53,311 bases of DNA from an uncultured bacterium (GTDB lineage: Bacteria; Patescibacteriota; Gracilibacteria; Absconditabacterales; Absconditicoccaceae). Position 1 is the first letter of the stretch. Every line of letters begins with the position of its first letter. Both the position numbers and the translations under genes were made by a program. Where the stretch lies: positions 1-53,311 of the forward strand of contig CALMFT010000025.1 of the NCBI GenBank assembly GCA_937862565.1. The letters are read 5' to 3'. Shown in pieces: positions 1 through 53,311 of this stretch. The notes beneath the pieces are model-generated. The model was not told the DNA's origin. It saw only the letters and a program-made list of their open reading frames with translations, and ran no database searches.

Positions 1-1290
1 TTTTCAGACCTTTTAAAGGAGTGGCATGACGCTGATTTGCCCCCATTTATAGCAAGAGATAATTATGATTATCTCCATCAAAACTATGCAAATATATTTG
101 CTATTATTTGACCAAGACGTGCTGGTAAGACATTTTTTCTCTACCAAATCATCCAACATCTATTGGACAGTAATGCGTGTAAAAAAGAGGACATTCTGTT
201 TATTGATTTTGAAGATTATAGACTGAGTGGTTTGAAAATAGCAGATATTGATTCTATGTTTAAAGCATACTATGCATTGTATAAAAAAGATCCAAAGTAT
301 CTTATTTTTGATGAAATTCAAAATATACCTGAACGATCGAGAGTACTTAGAACTTTCCATAATAAGAGATATAAAATTATTGTAACAGGAAGTTCATCAA
401 AACTACTACTTACGGAAGTAAGTACAGAGCTTAGATGAAGATATACTCATAATCTAATGCTTCCTTTTTCGTTTGGAGAATATCTCAAGCATAAAGATAT
501 TGATCCTAAACGTCTTGAGCGTACAAATAAAGAATGACTTGTTTACGATGCCTTCCAACAATATATGCAATATGGTTGATATCCTGAAGTTATTGATGCA
601 AATGATCTCCAAAAGAGAAAGCTTTTGAATGAATACTATGCAACTACTTACTATAAAGATGTTATTGATAGATATAATGTAAGAGACAAAAAACTTCTTG
701 AAGGCTTTATGAGCTATGTTCTTAATATTTATAGCTCATTACTTTCATTAACGAAACTTGAAAAACATCTCAAAGATGAATGATTAACAGGAACTAAATC
801 AACACTTGGAAGATACCTCTCCCACCTCAAGGAGGCATTCTTTATCATCGAATGTCCAAAGTTTGGTTATTCTCCAAAAGTAGAAATGACACAACCGAAA
901 AAAGTTTATATGATAGATCCTGGATTTATTAAAATAGGTAACAATTATTCTGAAAATAAATGAAGAATTCTTGAGAATATTGTTGCGATTGAGCTGTATA
1001 GAAGATGAAAACAGTTGTATTATTTTAATGATGGCAGAGAGTGTGATTTTGTTATTAAAGAGCCGTTATCACTCAAGATTGAACAAGCTATACAGGTTAC
1101 ACGAACACTCGATTTCCATAATAAGGAAAGAGAGATACAGTGATTACTTCAGGCAATGAAAAAATGTAAACTCTCAGAAGGGTATATATTTACCTATGAT
1201 GAGAAAAAGATTATAGAAGAAGATGGATATACTATTCATGTGGTTCCAGTTTGGGAACGATTACTAGACAATGAAGAAGTTGTTGCATAA
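1..1290 (+). CDS. AAA_14/DUF4143-family ATPase, 5' end outside window
   Basis: Reading frame 1 is open from the first base and ends at TAA 1288-1290. The Walker A motif reads GPRRAGKT at about residues 37-44, and its first Gly is a TGA codon. A Walker B-like strand (YLIFDEIQ) lies near residues 100-107. It is followed by a sensor-like strand (IIVTGSSSKLL) and a C-terminal half with the basic, Tyr-rich look of the DUF4143 domain. Proteins of this family are P-loop ATPases of uncertain role, often mobile and present in several copies in host-associated bacteria. Only a few N-terminal residues seem to be missing. The gene is followed by a hairpin terminator and then by phage genes of different character, so it is probably an independent unit. 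Confidence 0.85.
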
Positions 1291-1358
1291 ATTATTTACT
1301 ATAAAACACTAATTGTTTATAGTGTTTCATACCAAAGTTTTCATAAAACAAATTACTG

Positions 1359-1385
1359 ACCATGCTTCACCGAGCATGGTTTTTA
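1359..1385 (+). terminator. Rho-independent terminator after the ATPase gene
   Basis: An 8-bp perfect stem (ACCATGCT with AGCATGGT, loop TCACCG) is followed directly by a T-run. A weaker AT-rich hairpin (arms 1304-1311 and 1320-1327) lies just upstream. Together they separate the ATPase gene from the phage module. Confidence 0.7.
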
Positions 1386-1441
1386 GATTGAGTTTTTACC
1401 GTTCCAAGTATACTCCTTGCAGTTTACTTCACTACCTTCTC

Positions 1442-2317
1442 ATGATCTGAAAACAATTCTTCCGAGATTGAAATAATCTGATGTATAGTACTGCGAACTT
1501 CAGGATAGCTCTTGGTGATGTGCAATGGAGAAAACTCAAAGTATCTGATGATAAGCAGGATATTGTTGGGTATCATGGAACTCTGACTTGACCAACCTAT
1601 GCAAGAGGGAGAACAATTATCATTGAAGGATTAATAATTGCACCTACAAGATCCAAATGCTCAATGGGTATGGATTGGTTGGATGCTGTTTTTGCACTTC
1701 AGTGAATACCGTCTAGTGTGGAAACCAAAGAACTCAAAATAATTGATGAGCAAGATAGGGAATGGATCATTCAATGTAAAATAGAACAACCAGTGGATTA
1801 TGAAATTGAGGAAGACAACGATCATAATGATGGATCTATGAGAAGATGGAGAGTTTCATTGTTCGCATCGGATCCTAAGTTTTACTCCATTATCGATTCA
1901 GTATTTTATGGTCAGGAAGGAAGTTATGGAGGCTTTTCCTTACCAAACTCTATGAGCAATCAACGAAATATGACCTATAATGAGATCAGCTGTGCTACAA
2001 CATCTAATGCTGATCAACCTGTTAGGATCACCGTCACGATCAATGGTACGGTGAATACGCCATTAACGGTCTACAACATCACCGCACAAAAATGGTTTAT
2101 GCTTGATATTAATGCCATAGCTGGAGATGTAATCGTCATTGATGGAAAAGAACAGACAGCAACAAAAAACTGATCAAATATCTTATGAACAAGAGTTCCT
2201 GGATCTCAACGACCGACCGTCAAGGCAATTACAAAATATGTCATCTATGACAAAGATGGAGGCATGACAACTAGTGATTTTTCTATCGCACTATCTTTCA
2301 AAAACTCTCTTTTGTAA
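1442..2317 (+). CDS. Phage distal tail (Dit-like) protein
   Basis: A 291-aa frame that crosses TGA codons at several places. The N-terminal part has the layout of siphovirus distal tail proteins: a Gly-rich stretch (VGYHGTLTGPTYARG), then a strand TIIIEGLIIAP, then a long beta-rich C-terminal half. Dit proteins form the ring that joins the tail tube to the adhesion hub, and the next gene looks like that hub. The first in-frame ATG (1442) was taken; ATG 1481 is an alternative. No tape-measure gene precedes it in the window. Family assignment rests on pattern and gene order. Confidence 0.6.
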
Positions 2318-2336
2318 TTCTTAAACATTAATCACT

Positions 2337-3398
2337 ATGGCACTTATAGGATATATCTATGATAGAAATAATAGTCTTATTGGACAGCTCTTTGGAGTGG
2401 TAGGATTTCAGTGCACTATGAAACTAAATGATATCTCTACAGGAGAACTGAGTATCAGTAACGAATCATTACAGGATGCATTGATTTTGCTGAAGGAAAA
2501 CAATCGCATCAAAGTGACCTTGGGGAATGATGATGGCACTGAACAAGAATTAATAAGCTGATATATCAGAGGTATTGAAGCTTCACTGACGACAACGATG
2601 ATCAAAATAGAAGATCTGATTAGTATGTTTGATGATAAAATTATCTATAGTCAGATCAGTTTTACTGGCACCATCACCCAACTGTTGCAAAATATCCTAG
2701 ATGGATTAAATCAAAGAGAAAATACAGGAATAACCCTGAGTTGTGATGTGACTGAAGTAGTGAGTAAAGAATATCCTAGGGGAGAGGCCATCGGTAATAT
2801 TCTCAAAGATTTGAGACAAAATACCTATGAATATTGCGTCAAAAGCAATATTCTCTATTTCCAAACGACAATCGGTATTGATAGATCATTAATTTGAAAT
2901 GATTATAGAGAGCTCGTCTGGGATCTTAACTCCCCATTAGATAGAAGCATCAGAGATGCAAAGCTTGTGATGGATATCAAACAAATGTGTAACGCTTGTC
3001 TTGGAAAAGATGCAACTAACTTGATCATTGCTGAGGATGTTGCCAGTATTGGAAAATTTGGAAGAATTGAGAGAAGTATCAGCAATAATGGAAATATCCA
3101 AGAGGCAGTCAATAACTATATACAAGAGAGAAAAGATAGTATCAAGGAGTTTGATATTGCTCCAAATATTTCTGACTTCTTTTTTTGTGATGTAGGAGAT
3201 ATGGTAAGAGTATATATCAACTCAGGTAACGATATCATGTTTTATGATTGACCATTGAAGGTAATAGAAAAATCCTACACTGCCTGAGAGATGCCAAAAG
3301 TAACCTTCAAACTCGCAAAAAATAAAGTCAAAACGATTGAACTTAATGAGAAAATTAAGGAGATTAATAGAAGAGTGCAAAAACTAGAATTGAAGTAA
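2337..3398 (+). CDS. Phage tail hub / tail-associated prot
   Basis: A 353-aa frame with in-frame TGA codons, beginning 19 nt after the Dit-like gene. The start MALIGYIYDRNNSLIG, the segment FTGTITQLLQNILDGL and the C-terminal charged helix (KTIELNEKIKEINRRVQKL) resemble siphovirus tail hub proteins (Tal / gp27-like), which cap the tail tube and carry the fibre. A central segment with several Asp/Asn-rich turns fits beta-barrel hub domains. The position between Dit and a very long fibre gene supports the role. No peptidase motif is visible, so it is probably structural only. Confidence 0.55.
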
Positions 3399-3493
3399 TA
3401 ACAAATTATTAATCAAGATCTATCAATAGATTTACTTTCTTGTTCCTTGGATATAGTAGTGGCATATTTTACCAGCCATATCTATAGGAATTC

Positions 3494-6400
3494 ATGGAAA
3501 GATGCTCACTACTCAATGGAAATATAGCAAACCAAGATGCAGATTATTCTGCACCATTATTGGCATTAACCAATGGTGGGGTTATTGAGTGATTGCAAGT
3601 TAGTCATGTGACATGAAATAACTTTCAGATTGCGGTTGGCGGAGGTCTGATCAAGTGTCTCAAAAGTAATGGAGATAAAGTAATGGTCTATTTCCAAAAC
3701 ACTGCTATCAAAAATCTCTCCTTCGCATGACCTAAGAAAGTATGGATTGAGATTTTTCAAAACAACCTCGATAATCCATTACTCAATCCTATTACAGGAC
3801 TTGGTATTGGTCAGATAACTTTTGGTGCAAGTTATCCTGTAAGTAATTATATCGCACTTGCTAGTATTGATATTACTAATACCGTTACTGATGAACGTAG
3901 TGTTATCAAAACCATTGATGATGCTGTTACAAGTGCAATCAGCCAAATCCAATCAGGAGCTACGACCTTTTCTGCTCCATCGATCTGACCTGCAAACACC
4001 TACAATGTCAGTTACTCAAGTCCTATAGTAGCGAGTATTGTTGCTGATCCAACATCTATTCCTCAAGGGATTCTCTATTTTTTCAAAGCACATCAGGATA
4101 ATACTGGAAATGTGACTGCCTCAGTAAATACCACTCAAGGAAGCCTTACTGCACCAGTTAAGAAAATGCATGATCGTGATCTAACCGCATGAGATATTGA
4201 AACTAATCAACGGGTAGCAGTCCAACGAGATGGTGTCAATTTTCAAATGCAATCACAACTTGCTCAAGTACCAGTCGGATCAATTCAAAATAGCACCGTT
4301 GTACAAGTGGCTGGAGAAGCAGTAAAATGAGGACAACCAGGATTTGCAGGAAGATGAGTGATTGATAAACTGATCATCAAACAAACCAATGGAGGATGAG
4401 CATGTAAAATGGGAGATGGAACTTCTATCAGGCATCAATTCCAATTCTTGATCGGTACCGACAATATTCTCAGAAGCGTGAGAGTGCAGATCAGAAAAGT
4501 GGGATCACCAACAGATAATGTAGAATGTCGTGTTATGGATATGGACAGAACCACAGTGATTGCTGTTTCGACCACCTCCATTCTATCGTCCAATCTCTCT
4601 GCAAACTTTCAAGAGAGTGTTTTTGTATTTAATGATGTTATACTTACTCCCAATCAAAGGTATATCATTGATATCAGAAGATCATCCTCAAACTCAGCAA
4701 CCAATCACTATGAAATAGAGGCAAATGGTACGAACTTCTACCCTTATGGACAATTGCATTATTTTGATGGTACCAATTGGATTGCTTATAGTGGCTGTTT
4801 GAGATTTGCAATTCAAATGGGCTTCAACCATGAGATGGGGAAGTGGCGGTTGTCTGATAATGACTATGAAAGCACATCGCAGGTTGATGGATTTTTTGCA
4901 CAAACCAAAACCGCCAATCAGCAAGTAGAAATAACAGTTTGATGAGTAAATACGAATCAAATCTGACTCTCGGCTGGTCAGGAGTATTTTTTGAGTAATC
5001 AATTGGAAGGAGCAAGTAACATCGTACGAGATACCAATACACACTTTGGGTATCAAACAACAAACCAAGAAAAGATAGCTCAAAGCTTCATACTCAACAG
5101 ATCACTTACAATTGATAAGATCTTGTTGTCGCTATGGAAACAAGGAAATCCAACAGATAATCTCATTGTTAGAATTGAGACCGATACTACCGATAGTCCA
5201 AGTGGAGTACTCGCTCATGCAAACGCTCAATGTACGATTAATTATACCGCCTTATCAACTGGATCCTTCAATACTATTTTTCAGTTTTTATGATCATTTA
5301 CCCTTAGCGGTGCCACCAAATATCGAATCGTCCTTAGTAGAAGTGGTGCGTTGGATACTACAAATTATTACAGAACCAAAATCAAAGGATCCAATGTCTT
5401 TGATCAAGGAAATATGGAAGTCTATCAAAACGCCCTATGGACTGCAAATACTCGAGACCTATTTTTTGATTTTCTCCAACAGTTTAATGGACTAGAACAG
5501 AATAGTCAGAATACTGAAACCTATCTATGATATTCTATTGCTGATAGAAGAAAACAAACACAAAAAGTTATCTTTGATAGTGATACCACGATCAAACAAA
5601 TATGCCTATCACTCAGGAAAGATGGGACTCCAACAGATGCAGTGAGGGTTAGAATTGAGACCGATGGTACTCAGGATATTTTGAATGCATACAATATAAG
5701 CTGATGAAGTGCTGTGCAATTTGGATTGAATTCCCCAAACTATGTGAAAGTTGCTGGTAAATTCAGACTGGGTTCATCGCTGACGACGAGTAAGCTTTCT
5801 GTATGGTTATACAAACAAAATCTCCCGACTGATAATGTGACCGTTAGAATAGAAACCGATAACAGCTGAGCTCCAAGTGGTGCTTTGGTACATCCCAATG
5901 CAGTATTCACTGTTCCTGCAAGTTCCTTGACTACAACACTGACTTTGTATGAACTCACAGGAGTGGGTAATTTTTCTCTATCTGCAAATACGGATTACTG
6001 GATCGTGTGTCAAAGATCATGAACTACTGATAATAGTAACTATTATTTTATCGGACTTCAACGATCATGACCCACTAATAACATGGGGTATTTTACGACC
6101 ACTTGGAACTATTGGAGTGCGACGATTATGTATATCTTTCCTGACGGAGTCTGATGACCATCTGGTAATCTCGTGAATGCTAATGCTGAACTGACCATCT
6201 CTGCGACCGCACTGACAAACTCACTACAAAATCTTTATCTCGCTTTTCCTGCAACTTTTACATTAAGCAAAAATACCGTCTATCGAATTGTTGTCGAGAG
6301 AACAGGAACGCTCAGTACTACGAACTTCTATCGTATCGGAATTCATAACGGATCCTTGTACCACTATGGGCATAGCAAAAGACACTCTACAGGAATACGA

Positions 6401-7054
6401 ATAGATAGTACGGATACTGAAGATTTCTTTTTCAATTTCGTAAGTCTGTATAAAAGACAACCAGGAAATATCTGAATTCTCTCACGCTTCAATTATTTCT
6501 ATAAAGTCTGAAAAGCAATAGATGATAGTAAAATATCGTTAGATTTCGATGATACCTATATAGTATCTAGTAGCTCCAATTATAGAGAATTTAGAAACCT
6601 TGCTATCACAGAAACCATCAGTGGAGATCTATGATGATGAACAATTAAAACATATTATTTCTGACCAAGAAAATTCATCTCGATCGGCTTCAATGGATAT
6701 ATTAGCATCAGGGCTGAGTGAAACTGGACTGATTTCTCAACTGGATGAGCTGATACTCAGAATTTTGATCATTATGATTTTGGAAATAGAAGAGCTGTAA
6801 GAGCGAATGGCTATGCTGCATTTTGACTTTACTCTGATGGATATGGCTGGAATGGGTGGTTTTGTACACTCAATGGAGTGACCGTATCAGCTGATAATTT
6901 ACGAGTGAAAAAATGAGATATCATCGGAATCGGATTTACAATGTCGGGGTATAGAAATTATACTGCACCAGCAGTGGTGTCATTAGCTGTTCAACTCAAT
7001 GCAATTATCATCAAAGCCAGTCTTGTAAAAAATGCATCTCTTTTAGTTTCTTAA
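3494..7054 (+). CDS. Large phage tail fibre / receptor-binding protein with repeated modules
   Basis: A single 1186-aa frame that contains dozens of in-frame TGA codons, including triple TGA near 6633. A stop codon (TAG 3485) directly upstream fixes ATG 3494 as the first start. The N-terminal 200 residues look like a fibre base that would attach to the hub. Residues about 310-960 carry at least five related modules with the pattern L.LWK.G.PTDN..VRIETD....PSG.L....A, typical of repeated beta-sandwich adhesion units. The C-terminal part is rich in Gly, Tyr, Trp and Asn and may form the receptor-contacting tip. The gene sits between the hub and the lysis genes, as expected for a fibre. Receptor unknown. 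Confidence 0.7.
4430..6345 (+). repeat. Five degenerate repeated modules inside the fibre gene
   Basis: Approximate module starts are 4430, 5065, 5560, 5740 and 6080. Conserved cores read VGSPTDNVECRV, QGNPTDNLIVRIETD, DGTPTDAVRVRIETD, QNLPTDNVTVRIETD, and a last copy that keeps only the second half (GPSGNLVNANAEL). The third module is cut short. The copies differ at many positions, so they are old duplications and not an assembly artefact. Confidence 0.75.
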
Positions 7055-7063
7055 TATAAACCC

Positions 7064-7432
7064 ATGTTATATCGTAATATCACAGATCAAATCTTACAGT
7101 GAGTCAAACCGCTCGGTGTTATTAATATCCCCGATGATCAAGAGGATTTTTGAGTAATGATAATTGCAGGCAATCGCATCCAAACATTTATACCGATTGA
7201 AGGAGATATTATAACGTCACCACTAGATATCAAACTCCCTATTAATCAAGAAAAAATGAAGGATATCCTGACTTGAATCGGTGTACAGCTAGAAAGTGGA
7301 CATCCTGATTATCTCATACAACAATGGATCGAATATGCTGTCACTGAACCACTACCGTACGACGCAGATCATCTTCCTGAAGATGCAAAACCATCAGAAA
7401 TAAGAGATGCTTTACCTAATAATTCCAACTAA
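7064..7432 (+). CDS. Hypothetical phage protein after the fibre gene
   Basis: A 122-aa frame with in-frame TGA codons, starting 9 nt after the fibre stop. The protein is soluble, acidic and without a membrane segment. It begins MLYRNITDQILQGVKPLGV and ends in a polar tail. No family recognised. A small protein in this position of tailed phages is often a fibre chaperone or accessory tail protein, but nothing in the sequence proves that here. Confidence 0.6.
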
Positions 7433-7434
7433 AT

Positions 7435-7698
7435 ATGAACTTTAGTTTCAAAGACAATGCGATCACGATTACCTTCACTGCACTCATTGGCTTGCTGTGT
7501 TTTACCATCTCACGAACCTGGCAAATTGCTCAGCATTATAATCAGCTTGCTGACTCCATCAGTTATATCGAAAAGACCTACGTCAATAAAACGGAATTTG
7601 AAAAACTCCAAGTCAAAATGGACTATATCTCTGAAAATATCTGAGAGATCAAACAAGATCTCAAAGAACTCAAACAATCTTTTATTCCTCATAAATAA
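7435..7698 (+). CDS. Small membrane protein with coiled coil, lysis-module candidate
   Basis: An 87-aa frame, 2 nt after the previous gene, so co-translated. Residues about 8-26 form one hydrophobic helix (ITITFTALIGLLCFTI). After it comes a charged heptad-like region (IEKTYVNKTEFEKLQVKMDYI) that runs through one TGA-coded Gly to the end. One membrane helix plus a coiled coil is typical of small phage lysis accessory proteins (XhlA/BhlA type, holin-associated). Neighbours downstream are a holin-like protein and an endolysin. Confidence 0.6.
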
Positions 7699-7701
7699 TT
7701 C

Positions 7702-7890
7702 ATGAACTATCCATCATTCTTCCAAAGCATCATCAAACTTACTGTATTTATCCTCGTAATCGGAGCAGTTCTCGGAATGTCACTAGGTAAGATTACAGGT
7801 GAGCAATATATCCAAATCATGATGGCGTTTATTACTGGTTACTTCTCAGGAAGAATCCCGACCAAAACAGACCCTAACCAACCAAAATAG
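7702..7890 (+). CDS. Holin-like small membrane protein
   Basis: A 62-aa protein starting 3 nt after the preceding stop. It has two hydrophobic stretches (LTVFILVIGAVLGMSL and IMMAFITGYFSG) and a short charged tail, the usual build of class II holins. A holin would make membrane pores to release the endolysin encoded next. No in-frame TGA is needed. Assigned by size, topology and context only. Confidence 0.55.
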   Translation: MNYPSFFQSIIKLTVFILVIGAVLGMSLGKITGEQYIQIMMAFITGYFSGRIPTKTDPNQPK

Positions 7891-7919
7891 TCAGATTATT
7901 TATTATTTTCCCAAACCTC

Positions 7920-8519
7920 ATGAAAGAACCACCAAGACAATCAGATATCAATCTCTTAGAACCAGGATTCAAAAAAAAGTTTGATCTCTGGCGATCTGAA
8001 GTTCTCAAACATTATCCCAATGCAAGAGTTTTTGAATCCAAAAGATCCAAAGAAAGGCAAGAACGACTGTACAGCCAGTGAAGAACTAGACCAGGTAAGA
8101 TCGTAACTAATATCAAACATATCGGTATGCACTGACAGGGTAAAGCAGTAGATATTGTTTTCCTTAATAATCAAAATCAACCTACTCGAATCTGACCATA
8201 TGACGACCTCATTGCCCTCGCAAAACAATACAATATCAAAAATCTCAAGCCATTTGAAACTTGTCATTTTGAAGACAATGGCAAACCTTTATCACTTCTT
8301 CAAACCATCATGCTTGTATTTGAAACAGTCTACAAAGACAAATTCTGACCAATCTCACAAGATAAGAAAATCACCACTCAAGTCGATAAACGATATGCTA
8401 TGATCAAGGATAAAACACCATCAGAACAGATCCAGGAGTTGTGTTGGTTGATAGGGATTAAAGTGGAGGAAATTAATCAGAAGATCATTAAGATCAGTCA
8501 ATTTCCTGAAACAAACTAA
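7920..8519 (+). CDS. Peptidase M15-family endolysin
   Basis: A 199-aa frame. The zinc site of M15 L,D- or D,D-peptidases is visible: HGQGKAVDI supplies the first His and the Asp (H-x-x-G-x-A-x-D pattern), and TCHFE supplies the last His with its preceding Glu-rich context. These enzymes cut peptide crosslinks or stem peptides of peptidoglycan. Three Gly residues near the active site are TGA codons, so the enzyme is made correctly only in a code-25 host. Downstream of the holin-like gene it completes a lysis cassette. There is no signal peptide, which fits holin-dependent release. The TCAGATTAT element lies directly after the previous stop, 20 nt before this ATG. Confidence 0.85.
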
Positions 8520-8536
8520 GTAGTGCTGATAATGCT

Positions 8537-8568
8537 TCACCAAGACTAGATATGTTTTGGTGATTTTT
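8537..8568 (+). terminator. Terminator after the lysis cassette
   Basis: Arms TCACCAA (8537-8543) and TTGGTGA (8557-8563) are followed by five T. It closes the phage late module. Confidence 0.65.
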
Positions 8569-8642
8569 GTGTTGTTTTTTCTTTGTCATTGCATCATGCT
8601 TATATAAAAGATTGTTTTTACTTTTATATGTTGTAAATCACC

Positions 8643-8771
8643 ATGAAAACCACTAAACTTGTTCTAAAAGAATGATGCGATTATGAATTCCAACTCAATG
8701 ATGAATCAGTAGAAAAAGTTATTATTACTTATCCAAAACCTCCTCAACCTCCTCAAGAGTCCAATCGCTAG
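8643..8771 (+). CDS. Small hypothetical ORF, possibly a decayed gene
   Basis: A 42-aa frame starting MKTTKLVLKEG, with one TGA-coded Gly and a Pro-rich end (YPKPPQPPQESN). No family recognised. The downstream 200 nt hold further protein-like stretches in other frames, so this may be the intact 5' part of a frameshifted gene. Confidence 0.35.
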
Positions 8772-8987
8772 AAGTACAGATTGAAATTACTCCAATGTCA
8801 GAAGCAGAATCACAATATTTTATGAGCTTTTTATTGTGAATTGTCAATCCGTAATATCTATTGATAGAGTGGATAAATAAGGCTTTGGTATACTTGTTTC
8901 CTTACTTTTGACTGGATTGTTGATGGGAATTTCGTATAGTATTGGATATAAGAAATGCAGTATGCCTTTATTTAATAATGAATTAAA
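8772..8987 (+). other. Gap with coding-like remnants, no intact gene
   Basis: Two short protein-like pieces lie in different frames. One is ITPMSEAESQYFMSFLLG (frame of ATG 8795). The other is a hydrophobic helix piece (GILVSLLLTGLLMGISY) just before hsdM, without a good start codon. They may be debris of a small membrane protein. Confidence 0.3.
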
Positions 8988-10739
8988 ATGACATTAACTA
9001 ATACTGGAAATAACTCATCCATCGTAAGTTTCATCTGGCAAGTTGCAGATGATATTCTTAGAGACATCTATGTTAAAGGTAAATATAGGGATGTAATATT
9101 ACCTATGGTGGTTCTTACTCGTATTGACAGTGAGCTTATAGAGACCAAAGAAAAGGTATTATTGGAATATGAGAAATTCAAAGAAAGACTCACCAATATA
9201 GAACCAATCTTGCAAAAGGCTACTGGATATGATTTTTATAATACTTCTCCATTTACGCTTACTAGTCTTCTCAAAGATCCAGTAAATCTTAAAACAAATT
9301 TTAGACAATATCTCAATGGATATAGTAACAATATCCAAGACATTCTCCAAAAATTCAAATTTGAAAACCAAATCCAAACACTTGAGGAAGCTGATATTCT
9401 CTTCGCTCTTATCCAAAAATTTAGTGATGCTATAGGTTTTCTTTCACCAAATAATCTTTCCAATCATGACATGTGATATGTTTTTGAAGAATTAATCAGA
9501 AAATTTAATGAAGAAAATAACGAGGAAGCAGGAGAACATTTCACCCCTCGTGAGGTAATTCGTTTGATGACTAATATCTTATTTTTGCCAGTATCAGAGC
9601 AAATCAAAGATAGATCATTATCGATTTATGATCCTTGTGTGGGTAGTGGAGGTATGTTATCGGTCGCTAAAGACTTTATCCAATGAGATGAAAGTAGTAT
9701 ACATGGTACGGGTAATATCTTCACGTTTGGTCAAGAAATAAACCCTGAGACTTACGCACTCTGTAAGGCTGATATGCTCCTCAAAGGAGAAAAAGATAAT
9801 CATGTGGCATTTGGATCAACGCTTTCCAACGACTGATTTACAAACGATAAGTTTGATTTCATCCTGACAAATCCTCCTTATGGAAAATCACGAAAAACAG
9901 ATCAAGATAAACTCGCCACTGGCAAGAAAAAAGAAATCTTTGATCCAAGGTTTGCAGTAGGTACTCCTCGTATCAATGATGGACAGCTCTTATTCACTCT
10001 CCATATGCTTTCCAAGATGAAGCATGATACACCACTCGGGACTCGTATTGCATCAGTACATAATGGGTCAGCACTCTTTACTTGAGACGCTGGAGGATGA
10101 GAAAGTGAAATCAGAAAACATATCATCGAAAATGACTATCTTGAAGCTATTATAGCTTTGCCCAAAGACCTGTTTTATAATACAGGTATCGGGACGTATA
10201 TTTGGATTATGACTAATAGAAAATCAAAACACAAACAAGGGAAAATACAACTCATTAATGCAACTAGCGATCAGTTCTATAGTAAGATGACTAAGAGTCT
10301 TTGAAGTAAAAGAGCTGAACTCAAACCAGAACATATTAACAAAATCTATAAGCTCTTTGATGCATTTGAAGATAGTGAATTTTCGAAGATATTTGATAAT
10401 GAAGATTTTGGATATATACAGGTTATCATCGAGAGACCAAAATGTGATGAGTCATGAAATATTATATCAAAAAAATGAAAGCTTGAAACGGATAGCGACC
10501 TTAGAGACAAAGAGAATATTCCTCTCAAACAAGATATCCAAGTCTATTTTGAAAAAGAAGTATTACCCTTTGCTCCTGATGCATGGATCAGTGACAAAGA
10601 ACAAAAGGTTGGTTATGAGATCAACTTTAATAAATACTTCTATGAATATACGCCACCTCGTAGTCTACAAGATATTGCAAAAGATATTCTCAAATTAGAT
10701 GAAGAGACTGATGGAGTTTTACACGATATTATCAAATAA
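8988..10739 (+). CDS. hsdM: Type I restriction-modification DNA methyltransferase subunit
   Basis: A 583-aa protein, normal length for HsdM. The N-terminal helical domain begins [20 protein letters not shown]. The segment [13 protein letters not shown] precedes methylase motif I ([10 protein letters not shown], binds S-adenosylmethionine), and the catalytic motif IV is NPPYG, typical of N6-adenine methylases. HsdM and HsdS together methylate the recognition site, and with HsdR they form the restriction complex. Several glycines are TGA codons. The stop at 10737-10739 is immediately followed by the ATG of the next gene, so the operon is translationally tight. Confidence 0.95.
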
Positions 10740-11441
10740 ATGCCATCTATTCCTATCACTCTTCCATTTCCCGACTTTCATCCTGAAGTAAATAGCGTAT
10801 CAAGATCATTATATGAATCTGGACATTTTACTCAGGCATTAAAAGAGGCGAGTATTAGATTGGAAGAATGTTGTAAATCAGAATTATTAGGAATGAAATG
10901 AGTGGAGATGACATGAGTCCCTCTTATGCAAAAACTATTCTCTTCTAAAAATTGTTTAATCCCATTTGTTAATCTTTCTTTGCAAAGTAATATAGCAAAA
11001 CAAGATGCATATCGTGATTTATTTGCTTGATTTATGTGAGCTGTAAGAAACTCAGTCCAACATAGTACTGAAATATTAGATGATATAGAAGCACTGTACT
11101 GACTGAATATGGTAAGTTACCTCTTCTACAAGCTCGATAGAGCAAAAGAGATGAATACAGTACAGGAAACTATAGAACAAGAACCACTACAAATAGTACA
11201 AACGGACGATTCCATTGAGTCATCTATCACAACATTGCTCCTAACAGATTGAAGAATAACTGAAATATCATCGCAAACACAAGATCAATCAATAGCAAAA
11301 CTAACTCTCCAAAAAGTATCAGAAGATATTATCACAGAACAACTAGAAGTTTACTGAAAAATAGATGAGTATAACTATTACTTTGCACATCAAGAATTAT
11401 TCATTTTATCTCTCCTCTCATTGCTCTATGACCACAACTAA
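10740..11441 (+). CDS. TIGR02391-family protein embedded in the hsd operon
   Basis: A 233-aa protein whose ATG directly abuts the hsdM stop. The N-terminal pattern FHPEVNSVSRSLYESGHFTQ, the helix ALKEASIRLEE, and the central DLFAGFMGAVRNSVQHS match the TIGR02391 (Ymh-like) family. The RN-x4-H at the end of the latter resembles a HEPN-type nuclease signature. Members often sit in or near defence loci. The C-terminal part (about 145-233) is variable. The last 14 nt overlap the start of hsdS, so the gene was built into the operon and is co-expressed. A role in RNA cleavage or in tuning restriction is only inferred. Confidence 0.7.
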
Positions 11442-12720
11442 TGCATCATACAAAGATAGCGGTATCGCATGGATCGGACAGATTCCTGAGGCGTGGAAAG
11501 TAAAAAGATTGAAATATATTGCTCATATTGAAACTGGTTATACCCCACCAAAAGCAGATCCAGAAAATTATTCTGAAACTTGAATACCTCGAATTAAGCC
11601 AGATAATTTAAATGAATTAGAATATCTAATTGATTCATCGGAAAAAATTTCAGAAAAGTGATTAGAGAGGAATTCTATAATACAGAAAGATGATATTATG
11701 GTTTGTTGTATTGGGTCTGTTGGTAAAATGTGAGTTGCTTGATGTGCATTAACTTTTAATCAGCAAATAAATGGAGTTATATTTAATTCTGAAGTCAGTA
11801 AATGATTTTGAAAATTTTTAATCCTGGCATCACAAGAAGAGCATTTACAATCTTCTCAATCTGTTGTATTGCCAATACTCAATAAAACAAAACAATCAAA
11901 CATATCTTTCCCTCTCCCCCCACTCCCAACACAAACCGCAATCGCCAGCTATCTCGATACCAAAACCACACAGATTAGCGAGTTTATTACCAAGAAGAAA
12001 CAACTTATCTCATTCTTACAAGAACAAAAACAAGCCATCATCCACCAAGCCGTCACCAAAGGCATCGATCTATCAGCCAAGATGAAAGATAGTGGGATTG
12101 TATGGATTGGACAGATACCTGAGGGGTGGGAGGTTAGAAGATTAAAAATGTTATCAAATATAAAAAGATGAGCATCACCCAGACCGATTGATGATAAAAA
12201 ATATTTTGATGAAAACGGAGAATTTGCATGGGTGAGAATTTCTGACGTAACCGCAAGTGATATGTATTTACTAGAAACAGAACAACAACTATCAGAATTG
12301 TGAGCATCATTGAGTGTGAAACAGTATCCATGAGATTTATTTCTAAGTATTGCTTGATCTGTATGAAAACCCATTATTACAAAGATCAAATGTTGTATTC
12401 ATGATGGTTTTGTTACTTTCTGACACATTAGCAAAAAAGTTGATAAGATGTTTTTATATTATATATTGGCATCTTGATTGGCTTATGTTTGATTAGGCAA
12501 AGAGTGAACACAATTAAATCTTAATATTGATACCGTTTGAAATATCACAATACCATTACCTTCTATTGATATTCAAAAAAAACTTATACAATATATAGTT
12601 GATAAAAATACCAAAATAGACCAAGCGATCGACAAGATCGAACAAGAAATCGCTCTTATTGAAGAATACCGCACCTCCCTGATCTATCATGCCGTGACTG
12701 GTAAGATCATCGTACAATAA
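11428..12720 (+). CDS. hsdS: Type I restriction-modification specificity subunit
   Basis: A 430-aa protein with the expected two half-repeats. Each target recognition domain is introduced by nearly the same segment (KDSGIAWIGQIPEAW near residue 8 and KDSGIVWIGQIPEGW near residue 220), and each ends in a conserved coiled-coil spacer (ISEFITKKKQLISFLQEQK and IDQAIDKIEQEIALIEEYR). HsdS sets the bipartite DNA target. ATG 11428 was chosen because it opens the first domain; an upstream ATG at 11365 would force a long overlap with the preceding gene. Confidence 0.93.
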
Positions 12721-12754
12721 GCGTCAGATTATTTATTTTTTCTCCTCTCATTTT

Positions 12755-15706
12755 ATGGCTACCAATACTCGTGAATCATGATTTGAAGAACTCTTTACTC
12801 GCTCACTTGTGGATGATAATGGTTTTGTCCAGAAACGATATAGTGGCGATCATACAGATCACTACGACCGTACGCAGTGTATCGATACGATGGTACTCTG
12901 GGAGTTTATCCAAGCTACACAACCTCTCGAAGTAGAGAAGCTCAAATTTGGCTATGGAGAGAACTATCAAGCACAGTTTCTCAAAAGACTGCAAAAAGAG
13001 ATCAGCGAAAAAGGGATCTTGCATGTCATGAGAAAAGGAGTCAAAGACAGAGATGCTCATATTATGCTGATGTATTTTGAGCCAAATTCTACACTCAATC
13101 CTGATCTGATTACATTACGAGAAGCAAATATCTTCACGGTCACTCGTCAGTTATATTTCAGCACACAAAATACCAAGTCAGTGGATATGGTGGTCTTGAT
13201 CAATGGACTCCCTATGGTCACTCTTGAACTCAAAAACCATCTCACTGGTCAGACGGTCACCGATGCGATGCACCAGTACAAGACAGATAGAAGTAGTCGT
13301 GAACCATTGTTTGGATTTGGAAGATGTTTGGTACATTTTGCAGTAGATACAGAGCTTGTCTATATGACCACGCATCTAGAAGATAGTAAGACACGATTTC
13401 TCCCATTCAATAAATGACATAATCAGTGAGCAGGGAATCCACCAAGCGACGATGGTATTCGTACCAGTTATATGTGGATGGAAATTCTCACTAAGTCGAG
13501 CTTATCTAAGATTATTCGTGACTTTGCACAGGTGATCACTGAGACCAAAGCAGGCAAAACATCAAAAAAACTAATCTTTCCTCGTTATCATCAATTTGAT
13601 GTGGTTCGCAAGCTTTTACAAGATAGTAAAACACAATGAACCTGACATAAGTTCCTCATCCAACATAGTGCGTGAAGTGGAAAGAGTAATTCTATATCAT
13701 GGCTTGCCCATCAGCTCACCAGTCTGTATATGGATGACGGTGTGACTAATGTATTTGACAGCATCCTTATCATCACTGATCGTAGAGTATTGGACAAACA
13801 ACTCAGAGATACCGTGAGTGGATTTGAGCATATGAGAGGTGTTGTGGAAGCTATCACTGATGGATCAAAGCAACTCAAAACAGCCCTCGAAACTGGTAAG
13901 AGAATCATCATCACCACGATCCAAAAATTCCCAATGATCGTTGATACGATAGGAGAATTGAGAGGAAATAAATTTGCTATTATTATAGATGAAGCACACT
14001 CAAGCACCTGAGGAGAAACGATCTCTAAGATGAATGCAACGATGAGTCTGGATGATGAAGAAAATACCGAAGAGAGAACTGATGAAGATATGATCCTTGA
14101 GACACTCCAATCCAGAAAGATGCTCCCTAATGCGAGTTATTTTGCCTTTACTGCTACTCCAAAAAATAAGACCCTCGAACTCTTTGGGGTACAAAATGCA
14201 GAAGGAAAATTTCAAGCATATCACAACTATACGATGAAACAAGCGATCGAAGAGTGATTTATTATGGATGTACTTGCAAACTATACCACCTATAAAAGTT
14301 ACTATGAGCTTGCAGTAATCAAAGACAATGACAAAGAATATGACAAAAAGAAAGCAAACAGACAACTCAAAGCATTTGTAGAGACACACAATGCAACCAT
14401 CGAAATTAAAGCGGATATTATGATAGATCATTTTTACAACCAAGTCTATCTCAAAGGATTGGTATGATGAAGAGCCAAAGCGATGGTAGTTTGTGGAAGT
14501 AGAAAAAGTGCAGTCAAATACTGATTTGCATTCAAAAAAATCATCAGAGAAAAAAATCTACCGCTTGGAATCATCGTGGCGTTTTCTGGAGATGTAAATC
14601 TCGATGGTCATGCTCGAAACGAAGCCAATATCAATGAGTTTAGTTCTCACAAGATACCTGACGAATTTGAAGGAGGAAGTTATCAGGTATTAATCTGTGC
14701 CAATAAATTCCAAACATGATTCGATCAGCCATTGCTCCAGACGATGTATGTTGATAAAAAACTCTGATGAGTTAATGCAGTGCAAACACTCTCTCGTCTC
14801 AATCGTGTCCATAGAGACAAAGATAGTACATTTGTATTAGATTTTTATAATGAGGAAGATGACATCAAAAAGTCATTTGAGCCATATTATAAGACCACTA
14901 TCCTTGCAAGTTGATCAGATGCAAACAAGCTCCATGATCTCAAAGATGCTTTGGATGCTTTTGGTGTCTATGATGAATATGTAGTGCGTAAATTTGCCAC
15001 CGATATTCTTAGTGGTGTGTCAGTAGAAAAACTTCATAGTTTGCTTGATACAGTAGTAGAAAATATCAAAAATCTGACTTTGGAGCAAGTTGATGATTTC
15101 AAAGATAAAGCAAAATCATATTGTAAGTTTTATGGTTTCATCTCTCAGATCATTTCGTATGATGTAGTCGAATTTGAAGAACTCTATCAATTTCTCAAGA
15201 TACTCCAAAAGAAATTGATTGATTTATGAACGAGACAAACCACATTGACTCAAGATGTATTAGACGCGGTAGATTTTGAGTCATATAAAAATCAAAAAAT
15301 GACTTCAAATGCAAGAATATCACTCTCGGAAGATGAAGAATTACAACCAATACCTACAACTCTCAAAGGTACGAGCGAACCAGAAAAAGATCTATTAGAA
15401 CATATTGTAAGTGACTTTAATACAAGATTTGGAACCAACTTCAGTAGTGAAGATAGTGTCAAAAAAATGCTCTCAGATATATCAGATGAGATCGTAGCAG
15501 ATAAAAGAATGATGGCTTCATTACAGACTACAGACAAATCAAATAGAAAGCTTGAATTTAAAAAACTATTAGACGAAAAACTCACAACCAATGTAGATGA
15601 TCATCTTGAACTCTATAATAACTATTTTGATAGTAGCGACTTCCAAGATCATCTCGTCAGATATTTGGATAAGGTAGTGAGTGAGAAGTTAAAATGATTA
15701 ATTTAA
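12755..15706 (+). CDS. hsdR: Type I restriction enzyme motor/nuclease subunit
   Basis: A 983-aa protein, full length for HsdR. The nuclease domain has the PD-(D/E)xK-like strand GLPMVTLELKN. The SF2 translocase follows with Walker A (HSAGSGKS, second Gly TGA-coded), DEAH box (IIDEAHSS) and motif III (FTATPK). The C-terminal helical region ends with EKLKGLI. HsdR cleaves unmethylated DNA after ATP-driven translocation. The TCAGATTAT element lies just upstream (12724), so hsdR may have its own transcript besides read-through from hsdS. Confidence 0.95.
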
Positions 15707-15725
15707 TTGCTTTGATCATTATGTT

Positions 15726-16781
15726 ATGCAAGATAATAATTTAAACTTAGATAAGAAAGAATTGTTTGTGCAATTATTTAGAATATATGAACAAGAATTT
15801 TTAAATATTCTTCAATATATTGCTCCAATGGAAAGTAATTACAAAGCTTCTAGCAATAAAATACATGAATTACATCTCAGAATTTGTGCTGAAATGGAAA
15901 ACTTAATTAAGGAAGTTGCAAAGAGTATTTGCCCTGAATTTGATTTTAAATCCAATTTCAATGAATATAAAAGATCTAAATTGTCAGTATCGAATGGGAA
16001 GATTTTAGAAGGTATATTAGGTAAAATCGAAGAAGATGAAAAAACCGTTTTACTTGATTTATTGTGGTGAAGCAATCCTGATTTTGCTTATTTTTTATCT
16101 TTTGTGGATGATAAAGTTGCATTATGTTCTAAAAAAATAAAGTTTATGGAAGATTTAGAAATGATATCTACTTCAACTATATGCTGATTTGATAGATGAT
16201 TTTATATACAGCCTTTCGAGAAGATATCTTCACTGGTTCCAAAATGGCGGACTAATTACAACAAAATCAAACACAACAAAATAGAAAATTACACACAATG
16301 CACACTACATGATCTTATATACTCTATATGATGATACTATATACTTTTGAATTATTTGGTATTATGATTTGATGCAAAATTAAAGATTGCGAAGATTCCA
16401 TTTAATGATCCTACTAAGTGAAATTTAGAATATCATCTATGTAAATATAATCTTAATACTAAGATACTAGAAGTGACATGATGCACTGTGAGTAGGTCAA
16501 TTAACCATCATTGATTATACTCAGTCTGAAATGTCATAAGTAATGATGAATATAATTTAATAAAGGATGTTTTGCATAATGATAATAATAACTTAAAATC
16601 ATATACGAATTCGACTTTAGAAGTAGAACAATGTATTTATTATTCATTTAATGATTTTGAAAGAGAAATTATCTACAAATGAAATTCTCATGATACCTCT
16701 ACTTGGGGATTTCAGTGGAAAAATAAAGCTTATGTAAGATTTGTGAATAAAGTAAAAAAAGACCCCGAGGGGTCTTCCTAG
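15726..16781 (+). CDS. Hypothetical HEPN-like protein next to hsdR
   Basis: A 351-aa, helix-rich, Asn/Ile/Lys-rich frame with many TGA-coded Gly. Residues about 40-70 read NKIHELHLRICAEMENLIKE. A conserved-looking WRTNYNKIKHN with the following helix (TLHDLIYSIGGYYILLNYL) recalls HEPN-type domains, in which Arg and His a few residues apart form the RNase site. Here the Arg-His spacing is slightly longer than usual, so the match is tentative. It begins 19 nt after hsdR and probably belongs to the restriction island. The last codons overlap the stem of a terminator that serves the opposite strand. Family not recognised with confidence. Confidence 0.55.
16755..16776 (-). terminator. Terminator for the minus-strand YjzC-like gene
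   Basis: The stem is AAGACCCC/GGGGTCTT with a 2-nt loop. On the minus strand it is followed by seven T. It lies directly after the minus-strand stop codon and inside the last codons of the convergent plus-strand gene. Confidence 0.8.
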
Positions 16782-16969
16782 TCGCTACCATTGTGCTTTG
16801 TCGGATCAACAAGTACATAGCTCGATCAAGCTTCTGGTGTAGGTGGGAGTGGCTTCCCTCTTACAGCAGTAACTTCAGGTCTACCTTGAGTTCCACCTCT
16901 TGGTCATACCTGCTGATACTGCCCAGATCTTGGAGCTGGAGTTCATGGCGTTAGCGTTGCTTTAGTCAT
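16778..16969 (-). CDS. Small YjzC-family-like protein
   Basis: A 63-aa minus-strand frame that was invisible under the standard code because two glycines are TGA. The sequence has the pattern TPGTPAPRSGQYQQVGPRGG followed by V.GKPLPPTP and YVLVDPTKH. This is the layout of short conserved YjzC-like proteins (P-G-x-x-A-P-x-S-G-x-Y start, LPPTP middle). Function is not known. It has its own terminator. Its stop codon (16778-16780) overlaps the stop of the convergent gene (16779-16781). Confidence 0.7.
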
Positions 16970-17139
16970 ACCTCTTCAATAGGAAATAAAATACCTCTAA
17001 GGGCAATGATAGTATAGAGAATCATTATAAGAAATCAATGGTAAATATAAACTAGTACACCTATAAGGTAATAAATAAAATATACACTAACTATGTATTG
17101 AATTAGATTTGCTTTTTACTATATATATTCTTATACTTA
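16970..17139. other. Divergent intergenic region
   Basis: A 170-nt AT-rich gap between the minus-strand YjzC-like gene and the plus-strand toxin gene. It must carry both promoters. A short inverted repeat (AATGAT...ATCATT) lies near 17015-17040, and a TATATATA-rich stretch precedes ATG 17140. No further gene seen. Confidence 0.4.
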
Positions 17140-17448
17140 ATGAAGATCACTTTTAAATCAGATAAAGATAAAAAACTCTATAATAGTAGTAAGGAGATGT
17201 CAAAGAAGTACGGTTCTCAAGCTCGTGAGATACAAAAAAGACTTTTGCAGATAGAATCCTCTCCTACAATGAAGCAGTTTGCATTCGATAGACCACATAG
17301 TTTAGAATGAAACTTAAAGTGATGTATAGCGATTGATATCAAACATCCCTATCGCATTATTATAAGACCAGTATGAGAGTTTGATTTATCTGATCGAGAA
17401 ACCATTACTGAGATTGAAGTCCAGGAATTAAATAAGGATTATCATTAA
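17140..17448 (+). CDS. higB: HigB-like toxin (RelE superfamily, plasmid killer type)
   Basis: A 102-aa basic protein. The order of conserved pieces (KLYNSSKEMSKKYGSQARE, the middle SLEGNLKGCIAIDIKHPYRI with two TGA-coded Gly, and the C-terminal ITEIEVQELNKDYH) fits the HigB/RelE ribosome-dependent mRNA interferase fold. The next gene encodes a HigA-type antitoxin. A toxin-first order is typical of higBA. The pair may stabilise the mobile region. Confidence 0.75.
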
Positions 17449-17477
17449 TTATATTTATTTCAATTATTCTCAAAACC

Positions 17478-18545
17478 ATGAGTTTTACTCCCGACTATGT
17501 TATTCATCCAGGCGAGTCGCTATTGGAAGCATTAACTGATAGGTCTATGACACAATCAGAGCTTTCTATAAGAACATGACTCACTGAAAAACATATTAAT
17601 CAGATTATTAACTGAAAATCACCTATAACTCCAGATACAGCAATTTTACTTCAAAATGCTTTGGGTATTTCTATGACTTTTTGGAATAATTTACAAAAAA
17701 GTTATGATGAAACTCTTGCTAGACTCGAGGCTGAACAACGTATTCAAGAAGAGTTATCACTTCTTTGACAATTTAAAAATTGTTATAAAGAATTAGTGGA
17801 TAAAAATATTCTAATTAGTGTTTCTACACAAATTGAAAAATATACACAACTGATTAATTATTTTGGTGTATCTTCGTTGTTGCGTATTGAAAAGACTGAA
17901 GCTATAGCCTATAGAAAATCGACATACAAAGATATTGATGTCCCAACACTATCAGCATGGTTGAGACTTGGTATAAAAGAGATTAGTGCTACTCAATTAC
18001 CTGAATATGATGAAAAGAAATTAAAACAAGGTATTATAAAATTAAGATCTCTTGTTTCTAAGCCATGATCATTTTGAGAAGATATCAAAAATACATTACA
18101 TGAATGTGGCGTTGGAGTAGTCTTTTCTCCATACTTTTCTCGTACTTATGTAAATTGAGCAACAAGATGGATCTGAAAAAATCCATTAATTCAAGTCTCA
18201 ATTCGTGGAAAATCTCATGATGGTTTATGGTTTACTTTATTTCACGAACTATGACATGTTCTTTTGCATGGCAAAAAAGATCAATTTATAGAATTTGAAA
18301 ATCCTGATTATGATAATAATCCTCAAGAAAAAGAAGCTAATGATTTTGCTTCAGAGATTCTTATTCATGAAGAAGATTATCAATTATTTATCGGCACAAA
18401 GATTTTTGATTTTGACTCGATTCTTTCATTCTCCCATAAAATCTCTATTGATCCAGGAATCGTTGCATGAAGATTAGCTAAGGATTGATATATAAGTCGA
18501 CCTATAGCTAATAGATATAGAAAACAAATTGCACTAGGAAAATAA
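17478..18545 (+). CDS. higA: HigA-type antitoxin fused to an ImmA/IrrE metallopeptidase domain
   Basis: A 355-aa protein. The N-terminal 80 residues form an XRE helix-turn-helix of the HigA type (HPGESLLEALTDRSMTQSEL, then TGLTEKHINQIINGK). The C-terminal part carries the zinc peptidase motif LFHELGHVLLH (His near residue 256), with ELGH Gly TGA-coded, and a downstream EKEANDFASEILI supplying the third ligand. Such long antitoxins repress the operon and neutralise the toxin, and the protease domain may control antitoxin or repressor turnover. It starts 29 nt after higB. Confidence 0.88.
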
Positions 18546-18576
18546 TACACTGATAATCTCCAATTATCGCTACAAT

Positions 18577-18609
18577 AAGACCTTATAGACTTGCTATAGG
18601 TCTTTTTTT
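18577..18609 (+). terminator. Terminator after higBA
   Basis: AAGACC...TATAG pairs with CTATAGGTCTT, followed by a run of seven T. The tail (TTTTTTTAGATAACGT) also starts a leader that recurs before 19249. Confidence 0.65.
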
Positions 18610-18664
18610 AGATAACGTCAAACCATAGGAAACACCTATATTTTAGACTGTTTTATACTCTACC

Positions 18665-18850
18665 ATGTACACTTGAACCCTCAAAAAATGAGATAAACTG
18701 ACCATCGAAAGAGAGTATGAATTTTGAAAAACTTGAACTGAGATCGTTACGGTAGTGGGTATTTTTCAAGAGTGAAAAGCATGGTTTGCATTACTCGATA
18801 ACTGACAAAAACTGTATATTCTCCCTCCTTTATCTTCTAACCAAGACTAA
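18665..18850 (+). CDS. Small hypothetical protein
   Basis: A 61-aa frame with five TGA-coded Gly, starting MYTGTLKKGDKLTIEREYEF. It reads like a small beta-barrel (SH3-like: KAWFALLDNGQKLYILPPL). No family recognised. It begins the plus-strand run of small genes of the mobile region and overlaps nothing; the next gene follows 2 nt later. Confidence 0.6.
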
Positions 18851-18852
18851 TT

Positions 18853-19158
18853 ATGAAAAACACCGCATTTACTGTTGCTCAAGCATTATCAGAGCCTTTA
18901 CTCAAATATGAATACATGTATTCCACAATCAGCATCTCAAACGACTGATATTGAGTAGTTACGGTTCAAGATGAAGCCAACACCATCGGTCGGGAGGTGG
19001 AAATTAACATGAAACTTAATCAAATATCTTCTTGGAAGCCAAGATATAAGGTCACTGAGAAATTTATAGATGCATTGGATGAGTATTTCTGACCAGCTAC
19101 TGAAAAAGGCAACCAACTCGTCCGAAAACTTAATAAAACCTCTTATATAAGCCAATAA
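18853..19158 (+). CDS. Small hypothetical protein
   Basis: A 101-aa frame with TGA-coded glycines (NDGYGVV). Mixed charged and beta-prone sequence ending in a basic tail (NQLVRKLNKTSYISQ). No family recognised. It starts 2 nt after the preceding stop, so the two genes are probably one transcript. It has the size and context of a plasmid or phage accessory protein. Confidence 0.55.
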
Positions 19159-19184
19159 TCTATCACTAAGGACTTGATAAGCGT

Positions 19185-19248
19185 CTTTTTATAGATAACG
19201 TGTAAGAACACAGTTAGGAACTGTATTTTATAACTTATTGGTATAATC
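19185..19248 (+). promoter_or_regulatory. Duplicated leader before the 70-aa gene
   Basis: GCGTCTTTTTATAGATAACGT, then a perfect 6-bp hairpin (ACAGTT-AGG-AACTGT), then TATTTTATAACTT, directly before ATG 19249. The same order (T-run, TAGATAACGT, short hairpin, TATTTTA) occurs at 18599-18664 before the other small gene. It may be an attenuator-like or protein-binding leader. Confidence 0.45.
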
Positions 19249-19461
19249 ATGAACCCAACTCAAACGAAACTTACTCCGCTGGAACGTGCAATCAGAGACT
19301 TCAGAAATCAATGTCTTCCTGACTGTAACAAAGTACGAATGGCAAGAATTGAGAACTACCTCACTATCGCTTACAACTTCAAATCAATAGAAACTCCAAC
19401 CCTCGAACAACAAAGAGAATACTACAGAGCATCAAGAGTACTCTTCCAAGCGTGAATCTAG
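19249..19461 (+). CDS. Small hypothetical basic protein
   Basis: A 70-aa helical protein, Arg/Glu/Gln-rich, starting MNPTQTKLTPLERAIRDF with two Cys (CLPDC) near residue 26. Its only TGA codon is the penultimate Gly. No family recognised. Carries the duplicated leader upstream and the TCAGATTAT element directly after its stop. Confidence 0.55.
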
Positions 19462-19493
19462 TCAGATTATCTTTTATTTATTATATTATTATT

Positions 19494-19829
19494 ATGAACA
19501 CAATTGAACTTCTCAAAACCCTGCGTATCAGAGACAAAGAAATTGCAAAAACTTTATGAGTGCAAGTAGCACAACTCAACAGACGACAGAATAAATTACA
19601 ACAACCAAGTGAGGAAAGCAAAACCCAACTCAAGAACTATGCAAGAGGTCTCATCAATCATTTACAACTTCTCATATTTGAAGAAGAATGAACGATACCC
19701 ACCAACATTCCAACTGAATTAACAACCGATAATTCTGAACAAGAACTTCACGACACTAAGCCATTATCAGAGGATATCCAAGAGGAACAACCAACAATCA
19801 AAACAGCAACAAAGACAAAGAAAAAATAA
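19494..19829 (+). CDS. Small hypothetical protein with charged tail
   Basis: A 111-aa frame. The N-terminal 30 residues (IELLKTLRIRDKEIAKTLGVQVAQL) look like a helix-turn-helix start. A helical segment (KTQLKNYARGLINHLQLLIF) follows, and the tail is low-complexity, ending KTATKTKKK. It might be a small DNA-binding or oligomerising protein of the element. No family recognised. Confidence 0.5.
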
Positions 19830-19857
19830 TCTGAAAAGCAAAACACCAACCCCATCA

Positions 19858-19884
19858 ACTGGCAAATATACTTGTCAGTATTTT
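19858..19884 (+). terminator. Terminator before the AbrB-HerA gene
   Basis: ACTGGCAA pairs with TTGTCAGT (one G-T pair), followed by a short T-rich stretch. Its stem resembles that of the terminator at 20921, after the next gene. Confidence 0.5.
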
Positions 19885-19982
19885 AATATTCCAACTTAGT
19901 TTAACCTCCTCTTGATTTCTAGTTAAACTTAGTTATACTGAAATTATCCCAGCTGGATATTTTATATTTTACTTCTTCTTAT

Positions 19983-20897
19983 ATGAAACAATACAATGCG
20001 ACAGTCCTCGCTAAAGGACAAGTAGTTATACCAAAAGAACTGAGAGATGACCTATGAATAAATGTATGAGATAGTATGAGCTGTTTTATAAGATGATCAG
20101 CAGTTATTCTTAAAAAAAAACTTCAAACAACTTCGTATGAATTGAGTGATTCTAATTGAGATCAATTGCCAGTATGAGTCGATTTGGATGGAAAGACACT
20201 AAGCGTTGCTATTGATGAATTACAATGAATAACATGTTTGCTATGAATGTCTTGATTTGGAAAGTCAGTTCATGCCTTGAACATGATGATCAATATGTAT
20301 ACATCTTGAAAATCTATTATAATTTTTGATCCTTATGGTAATTGGATATCAGAAATTAAAAACTATCTCTCTGATTTAAGTGATAATGATTTCTATAGTT
20401 ATACAGTATGAGAATCTACTGATCGAGATGTATTAAAATCAGAAATCAAAAAAGATACAAAACAGAAGATAGTAGCCATTAATACAAATTTTCAATGAAT
20501 TTGAGCAAGAAAAGCTACTGAACTTACTACATGAATAATATTGGATTGCTTTAAAGAATTAATGAATGATTCTACTGCTGTCTTCTTAGATGAATTCTGA
20601 ACTTATTATGATGATCAAATCCGATCACAAATTATAAGTTCTTCATGATATACTTGTATTTTAGACCAATGACTGGATTATCTTTCAAGAAATCAGGTAA
20701 AAAATCTATTTAAAGATATCAATAATATTGCAATTTATCAAGTTTGATGATTAACTGCAAAATATCTTGTTGAAGACGTTGATATATCCCATACGGTTCA
20801 AGAATTGAGAAATATTGAAAAGTATCATTTTTATTTTCATTCTAACCAAAATAAAGGAAGCTGAAAATTGCTACTTTGAATATATCCATTCAATTAA
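19983..20897 (+). CDS. AbrB/SpoVT DNA-binding domain fused to a HerA/FtsK-type P-loop ATPase
   Basis: A 304-aa protein with more than 20 TGA-coded Gly. Residues 5-45 form a swapped-hairpin AbrB domain (VLAKGQVVIPKELRDDLGI, then VGDSMSCFIRGSAVIL). After a short linker the ATPase starts: Walker A GMSGFGKS at 88-95, the DPYGNW segment at 116-121 typical of HerA/VirD4-like motors, and Walker B VFLDE at 200-204. HerA-type ATPases pump or process DNA, while AbrB domains bind DNA or serve as antitoxins. The fusion suggests a sequence-directed DNA motor for partition, transfer or packaging of the element. The gene is flanked by two similar terminators, so it is a separate transcription unit. Lengths beyond the core are short; a HAS-barrel is absent. 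Confidence 0.75.
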
Positions 20898-20920
20898 TCA
20901 GATTATTTTTTATCCAAACT

Positions 20921-20950
20921 AACTGGCAAATACACCTGCCAGTTTTTTTT
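20921..20950 (+). terminator. Terminator after the AbrB-HerA gene
   Basis: Perfect 8-bp stem AACTGGCA/TGCCAGTT followed by eight T. It also lies just beyond the end of the convergent minus-strand operon. Confidence 0.85.
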
Positions 20951-20959
20951 GATTAGTAT

Positions 20960-21169
20960 TTACCATCTCCTTGCAAGTCTGCGGATCATCATATCTTTAC
21001 GGATCTGTTTTCTGATTTGTCTGCAAGTAATCATTCCTGCAATACCCACTACCACCACAAACACAAAAACAAACGGTGCATACACCAACAACGATACTAA
21101 TCCTAACCCTATGCTTCCAGTAACTAGCATATTGAAGATAAAGAGTCCAACGAATGTTTTTGTAATCAT
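20960..21169 (-). CDS. Small membrane protein with two helices
   Basis: A 69-aa protein from ATG 21169. Two hydrophobic segments (VGLFIFNMLVTGSIGLGLVSL and FVFVFVVVVGIAGMI) are followed by a basic tail (RQIRKQIRKDMMIRRLARR). An upstream GTG (21214) would add 15 residues. Last gene of the minus-strand replication operon. Could be a holin-like or host-takeover membrane protein. No family recognised. Confidence 0.55.
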   Translation of the reverse strand: MITKTFVGLFIFNMLVTGSIGLGLVSLLVYAPFVFVFVVVVGIAGMITCRQIRKQIRKDMMIRRLARRW

Positions 21170-21318
21170 GATAAAGTGTACAAGTAAATAAATGAAAGCA
21201 GAGTGATAGGTCACTGATAACTGCTACGAGAAACAGCTCGGAAGATGCGACCTTGCCTTGCTGTTTATGGGAATGATACGGGAGTGGTATTTGTGTAATT
21301 TATTATAATCTGACTATG

Positions 21319-22332
21319 CTACGCTATTTCCTCAAGCCACTTCTTGTAGCCGATGTCTCATCAAAATTGTTTGAAGGGATTGATGATGAATGGTACTTGG
21401 TAGAGTGTCTTGGTGTAGAGGTCTAGTATGATTTGTTTATACAGATAGATGAATGCTTGGATTGGTTGCATATTGGTAGAGAAGTCTATTTCATATTTTT
21501 GTATGATATCGGGCATTTCCAATACTCACGCTTCCAGGATCTTTTCTTTGAGTTCTTCATTTTTGGTATATTTTTCATATGCGATACTGTGCTTGTCACA
21601 TAATTCTCTCAGGTCTTTTTGAAGCATACCTTTGAAGGGATTGGGTTTACCTTTGGTGATTTGATCAAAGATGATCTTCTTGGGTTGTTTGCCTGTGATA
21701 CTCATACATCCGATAAAGTACGCTCAGGCTTGTAGATCGAAGTCAGGTGCGATATCAGAATCTTCTTTTTCAAATCCTGAGCTTGTTGTTTTGTGATCTA
21801 CGATGATGAGGTTTCATTCTTCATCCTCGGCGATCATGTCTATTTTTACTTTGAGTGGTACGGGCATATCTACGCCTTCAAAGTCGGTAAATGCAACGAT
21901 GTCATCAATTTCAGTGTATAATGGTTTATACTTTGGTGGTTTGTTGAGATATGCTTCCAATGTTTCTTTGATGGTACTCATAACGGTTTCTCTATTTTGA
22001 GTTACTCATCGTACCATATTTCAGTCAGCCTCTGCTTTGCGAATCATATGATCTGCTTGTCCCTGGGCGAGAATGATAAAGTCACTGTTGGTCATAGGAG
22101 TAATTTCACCTCAGCTATTGATTGCTTTTTGGTGGATCCAGTAGGATTCGATGCCTGCGTGGACTGCGGTACCAATGACATAACTTGGTTTGACTTCGAT
22201 TTCATCTCGTTGTCCGAGAATATAACCTTTGTAAAATGACTGTTGATCCTGGCAGTAAGATTTGATCGAACTGTAGGATACGTGACTGATAGGGAGAACT
22301 TCAGTAAGTTCTTGTTGTGCTGGTAATTGCAT
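21319..22332 (-). CDS. RecB/Cas4-like PD-(D/E)xK exonuclease of a phage recombination module
   Basis: A 337-aa protein. The N-terminus (ISHVSYSSIKSYCQDQQSFY) has the S-x-S...Y-x-x-C signature of RecB-like nucleases. The catalytic core follows: GTAVHAGIESY, then KIDMIAEDEEGNLIIVDHKT, giving the D...(D/E)xK triad. Such enzymes resect DNA ends to feed an annealase, and the gene upstream is a Bet/RecT protein. No Fe-S Cys cluster is seen at the C-terminus, unlike AddB or many Cas4. The gene starts 34 nt after bet. Confidence 0.8.
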
Positions 22333-22365
22333 GATGATTGGTATAAAAAGAATAAAAGGTGACGG

Positions 22366-23133
22366 CTAGGCTATAGCGAGTTTTGGTGATTGTGTTTGAT
22401 AAGATTTTTTGACATAGTTCCCTTTGATTGAGAGAACTCTCAGTCATGTTTGGAGTTTATTCAGAGAGAGATTTCAAGAATGTATGATTGCTTCAGGCTT
22501 GATGGGTTCAGATGTTTTGTCTTCAATGATCTCAGGTGCTGAATGTGCTACTTGCAGATTCACTGGAGTGCTAGGTACTGGTTCCATTTCAATGACCTCT
22601 GCGTCGACGTATGGCATGCCTCCCATATCTTCAGGAAAGCAAAGTCTCATGCCTTGTGCGATCAATGTTTTCTTGGTCATGAATGCGGGCTTATCCTTCC
22701 AGTTCTTGTTTACAGTTCCATCTTTCTTGGTTTGGACTATCTCACTCCAGGATACTTCTCGTTCAAATGGATTGTCCCAGTCTTTACGATAAATCGTAAT
22801 CTTGCCTCCTGTCACTTTCTTGGATTCATCTTCGTGAATAACGATATTCCAGCCATTGAGTTTGCCACTTTGCTGTGCTCTTTGTAGGTATACTGTATAC
22901 GCTGTGACTGGTTGCATATCGTTTTTTCCAAGCTTGGTATTCCAAAAGGGGATAGGGTATATTTCACGCTTGAAGGGATTGAGATTGTTGGCTTGAGCTA
23001 TTCCGATGAATAATGCTTTTTGCTCATCAGAGATCTCTTGTTTGCATTGAGAGAAAAGGAACTCTTCGATCGTTTCTTTACTCACATGGGGCTGTCAGGT
23101 TTTGACAAGCATTTGTTGTTCTTCTTTGGTCAT
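22366..23133 (-). CDS. bet: Phage recombination protein Bet (RecT-family single-strand annealase)
   Basis: A 255-aa protein from ATG 23133. The core ALFIGIAQANNLNPFKREIY, then PVTAYTVYLQRAQQSG, and later LIAQGMRLCFPED correspond to the conserved RecT/Redbeta pattern (naiNPFkrEiy...Y..yl..A...). It would anneal complementary single strands during phage or plasmid replication, together with the nuclease encoded just downstream. The C-terminal 60 residues are variable. In-frame TGA at 23095 (Gly) means the ATG is found only with code 25. Confidence 0.85.
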
Positions 23134-23156
23134 GGGTAAGGAAGAAGGAAATAAAA

Positions 23157-24521
23157 TTATTGCTGAACGCTGAATTTGGTCAGCATCGTTTTTTTGAGAT
23201 TTTTGAGATATTCAACTTGATCTTTGTTTGGTGTCGCATTTGTTGCTGTCACTGCTTTGACTTCAATAACCTCGGGGAGAGGATCTGATTGTTTGTTGAT
23301 GAGTGATTTGATCTTGCTCATAGTTGGTTTTCTATCTTGATCTAAAATGATTTTTTCAAAGACACTCAGGAGATCTCAGTAGAAGGTATTGATCTGTCCC
23401 AGGAACATCCCACAGTCGTAGAGCTCTATTTTGTAGTACAGATACTTTTGTAATTTCTCAGTTTCAATAAGCATCCTTGCTGATTGGAATAACTCGACTC
23501 TTTTTTCAAACTGCGATAGGCTGACCGATTCGATGATGTTGTACAGACCTTTTTTGATCTTCTCATCCATCAAGTCAGATCTTCCTGTGATGGCATTCCA
23601 AAGTTTCAAAAACTTCACACCTTCTTTTTCGACAACATTCATGATTTTTTTGAAATTGTCGCCATCTCCCCCTAAAACCCCCTCTTTAACAATTAGGGAA
23701 GGAAGGTAATCTTTTTCTAGTTCTATTTCTTTACTCTCTTTCTTATTCTTTTTACTATGTCTGTTTGCTGTTTGATTTGTGTCTGTTTGTTGTCTAACTC
23801 TTGCTTGTTTTGTGTCTGTTTGCTGTTCGTTTGCTGTCTGCTCTTGTAGGTAGGGTGCTATGATATCGTAGGTAGTAAAACGGTAAACGTTGATTTGTTT
23901 CCTGCCTGCTTTGTTGTCTGATTTTGTGATAAATCAATGTCGGATTAAGTTCTCTAACGCTCTAGTTATTTGTCAGCTTTGTGACGGATTTAATCCAAAG
24001 AAAGCATACTCATTCCTACTCATCTTGAACTCTCCTTGTTGCAGTCATTCATAGCTTGGAATAATATATCTTCGTACTCTCTGAGCACCTGCAATCAGGA
24101 TCGCTAACCAAAGTGGATGCTTTAATAATAGTTGCATTCTCTGGTCGGTTCCATCTGCGAGTAATTTGATAAAATAGTGCATCAGCGGGTAGAAATGAAA
24201 TAAAGCAGTTCTCCAAGCAGATATAAAAAGACGTTTGTCCTCAGAAGAGAAACAAACATCTTTGTTGTTTCCATACAAAACTCTGAGATAGCGTCATGCT
24301 TGAAGAGGTAGACTTTGTAGTACCCATGACGCTACCTCTTCAAGAGTTGTGCATGGTTGTACAGATCCTTGGCGGGAATAAGCGTTTGTGGAATGAATAT
24401 GCCTACCAATTCAAATCTTGAACCTTTCGGCTCATTCGCTATATACTACATTACCGCACCTTTTACAAGAGTAAATAGCCGATTCGGTGTTAGTCCTATT
24501 AAGACCACTTAACAGTACCAT
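23157..24521 (-). CDS. Replication initiator-like winged-helix protein
   Basis: A 454-aa minus-strand frame crossing several TGA codons. Residues about 195-240 form a winged helix (QITRALENLIRHGF, then KAGRKQINVYRF). Before it lies a helical core (AWRTALFHFYPLMHYFIKLL). After it comes a Gln/Thr-rich linker with QQTDT and QTAN repeats, then a C-terminal helical domain (LWNAITGRSDLMDEKIKKGL) like DnaD/replication accessory domains. Residues 18-21 form a CxxC pair. It heads the operon with bet and the nuclease and directly abuts the iteron-rich segment, as expected for an initiator. ATG 24521 is the only upstream in-frame ATG. The first 80 codons overlap inverted repeats and could instead be non-coding, with a TTG start at 24278. 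Confidence 0.6.
24291..24344. repeat. Crossing inverted repeats at the 5' end of the replication gene
   Basis: A perfect 13-bp inverted repeat has arms 24299-24311 (CTTGAAGAGGTAG) and 24332-24344. An 8-bp one has arms 24291-24298 (GCGTCATG) and 24325-24332. The arms interleave, so both stems cannot be simply nested. This is the geometry of a pseudoknot or of multiple protein sites. Confidence 0.7.
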
Positions 24522-24840
24522 GTTTTTTGAATGTTACGAAAGTAAAGGTACTAATACCGCTTTAGCGGTGCGGTATTGGTTGTGTACACATGTAACTATA
24601 AAACAGGCAAAAGCAAGTAAATAGAGCTTATATAAAGCACTTAATGCATTATTGAAGATATATTCCCAGATAATCTATCGATCTTTAATGCGTGTTTTAG
24701 TGGTGCGGTAAAGTATACAAAACAAAAAACAAGAAAAGTAATAGAAATCAAATACCATAAAGGGTTATACGCTGTTTTATGGTCTAAATCTGTGAATTAC
24801 GAAAAATACACCCATATGGTGCGTGAAAGTATACAAAAAG
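24450..24840. repeat. Iteron-like repeats, candidate replication origin
   Basis: The core GGTGCGGTA recurs near 24451-24460 (inverted), 24567-24575 and 24702-24710. A variant copy starts at 24818. The last two copies share a longer unit, TGGTGCGxxxAAGTATACAAAA. Between them lie the palindromes AATACCGC...GCGGTATT (24553-24577) and ACCATAAA...TTTATGGT (24754-24783). Apart from the 5' end of the replication gene, which covers the first copy, there is no convincing gene between 24522 and 24916. Several dispersed repeats next to an initiator-like gene fit an origin. Confidence 0.55.
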
Positions 24841-24871
24841 TAAGAAACCCGATTATTTTCATTGAAATAAC

Positions 24872-24918
24872 AAAAAAAGACCAGGCTAGTCCTTTTTATA
24901 GGTGTAATGCCTGATCTT
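24872..24918 (-). terminator. Minus-strand terminator-like hairpin
   Basis: GCCTGATCTT (24909-24918) pairs with AAGACCAGGC (24877-24886) with one mismatch. On the minus strand a run of T follows. It lies just after the stop of a minus-strand open frame. Confidence 0.5.
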
Positions 24919-25099
24919 ATTGATTATAGGTGGAGTGGAGTGTATGTCTGGAAGCAAAATCTCTTGAATTTATCAAGGCTTTCTCTATAAGATCTAGTAA
25001 TGCAGTTAATGATTCATATTCATCATTATCTGTGTAATCGGGTGCAGAAATAGTCCTGTTGACCCAAAAAACTCCTCGGTTGTAATGATTGAGGTTTTT
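24917..25099 (-). other. Protein-like minus-strand frame without a start codon
   Basis: 60 sense codons ending TAA at 24917. The sequence looks protein-like (NRGVFWVNRTISAPDYTDNDE, then YESLTALLDLIEKALINSRDF), and a terminator hairpin follows the stop. No ATG, GTG or TTG lies between the upstream in-frame TAA and the body. It may be a truncated gene or use an unusual start. Confidence 0.3.
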
Positions 25100-25101
25100 T
25101 T
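25074..25101 (+). terminator. Plus-strand terminator-like hairpin
   Basis: CCTCGGTT pairs with GATTGAGG (with G-T pairs), loop GTAAT, followed by seven T. No plus-strand gene lies upstream, so it may end a short RNA or read-through transcript from the origin segment. Confidence 0.45.
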
Positions 25102-25110
25102 ATTCAACTA

Positions 25111-25140
25111 TTGACAAATTATATTTATTATTTATATCAT
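25111..25140 (+). promoter_or_regulatory. Sigma70-like promoter
   Basis: A perfect -35 TTGACA (25111-25116) and a -10-like TATATC (25133-25138), spacing 16, lie about 40 nt before ATG 25180. Confidence 0.55.
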
Positions 25141-25179
25141 ATATGCGATTTTGCAAAAAAGTTCTTTAAAAATGAAACA

Positions 25180-25461
25180 ATGGAAGAAGAAATTAAATCA
25201 ACTGAACAATTAGTTGAAATAATCGAACAAGAAGTGATAGTGAGGAATAATTATGGTCAAGAACCAAAAGGTGGTGGCGAGGTGGCGTATATATTGAAAA
25301 ATATAATAAAAGAGGGATACATTATAGTATGCTTCTCTGCTGAAAAATCAGCATTTGAATCTACGCACTACGTTGTTACTGCAGTGGTAACAAAAAAACC
25401 ACCTCTACCAGATCAACCTTCGTCTTATATTCTTAATTGATCTTATTGAAAAACTTTGTAA
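25180..25461 (+). CDS. Hypothetical protein
   Basis: A 93-aa acidic protein starting MEEEIKSTEQLVEIIEQEV. It has a Gly-rich loop (EPKGGGEVAYI), a beta-strand (EGYIIVCFSAE), and a polar tail with TGA-coded Gly codons. The ATG was placed downstream of a good promoter; the frame is open farther upstream, but that part is the promoter itself. No family recognised. A strong terminator follows. Confidence 0.6.
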
Positions 25462-25469
25462 TCATCCAA

Positions 25470-25502
25470 AATCCTGACTGTATTTTAGTTAGGATTTTTT
25501 TT
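25470..25502 (+). terminator. Terminator
   Basis: AATCCTGACT pairs with AGTTAGGATT, followed by eight T. Confidence 0.8.
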
Positions 25503-25573
25503 ATTGTAAGTTCATCCGAAATAAGAATAATAGAATCAGATTATTATTTTTTATATTATAAAATTTTTTACTC

Positions 25574-26002
25574 ATGCAATTTGTAACAAACCTAAATTTC
25601 AATGGTAATTGTGAAGAAGCTTTCAAATTTTACGCTAACGCACTACAAGCAAAAATAGACGCAACTAATTATTATAGAGAAATGCCTGAAGATCCAAATA
25701 TGCCTATGGATCCAGCTTATGCAGATAAAGTTATGCATTCATCAATTTCTAAGGATGGAAAATTGGTTCTTATGGGAGCTGATTTATTGCCTGGAATGAG
25801 TCCAGAATATATTGTAGGAAGCAATCTAGAAATCTGTGTTATGCCTGAAGATAAAGCTGAATGTGATAGAGTGTTTGCAGCTTTGAGTGAAGGTGGAACT
25901 GTAGTAATGCCTATGGAAGATCAATTCTGGGGAGATTACTTTGGAGCTTGTAAAGATAAATATGGATTTGGATGGATGATTATTTGTCCAAGTAATAAAT
26001 AA
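25574..26002 (+). CDS. PhnB-like VOC (glyoxalase-fold) protein
   Basis: A 142-aa protein of the VOC superfamily. The start LNFNGNCEEAFKFYANAL, the middle HSSISKDGKLVLMGAD, and the end FWGDYFGACKDKYGFGWMI fit PhnB-like members of usual length. These proteins bind a metal or small ligand; the reaction is unknown. The gene uses no TGA codons and prefers GGA for Gly, unlike its phage-like neighbours. The TCAGATTAT element (25536-25544) lies 30 nt upstream. Confidence 0.85.
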   Translation: MQFVTNLNFNGNCEEAFKFYANALQAKIDATNYYREMPEDPNMPMDPAYADKVMHSSISKDGKLVLMGADLLPGMSPEYIVGSNLEICVMPEDKAECDRVFAALSEGGTVVMPMEDQFWGDYFGACKDKYGFGWMIICPSNK

Positions 26003-26024
26003 TATTTAACACGCGCTGATTATT

Positions 26025-26315
26025 ATGACAGATAAAGTTGAAGTTCCTGGAGGAAAGTTGCACGAAATGCCTGATGATATACAACAAGCACTCAATGCTA
26101 ATCCAGACATGATTGCGAATCGAAATAATCTCACTCCGCTTGCACGCAATGAGTGGATTTGCCGAGTAACAATTGTTAAAAAAGCAGAAACGAGAGAAGA
26201 TCATGTGAGACGTCTTATTGAAGATGTTCGCGATGGTGAAAAAAGACCCTGTTGTCGACCAGGCTGTCCTCATCGTAGAGAAAGTGCAAAGAAATGGTTT
26301 AAAAAACTTACATAA
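26025..26315 (+). CDS. YdeI/OmpD-associated-like protein
   Basis: A 96-aa protein. It carries the pattern PDDIQQALNANPDMIANRNNL, W near residue 44, KKAETREDHVRRLIEDVRDG, and a C-terminal RPCCRPGCPHR. This matches the C-terminal module common in YdeI/OmpD-associated proteins, often encoded with a DUF1905 partner. Such a partner, frameshifted, follows 40 nt downstream. Precise function unknown. Confidence 0.7.
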   Translation: MTDKVEVPGGKLHEMPDDIQQALNANPDMIANRNNLTPLARNEWICRVTIVKKAETREDHVRRLIEDVRDGEKRPCCRPGCPHRRESAKKWFKKLT

Positions 26316-26354
26316 TCTGAATTGATAAGAGATTTTTTATTGTTTTCTGAGAAT

Positions 26355-26646
26355 ATGGATTTTTCTTTTGATGGAGTGGTATCGTGACCAAGTAGTGCGA
26401 CTGTGATAGGAGAGTGGTATTTTGTAGCGGTTCCTAAACACATAGCTCACCCCAGTTTACAAGGATCGTAAATATAAATGAGTGGAAATTCCTATACAAG
26501 TGCAAATTGCATTTGTAAAATGGGAAACTCGTATGTTTTGGTTAAAACAATTACAAAGTTATATTATACCACTAAAAAAAGATATCCGTGAGAAGTTGAG
26601 TATAGATGTAAATGATAAAGTATTTGTGGAATATGACATAATTTAA
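26355..26646 (+). pseudogene. DUF1905-like gene with a frameshift
   Basis: The 5' part (from ATG 26355: MDFSFDGVVSG, then IGEWYFVAVPKHIAHP) ends early at TAA near 26470. The 3' part continues in another frame (YKDRKYKGVEIPIQV, WETRMFWLKQLQSYIIP, VNDKVFVEYDII) to TAA 26646. Together they give a complete DUF1905 beta-barrel. One base was lost or gained near 26447-26460. It may be a real inactivation or a sequencing error. Confidence 0.7.
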
Positions 26647-26665
26647 TTTAGTTAATTAAAACTCC

Positions 26666-27322
26666 ATGTGAGATAAAGAAATTATTGAAAAAACAGTAAA
26701 TTTCGTCAAAGAAACTCTCCAAGATGCGGAATGAGGCCATGATTTTTGGCATATATACCGTGTGCGAAATAATGCAAAACATATTGCTACTAAAGAAGAA
26801 GGGGCAAAAATGTTGGTAGTAGAATTGTGAGCACTTTTACATGATATTGCAGATTCTAAATTTCATGACGGAGATGAAGAAATTTGACCAATGACGGCGA
26901 GAACATTTTTGGAATCATTGCAGATACAGATGGAAATTATCACTCATGTGGAAAATATCATAAGACATATTTCATTTAAAGGAGTAAAAGAAAAACAAAC
27001 TTTTCATTCTTTAGAACTTGATATCGTACAAGATGCTGATAGATTGGACGCATTGGGAGCGATCGGGATTGCCAGAACTTTTAATTACTGAGGGTTTAAA
27101 GGAAGGGGGCTTTATGATCCCAATATCAAACCAAATTTAGCTATGTCAAAAGAAGAGTATAAAAAATCTAATACCCCAAGTATCAATCATTTTTATGAGA
27201 AACTCTTTTTATTGAAAGATCTCATGAATACCAAAACTTGAAAAGAAATGGCGCAACATAGACATGAATATATGGTTCAATATGTGGAAGAATTTTATGC
27301 CGAACGAAATGGAGAACTATAA
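26666..27322 (+). CDS. HD-domain phosphohydrolase (YedJ-like)
   Basis: A 218-aa protein with the HD metal sites: GHDFWHIYRVRNNAKHIA (His), LGALLHDIADSKF (His-Asp), and DADRLDALGAIGIART (late Asp). Length and order fit the YedJ/YpgQ family of HD hydrolases, which act on nucleotides or phosphorylated metabolites. Several Gly are TGA codons. Probably transcribed with the upstream genes; a terminator follows at once. Confidence 0.88.
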
Positions 27323-27338
27323 AAATGAATTAGCCTAA

Positions 27339-27372
27339 AATCCTCAACTTGTAACCGTTGAGGATTTTTTTA
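27339..27372 (+). terminator. Terminator
   Basis: Perfect 10-bp stem AATCCTCAAC/GTTGAGGATT followed by a T-run. Confidence 0.88.
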
Positions 27373-27420
27373 TAATTTAAACCTAATCAGAATATTTTTA
27401 AATATTAACCCTTCTTACTC

Positions 27421-27873
27421 ATGCAAAAAATTATCCCTAATTTATGGTTTAATAAAAATGCTGAAGAAGCAGTAAATTATTATCTTTCAGTATTCCCAAA
27501 TTCTAAACTTATTACTACTACCTATTACCCTACAGAAGGATTGATGGACTTCCAAAAAGATTTTGCAGGGAAAGTGTTAACCATAGATTTTGAAGTGAAC
27601 GGACAAGTATTTACCGCAATCAATGCTGGAGACGAGTTCAAATTTACGGAAGCAGTATCATTCTTGATATATTGTAAAGATCAAGAAGAGATAGATTATT
27701 ATTGGAATGAGTTTACTAAAAATGGAGGTGAAGAATCTGTATGCGGACGATGTAAAGATAAATATGGTATGAATCGACAAATTAATCCAGAAAATATGGC
27801 TGAACTCATGAATAAACCTGATGCGTATGGTAAACTTATGAATATGAAAAAGATTATCATCTCTGAATTCTAA
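27421..27873 (+). CDS. PhnB-like VOC protein
   Basis: A 150-aa VOC protein of the PhnB / so-called 3-demethylubiquinone methyltransferase-like group: IIPNLWFNKNAEEAVNYYLS, then FNGQ-type strand FEVNGQVFTAINAG, and CGRCKDKYGMNRQINPENM at the end. It is a second, distinct member of the fold in this region (see 25574). The function of this group is not established. A TCAGAATAT element lies 26 nt upstream of the ATG. Confidence 0.85.
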   Translation: MQKIIPNLWFNKNAEEAVNYYLSVFPNSKLITTTYYPTEGLMDFQKDFAGKVLTIDFEVNGQVFTAINAGDEFKFTEAVSFLIYCKDQEEIDYYWNEFTKNGGEESVCGRCKDKYGMNRQINPENMAELMNKPDAYGKLMNMKKIIISEF

Positions 27874-27879
27874 TTCACG

Positions 27880-27963
27880 ATGCCGACTTACGAACGACAG
27901 ACTACTCATAAGGATATGATAGAAGCGATGCGCAAATGTTTTTTGCCTTATCCAGAAGCTAAT
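27880..27963 (+). pseudogene. Truncated copy of the gene at 29979
   Basis: 27 residues (MPTYERQTTHKDMIEAMRKC and on) match the start of the intact gene at 29979 almost residue for residue, then end at TAG. Weak DNA similarity continues for about 40 nt beyond the stop. The 2 kb between the two copies holds a minus-strand gene of foreign character. Confidence 0.75.
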
Positions 27964-27973
27964 TAGGAAGAAT

Positions 27974-29851
27974 TTATAATGGCAATCATCATATTAAGTT
28001 TCAATTAGCTCGTTGTTGAACTCATGAAGCTTTTTTTGGCATATCATTATAATTTGATTTTTCTAGATACGTAATCGCAATCAGAGAATTATTTGTTTCA
28101 TTGAATAGAACTTTTGTACCTCAAGGTAAATGAGAATATTTATTTGATAGTTTAATATATTCTGGTAGTGATTCTAGTGTATACACTGAAATTGCATCCC
28201 CTATTTTACCTCATCACAGAAAGTCAATTCTTGCGGATTCATCATATAATCAATATTCTAATAGAAATGATGATACATATCATCAAATAGATCAATGTGC
28301 ATTTACTTCGTGATCATCAATAATGTTGTTACTTTCATTTAGATTATGTTTAACGTCTCTATATGGTTTATTATTATTGCTTATAGGTAATATTTCACAA
28401 AATTCTGATACTATCTTTACGCCGTCCTTAAATGTAGAAACTTGTCGTATATTTTTTCCAGATTTGGTTGCTCATATACATTTTATATCATCATATATAT
28501 TTAATTTTCATGATATTAATTTATTATTATTGTAGAAAGTAGGAATACGATCAGCGTCTTTGTTTTCTGGAAATTCATAATAAATTGTTTTTGTTACAAA
28601 TTCTTTATCTGGTATGTGGTATTTTAATGATTGCCAATGAAATACATCTATTGTTCATATAAGTTTATTAAATGGGATTTTCTGTGGAAGAAACCATGAG
28701 ACTCATTTACTTATATCAGGAATAGCTCATCATGATACATACAGCTTATATGATATTGGTGCATTATTATCATATAAGTATTTATTTATTTTTTCACATA
28801 TTTCATTTAATCTTTTGTATTCTTTTTTAAATAGTCATCATTCTTCTCATTTATATTTAATTTCTGCTCAAGCTATATGTCATCCTGCACCAAATGGAGC
28901 TAATATGATACGTTTACATCAAGAAGGAATTGATCATTCTTTTAAGACAGTATCTAAGCCAAATAGTACGGACGCACCTGACAAATTACCCATATTTTTG
29001 TATGTCTCTTTGTGGACTACTATGTTGTGTCATTTTTTTCTAGCTTTACTAATAATTTTTGAATTATCTGATCGCTTTGTTATCATTCTACCATTTGGTT
29101 GATGTGGAATAATAAGTGTTTCAGAAGTTAACTTATTAATTGATAATAAAGAAAATATTTCATCCGCTGTATAGAGAAGTGATGTGCTCAATGCTTTGCC
29201 ATCATGCATTGTTATTTTCTCTCCTTCTGACTGTGAAATAGCTTTTACATTAGTATAATCTACTCACTGTGATATAGCGGATCAGGTTTTCATTATATTC
29301 ATTTTTGAGTGTCAATCTGGGTTATTCGATATAATCATACTTGCCACTCAATCAGAAAACATTCCAGTTTTAATATCAGTAAGCTCTCTTTGTCCGCTCC
29401 CTAGATTATCTCCAGCTGCGACAATATAATTTCTATGCTTAAAATATCCATCACTCTTGATTTGTTTACTTGCCACATCTAACGCATCTCAAAACCCTAC
29501 ACAGGCTGAATTAATATCTTTAGCAATAAATCATTTCTTCTTATTCATTCCTAATTTTGTAGCGATTAAGGATGATAAACTAATTACCTTATCTCAATGT
29601 GATCATGAATGTGAAAGAAATATGCCATCAATATCTTCAACAGTCAATCTTGAATTTATTAAAGCTTTTAAAATACTATCAATAAACATATTTTCCACTT
29701 TTCATTGGTTTTTTTCTATATAAAATACATTCTCAAGTTCAGTTCTTGAAGTCAAAAATCATTTCTCAAGTCATGCCATAGTACAGATCTCTTCTTCGGA
29801 AATTTTTAAATTTCCCAATGAAGTACCTATTCAAAGTATTTTAGTTTCCAT
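27974..29851 (-). CDS. Ketoacyl synthase III-like protein with C-terminal extension
   Basis: A 625-aa minus-strand frame with about 30 TGA-coded Gly and no internal stop. The first ~345 residues are a thiolase-fold KAS III: DINSACVGFGDAL with the active-site Cys at 117, IIPHQPNGRMI with His at 250, and YKNMGNLSGAS with Asn at 289, plus the C-terminal LAPFGAGGHIAGAEI. The Cys-His-Asn order and spacing agree with FabH. FabH joins an acyl-CoA to malonyl-ACP. The remaining 280 residues are unusual; the end (GGKIGDAISVYTLESL, LPGGTKVLFNET, LIAITYLE) looks like a hotdog thioesterase or dehydratase fold, while the middle (DVFHWQSLKYHIPD and following) is unrecognised. No ACP or malonyl transferase gene is nearby, so the substrate is unknown. 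Confidence 0.75.
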
Positions 29852-29978
29852 CTACTAATCATTGATTTTAATAAATTTATTTAACATCTATAGATAATAT
29901 TTTATAAAAGTCAATCTTTTTGAACTAAAATTAGTGTTATTGAAATGAAGTATTAAATATATAAAAATTGTTTATACT
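29852..29978. other. Divergent promoter region
   Basis: A very AT-rich 127-nt gap between the minus-strand KAS III-like gene and the plus-strand 117-aa gene. No other gene seen. Confidence 0.4.
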
Positions 29979-30332
29979 ATGACTTACGAACGACAAACAA
30001 CCCATAAGAAAATGATAGAAGCGATGCGTAAATGTTTTTTGTCTTATCCAGATTCTCAGGAGGAGATTAGACATTATGGTATCAAACGATTTTTCCCGAA
30101 TGGTATGCGATGCGATCTGATATTCTATAAAAAATCATTAAATATTCTGAGATTTAATCGTGGGGCATGGATGGTGAGAGAAAATCCAGTATTGGGGTGA
30201 CTCTTTGATGAAGTGAATAAGGTAATAGCTAAGATGCAATTAGTAACTCCTGATGATATAGAAAACAAAGCTATTCCAGAATTGATTGCATTGATTGCAA
30301 AAGCTCCCTCTGGAATAAGATACGATGCTTAG
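29979..30332 (+). CDS. Hypothetical protein, intact copy of the truncated gene at 27880
   Basis: A 117-aa protein starting MTYERQTTHKKMIEAMRKC, with FFPNGMRCDLIFYKKSLNIL and a helical C-terminus (ENKAIPELIALIAKA). One Gly is TGA. The family is not recognised, but the Lys/Arg-rich, single-domain layout is compact and complete. The 5' third is duplicated in truncated form on the other side of the KAS III-like gene. The next gene follows 28 nt later. Confidence 0.65.
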
Positions 30333-30360
30333 AACTTTTTTATTATCCTTAATATTTATT

Positions 30361-30750
30361 ATGAACTCAGAAATCCAAGAATATAATAATCTCCTTAATG
30401 GGGAAGAAAAGAAAATCTGTGATACTCTTGTGGAGGAAATAACAAAACATCTCAAAGGTACGACTTCCAAGATACGACATGGTCATCCGGTGCGATTCTT
30501 GGAAGAAAATCCGATCGTGGGATATAGCAAACAAAAAAGAGGAATAGTTCTTCTGTTTTGGAGTGGACAATCATTTGAGGAAGCTGGTCTTTCTGCTGAA
30601 GGAACTTTCAAAGCTGCAGAAAAAGTATATACGAGTAGTGATCAAATCGACATTGAAGAACTTGAAAACTGGCTCAAAAAATCTCGGGCTATTCAACGAG
30701 ATTACAAAAATATAGTAAAATGCAAAGGTCAATTGGAAAGATTATCTTAA
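30361..30750 (+). CDS. DUF1801 (YdhG-like) protein
   Basis: A 129-aa protein. The conserved stretch KIRHGHPVRFLEENPIVGYS followed by KRGIVLLFWSGQSFEEAGL corresponds to the DUF1801 barrel (I-x-Y-G-M-P-x-F..., then a strand with hydrophobics). The N-terminal helix EEKKICDTLVEEITKHL is typical too. Function unknown; the fold is related to frataxin-like and may bind iron or ligands. ATG 30361 was preferred to an upstream TTG. Confidence 0.7.
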   Translation: MNSEIQEYNNLLNGEEKKICDTLVEEITKHLKGTTSKIRHGHPVRFLEENPIVGYSKQKRGIVLLFWSGQSFEEAGLSAEGTFKAAEKVYTSSDQIDIEELENWLKKSRAIQRDYKNIVKCKGQLERLS

Positions 30751-30774
30751 ACTTATTACACATATTATATTGGA

Positions 30775-31356
30775 ATGTCGAAAAATGTTCTAAAAGCCTC
30801 ATTTTATGATAGAAATCCGATGGTAGTTGCTAAAGAGCTACTGGGTAAAATTTTAGTAAGGAAAATAAACTGAGAATTTCTGAGTGGGATTATTGTAGAA
30901 ACTGAAGCCTATTTAGCAGCTTGAGATACAGCTGCGCATAGTAGTAGGGGAAGAACAAAAGCCACTCAAAGTCTGTACAAACCAGCAGGGCATTTATACA
31001 TCCATGCTATGCATCAACAATCATTGATGGATATTGTCACTGATGGTGAGGATGTTCCTTGTTCAGTATTAATACGCGCTCTGGAGCCTATTTCAGGAAT
31101 TGAAACCATGAAGAAAAATCGTAATAGTGAGTCTGTGGAAAATCTTACAAACTGACCAGGTAAATTATGTAAAGCCTTGCAGATTGATCGTAATCTTGAT
31201 GGACTCAATATTTGTTCACTGGATAGTGAGGTCTATGTGCTGGATACTCAGATTTCTGATGAGATCAATGAGTCTATTAGGATCTGAATCACTACCAACA
31301 AAGAGCCTTTATTACGTTATTATATCGCGAATAATAAGTTTGTTTCGAGGTGATAA
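30775..31356 (+). CDS. mpg: 3-methyladenine DNA glycosylase, AAG/Mpg family
   Basis: A 193-aa protein, usual length. Conserved pieces: AKELLGKILVRKINGEFLSG, IIVETEAYLAAGDTAAHSSRGRTKAT (with the catalytic Glu of VETEAY), SLYKPAGHLYIHAMHQQSLM and NGPGKLCKALQI. It removes alkylated purines and hypoxanthine from DNA in base excision repair. The family Tyr that intercalates at the lesion would be in the YIHAMH segment. Several Gly are TGA. A different alkyl-base glycosylase (Tag) lies 2 kb downstream. Confidence 0.9.
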
Positions 31357-31419
31357 TAGTTTGCTTTTGCCTTTAATTTGTTTTTTATAGGAAGGTATTT
31401 TTTATTTTTCCTAAATCCT

Positions 31420-31734
31420 ATGTCTCTCAAAAAAATTGCCGAACAAGCTAATATTCTTGAAGAAAGCCTTAATATAGATTTGGATGCCAGTATGCATAAA
31501 TTTACACAAGAAGTATGAGAATTTAACGATGCTATTCAAAAATACAGAGGTATTTATTGTAAAACAAAATATGAAACTTTGGATGAAGTCTATGGAGAAG
31601 CTTCTGATGTGATTTTTAATTTTATCTCTATACTTAATAAGCTTGGAATAAATGCAGATGAGATTGAACAGATGGCACAATGAACCTTAAATAAATTTAT
31701 TGCGCGCAAAGAACTTTATCTCCCTAAAAATTAA
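31420..31734 (+). CDS. MazG-like nucleotide pyrophosphohydrolase
   Basis: A 104-aa all-helical protein. The metal-binding pattern is visible as VGEFNDAIQKY (E-x-x-E/D type) and VYGEASDVIFNFISIL (E-x-x-D). Length and pattern fit small MazG/dUTPase-like all-alpha NTP pyrophosphohydrolases that clean the nucleotide pool. Its stop is 7 nt before the next ATG, so the two are cotranscribed. Confidence 0.75.
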
Positions 31735-31741
31735 TATTTGG

Positions 31742-32182
31742 ATGAAAATTACCATATGTGGAAGTATGATTTTTTATAAAAAATTTAAAGAACTAAAATA
31801 TCAATTGGAGGATATAGGGCATACAGTATATATTCCAGAACTAGAACCAGAAATGGAAGAAGGGATTCTTTTTGTTAAAGATTCGCTTCAAAATAAATCA
31901 CAACTTTGAGCAGATCTAAAGTGGCTATGGAAAAAGAAAAATGAAGAAATCTTAAAACATTTTAAGGCTATTGAAATTGGGGATTGTATCTTAGTAGCAA
32001 ACTATGAAAAAAAATGAATACTAGGTTATATCGGTATTAACGCCATGTTAGAAATGGGTATAGCCGCTTATCTAGAAAAACCAATTTATCTTTTAGATGA
32101 AATTCCTAGCCAAGTAGATCGAATGGATGAAATTCAGGGAATGATGCCTATCGTAATTAACTTTGATTTAAAGAAGATATAA
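31742..32182 (+). CDS. Nucleoside 2-deoxyribosyltransferase-like protein
   Basis: A 146-aa protein with a Rossmann-like start KITICGSMIFYKKFKEL, then DIGHTVYIPELEPEMEEG. The segment IEIGDCILVANYEKKGILGYIGINAMLEMG contains the conserved N-G-x-x-x-E-type pocket (GINAMLEMG). This is the layout of nucleoside deoxyribosyltransferase / YtoQ-like folds, which cleave N-glycosidic bonds. The upstream MazG-like gene supports a nucleotide-salvage or pool-cleaning role. Precise substrate unknown. Confidence 0.7.
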
Positions 32183-32189
32183 AATCTCT

Positions 32190-32250
32190 TTACACCTCCT
32201 CCTCCAATATCACTGCTCATGATCATTGATTTGATCTCTGTCAGAAAAAA
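32190..32250 (-). pseudogene. Remnant of a second tag gene (3' end only)
   Basis: On the minus strand a frame reads SDRDQINDHEQGYWRR, which lines up with the C-terminus of the intact tag gene (QATGQINDHEDTCWRK) in both protein and DNA. The zinc-binding Thr-Cys is lost. Only the last ~50 nt remain, on the far side of the VTT gene. Confidence 0.55.
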
Positions 32251-32259
32251 TCCAATAAT

Positions 32260-32853
32260 TTATGGCACAAAACGTGAGAAAATTGACTGTATTCATCGTA
32301 TATAGGTAGCGCATATGATTCATTCTCAAATCAATATTCCTAGTAACATTTTGCGAATACTAATATTGAGTGTTCCCGCAATATAACAAATAAGATCAGT
32401 TGGAGTAAAGGGTAACATGCTTCGTATGACGATAACGGGTAACTCGTATTTCATTAACCACTTACGAGTTAATTTGATAGAACGTTGATGCTTACCTTCA
32501 AAGTAATCATCAAGATGTAGAGCTTGTGAAAAATAATAAATCAAATAAGATGTTATTAATGTACCAGTCATCGTAATAACCCATAATAATCGTTGATTAG
32601 TAAACGGAGCGACTGCAAGTAATATGGTAGTCAGAGGAATAAATGTCAGTCCTCTTACCGATACAAACAAAAAATACAGACTATATCCTAATAGTGGTAA
32701 TACGGCAAATAACACATAAAAACCATGAGTAACTTGATTTTGATATAATGCAAAACATACTCATAAAGTTATCAACAATATAATCCATGAGATCATAATT
32801 GGTGCTCTATGATGAAATATCCATTGCATTATTCAAGTTGCTACTTTTTTCAT
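32260..32853 (-). CDS. VTT (SNARE-associated / TVP38-like) membrane protein
   Basis: A 197-aa membrane protein. Helices lie near residues 18-35 (MISWIILLITLGVCFAL), 47-65, 70-85 and later. The conserved VTT pieces are VRGLTFIPLTTILLAV, a cytoplasmic amphipathic part, and VIRSMLPFTPTDLICYIAGT with the Pro-rich re-entrant loop typical of the DedA/TVP38 family. These proteins act in lipid scrambling or proton-coupled transport at the membrane. Start ATG 32853 was chosen because it precedes the first helix. Confidence 0.75.
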
Positions 32854-32895
32854 CTCATAATGAGGTATATAAAAATTTTCTAATTTAGAACGTAT

Positions 32896-33477
32896 TTACT
32901 TCCTCCAGCATGTATCCTCATGATCGTTGATTTGACCTGTGGCTTGGAGGTGAGCATAGATTACGGTAGAACCTACAAATTTCATTCCCAGTTTTTTGAG
33001 ATCTTTGGAAATTTGATCTGAGAGGGGAGAGGTAGAAAGTGATTGTCTGTGAGGATCTGATGAATTACTTCAGCTGCGCTGCATAGCGGAGTTTATACCT
33101 TGATGGTCTGTATAGTCCCAGATAAACGTATCCCATGATCCATGTTTTTTCTGAATCTCTAGGAAAATCTGAGCATTGGTGATTGCAGAAGCTATCTTCA
33201 GACGATTTCTGATTATTCCTGCATTTTGCATAAGTTCTTGTTGTTTAGCTTCCGTGTATTGGCTGATTTTTACAGGATCAAAATTATCAAAAGCTTTACG
33301 AAAGTTTTCTCTTTTTGCTAAGATAGTATATCGACTGAGGCCTGCTTGGAAAGTTTCGAGTAGTAAAAACTCAAAATGTTTGCGGTCATCATGCACAGGA
33401 ATTCACCATTCGTTATCGTGATAGTCCATGTACAGTTTATCTTTGAGGCATCGTCCACAACGCTTCAGTTCGGGCAT
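32896..33477 (-). CDS. tag: DNA-3-methyladenine glycosylase I
   Basis: A 193-aa protein with zinc ligands Cys near residue 7 (ELKRCGRCL), His in MDYHDNEWGIPV, and HEDTCWRK at the end. The core PVHDDRKHFEFLLLETFQAGL and TILAKRENFRKAFDNFD is typical of Tag. It excises 3-methyladenine from DNA. The usual GLSW motif reads GLSR here, replacing a conserved aromatic near the base pocket. A loop of about 10 residues around SGSNSSDPHRQS lies in the usual position before LGMKFVGSTV. The start is 11 nt after the MFS gene stop, so it is in that operon. Confidence 0.88.
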
Positions 33478-33487
33478 ATATTTCAGA

Positions 33488-34660
33488 TTATAATAAATTT
33501 TTATTATCTTTTTGAGTTACGTATCTCATCATTACTGCAAAACTTATAACAGCACAAATCGCGGCTCAGTAATAGATATTATATTTTATGGCGAGGATAA
33601 GACCACCAATAAGCGGCCCTACAAACATCAGAAGACTTTGGGTACCAGCGAGCATTCCAGAAAGTTCTCCGATCTCGTTAGGAAGTGCTTTTGACATGAT
33701 ATTTACATTGTATACAGTTACATAATAACCAGAAAGAAGTATCGTGGTGTAAAATAATCCCAAGAATCCATAGAGTGAAGTAGAGTACCCCACAAGCACG
33801 TATCCAATAATCAATACGATGTGACTCATTATGATAAGTTGTTTGTTACTGAAGTTTTTAGTCCAGAATTTGGGAACGAGGAAGCCAAGATTGAGAGCTG
33901 TAATGATTCCCACAAGAGCAAGATAATATCCATATTGTTCTCCACTTGTTCCAAAAGTAGCATTCATACTCAAAGATTGAGTAGCATTGATCATGAATCC
34001 TCCTACGCCAAGTAAGAATAGTGAAATTAAGAAATTTCTCATATCTGGTTTTTTAAAGTATTTTCGTATTACTCAGAAGCTATTATAACTTAGTATTTTT
34101 GCAGGATTAGGTTCGTTCGTATTACTGAAGTGCACTACAATAAGAACTACTTCAATAAGAGCAAATAGTGCTCCAAACCAGAAGATAGTTTCTATTCCTC
34201 CAAATTTGAGTAATAAAGATCCTACCACTGGACCAACGATAAATCACATTCCGAATAAGGCTCCCATAAGTCAGAAGTTTTTAGCCTTAGTTTCTTTGTC
34301 TGGAGAAATATCAGTAAGGACTGCTTGTAGGATAGAAATATTACCTCCCGTGATTCCATTTACCAATCTTGATAGTAGGAAAATCCAGTACGACTGTGTT
34401 ACTAATAAAATAAGATAAGAAAATAGTGTACCAATAATACACAGAACTAGTGGTTTTTTTCTTCCGAATTTATCTGACCATTGTCCTAATAAAGGTGCAG
34501 ATAGGAAGGCAAATAAAGAATAGATAGTCAGACCCAAAGTTACTTGAAAATCTGTAATACTGTAATATGCTTTGAGTTCTGGAAATGCAGGTATGATGAT
34601 TGCTATTCCTACGATATCAAGAAATAGTGTCGTAAAAACGATGGTTTTTTGTAGGTTCAT
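33488..34660 (-). CDS. MFS transporter, drug-efflux type
   Basis: A 390-aa protein with 12 predicted membrane segments. The family signature between helices 2 and 3 is visible as GQWSDKFGRKKPL. Motif C-like GITGGNISILQAVLTDI lies in helix 5, and LGLTIYSLFAFLSAPLLG in helix 2 is typical of TetA/Bcr-like drug-proton antiporters. Several membrane Gly are TGA-coded. The substrate cannot be told. A TCAGATTAT element and a terminator separate it from the upstream lipoprotein gene; tag follows in the same direction. Confidence 0.88.
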
Positions 34661-34743
34661 ATTCTCTTACTAATGATAAAATAAGCACTATCTATAAACA
34701 TTTGGACACTGAATACAATTTAATAATATTTTAATATAATCTG

Positions 34744-34773
34744 AAAAATTGAGAGGAGAAAAACCCCTCTCAA
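34744..34773 (-). terminator. Terminator after the C39-like lipoprotein gene
   Basis: On the minus strand TTGAGAGG pairs with CCTCTCAA and is followed by five T. The TCAGATTAT element starts within its T-run. Confidence 0.8.
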
Positions 34774-34780
34774 AAAATAC

Positions 34781-35677
34781 CTAGCTTCAATTTCCATCTA
34801 TACCCAACACGTTGTAAACTCCAACGCTACTCGCCGCAAGCATACTATTCAAAAATGTGGAGTACAAGACTTCATAGGTTTGACTGCTATTTGACCAAGG
34901 ATCTTTAAAGCGTATCTTATGAATTCCTGTAGACTCATTCCAAGTCAGTCCTGTAAGTAAAACCATATGTCCCGTTCCGACATTGGAATTAGTAGAAATG
35001 TAGGATGAACAATTTGCGTCGTTACAGCCCACGGAAGGTTTTACACGAATCAAGGCTACACAAGGTTTTCCAGTACTTATTTTACTCTGGATAAATGCTT
35101 TTACCACTTCACGATTGCTTGATCCTCCCCAGGAAGTGCCTGGAAAAGTATACTGAGAGCAGTAAGACCAATTCGTAAAATCACCCTTTTTTGTACCGCT
35201 TCCATTTCCCATCATCCCAATATTCGCCAATCTACAAAAGTATCCAAATCCATAGCTTCCATCAAAAACATGATAGCGTTTTGCGTATTCTACCAAGCGT
35301 ATGGCTCGATCATTGACTCCATAAGGAACATCCATCAAAGCAGGATGATTTACCAAATTCACACCCATCATGTAAGAAGCAATCCCACAAAGATTGGTAT
35401 TAGGTCCTTCCGTAAATTGGTAATTACCAAGATACATGGGATACGCACACATATTGGGATAGACTCCATAATTTGCATGATTTTTCCATCCACTTGGTAC
35501 TCGATTTTGCCACACATAACGGAAGTTGGAAAGATTTACATTCCAGGTTCCGCTTTCACGCACTGTAATTTCTTGTTCAGCAACTTGTGATTTTACATTC
35601 ACAGTTTTTACAAAATCATCCTTTTGACAGGAGAGTAGAGATAGCATGGTAATCCATACGATACTCACAAACTTCAT
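34781..35677 (-). CDS. Secreted lipoprotein with a C39-like cysteine peptidase domain
   Basis: A 298-aa protein. The N-terminus FVSIVWITMLSLLSC is a lipoprotein signal peptide, with lipobox Cys at about residue 17. The catalytic triad of papain-like C39 peptidases is seen as NLCGIASYMMGVNL (Cys), GTGHMVLLTGLTW (His) and KDPWSNSSQTY (Asp). Extra cysteines (DANCSS, YFCRLAN, NWSYCSQ) may form disulfides. The enzyme would be anchored on the outer face of the membrane and cut peptides or peptidoglycan-linked substrates. This suits a cell living attached to a host or prey, but the target is unknown. ATG 35677 was chosen; a GTG three codons upstream is possible. Confidence 0.75.
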
Positions 35678-35893
35678 TTTTCTCACAATAATAATTTTAA
35701 TTAATTTTCTATAATCTGATTATTTTTAATAAGTATAATCATAAACTCTCATAGTTTACTGTTGCCAGGAGATATGAGCTCCCCGTTATTCATGTTTTCC
35801 TAGGAACATAATAACAGATGTTAACAATGCATGTATGTAAATCACAAATAAGAATAAAATTGAATACAATAAGAAAATAAATAAAACTACGAT
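35678..35893. other. Divergent intergenic region with hairpin
   Basis: 216 nt between the lipoprotein gene (minus) and mutY (plus). The TCAGATTAT element (minus, 35711-35719) lies 34 nt from the lipoprotein ATG. A strong hairpin (GTTATT-C-ATGTT ... AACATAATAAC, 35785-35815, loop TTCCTAGG) lies near the centre without a T-run, so it may be a protein site or RNA structure. No gene seen. Confidence 0.5.
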
Positions 35894-36712
35894 ATGCAAC
35901 TCGATAAGAATACGATACAGGAATTTCAGAATACTATCTTTTCTTGGTATGAAAATCACAAGAGAGACTTAGCTTGGAGAAATACACAAGATCCCTATGC
36001 TATCTGGATTAGTGAAAGTATGCTTTGTCAAACTCAGGTGAGTAGAGTAAAGGGATTTCATGAAACACGAATGTCTGTTTTCCCTACGGTTGAAGATTTG
36101 GCCTCAGCTTCTACAGAGCAAGTCTTGAGATATTGGTCAGGACTTGGATATAACAATAGAGCTCTCAGACTCAAGAAAGCTGCTATGGAGATTATAGCTC
36201 ACGGCGCTTTTCCTTCAGATTATACTACTCTTATTACTTTACCAGGAATTGGAGATTATATAGCCAATGCTATTTTAGCCTTCTCCAAGAATGAAGATGT
36301 AGTAGTTGTGGATACCAATATCAGGCGTATTATGCTTCATTGGTTTGGAGATGTAATCGAAAAAGAAGAATGACCTGAATCCAAAATAATCAAACAACTT
36401 GTGGAACAAACCCTTCCTCATGGAAAAGCAAGAATCCGATACAATGCTTTGATGGACTACGGAGCTCTCGAACTTACCGCAAGAAAAGCATGAATTCCCT
36501 CTCTTACCAAGCAATCAAAATTTGAAGGCTCAGTAAGACAGGTGAGATCTTCATTGGTCAAGTATTTACTTCAACAAATAGATCGCACGATGACGCTTGA
36601 TTCCATAGATTTGATGTTTCCAGAAAGATTAGACATAGCCAATATACTCTTGTCAATGCAAAAGGATGGTCTTATAGAAATAAGTGGACAAAATATTTGG
36701 ATAAAAAAATAG
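35894..36712 (+). CDS. mutY: A/G-specific adenine DNA glycosylase lacking the Fe-S cluster
   Basis: A 272-aa protein of the HhH-GPD superfamily. The catalytic Glu is in WISESMLCQTQVSRV (residue 41). The helix-hairpin-helix is TLPGIGDYIANAILAF, and the catalytic Asp is in VVVVDTNIRRIMLHWFG (about 140). After YNALMDYGALELTARKA the four-Cys cluster expected in MutY is missing (AGIPSLTKQSKFEG follows instead). The C-terminal domain is short, without a full MutT-like part. It would remove adenine paired with 8-oxoguanine. Cluster-free MutY proteins are known in some bacteria, so it may still be active. Confidence 0.85.
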
Positions 36713-36761
36713 TTTATGTATCATCATGAAAGTAGTAATTTAAAATTATCTCTAGAATTGC

Positions 36762-37496
36762 ATGCTTCTGATTATTATTTCATTTTTTGCAGGAATACTC
36801 ACGGTGCTTGCGCCTTGTGTTCTTCCTATATTACCAGTAATTTTTTCTGGAAGTGCGTCTTGAGCAAGTAATAGTAAAGCATGGAGAATCATAATTTCCT
36901 GTTTAGTTTCTATACTAGTATTTACACTTTTATTCAGATTATCAGTAGAGTTTATCAATATTGATCCTAAAATATGGGTATATTTTTCGAGTGGAATTAT
37001 AGTATTTTACGGACTGACTTTACTTTTTCCAAGTTATCGAGATAAGATTTCATTATTTTTATTTGCTAACAAACCAAGCACTCTTACTGAAAATGCCTGA
37101 AAGCATACATGAGTTTGGTGAGATATATTATTAGGTATTTCTCTGGGGCCTTTGTTTTCTACCTGTAGTCCTACCTATGCGCTTTTGTTTTCTGTAGTTC
37201 TTCCTTCGAGCTTCCTTTTCGGTCTTATATGTATGATTGCTTATGTGCTAGGATTTGGGATTATTCTGTATGTCTTTGTCATAGGATGAAAAAAAATAAT
37301 CAGAAAATTTGCACCGCTAGCCAACAGTCATGGCGTATTTAAGAAAACTTTAGGAATAATTTTGATCCTCGTTGGAGTTCTGATCTTCACAGGAAAAATC
37401 TCCAATATAGAATCAAGTTTTGCAAAATACTTACCAGATTTCAATCGTATGGAACACTTTTTCATCAAAGAACTCAATCTAGGTATTACCAAATAA
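36762..37496 (+). CDS. CcdA/DsbD-like membrane thiol transporter
   Basis: A 244-aa membrane protein with about six helices. The first helix contains LTVLAPCVLPILPVI and the fourth SLGPLFSTCSPTYALLF. The two Cys in Pro/Gly-rich surroundings are the redox-active pair of the CcdA/DsbD family, which moves electrons from the cytoplasm to extracytoplasmic thioredoxins. The family core repeats (TM 1-3 and 4-6) are visible. No thioredoxin gene is adjacent. The cysteine-containing secreted proteins nearby may be its clients. Confidence 0.85.
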
Positions 37497-37520
37497 TAAT
37501 TTCTTATTTCAATCTACTTA

Positions 37521-37548
37521 AATCCACTTAAAAACTGGATTTTTTATT
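37521..37548 (+). terminator. Terminator after the CcdA-like gene
   Basis: AATCCA pairs with TGGATT, followed by a T-run. Confidence 0.65.
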
Positions 37549-37582
37549 TTATAGCAAAAAAGAGATATTAGCTATTTTACTA

Positions 37583-37610
37583 TTGACAAAATATATAACA
37601 ATCTTATTAA
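37583..37610 (+). promoter_or_regulatory. Sigma70-like promoter
   Basis: TTGACA (37583-37588), spacing 16, TATTAA (37605-37610), about 60 nt before ATG 37669. Confidence 0.5.
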
Positions 37611-37668
37611 ATGTATATATTTTCATACTAAACTATGAAAAAAACATTTATAATTTTGATAAACAATT

Positions 37669-38721
37669 ATGAAAAAACTTATTATTGCTACTTTTCTAAC
37701 TACGCTTCTTATCTTTACAAGTATGGTGTTTAGTGAAGATGAACTTCCAGTCCCTAACCAATGAGGATGAGTTTATACTCCTACTCCACTTCCAGAACCA
37801 GTTACTTACAATCCCAATGTTATCACACTTCAAGGTACAAACTTTATTGTTAAATACAGAAGAGTTATTAAGTACAGAACTAGCAAAGCAGATCAAGTAA
37901 TCTTATATCAACCAGAAGAATCAAATGTATTACCTGCTGTGGGAGCTGATACCACAAGAAAGCTTTCCATTCCAAAGAACTAAACACCAACCTTTAATTT
38001 TTCTGATGATTTAATGGATAATGTGATTAATTGGCTAGAGTTCCACAAACTCTCCACTTAACAAAAACAAGAGTTGATAGATAAACTATCAAGAATTAAT
38101 AAAGCTAATCTTGAGGAAACAGTAGCTTGAAATTTGCCCAAAGATCAAAAAGAAGATATTGCTGACATTTTACAAGAAACTCCAAAAACTCTTGTAGATA
38201 TTGAATATAAAGGAGTTTACTTTAACTCTTCTGTTCCTAAAAATGATAATTCAGGTAAGCAAGAAGTCTTCAATATAACTTTTGAAAACAAACTTACTCT
38301 CGAACAAGAAACAGTTACCTTTGCAAGAAACAAAGGAATTAAAAAAGTCTTTGATAATCAAAACATATCAGTAATAGATTGTAAAAATACTCTAGAAGCT
38401 ACACAGGAACTCAAAAAAATATTTGTGAATTATAAACAAAATTTCCCAGAATTATGGGAAACTGAAGACTGGTTTAGTATTAATAATCCCTCTGTTTTGT
38501 TTAAACTTTTCGATACTATTCAAAATAATTATTATGCTGGTTATCAGAATTGTGTTGGTACTTATTATGATAAAGGTTCTTGCTCTTATCAGTGGTTCCC
38601 TTTATGTGTAGATGATGAGATGGTGAGCTTGTTTATTCCTTATAATCTTAAGAAAGCATATTTTGAAATTGGAAATGATAAGAGTGATGCTCGTCTGGTT
38701 TCAGCTTTTAGTAACCAATAA
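37669..38721 (+). pseudogene. Secreted-protein gene interrupted by two in-frame TAA codons
   Basis: Frame 1 starts with a signal peptide (LIIATFLTTLLIFTSMVFS) and continues for 104 aa to TAA 37981. The same frame goes on for 25 codons to TAA 38059 and then for 219 codons to TAA 38719, with protein-like sequence throughout and TGA read as Gly. Both inner stops could come from CAA by one C-to-T change. The C-terminal part has four Cys (NCVGTY, GSCSYQ, PLCVDD, IDCKN). The 104-aa N-terminal piece could still be made and exported. A sequencing cause is possible but two identical events are unlikely. Function not recognised. Confidence 0.65.
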
Positions 38722-38808
38722 TCTCATCAATTTATAATTCTCTCTTTTTTTATAAAAACGCAACATAATCAGAACTGAGGACTTGATTTTTTGTTTGAAC
38801 AAATTATA

Positions 38809-38828
38809 AGTAGTACAGTTGTACTACT
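38809..38828 (+). promoter_or_regulatory. LexA-type operator (SOS box)
   Basis: A perfect palindrome AGTAGTAC-AGTT-GTACTACT lies 25 nt before the lexA start. The 4-nt spacer resembles Gram-positive SOS boxes. A -35-like TTGAAC lies just upstream. It implies autorepression of lexA. Confidence 0.75.
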
Positions 38829-38853
38829 TTTATATTGTAATTAAATCCACTGG

Positions 38854-39426
38854 ATGGCAGATCGTTTGCAATATTTCATTAATCAGCTTATGGATTATTT
38901 CTATAAGCAAAAAACTCTTCCAAGCTACCGTGAGATGAAAGACCTTTTTGATGTAAAAGGAACTCGTAGCGTAGCACTCATTGTGGAAAAACTCGTAGAT
39001 CATGGATTCCTAACAAGAGGGGAGAAAGGTTTACTCCCTGGATCTAGATTAAGTTCAATACCTGTGTTTGAATCTGTGAGTGCGGGATTTTTTGCCCCAC
39101 CTACAGAAAACAGATACGAGATTAGTCTGGATAATTATTTGGTGGATAAACCTCAGGATACCTATTTCGTAAAAGTAAGAGGAGACAGTATGAAAAACAT
39201 AGGATTACTTTCTGGGGACTTTGTAGTAGTAGATAAAAGTAAGATTGATCCCAAGGATGGAGAGATTGTTATTGCAGAAACTGAAGATGGAGTAACCGTA
39301 AAAACCTATAGAAAAAAAGGAAATGAAGTGTGGTTACAACCTGAAAATGAGGAGTATCCAGCACTTATTCCTACAAGTGAAACAAGAATATTGGGAAGTG
39401 TAATAGGGAGCTTTAGAAGATTCTAA
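38854..39426 (+). CDS. lexA: LexA-type SOS repressor
   Basis: A 190-aa protein, usual length. The N-terminal winged helix runs through YKQKTLPSYREMKDLFDVKG and SVALIVEKLVDHGFL. The self-cleavage site is Ala-Gly in SAGFFAPP, the nucleophile Ser is in VRGDSMKNIG, and the Lys is in GVTVKTYRKKG. RecA-stimulated autocleavage would relieve repression after DNA damage. A palindromic operator precedes the gene. No in-frame TGA is used. Confidence 0.93.
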   Translation: MADRLQYFINQLMDYFYKQKTLPSYREMKDLFDVKGTRSVALIVEKLVDHGFLTRGEKGLLPGSRLSSIPVFESVSAGFFAPPTENRYEISLDNYLVDKPQDTYFVKVRGDSMKNIGLLSGDFVVVDKSKIDPKDGEIVIAETEDGVTVKTYRKKGNEVWLQPENEEYPALIPTSETRILGSVIGSFRRF

Positions 39427-39459
39427 TAACTAAGATTTTATTATACTGCTTTAATAAAA

Positions 39460-41364
39460 TTACATTTTTTCAACTCTGGGCATGTGTAAAAGCTTCAGAG
39501 TTTTTTCAAATACAATTAGTATACTATGAAGTCGAAGGAGGTTCTGTTTTCTTTCTTCATCTTTCATATCCACAGCTTTGGGTGAGTCATTGTACCATCT
39601 ATTGAGAAGACCTGAGAGATTGAGAAGATATTGAGTGATAATATGAGGTTTGAGAAGTTCGAGAGAGGTTTTGATCTTTAGAGGGAGCAATGACGCTTCA
39701 AAAAGAATCTTCTTTTGAAGGGGGCTAATAAACTGTGTTTGAAGAGTAGTATTTGAGAAGTTACTTGTTCCCTCTTCATTGAGTTTTTGCATAAGACTTC
39801 TGAGTCTTACTGCAGTGTATTGAATATATACGCCTGTATCGCCATTCATTTTGGTCATAGTAGGAATATCGAGATTTACATCCTTAGAGATATCACCTTT
39901 GGTATCATTGATAATAAGCGCTGATATTGCTAACTTTTGAGCTTGTTCATGATCGCTATTTTCAAACTGCGCTTCAATTGCATTCGCTATTTCGTCTATC
40001 AATTCAATAGTTCTAAATACTCCTCCTTTTCTTGAAGACATTTTTTTACCATCTTGAAGGTAGAGACCATATCCTAGATGCTTCATCGCTTGAGGCTTGA
40101 TATATCCCATATATTCAGCCAAACAAATGATTTGTTGGAAGTAGGCAGATTGTTCTGATCCTACTACATAGATCATATATTCTATGCCCATTACTTGAGA
40201 CCTAAATTTGCATAATCCCAAATCTCTCAATGCGTATACGCTGCTATCATCAGATTTTTGAATTATTACTACCTGATCTTTCCCTTCTTCAAATTCTTCT
40301 ATCTGATCTTTGTGGAGCGGACGCCATCCTGTATGATGATCAGTATCTCTTTTCATATACACCACTTGTGCTCATTGAGATTCCACTAAGATATTATTTT
40401 TCTCCAATTCAGGTAAAACATCCTTTCCTAGGGTAGTTGCAAATGACTCACCCAAATCAGTATCAAATTCTACTTCGAGTAACCCATAGGTATGAGTAAA
40501 ATCTTCTAGAGTGAGCTCTCTAATTATTTTCCATAATCAGACTATTACGCTATTATTTTCTTCGAGTAAGCTAAATACTTTTCTTGCTTGATCTTCTTTA
40601 TCCTCGAGTTCAATCTCTTTAAATTTTGCATAAATAACTCCCATCATGTAGGTAGGATCTGCAAAAATATCATTGATAACACTAGGATTTTGTTTGTACA
40701 GATAATCCAATACTACTATAAACTTACCAAAGTTGGTTCCTCGATCTCCAAGGTAATTCCAATTGAGATATTCACAACCAGTTTCTTGAGTCAGATTATA
40801 CATTATCTGACCAATAATAGTGTTACGAAAATGTCCTATAGTCATGCTTTTCGCCATATTCGGAGAAGAATATTCAAGCATCACTTTGATATTTTGTAGG
40901 TCAGAATCTGTGAGAGAACCGTATGTTTTTTCATTGTTTATAATCTGCGACAGAATGGCAACATAATACTCATCAGCTACTACAATATTGATGAAAATAC
41001 CTACTAATTGAAATGAAACGAGGGGATTAGTGCTTGGTGAAATATCCTGATAGAGTTTTTCTACAAACACTTTGATATTTTCCCCTCCATTGAGTTCAAA
41101 TATTTCTTTTGTTTTTACTACCAATGTCGCTCCTTCTACTTTTGCTAAATCTATCACTTTTTCAGGCGCAGTATATCACTTTTGTTCTAAAAGTGTAATA
41201 ACCTGATTATTAATCGTATCAAAAAGATAAGATTCAGGAAACAATTTTTTGGGACTATGAAATTTTGGAATAGTAAAATCCTTAGAGAGATTTGTAAGTT
41301 CTTTTGCAGCGCCATTGAGAACTTGTGGTAATTGCACTAAGAGTTGTATGAGTTGTTCCTTCAT
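39460..41364 (-). CDS. argS: Arginyl-tRNA synthetase
   Basis: A 634-aa class I synthetase. The HIGH-type motif is in SPNMAKSMTIGHFRNT (TIGH), and KMSSRKG replaces KMSKS, as is usual in ArgRS variants. The N-terminal additional domain and the C-terminal DALR anticodon-binding helices (ITQYLLNLSGLLNRWYNDSP) are both present. It charges tRNA-Arg. Several Gly are TGA, including before YTAPEK. It ends 34 nt from the convergent lexA gene. Confidence 0.95.
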
Positions 41365-41389
41365 TGAATAGGTATATGGCTATAAATTT

Positions 41390-42094
41390 TTATTCTAAGA
41401 TAACACTTTGTCCTGGTTTGAGAACTTTTGGAGTAGCATATTTATTGAGCATGAGTTGACGTGCAAATTCCATATCGTCAGCTTTGATATTGGGAAATGT
41501 ATTGTAATGTATAGGTACTACAATCTTTGCTTTGATCCAGCTTGCAGCTGTGAGTGCATCAGTAGCATCCATCGTATAAAAACCTCCGATGGGTAGGAAA
41601 GCAAGATCAATATTTCCATTGTCTGATATGCTTTTCAATTCTGGAATAAGATCCGTATCACCAACATGGTAGATTTTTTTCCCTCCTATAGTAATGATTA
41701 CTCACACAGGAATACATGAAAATTCTGTTTCTAGGATTTTACCATCATGGGCTGCGGGGACAAACTGTATTTCTATATCTTCGTGTATTCGATTATCTCC
41801 TGTGTTGAGGCTTTGCATAGGGTTTTTGACTCCTTGAGTTTCTAACCAGCTAACAATGCCTGTAGGAGCAATAATCTGAATTTCAGGATGCTGAGCTACT
41901 ATCTCAAGCGTATCTCCAATGTGATCATGATGGCCATGAGTAAGAATAAGAGTAGAAATATCTTTATCCAATACTTGCTCCACTGTAAGTTCACACTTCT
42001 TATTTCCATTTATAAAAGGATCAATAAGTAGAGATTTATTGCTAGGAAGCATAATTTCTATAAAACTATGACCATGAAAAAAACACTCCAACAT
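41390..42094 (-). CDS. Metallo-beta-lactamase-fold hydrolase, UPF0173 type
   Basis: A 234-aa protein with the metal motif LTHGHHDHIGD, a second His (PAAHDGKI), the Asp ligand in YHVGDTDLIPEL, and the final His in VVPIHYNTFPN. The start CFFHGHSFIEI and the length match UPF0173 (YtkL-like) hydrolases of unknown substrate. It starts upstream of argS in the same direction, with a 25-nt gap. Confidence 0.9.
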
Positions 42095-42131
42095 TACAGA
42101 TTACCAAAAAAATAAACACAAATATATTTTA

Positions 42132-42470
42132 TTATTTCTTAATTGTTTTTTGAACTTTCTTTACTCATGCAGTCGTAGTTTTTTTGATATCTTTTACCAT
42201 ATCTTTACCTGCGTTTGCAACAACTTTAGCTTTATTTGCAACATCAGAAACTTTTTCTTTTCCAGTCTCTACCGCGCTAACTGTCATATCTACCACATCA
42301 GAAACTTTTTCTTTTCCAGTTTCTACTGCGCCTGTTGCCATATTCATAGCGCCTGTTGCTATATCTTTGCCTTGATCCAATAATTCTTTCCCTTTATTGA
42401 TAAGAGTACTGCTATCTTCTTTGATGCCATCTTTCACTCCACCAAATACATTTTTAATCCATTCAAACAT
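42132..42470 (-). CDS. LEA-like/YtxH-like repeat protein
   Basis: A 112-aa, Lys/Asp/Ala-rich, amphipathic helical protein. The unit AVETGKEKVSDV occurs twice in tandem, in flanks VVDM/ANKA, and similar 11-residue patterns extend along the chain (KGKELLDQGKDIATG). Such 11-mer repeats are typical of LEA and YtxH-like stress proteins that coat membranes or protect other proteins. No signal peptide is seen. The tail ends in KKVQKTIKK. Confidence 0.65.
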
Positions 42471-42600
42471 AATATTGAAATTAATAATATAAAACGATTA
42501 ATAAAATATTACTCAAGCACTGCGATATTACAAGGTATTTTTAATTATATCATATCTTGATTTATTATTTCTTAAAATTATTATTTGATTAAATATTTAT

Positions 42601-43878
42601 ATGTCAATATATTCTATGCGTAATCGTAAAAGAAACCATAATTCACTTGTTATGCCGGATAAAACTGAAGTAATCGAATTTTTAGATGTTTTCCCAAGTA
42701 TCCATAAAGAAAAACTGTATTCTAAAAGTCCAGAATTGGCTATAGTTTTATTGAGACTTGAAAGTGGAGAGCCTGTGGCTATTGACGCATGGAAAAAAGT
42801 AGCTCCAGCTTATCGTGACTATAGCTATCTTCAAAATTCACCAAAGAAAATTCCTGCTCTTTTATCAGATTATATTTTGTCTATTTTCCATAAAAACTCA
42901 GAAAATAATACTTTACAATTTAAAATTCATCTTGCCGGAGTAAAATATATTCCTGACGATGGAGGCATACTTTTTTCAAACCCCAATAAAGCTTTAAAAT
43001 GGTCTCAAGCTTATCTACGCCTTCTGCCTGCACCTGATTTTTCTCAACTTGCTTTAAACCAACCAATTACTGTAAATTTGTCCTGTCAGATGACCCTCAA
43101 GGATAGTAAAAACCCTGATAAAATTGATAACTATAATCGAGAATTCAAATGAACTTTTACTACAGATAATGTCATCATACCTTTTTTATTTGATTACAGT
43201 TATTTTCATGAAGTGCATGAACTCGTAAGTGAAATAACTAGTAAGGATGGACAATGGAAAGATGATTTGGAAGTTATTCCCAGCGAAAACCATATTAGCC
43301 ATAGAGACCTTATTGATTCTTCAAAAGATTCTCAATTTTGGGCAAAGATACATGAATTTGATCCAGAGCTTTGTGCGCTAGTGGATTTATATAAAAATGA
43401 TGCCAAAGAAAATAGACAAAGAATGCTGACTGATATCAATAGTCGTTTTGAATGGAAAAATTTTCTGAATAAGCAAAAAAGTAATTTTTCAATCGGAAAA
43501 TTGGAATATTTACTAAAAAAAAATATTGGTAAGAAATTTGAAATAATAATCGGAGGAGACTATGATGGAGCCTCAAAGCATAAAACCACCGATCAAAGTT
43601 TTAAAACTATCTGGAAAGCGTACCAGCAAGCTATTGGTTATCCTCTTGATCTCCCACATGAATTAATGCAGGATATTGTTACTATACAATGTACGGGCAC
43701 CATTATGAAGCCTAACTACATTGAATTTGATTTTTCTTTGAGAACTAGTATTAGAAGTGTAACATATTATTTTCCAGAATATCTCAATCTTGAAGAGCTC
43801 TTTGGATTTATAAAAAAATCTGCTAATCATGCGGATTTTGATATCCGTTCGATTATCAGATTTGATGACTATGAATAG
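42601..43878 (+). CDS. Hypothetical protein, 425 aa
   Basis: Continuous frame with one TGA-coded Gly. No signal peptide or membrane segment. The N-terminus is basic (YSMRNRKRNHNS). The middle is helical with KLYSKSPELAIVLLRLESGEP. A later part has IIIGGDYDGASKHKTTDQ, and a beta-rich C-terminus (MKPNYIEFDFSLRTSIRSVT). No family recognised. It stands alone between the LEA-like and pyruvate kinase-like genes and is convergent with the latter (2-nt gap). Confidence 0.65.
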
Positions 43879-43880
43879 TA

Positions 43881-45284
43881 CTAAATATCTTTAAATTTGT
43901 ATATTTCAGTACCGTTGATGATGTTTGAGGTATCAGGAGCTGCAGAACTTGCGTGTAGCACTAAGATTCTATCTTCTAGCGTGATATTTCCCTTAAATAA
44001 TATTCTGATTATTTCTTTTCCTATTTGTTTTACGTTGTTGTAATCAAATCCAGGAGCAATTTTGTATCCTTTTACAGACCACAAAAGATTGAGATATCTG
44101 TAAGCATAATCATTTTTTGTGAAAGTAATAATTGGCACGTTTGGTCTATAACTAGCAAGTCTTGCTGCTGTGTAACCATTTTCTGTATAACAAATCACTG
44201 CTTTTACACCGAGTTCAATAATAGATCTGTAACTATTGTAGATAATATAATCGTGAATAAGATATTCAGGATGTATTTTTGCTTGATCGTATGTTATCAT
44301 TGGTTGTTCAATAATTTGATTTGCGAGTACAGATTCATAAAAACTAATAATAAAATCAGTTGGCTCATCCATATCGATGATATCATCTGAAAACATGAAA
44401 CAGCTCACTCATTTATTGATATAATTTTTTATGCAATCATCTATAGCAGTTTTTCAAGTGAGTTTTTTACAGTCAATGCCCACAATCACAGGTCTACCAT
44501 CTGTATTTGAAATCTCAATGAGGTGGTTAATGACTTCGTGACCTTTTTCTTCTCCTACTAAGTTATTGATATCAGATTCATAGATCAAAAATGCATCAAT
44601 ATGTGGCAAGAAATCCTCTAAGTTATCGAGACAATCCATCATCATTACTTTCATTATTAATTTAACATGTTCACCTTTGTTTTTGTTGAGGTGGGCTCTG
44701 ATTGAGGCTATGTCATCAACAGTTCTTACGTAAGGAATCACGATCATATTCAGATTATTTTGAACTGCCCAAATAAGATCTCTTTGGTCTCTTGGAGTCA
44801 AAAATTCGATCACGGGATTGTAATTTGTAAAACTAATAAGTACGTCTGATGCAATTACAGTATCTGCCAGTACTTCTCAGATAAGTTTGCCATCTTGGTT
44901 ATCTTTAATTTTAATACATTCTTTGTTATCTACTACTAAAATAGCTCATTTAGTAATATCAAGCATCAATGAATAATCTATAAGTAGATGTTCTGAGTTA
45001 TCTTCAAAAAAATCGCAATAAAGAATTTCTATATCTGCTCATTTTTTGAGTTCCAATGTGTTGAGATTTTTTACTCTTACTTCTGGCCCCTTAAGCTCAA
45101 GCATAACAGATTTACCACTATCGAGTTTGCTTACCATTTGTACGTATTTGGTTTTGGAATCATCGTATGCATTATTGAGTTTTATTTTGAATACATCGAT
45201 GTTATTTATGGCTTTACTCAATACTGTTTCTTTACCTAAAGCATTTCCGATTGGGCATCAAATCTTTCCAAAGTGATGGATCAT
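43881..45284 (-). CDS. Degenerate pyruvate kinase-like protein
   Basis: A 467-aa protein of pyruvate kinase length and domain order. The pieces GCPIGNA (family CTIGPAS), VMLELKGPEVRVKNL (family DLKGPEIRT), and a C-terminal domain start GVKAVICYTENGYTAARLASYRPNVPIITFT (family T.SG.tA..is.yRP...I.a.T) are clear. Catalytic parts are altered: the usual RxNFSHG region reads KIKLNNA, and the MVARGDLG region reads LIYESDIN. The protein may therefore be inactive or have changed function. It begins 27 nt after a TCAGACTAT element. Confidence 0.75.
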
Positions 45285-45362
45285 ATTAAATTATAATGAA
45301 AATTAAAAAAATAGTCTGAATATATAGAGATATTTATTATTTTAAATACTGACTTAAAAGTA

Positions 45363-46505
45363 TTATAGATTGATTGGTTTACATACGTATGTGAAATTTG
45401 GATCATCGATATCTTTTACAATTATTGGTTTATCATTGGAGATAAAATTGAGTTGAAGTTTATCTGATTCTATAACTCTAATTATATCAAGAATATGTTT
45501 TCCATTGAGTCCGATTTTCAAACCAGGCCCTGTAACTTCTGCTGGGATGCTTGATTGAGCTTCTCACATATCGATTTGAGATCAAGTATCACAGATTATA
45601 CTGTCTTCTTTGATATCAAGAATTACAAAATGATTCGTATCTCTAGTAAGAATATTCACCTTTCTGATTGCTTTTTCTATGTCAGATTTATTTACTAATA
45701 CCGTTGTTTCAAATTTAGTTGGCATAACATTTTCGTTTTCATAGTCAGGGAAATTACCTGTAATAAGAAGTGAAACAAGTTTGATGTAGATGTCCTGAGT
45801 TCTCATCTCCAATCCAATCAGATTATTACTCATTACTAATGATACGTCTACTCCGCCCAAGCTCAAATACCATTCCAAACCTCTTTTGAGTTCAGTGATA
45901 TTATTTTTTGGTATAATAACTTGTAGATTTTCTAAATCACCATCATAATTTACTTTGTAATCAGCGAGTCTCAAGCTATCAGAACCTGCAAATGAGAATT
46001 TTTTCAAACCATCATATTCTTTAGTTTTGATAGAAACACCTTGTAGAACAGGTACGAAAGTTTTTTCTTGAATAGCATAATCCACTTTGTTGAAACCTTT
46101 GAGTAAACCGAGAGCTGATACGTTATGTGAAACACCTTTAAGTTCTGGTATTCCAACATATTCTGAACCACTTAGGCCTTTAATTTTAATCGTATCACTT
46201 ACCGTTTTGAGGGTAATAATATTTTTTGACATATCGATCACCATAGTAACCATCTCATCATCGAGTGATTTTACATACTCAGTAAGTGTTTTAGCATCAA
46301 CAGAAAGAGTGCCAGGCATGTCTATTGTGGCTGGTACTTCTATATCGATGTATTTTTCCATATCTGTAGCGCGGAATAACACAGTATCTACGTTTGCTTT
46401 GATATATACGTGCTGTAATACCGGTAAGGTGCTATTTTTGGCTACATATCTACTTGCTAGATCGAGTACACTTTTGAGAATGTTAGTAGAGAGAGTAATT
46501 TGCAT
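45363..46505 (-). CDS. dnaN: DNA polymerase III sliding clamp (beta subunit)
   Basis: A 380-aa protein with three clamp domains. The start MQITLSTNILKSVLDLASRYVA, the segment LPVLQHVYIKA, and the end KPIIVKDIDDPNFTYVCKPINL (variant of the conserved M-P-M-R-L terminus) fit DnaN. The ring tethers polymerase to DNA. One TGA-coded Gly (GSQIDMG) lies in domain 3. It is not next to dnaA in this window. Confidence 0.93.
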
Positions 46506-46556
46506 AATTGTTCACAAAAAGATATTAAAGATGAGTTAGTTATATTTAAAACGTAT

Positions 46557-47078
46557 TTAAAACGAATTTTGTTGTAATAATGTGAATATTTCTGTAAAAC
46601 TAAAATTTAAAATTCCAAATATATATAATAAAAGGGTAGTTATCAATGTTCACATAATAACTCCACCAATGAGTTCTCACACGCTATGTCCAAGTCTTTC
46701 TTTGAGGAGATTAAAATTCTTTCTTACATGTGTTATTTCACCCAATTCTATTCTGAGTTCGCCCAATTGCTTTCTCATTTCATTGAGTAATTGTGCATGT
46801 TTTCCCGCTTCAGCCCTGATATTGATGGCATCATACCATATCAATATTCCTATAGAAACACTAATTGCAAAGCTAATACTATTGATTCAGTCCACTACTC
46901 CCGTGAGAGTTATAATACTTCAGATAATTGCTCCATGAACGGAGGGAAAACCTCAGGATCTTCGTAGATAGTGTAGCTTGAGTGTTTTTTCAATAGCAAA
47001 ATCTATGATAATCTTCAGTCATTGGACTAAAATACCAACAAGAAGCGGAATAAGAAAATATGGAAACAAATTTTGCAT
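46557..47078 (-). CDS. YuiD-like divergent PAP2 membrane protein (DUF212)
   Basis: A 173-aa membrane protein. The signature SGGFPSVHGAII and GHSVGELIGGVIMG, with YDAINIRAEAGKHAQLLN between, correspond to the divergent PAP2 family (S-G-G-M-P-S-x-H, D-A-x-G-V-R-R-x-A-G, G-H-x-x-x-E). These proteins are thought to act on membrane lipid phosphates. Many of the signature glycines are TGA codons. Confidence 0.85.
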
Positions 47079-47105
47079 AGTACGGAACAATCAATATCTA
47101 TAGTA

Positions 47106-47150
47106 TTGACAAAATCAAGTTTAATTGTTGTCTATTCATAATTTTGTCAA
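47106..47150. promoter_or_regulatory. Inverted TTGACA repeat between divergent genes
   Basis: TTGACAAAAT (47106-47115) and its exact reverse complement (47141-47150) are separated by 25 nt. Each could be a -35 element in opposite directions, or together an operator for the YuiD-like gene and the secreted-protein / two-component unit. Confidence 0.45.
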
Positions 47151-47229
47151 AGGCTAATTGATTTTGGTGCATACATATGCTTTTTTTATCTATCAGGTTA
47201 ACTTAAGGTATGATTTGTATACTGCTCCC

Positions 47230-47250
47230 ATCAATCTTTTATTGATTGAT
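47230..47250. other. Short hairpin upstream of the secreted-protein gene
   Basis: ATCAATC pairs with GATTGAT, loop TTTTATT. It lies 24 nt before ATG 47274. Role unclear. Confidence 0.35.
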
Positions 47251-47273
47251 AATTTATATTCTGATTATTTATA

Positions 47274-47987
47274 ATGAAAAAACTATTCGCAACAGCAGTT
47301 ATAGCTGCAATTTGATTATCGACTGTATCAACATTTGCATTTACTCCAGATTCAAATGCTGATTTTGGATGAGGAAGAGGAATGATGATGATGTGAGGAT
47401 TTGAATGAAGATGAGGTCATAAGTCATGAAAAGGAAATGGAGAATTTAAAGCAGGCAAGAAGGATTCGGAATGAGCAAGATTTGGCACAGCAACAGTAGC
47501 CGCACTTCAAGCTAAAGACTATGATGCATTTGTAAAAGCATGGAATGCTGATCAAACAAAAGTAACTGCACCAACTCAAGATGATTTTACATCGAGAGTA
47601 GAAAGACAAAAAACTCAAGATCAAATGGAAACAGCAATTGCTAACAATGATTATACTTCATTTGTAGCTGCTTTAAAATCTTTACCAGCACCTACCATAA
47701 AGAATAAATCAGCTGACGCTACTAAAACAGTAGAACAAAAGATCCCAACTCAAGAAGAATTTACAGCAATGGTAAATCATAAAAAAAATCAAGATCTCAT
47801 ACAAACAGCCATAAAATCAAATGATTACAGTGCTTTCCTTACGGCACGGAATGCAAACAAACCAACTGTACCAACAAAAGATCAATTCACTACAATGACG
47901 GAGAGAATATCACAATTCTCACACACAGCACTAAAAAAAGGAGCACAAATTCTGAAAGGAATTAAAAATGTATTGAAGGACCAATAA
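47274..47987 (+). CDS. Secreted glycine-rich protein with repeats, upstream of a two-component system
   Basis: A 237-aa protein. Signal peptide LFATAVIAAIGLSTVSTFA, then a Gly/Met/Lys-rich segment (FGGGRGMMMMGGFEGRGG, most Gly as TGA), then three related helical repeats of the form QAKDYDAFVKAW...PTQDDF, ANNDYTSFVAAL...PTQEEF, and KSNDYSAFLTAR...PTKDQF. It may be an envelope-stress or metal-responsive protein sensed by the histidine kinase encoded next (gap 22 nt). No known family. Confidence 0.7.
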
Positions 47988-48009
47988 TTTTGATTACTAG
48001 CAAAGTGAT

Positions 48010-49284
48010 ATGCAACGAAAAACTTCATCTCTTATTGCTCTAAAATTTACACTATATGTAGCGGCTTTACTCTTTTGAGTAGGGCTGCTCATCAATAGTG
48101 GATTTTTCTTTCAATGGTACAGGAGTGAAATTACTAAACTTCAACCCAAAGGAGCCATTATCTGAATACAAAATATAAATAGTGATATGAGAAAATCTAA
48201 AACTCCTTTATTTAGACCACTTTTTGAAGATGTACGCTCTATTTCACTCTCTCCAGAAATACTTATTGAACTGAAAGAATGAGTGATAGTAGATAGACTT
48301 ATGCGCGTTGAAGATCAATATATTCTGATCAATAAAAATGTTATTCGTCAAATTCAAAATAATGAACTTAAAGATACAAAAGATATAAAATTCATAAACG
48401 TTACACATTTTGTTCAAGCTCAAAAGAAACTTTTATCAGTGACATGGCTGGCAATTCTTGCTTGCGCTTTACTTACTTTTTTGATATCGCGTCGATTTGT
48501 AAAATCCTCTCTGGGAAGAATATACGTATTGAGAGATTTTGTAGAAGGGTTAGATATTCATTCACTGGATAAAACCGTTCCGATTGTTGGTCCCAAAGAT
48601 GATGAAATTCAGATTATTGCCGATAAATTACAAGAATCATTACATCTCCTCCAAAACCAAGCTAATGATCTCAAGAACTTTGTGACCAATGCTAGTCACG
48701 AGCTCAAAACACCTTTGATGAGCATGAATTCACTCATTGATTTAGCTGTAAAAACAGGTTCTTTTGAGCAAACAGGAGTCAAACTAAAATCTCAGATAGT
48801 AAATATGAACAACCTTTTTGAATTACTTATTGTATTAGCGAAGTATGAATTTAATGAACTGCATGTGGAAAAAATTGATATTGTGCCTCGTATAGAAGAA
48901 ATCATACAAGGCTTAAAGAAACAATATCCTGATCATCAATTAGATATTTTAATTCCTGATTCTTATCAAGTTCCAGCAAATGAATCTGCTTTTGATAGTA
49001 TTTTTAGTAATTTACTTACCAACGCTTATAAATTTACTAAAGCTGGAGACACGATATCTATCTCTCTAGAAAATAATATTTTGATTATAAAAGATACGGG
49101 TTTAGGAATTGAGCCAAAAAATCTAGATCTTATCTGGGATAGATTCTGGAAACATGATCAGAAAATTTCTGGATCTGGGATTGGTCTGTATCTTGTAAAA
49201 CTTTTGGTAGAAAAACTTTCTTGGACTATTGAGCTAGAATCTCATGTAGGAATGGGTAGTACATTTATTATCCGTATGAAATAA
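48010..49284 (+). CDS. Sensor histidine kinase
   Basis: A 424-aa membrane protein. Transmembrane helices near residues 12-30 and 143-160 flank an extracytoplasmic domain. Then come the H box NASHELKTPLMSM, N box SNLLTNAYKF, G1 box KDTGLGIEP and G2 box SGSGIGLYLVK. It would phosphorylate the response regulator encoded 4 nt downstream. TGA-coded Gly occur in the N-terminal part only. The sensor domain is short and of no known type. Confidence 0.93.
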
Positions 49285-49288
49285 GAAA

Positions 49289-49963
49289 ATGAAATTATTG
49301 CTTGTAGAAGACACTATAGATATCGGAGAATCCATACAACTCTACATGGAGGCCTGTGGTTTTGAAGTAGTGCGAGTGGTGACTGTGGGACAGGCTGAAA
49401 AAATGCTTGAAACCACCCAGTTTGACTGCACAATTATTGACTGGATGCTGCCGGATAGGTCTGGAGTAGAATTATGTCAGATCATAAAAAATACTCACCC
49501 TGCTCTTCCTGTGATACTAGAAACTGCTAAATTTCAAATAGATGATAAGATAGACTGATTTGATGCGGGAGCCGATGATTATCTTGTAAAACCTTATGAT
49601 CTGAAAGAACTAGAAATCAGAGTGCGTAAGCTGATAGAAACAAAGGAAAAGATAGAAAACTCACATGTTGCTGATATGTTTACTCTAGGTGAGTTGGTGC
49701 TCAATCTTGATACCATGCAGATTAATGCTGGAGATAAGCTTATTCACTGCACAGCCAATGAACGAGTAGTATTGAAGATGTTGTGTGAACAACCAGGAAA
49801 TGTTATTTCAAGAATTGAACTTGCAGATTATATTCGAGGTGATGAAGGGCAGTGGCAATCTGAAAATAAGCTGGATGTATTGATAAGCGGTTTAAGGAAG
49901 AAGCTTGGGAAAGATGTAATTGAAACTGTAAAATGAGTAGGATATAGAATAGGTCAAAAATAA
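49289..49963 (+). CDS. OmpR/PhoB-family response regulator
   Basis: A 224-aa protein. The receiver domain has the acidic pair VEDT, the phosphorylation Asp in CTIIDWMLPDRSG (about residue 51) and Lys in DDYLVKPYDL. The C-terminal winged helix (ANERVVLKMLCEQPGNVISR, then LDVLISGLRKKLG and VETVKGVGYRIG) is of the OmpR type. In the usual T/S position the receiver reads LETAKF. The gene is coupled to the kinase. Confidence 0.95.
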
Positions 49964-49965
49964 AA

Positions 49966-49994
49966 AACCTCTCTGTAAAAACGGAGAGGTTTTA
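49966..49994 (+). terminator. Bidirectional terminator
   Basis: AACCTCTC pairs with GAGAGGTT, with T on the right and A on the left. It ends the two-component operon and lies just beyond the end of the convergent 87-aa gene. Confidence 0.8.
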
Positions 49995-50007
49995 GCTTGT
50001 AAAGTTT

Positions 50008-50271
50008 TTACAAGTCATCTTCTGGTTTTTTACTGTCTTCGGTTGTGCCAAGCAAAAATCCCATTAAGGGCAAAAGGGCATACATAATAACAGCATAAGT
50101 GCAGATCATTGATATTTCAGACATTATAGTCTTATCAATGGGGTTGTAGTAACGTACTACCAATATAACTACAGTTATCCCATAACTAAACCATCTAAAA
50201 ATAGTTCGGCCAAAATCTACAAAATTTTTCTTCATAAAACTCTTTACATCAATGCTTTCTTCATCTTTCAT
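50008..50271 (-). CDS. Small membrane protein
   Basis: An 87-aa protein with two hydrophobic helices (RWFSYGITVVILVVRYY and ISMICTYAVIMYALLPLMGFLLG) between charged ends (MKDEESIDVKSFMKK... and DSKKPEDDL). No TGA codon is used. A canonical promoter precedes it. No family recognised. Confidence 0.7.
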   Translation of the reverse strand: MKDEESIDVKSFMKKNFVDFGRTIFRWFSYGITVVILVVRYYNPIDKTIMSEISMICTYAVIMYALLPLMGFLLGTTEDSKKPEDDL

Positions 50272-50308
50272 AATACTTCATTTTATTTTTTTACAATATT
50301 GTTTTCGC

Positions 50309-50336
50309 ATAATAAATATTATATTACTATTGTCAA
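50309..50336 (-). promoter_or_regulatory. Sigma70-like promoter for the 87-aa membrane protein
   Basis: On the minus strand TTGACA (50336-50331), spacing 16, TATTAT (50314-50309), 37 nt before the ATG. Confidence 0.65.
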
Positions 50337-50357
50337 GGATCTGAATCAGATTATAAT

Positions 50358-50387
50358 AAAAAAATCCACATATTTTCATATGTAGAT
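50358..50387 (-). terminator. Terminator after rpsI
   Basis: On the minus strand ATCTACATAT pairs with ATATGTGGAT, followed by a T-run. It ends the ribosomal-protein block. Confidence 0.8.
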
Positions 50388-50407
50388 CTTTTCGTATAGT
50401 GAAATAA

Positions 50408-50827
50408 TTATCTCTTACTCCATTGTGGTCTTCTTCTCGCTCCTCTCAAACCTGGTTTCACTCTTTCCTTTCTTCTAGGATCTCTTTTGAGTAATCCGTA
50501 TGGTTTGAGCATTGCTCTGATAGCAGGATCCATAGTGATCAAACTTCTTGCAAATGCTAATTTGATAGCATCTGATTGACCTTTGATACCTCCTCCACTG
50601 ATTTCGATATCAGCATTGTAAGTTCCTACAGCTTCTTTCCCCATAGTGATCAATGGATATATTGAATTTTCATACAAATATTCATTTCCACCAAAGTATT
50701 CTTTAAGTCCGATAGTTGAACCGTTAGTTTTTGTTACTGTGAAATTCCCAGTACCACCTTGGTAAAGTCTAACGTTTACTGTAGATCTATTTCTTCTACC
50801 TACCGCGTATAAGTATCTTTTTTCCAT
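50408..50827 (-). CDS. rpsI: 30S ribosomal protein S9
   Basis: A 139-aa protein with the conserved start KRYLYAVGRRNRSTVNVRLY, the middle SGGGIKGQSDAIKLAFARSL, and the end RKERVKPGLRGARRRPQWSKR. The C-terminal SKR reaches the ribosomal P site. It follows rplM by 2 nt, the standard rplM-rpsI order. Confidence 0.97.
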   Translation of the reverse strand: MEKRYLYAVGRRNRSTVNVRLYQGGTGNFTVTKTNGSTIGLKEYFGGNEYLYENSIYPLITMGKEAVGTYNADIEISGGGIKGQSDAIKLAFARSLITMDPAIRAMLKPYGLLKRDPRRKERVKPGLRGARRRPQWSKR

Positions 50828-50829
50828 GT

Positions 50830-51285
50830 TTATTTAATTTCCTTAAGTGGTAAATCATGATATTTAGTCATTTCTCCAGTAAACATCTTAAGCATTTTCA
50901 TTCTTTGATCTCTGAGTTTGTTTTTTGGTAACATACCTCTTACTGCAAACCATATAATTTTTGTAGGGTCTTTAGCAAATAATGTTTTGAGGTCGATACT
51001 TTTAACGTGTCCTTTCCATCCAGAATATGAGAAATACTTTTTATCCAAACCTTTATTTCCAGTTCGGCGAATTTTTCAGATATTTGTAGCAACTACAAAT
51101 CCTCCTGTATTCCAAAAGTCCATATAATGAGCTTTATTTTTTCCCAATAAATGATCAGCGATCACTACTGCAAGTTTACCGATAGTCATACCTGAAGCAT
51201 CAACCTTATACCAATCAATATTTTTACTGAGCCAGTCTTTTTTTACGTAGACTGTTCTATTTAAATCTTGTTTTGTTATCTCCAT
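50830..51285 (-). CDS. rplM: 50S ribosomal protein L13
   Basis: A 151-aa protein. WYKVDASGMTIGKLAVVIADHLLGKNK, NIGKIRRTGNK with TGA-coded Gly, YFSYSGWKGHVKSID, and WFAVRGMLPKNKLRDQRMKML are diagnostic L13 pieces. An early 50S assembly protein. Confidence 0.97.
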
Positions 51286-51327
51286 TGTAATAAATTTAAT
51301 AATAAGAACTAAAAATGTGTTTGAAAA

Positions 51328-51708
51328 CTATAATAATGTAATCATTATTTTTTCAGCTGAATCTCCTTTTCTGAAACCTAATTTGAACATTTGAGTGTAA
51401 CCTCCATTGTATTTAGCGTCTCTATATTTTGGAACGAGTTCGTTCATAACTTTCTTTCCATCTTCTTCAGTCCATACTACAGATTTTGTATAAGCAATAG
51501 CATTTCTTAAACCATCTTGACTGTCTCCATATCCTGCAAGTCTTGCAAAAAAATGATCAGCATATGCTTTAGTAGCTTTAGCTTTTTTATTTGTAGTAGT
51601 GATACGACCAAATTTGATAAGATTTGTAAGCATAGATCTCAAAAAATTGCTTCTCGTAATATGTTCACCGAGATTTAACTCGATCAAACGGTTTCTTTGA
51701 TGTCTCAT
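51328..51708 (-). CDS. rplQ: 50S ribosomal protein L17
   Basis: A 126-aa protein. RHQRNRLIELNLGEHITRSNFLRSMLTNLI and FRKGDSAEKIMITLL are clear L17 pieces. The start MRHQRNR is slightly shifted from the usual MRHRKxGRKLGR. It lies between rpoA and rplM-rpsI, as in many bacteria. Confidence 0.95.
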   Translation of the reverse strand: MRHQRNRLIELNLGEHITRSNFLRSMLTNLIKFGRITTTNKKAKATKAYADHFFARLAGYGDSQDGLRNAIAYTKSVVWTEEDGKKVMNELVPKYRDAKYNGGYTQMFKLGFRKGDSAEKIMITLL

Positions 51709-51917
51709 TATTAGCTAATGTTAAATAGTTAAAAATTTTTGATATTTAATAATATATTCTGATTCCATTCTGATCAAGACCCAATAATAGGGTAATGAAT
51801 TCCGTCATTCGGTACTGCAAATACTGAAATTGGGAGGCTAATAAAGTAAATTGCAACTTTATTATATATTATCGTAACATTTGTGGGTAATAGATTGATT
51901 CTTGTTGAGTTTCTAAT
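51709..51917 (-). promoter_or_regulatory. Long leader between rpoA and rplQ
   Basis: 209 nt on the minus strand without a gene. CCCAAT and ATTGGG arms (about 51830 and 51780) enclose smaller hairpins, and a TCAGAATAT element lies at 51762-51754, 46 nt before the rplQ ATG. It may hold an rplQ promoter or a ribosomal-protein leader. Confidence 0.45.
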
Positions 51918-52922
51918 TTAGCTTGTTAATTTTTTACCGTGAACTTTCAGACTATCTTCAATCTCATCAACAGCTTTTCTTCCTACTCCTCTCATGTTGA
52001 TAAGTTCATTTTTCTTCTTGAGTTCAAGCTCTTCTACAAACATAATACTATTTTTTAATAATGCATTTCTTGTTCTTTCAGACAACCCTAATATTTCAAT
52101 TGGTTGTTTCTTGATATTGATACTTACAGATGAAGGTTGTGCTTCTATCTCATTAGATTTGAGTTCATCATAAGCTATGAAAAATGATTCATCTAAGAAT
52201 GCATCATCAAACATTAATAATGTAGCATAATCAGATAATATTTTACCTGCAAATTTCAATAAGTCTTTAGCAGAAATAATTTCACTAAGAGTTTGAATTT
52301 CAAGCGTCAAAGTATCTTTTATTCCTCCTGTAAAATCAGTTGCAATTTCTTCTACTGAGTATTGTACATAATCCACTACTGAGAATGAATTATCGATCAA
52401 TAATAAGTTTATATCTGTAGAATCTGATTTTTTTTCTCTTTCTCTCAGTTGGTGAATAGTAATGTATCCATATCCTTTCTCAATACGATATTCTACATAC
52501 ACTTCTGCAGCAGGATCAGTAATCTCGAATAAATAGATATCTGGAGTAAGTAATTCAATTCCAGCTGGTAATTTGAGATCATTTGAAGTAACAGTTCCAA
52601 GATCTGTGAATTTTTGTGGAACCCAAGTAATAGCATCAATGTGATTATCTACTTTGAATCTCAAAGATTTATAGTTCATCAAGATATCAAGTACTGACTC
52701 TTTTACTCCTTCAAGTACTGTATACTCATGAGGAGCATTTTTAACTTTGAGAGCAGTAACTGAACCTGCGAATGAATAACCTAAGATAAGTCTTCTTAAA
52801 GAATTTCAGAAAGTATGTCAGAATCCTCTTGGTAAATTTTTGATTGTAAATTTTGTTGCAGTTTTGCTGATGTTCTCTACTGCAATATGTGGTGTTCAGA
52901 TAGTCTTTTGAAGATCCAACAT
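51918..52922 (-). CDS. rpoA: RNA polymerase alpha subunit
   Basis: A 334-aa protein. The N-terminal domain has KNLPRGFGHTFGNSLRRLIL (two TGA-coded Gly in the universally conserved GFGxTxGNxLRR) and HEYTVLEGVKESVLDILMN. The C-terminal domain has ILGLSERTRNALLKNSIMFVE and NMRGVGRKAVDEIEDSL. The dimerisation and DNA-contact parts are both complete. TGA at an invariant Gly is among the best evidence for code 25 here. Confidence 0.97.
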
Positions 52923-53138
52923 AAATGAATATCTAATATGATAAAAGTGATTTCAAATGAAAAAATACCCAGTTTCAATATTCTGATAGGGATATTCTGA
53001 TTTGGTGATCTTAGCTTATAATTTTTTATGATCAGAAATCAAGTTGACAAGTGTATATCATAGGAAATTGTATATATACTATGATTATTTATATATAATA
53101 TGTCAATTTATAATTAATAATCAGAAGAAGAGAAAAAA
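52923..53138 (-). promoter_or_regulatory. rpoA upstream region
   Basis: 216 nt with no gene. It holds two TCAGAATAT elements (minus, 52978-52986 and 52992-53000) 14 nt apart, and inverted repeat ATCATAG...CTATGAT (53057-53085). TTGACA lies at both flanks in opposite directions (plus 53044-53049; minus 53106-53101). Probably the rpoA operon promoter region. Confidence 0.5.
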
Positions 53139-53311
53139 TTATTGAGTCTTAATAACATTGATAAGAGCTTGAATAGCAGTTACGATAGCTTTTTTTGCTT
53201 CATCAGTTATGGATGGTTTTTGAGGGTTATACTCTGCTCCGCTGTACACAGGAGCCGAAGTTCCAGAAATTAACATTCATGGTGTGTACATATTAAAGGC
53301 TGCATTTAAAG
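53139..53311 (-). CDS. Hypothetical protein, 5' end outside window
   Basis: 57 codons of a minus-strand frame open to the window edge, ending TAA 53139. It reads LNAAFNMYTPGMLISGTSAP, then VYSGAEYNPQKPSITDEAKK, then a helix AIVTAIQALINVIKTQ. The start cannot be seen. No family recognised. Confidence 0.55.

Follow-up and report, generated by a model that had tools for sequence, protein, structure and literature searches.

KAS III condensing enzymes require an acyl thioester together with a malonyl-type thioester. The hotdog enzymes described closest to the protein analysed here include FatA, whose residues Asp262-x-Asn264-x-His266 lie in its catalytic C-terminal hotdog (PMC12713704), and ShMKS2 of tomato, which hydrolyses beta-ketoacyl thioesters to beta-keto acids and uses ACP substrates (PMC6678348). 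CPR and SR1 bacteria have been described as unable to make lipids. SR1/Absconditabacteria are regarded as host-dependent for lipids (PMC8080830, PMC8406219), and SR1 relatives such as Vampirococcus live without lipid synthesis on host content (PMC8080830). Within our incomplete coverage of the literature, we found no description of a KAS III-hotdog fusion or of a KAS from SR1.

The window, i.e., the whole stretch of 53,311 nt that was analysed, is contig C25 of a 1.27-Mb genome (G000). This genome is 93% complete, so absences from it are not absolute. In the SR1/Gracilibacteria code TGA stands for glycine, and reading in this code (code 25) joins the window's reading frames. The gene of interest and its surroundings are arranged as follows.

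27421-27873, plus strand: left neighbour, Pfam match to PF06983 (3-demethylubiquinone-9 3-methyltransferase / glyoxalase-like).
27880-27968, plus strand: truncated duplicate of the first part of the gene at 29979, with TAG after 28 codons (from reading frame and repeat comparison).
27974-29851, minus strand: 625-aa fusion gene of a KAS III and a predicted double hotdog, a single frame with 37 in-frame TGA codons.
28049-28702, minus strand: probable double-hotdog region, residues 384-601 (from the strand/helix pattern of the model, VIA-align and conservation).
28703-28846, minus strand: helical linker, residues 336-383 (from a low-confidence model; no family match).
28847-29851, minus strand: KAS III domain, residues 1-335, with Cys117, His250 and Asn289 (from Pfam, NCBIfam and PDB sequence matches and triad alignment).
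29852-29978: AT-rich gap of 127 nt that separates the fusion gene from the intact, divergently oriented gene at 29979.
29979-30332, plus strand: intact 117-aa gene, read in code 25, without an assigned family.
30325-30750, plus strand: right neighbour, weak DUF1801 match below cut-off in the Pfam search.

The gap at 29852-29978 is the probable promoter region of the fusion gene. With a GC content of 28.8%, the fusion gene lies below the window (33.8%). Another TGA-rich, low-GC gene is found at 19983-20897 of the window; it has TGA at 20 of 25 glycine codons, a MazE-like N-terminus and weak matches to HerA/TrwB-type ATPases.

Judged by its sequence, the segment of residues 1-335 is a divergent KAS III, far from known KAS III. 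Both PF08545 (24.3 vs 24 bits) and PF08541 (29.1 vs 26.6 bits) score above their gathering thresholds, and the NCBIfam FabH-type models cover residues 1-332 below their cut-offs (TIGR00747, 85.5 vs 292.1 bits; NF006829, 87.6 vs 249 bits). All 37 PDB sequence matches of the fusion protein are KAS III or type III PKS relatives, apart from one chance match. The triad of E. coli FabH (C112, H244, N274) is matched in the alignment by Cys117, His250 and Asn289, and is present in P0002, P0003 and P0004. The sequence-only reading had proposed a 625-aa KAS III-like protein with intact Cys-His-Asn, encoded by the sole long minus-strand gene of the area; the Pfam scores and the triad alignment bear out the former, and the latter holds between about 24.5 and 32.2 kb. 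Identity of the KAS III half to the reference sequences tried is about 18-26%. W32 and R151 of E. coli FabH are replaced by Phe and Asp, which presumably weakens FabH's usual CoA adenine clamp.

The C-terminal part had been left unexplained. Sequence searches with residues 336-625 gave nothing usable in the PDB, Pfam or NCBIfam, and no hotdog profile even at an E-value of 10, in Pfam and NCBIfam searches whose filters drop weak matches. Two AlphaFold2 runs on a four-row alignment yielded models of low confidence (mean pLDDT 43 and 46), both of which show a helix followed by strands twice, at residues about 394-487 and 522-596. When the C-terminal model was compared by VIA-align, nearly all of the top 50 rows were hotdog proteins (best match: Z 8.6, rmsd 4.5, 159 residues), including ACOT7, ACOT12, TesB, FatA, LnmK, hydratase 2, HtdX and FAS dehydratase domains at Z 7-8.6; the top rows of Foldseek agreed with this assignment. 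The C-terminal part probably has a double-hotdog fold, and we put this no higher because Z values near 8 are common and can arise by chance according to the tool's own note.

Within residues 384-601, the motifs D/E515-x-N517-x-H519 and 402-D(V/I)FHWQ-407 are conserved. The conservation is seen in P0003 and, for the two halves of the region, also in the fragments P0004 and P0005. The D/E-x-N-x-H motif precedes the second central helix, matching Asp262-Asn264-His266 of FatA, and FatA Asn269 and Glu300 have no conserved counterpart in the fusion family, judged by eye on the alignment (positions from PMC12713704). Going beyond the sequence-only reading, the modelled fold suggests that the fusion protein is probably a condense-and-process enzyme rather than a lone KAS.

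Homologues are rare. Among 353 genomes of the class, profile matches were obtained in the window's genome, in G012 and G022, which both belong to one other genus of the same family and hold the only two homologues besides the window's, and as a distant KAS III in G031. A sample of 379 other genomes of the phylum gave no match to the C-terminal part. The gene of G012 (JAPLUT, an SR1 MAG from Lac Pavin) is complete and has the same full-length architecture as that of the window; in G022 (JAHFJL), contig ends split it into P0004 and P0005, consistent with a fusion. The gene of the other genus lies between ValS and the prepilin peptidase PilD (genes named by eye), a locus unrelated to that of the window. 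In six further genomes of that genus (G031, G040, G043, G045, G047 and G048), PilD stands beside ValS without a KAS gene, with about 230 nt between the two in G045. This patchy distribution, the two different sites and the ValS-PilD slot without the gene in six genomes show that the fusion gene is an accessory, mobile gene moving between sites in SR1 genomes, and not one conserved at the same place in all relatives. The ValS-PilD slot in the genus of G012 is variable in general (L052-L057, L059 and L060): depending on the genome, it is empty or occupied by the KAS fusion, by an antitoxin-like gene or by repeated ORF12-type genes.

The gene is under purifying selection, as judged from dN/dS estimates of 0.05-0.33 in the two halves, which are rough because synonymous sites are close to saturated. 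In the phylogeny of the KAS domain, from which one row (Streptantibioticus) was left out because of a wrong frame, the three fusion proteins form one isolated clade without a nearest bacterial group, so that no donor could be named. The KAS protein of G031 groups with this clade at 99/99, only through very long branches, and this grouping may be false. Carriage by phages received no match, including scans of IMG/VR. Carriage by plasmids was considered and rejected, since the matches of the listed plasmid records are ordinary KAS III proteins with 22-26% identity over the KAS half only.

The start of the gene at 29979 had been read as duplicated at 27880 in diverged and truncated form, and this was confirmed. 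An ungapped repeat of 84 nt (27885-27968) is 86% identical to the first ~84 nt of the gene, and its core (27885-27956 versus 29981-30052) matches at 65 of 72 nt (90%; E-value 4e-22 against the whole window). The frame of the left copy opens at 27880 and is truncated by its early TAG, and 5 nt separate the repeat's end from the stop of the fusion gene. The core copies differ at seven sites, five of which are third codon positions; this hints that both copies were probably coding during much of their divergence and argues against a fresh target-site duplication. The further proposal that an insertion broke the left copy gained no support: the two look rather like coding paralogues that have diverged, or like the outcome of recombination. 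We favour homologous recombination with, or insertion beside, a diverged paralogue over a decayed target-site duplication. The search for transposon ends at the locus gave, besides the 84-nt duplication, just short repeats at chance level.

The family of the 29979 gene is multi-copy and patchy, with a match in 13-14 of about 98 other genomes sampled. A second paralogue lies in the same genome (C13:11770-12102, 55% identity), and the best match outside it is in G009 (69%). There, a glyoxalase-like gene, the 69% homologue and a DUF1801-like gene follow consecutively without a KAS gene (neighbours named by eye). This arrangement was rejected as a clean empty site since its neighbours are not close homologues of those in the window. 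Comparison of relatives, suggested earlier as a check on the insertion, gave unoccupied ValS-PilD slots, and no clean empty site for the window locus among the genomes compared.

The sequence-only reading had also assumed that fatty acid synthesis is usually lacking in these bacteria. Profile searches of the window's genome found no ACP (PF00550), ACP synthase (PF01648), KAS I/II (PF00109) or FabG-type protein (PF13561), and CoaE was not found either; the same searches matched in 10-14 control genomes. There is thus no detectable fatty acid system, let alone a complete set of FAS genes, in this genome, and the proposed search for an acyl carrier protein elsewhere in it was negative. G012 and G022 likewise gave no ACP, ACP synthase or KAS I/II in profile searches with positive controls, and among the three fusion-bearing genomes the FabG-type/SDR search matched just in these two. 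CoaE is present in G012, and its absence from the matches in the window's genome makes the CoA supply there uncertain. The missing fatty acid genes agree with the published host-dependence for lipids (PMC8080830, PMC8406219).

For the fusion protein as a whole, there is about an even chance that it is a bifunctional enzyme in which a KAS III condensing domain and a C-terminal double hotdog make up a self-contained condense-and-release system. We infer all of its chemistry, i.e., activity, substrates, product and role. Cys117 would be loaded with the acyl group of a thioester. Acyl-CoA is the likeliest donor because no ACP or ACP synthase was found in the genome; lacking ACP, the cell would have to use host material or else esters of CoA that it makes or imports. 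Condensation with a malonyl-type extender would follow, with His250 and Asn289 assisting decarboxylation. Since no FabG-type reductase was detected, the beta-ketoacyl thioester formed first would remain unreduced, and its release would be the simplest job for the fused hotdog. The double hotdog would most likely either hydrolyse this thioester, giving a free beta-keto acid that might decarboxylate to a methyl ketone, or transfer the acyl group. Release is favoured over a reduce-dehydrate cycle because of the missing ACP, ACP synthase and KAS I/II in all three genomes and the missing FabG-type protein in G000, and we also count the separate KAS III and hotdog genes of G031 (the latter assigned as thioesterase by eye), in which the same two activities adjoin, toward this explanation. 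Against it stand the poor C-terminal models, the missing profile match, the absent counterparts of FatA Asn269 and Glu300, the changes at FabH W32 and R151, and the CoaE not found in the window's genome.

The double hotdog could instead be a hydratase or dehydratase (MaoC- or hydratase-2-like), making the protein part of a beta-oxidation-like or reduced fatty-acid cycle whose reductases are encoded at other loci. Hydratase 2, HtdX and FAS dehydratase domains do occur among the structural matches and SDR-type proteins are encoded in G012 and G022, but the window's genome has no PF13561 reductase, none of the three genomes has ACP or KAS I/II, and the conserved spacing is D-x-N-x-H, not the D-x-N-P-x-H motif of hydratase 2, which makes this reading unlikely. 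Rather unlikely, too, is an acyltransferase resembling LnmK or AfsA, the latter an analogous acyltransferase use of the hotdog fold, that would pass the beta-ketoacyl group to a small acceptor to give a signal or modified lipid. One of the top structural matches is LnmK, which is an acyltransferase/decarboxylase, and a product of a single round fits a KAS that has no other elongation enzymes with it; at neither locus, however, were genes for making an acceptor or sensing a signal recognised beside the fusion gene.

A third reading concerns the substrate. Taken up with the cytoplasm, the acyl-CoA or acyl-ACP pool of the host or prey could be what the enzyme works on, in a lipid-scavenging or host-manipulating rather than a biosynthetic role. 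The lifestyle of Vampirococcus-type SR1 relatives, without lipid synthesis and living on host content (PMC8080830), and the lack of a detected own ACP or CoaE in the window's genome fit this, but CoaE in G012 makes an own CoA pool plausible there, and a putative uptake of host ACP or CoA would be needed; we regard it as quite improbable. Low GC content, location on the other strand and patchy distribution would also be seen if a contaminating or mis-assembled foreign gene had entered the MAG. Against such an artefact, 37 of 60 glycine codons of the gene are TGA, which makes it fully adapted to the host code and argues that it is old in this code, and the same protein is encoded, with 39 and 30 TGA codons, by two further genomes that use code 25. 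Contamination of the window is refuted by these two observations, leaving an artefact of any kind extremely improbable.

Returning to condense-and-release, the earlier idea that the enzyme makes an unusual acyl compound alone finds partial support in the lack of detected FAS genes, and the signal or lipid-modification role attached to it was not borne out. More tentatively, the mobile fusion might let a lipid-auxotrophic SR1 bacterium run one condense-and-release round without ACP or FAS, with a specific product, be it a beta-keto acid, a methyl ketone or an acyl signal, that is secreted and used towards the host. A conserved, selected and mobile condensing enzyme without any other detected fatty acid gene implies that the enzyme is dedicated to one acyl product; the compact, expressible fusion protein offers a handle for identifying it.

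At L062 (G031:C19, 184-5073), seven consecutive genes lack internal TGA, unlike the remainder of the contig, which follows code 25; they include a KAS III whose frame ends in TGA, an overlapping hotdog thioesterase-like gene and radical-SAM-like and methyltransferase-like genes. This TGA-free region at the end of a code-25 contig is either a recent transfer or an assembly chimera. L064 (G031:C16) holds two small free-standing acyl-carrier-protein-like genes (13463-13708 and 14179-14439) with GDSLD and ADSLD motifs, although no ACP is seen in the relatives of this SR1 genome. In G160, of the same phylum, a KAS III lies beside a KAS II-like and an enoyl-reductase/SDR-like gene (L039): fatty acid synthesis does appear to be encoded in part of the phylum.

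Compared with known systems, the fusion protein shares with FabH the fold, the Cys-His-Asn triad, the match to PF08545 and PF08541 and about 23% identity (E. coli FabH). It differs in scores far under the FabH model cut-offs, in the loss of W32 and R151, in the lack of a FAS operon and of ACP, and in an added C-terminal part of 290 aa. With FatA/FatB, TesB and ACOT7/12 it shares a probable tandem hotdog fold, as modelled, and the D/E-x-N-x-H motif as in FatA, and is set apart by the missing profile match, the missing equivalents of FatA Asn269 and Glu300 and the attached KAS. To ShMKS2, plant methylketone synthase 2 (PMC6678348), the resemblance is an analogy of function only, in that the fusion protein, too, would yield a beta-keto acid by hydrolysing a beta-ketoacyl thioester; the tomato enzyme is a stand-alone single hotdog whose substrates are ACP-bound intermediates from a complete FAS. 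A further related arrangement is the pair in G031 (L005), a genome from the genus of G012 and G022, in which a KAS III overlaps a hotdog thioesterase-like gene by 4 nt (thioesterase assigned by eye). It differs from the fusion in consisting of separate genes, with 24-28% identity, no in-frame TGA and the very long branches that join its KAS to the fusion clade.
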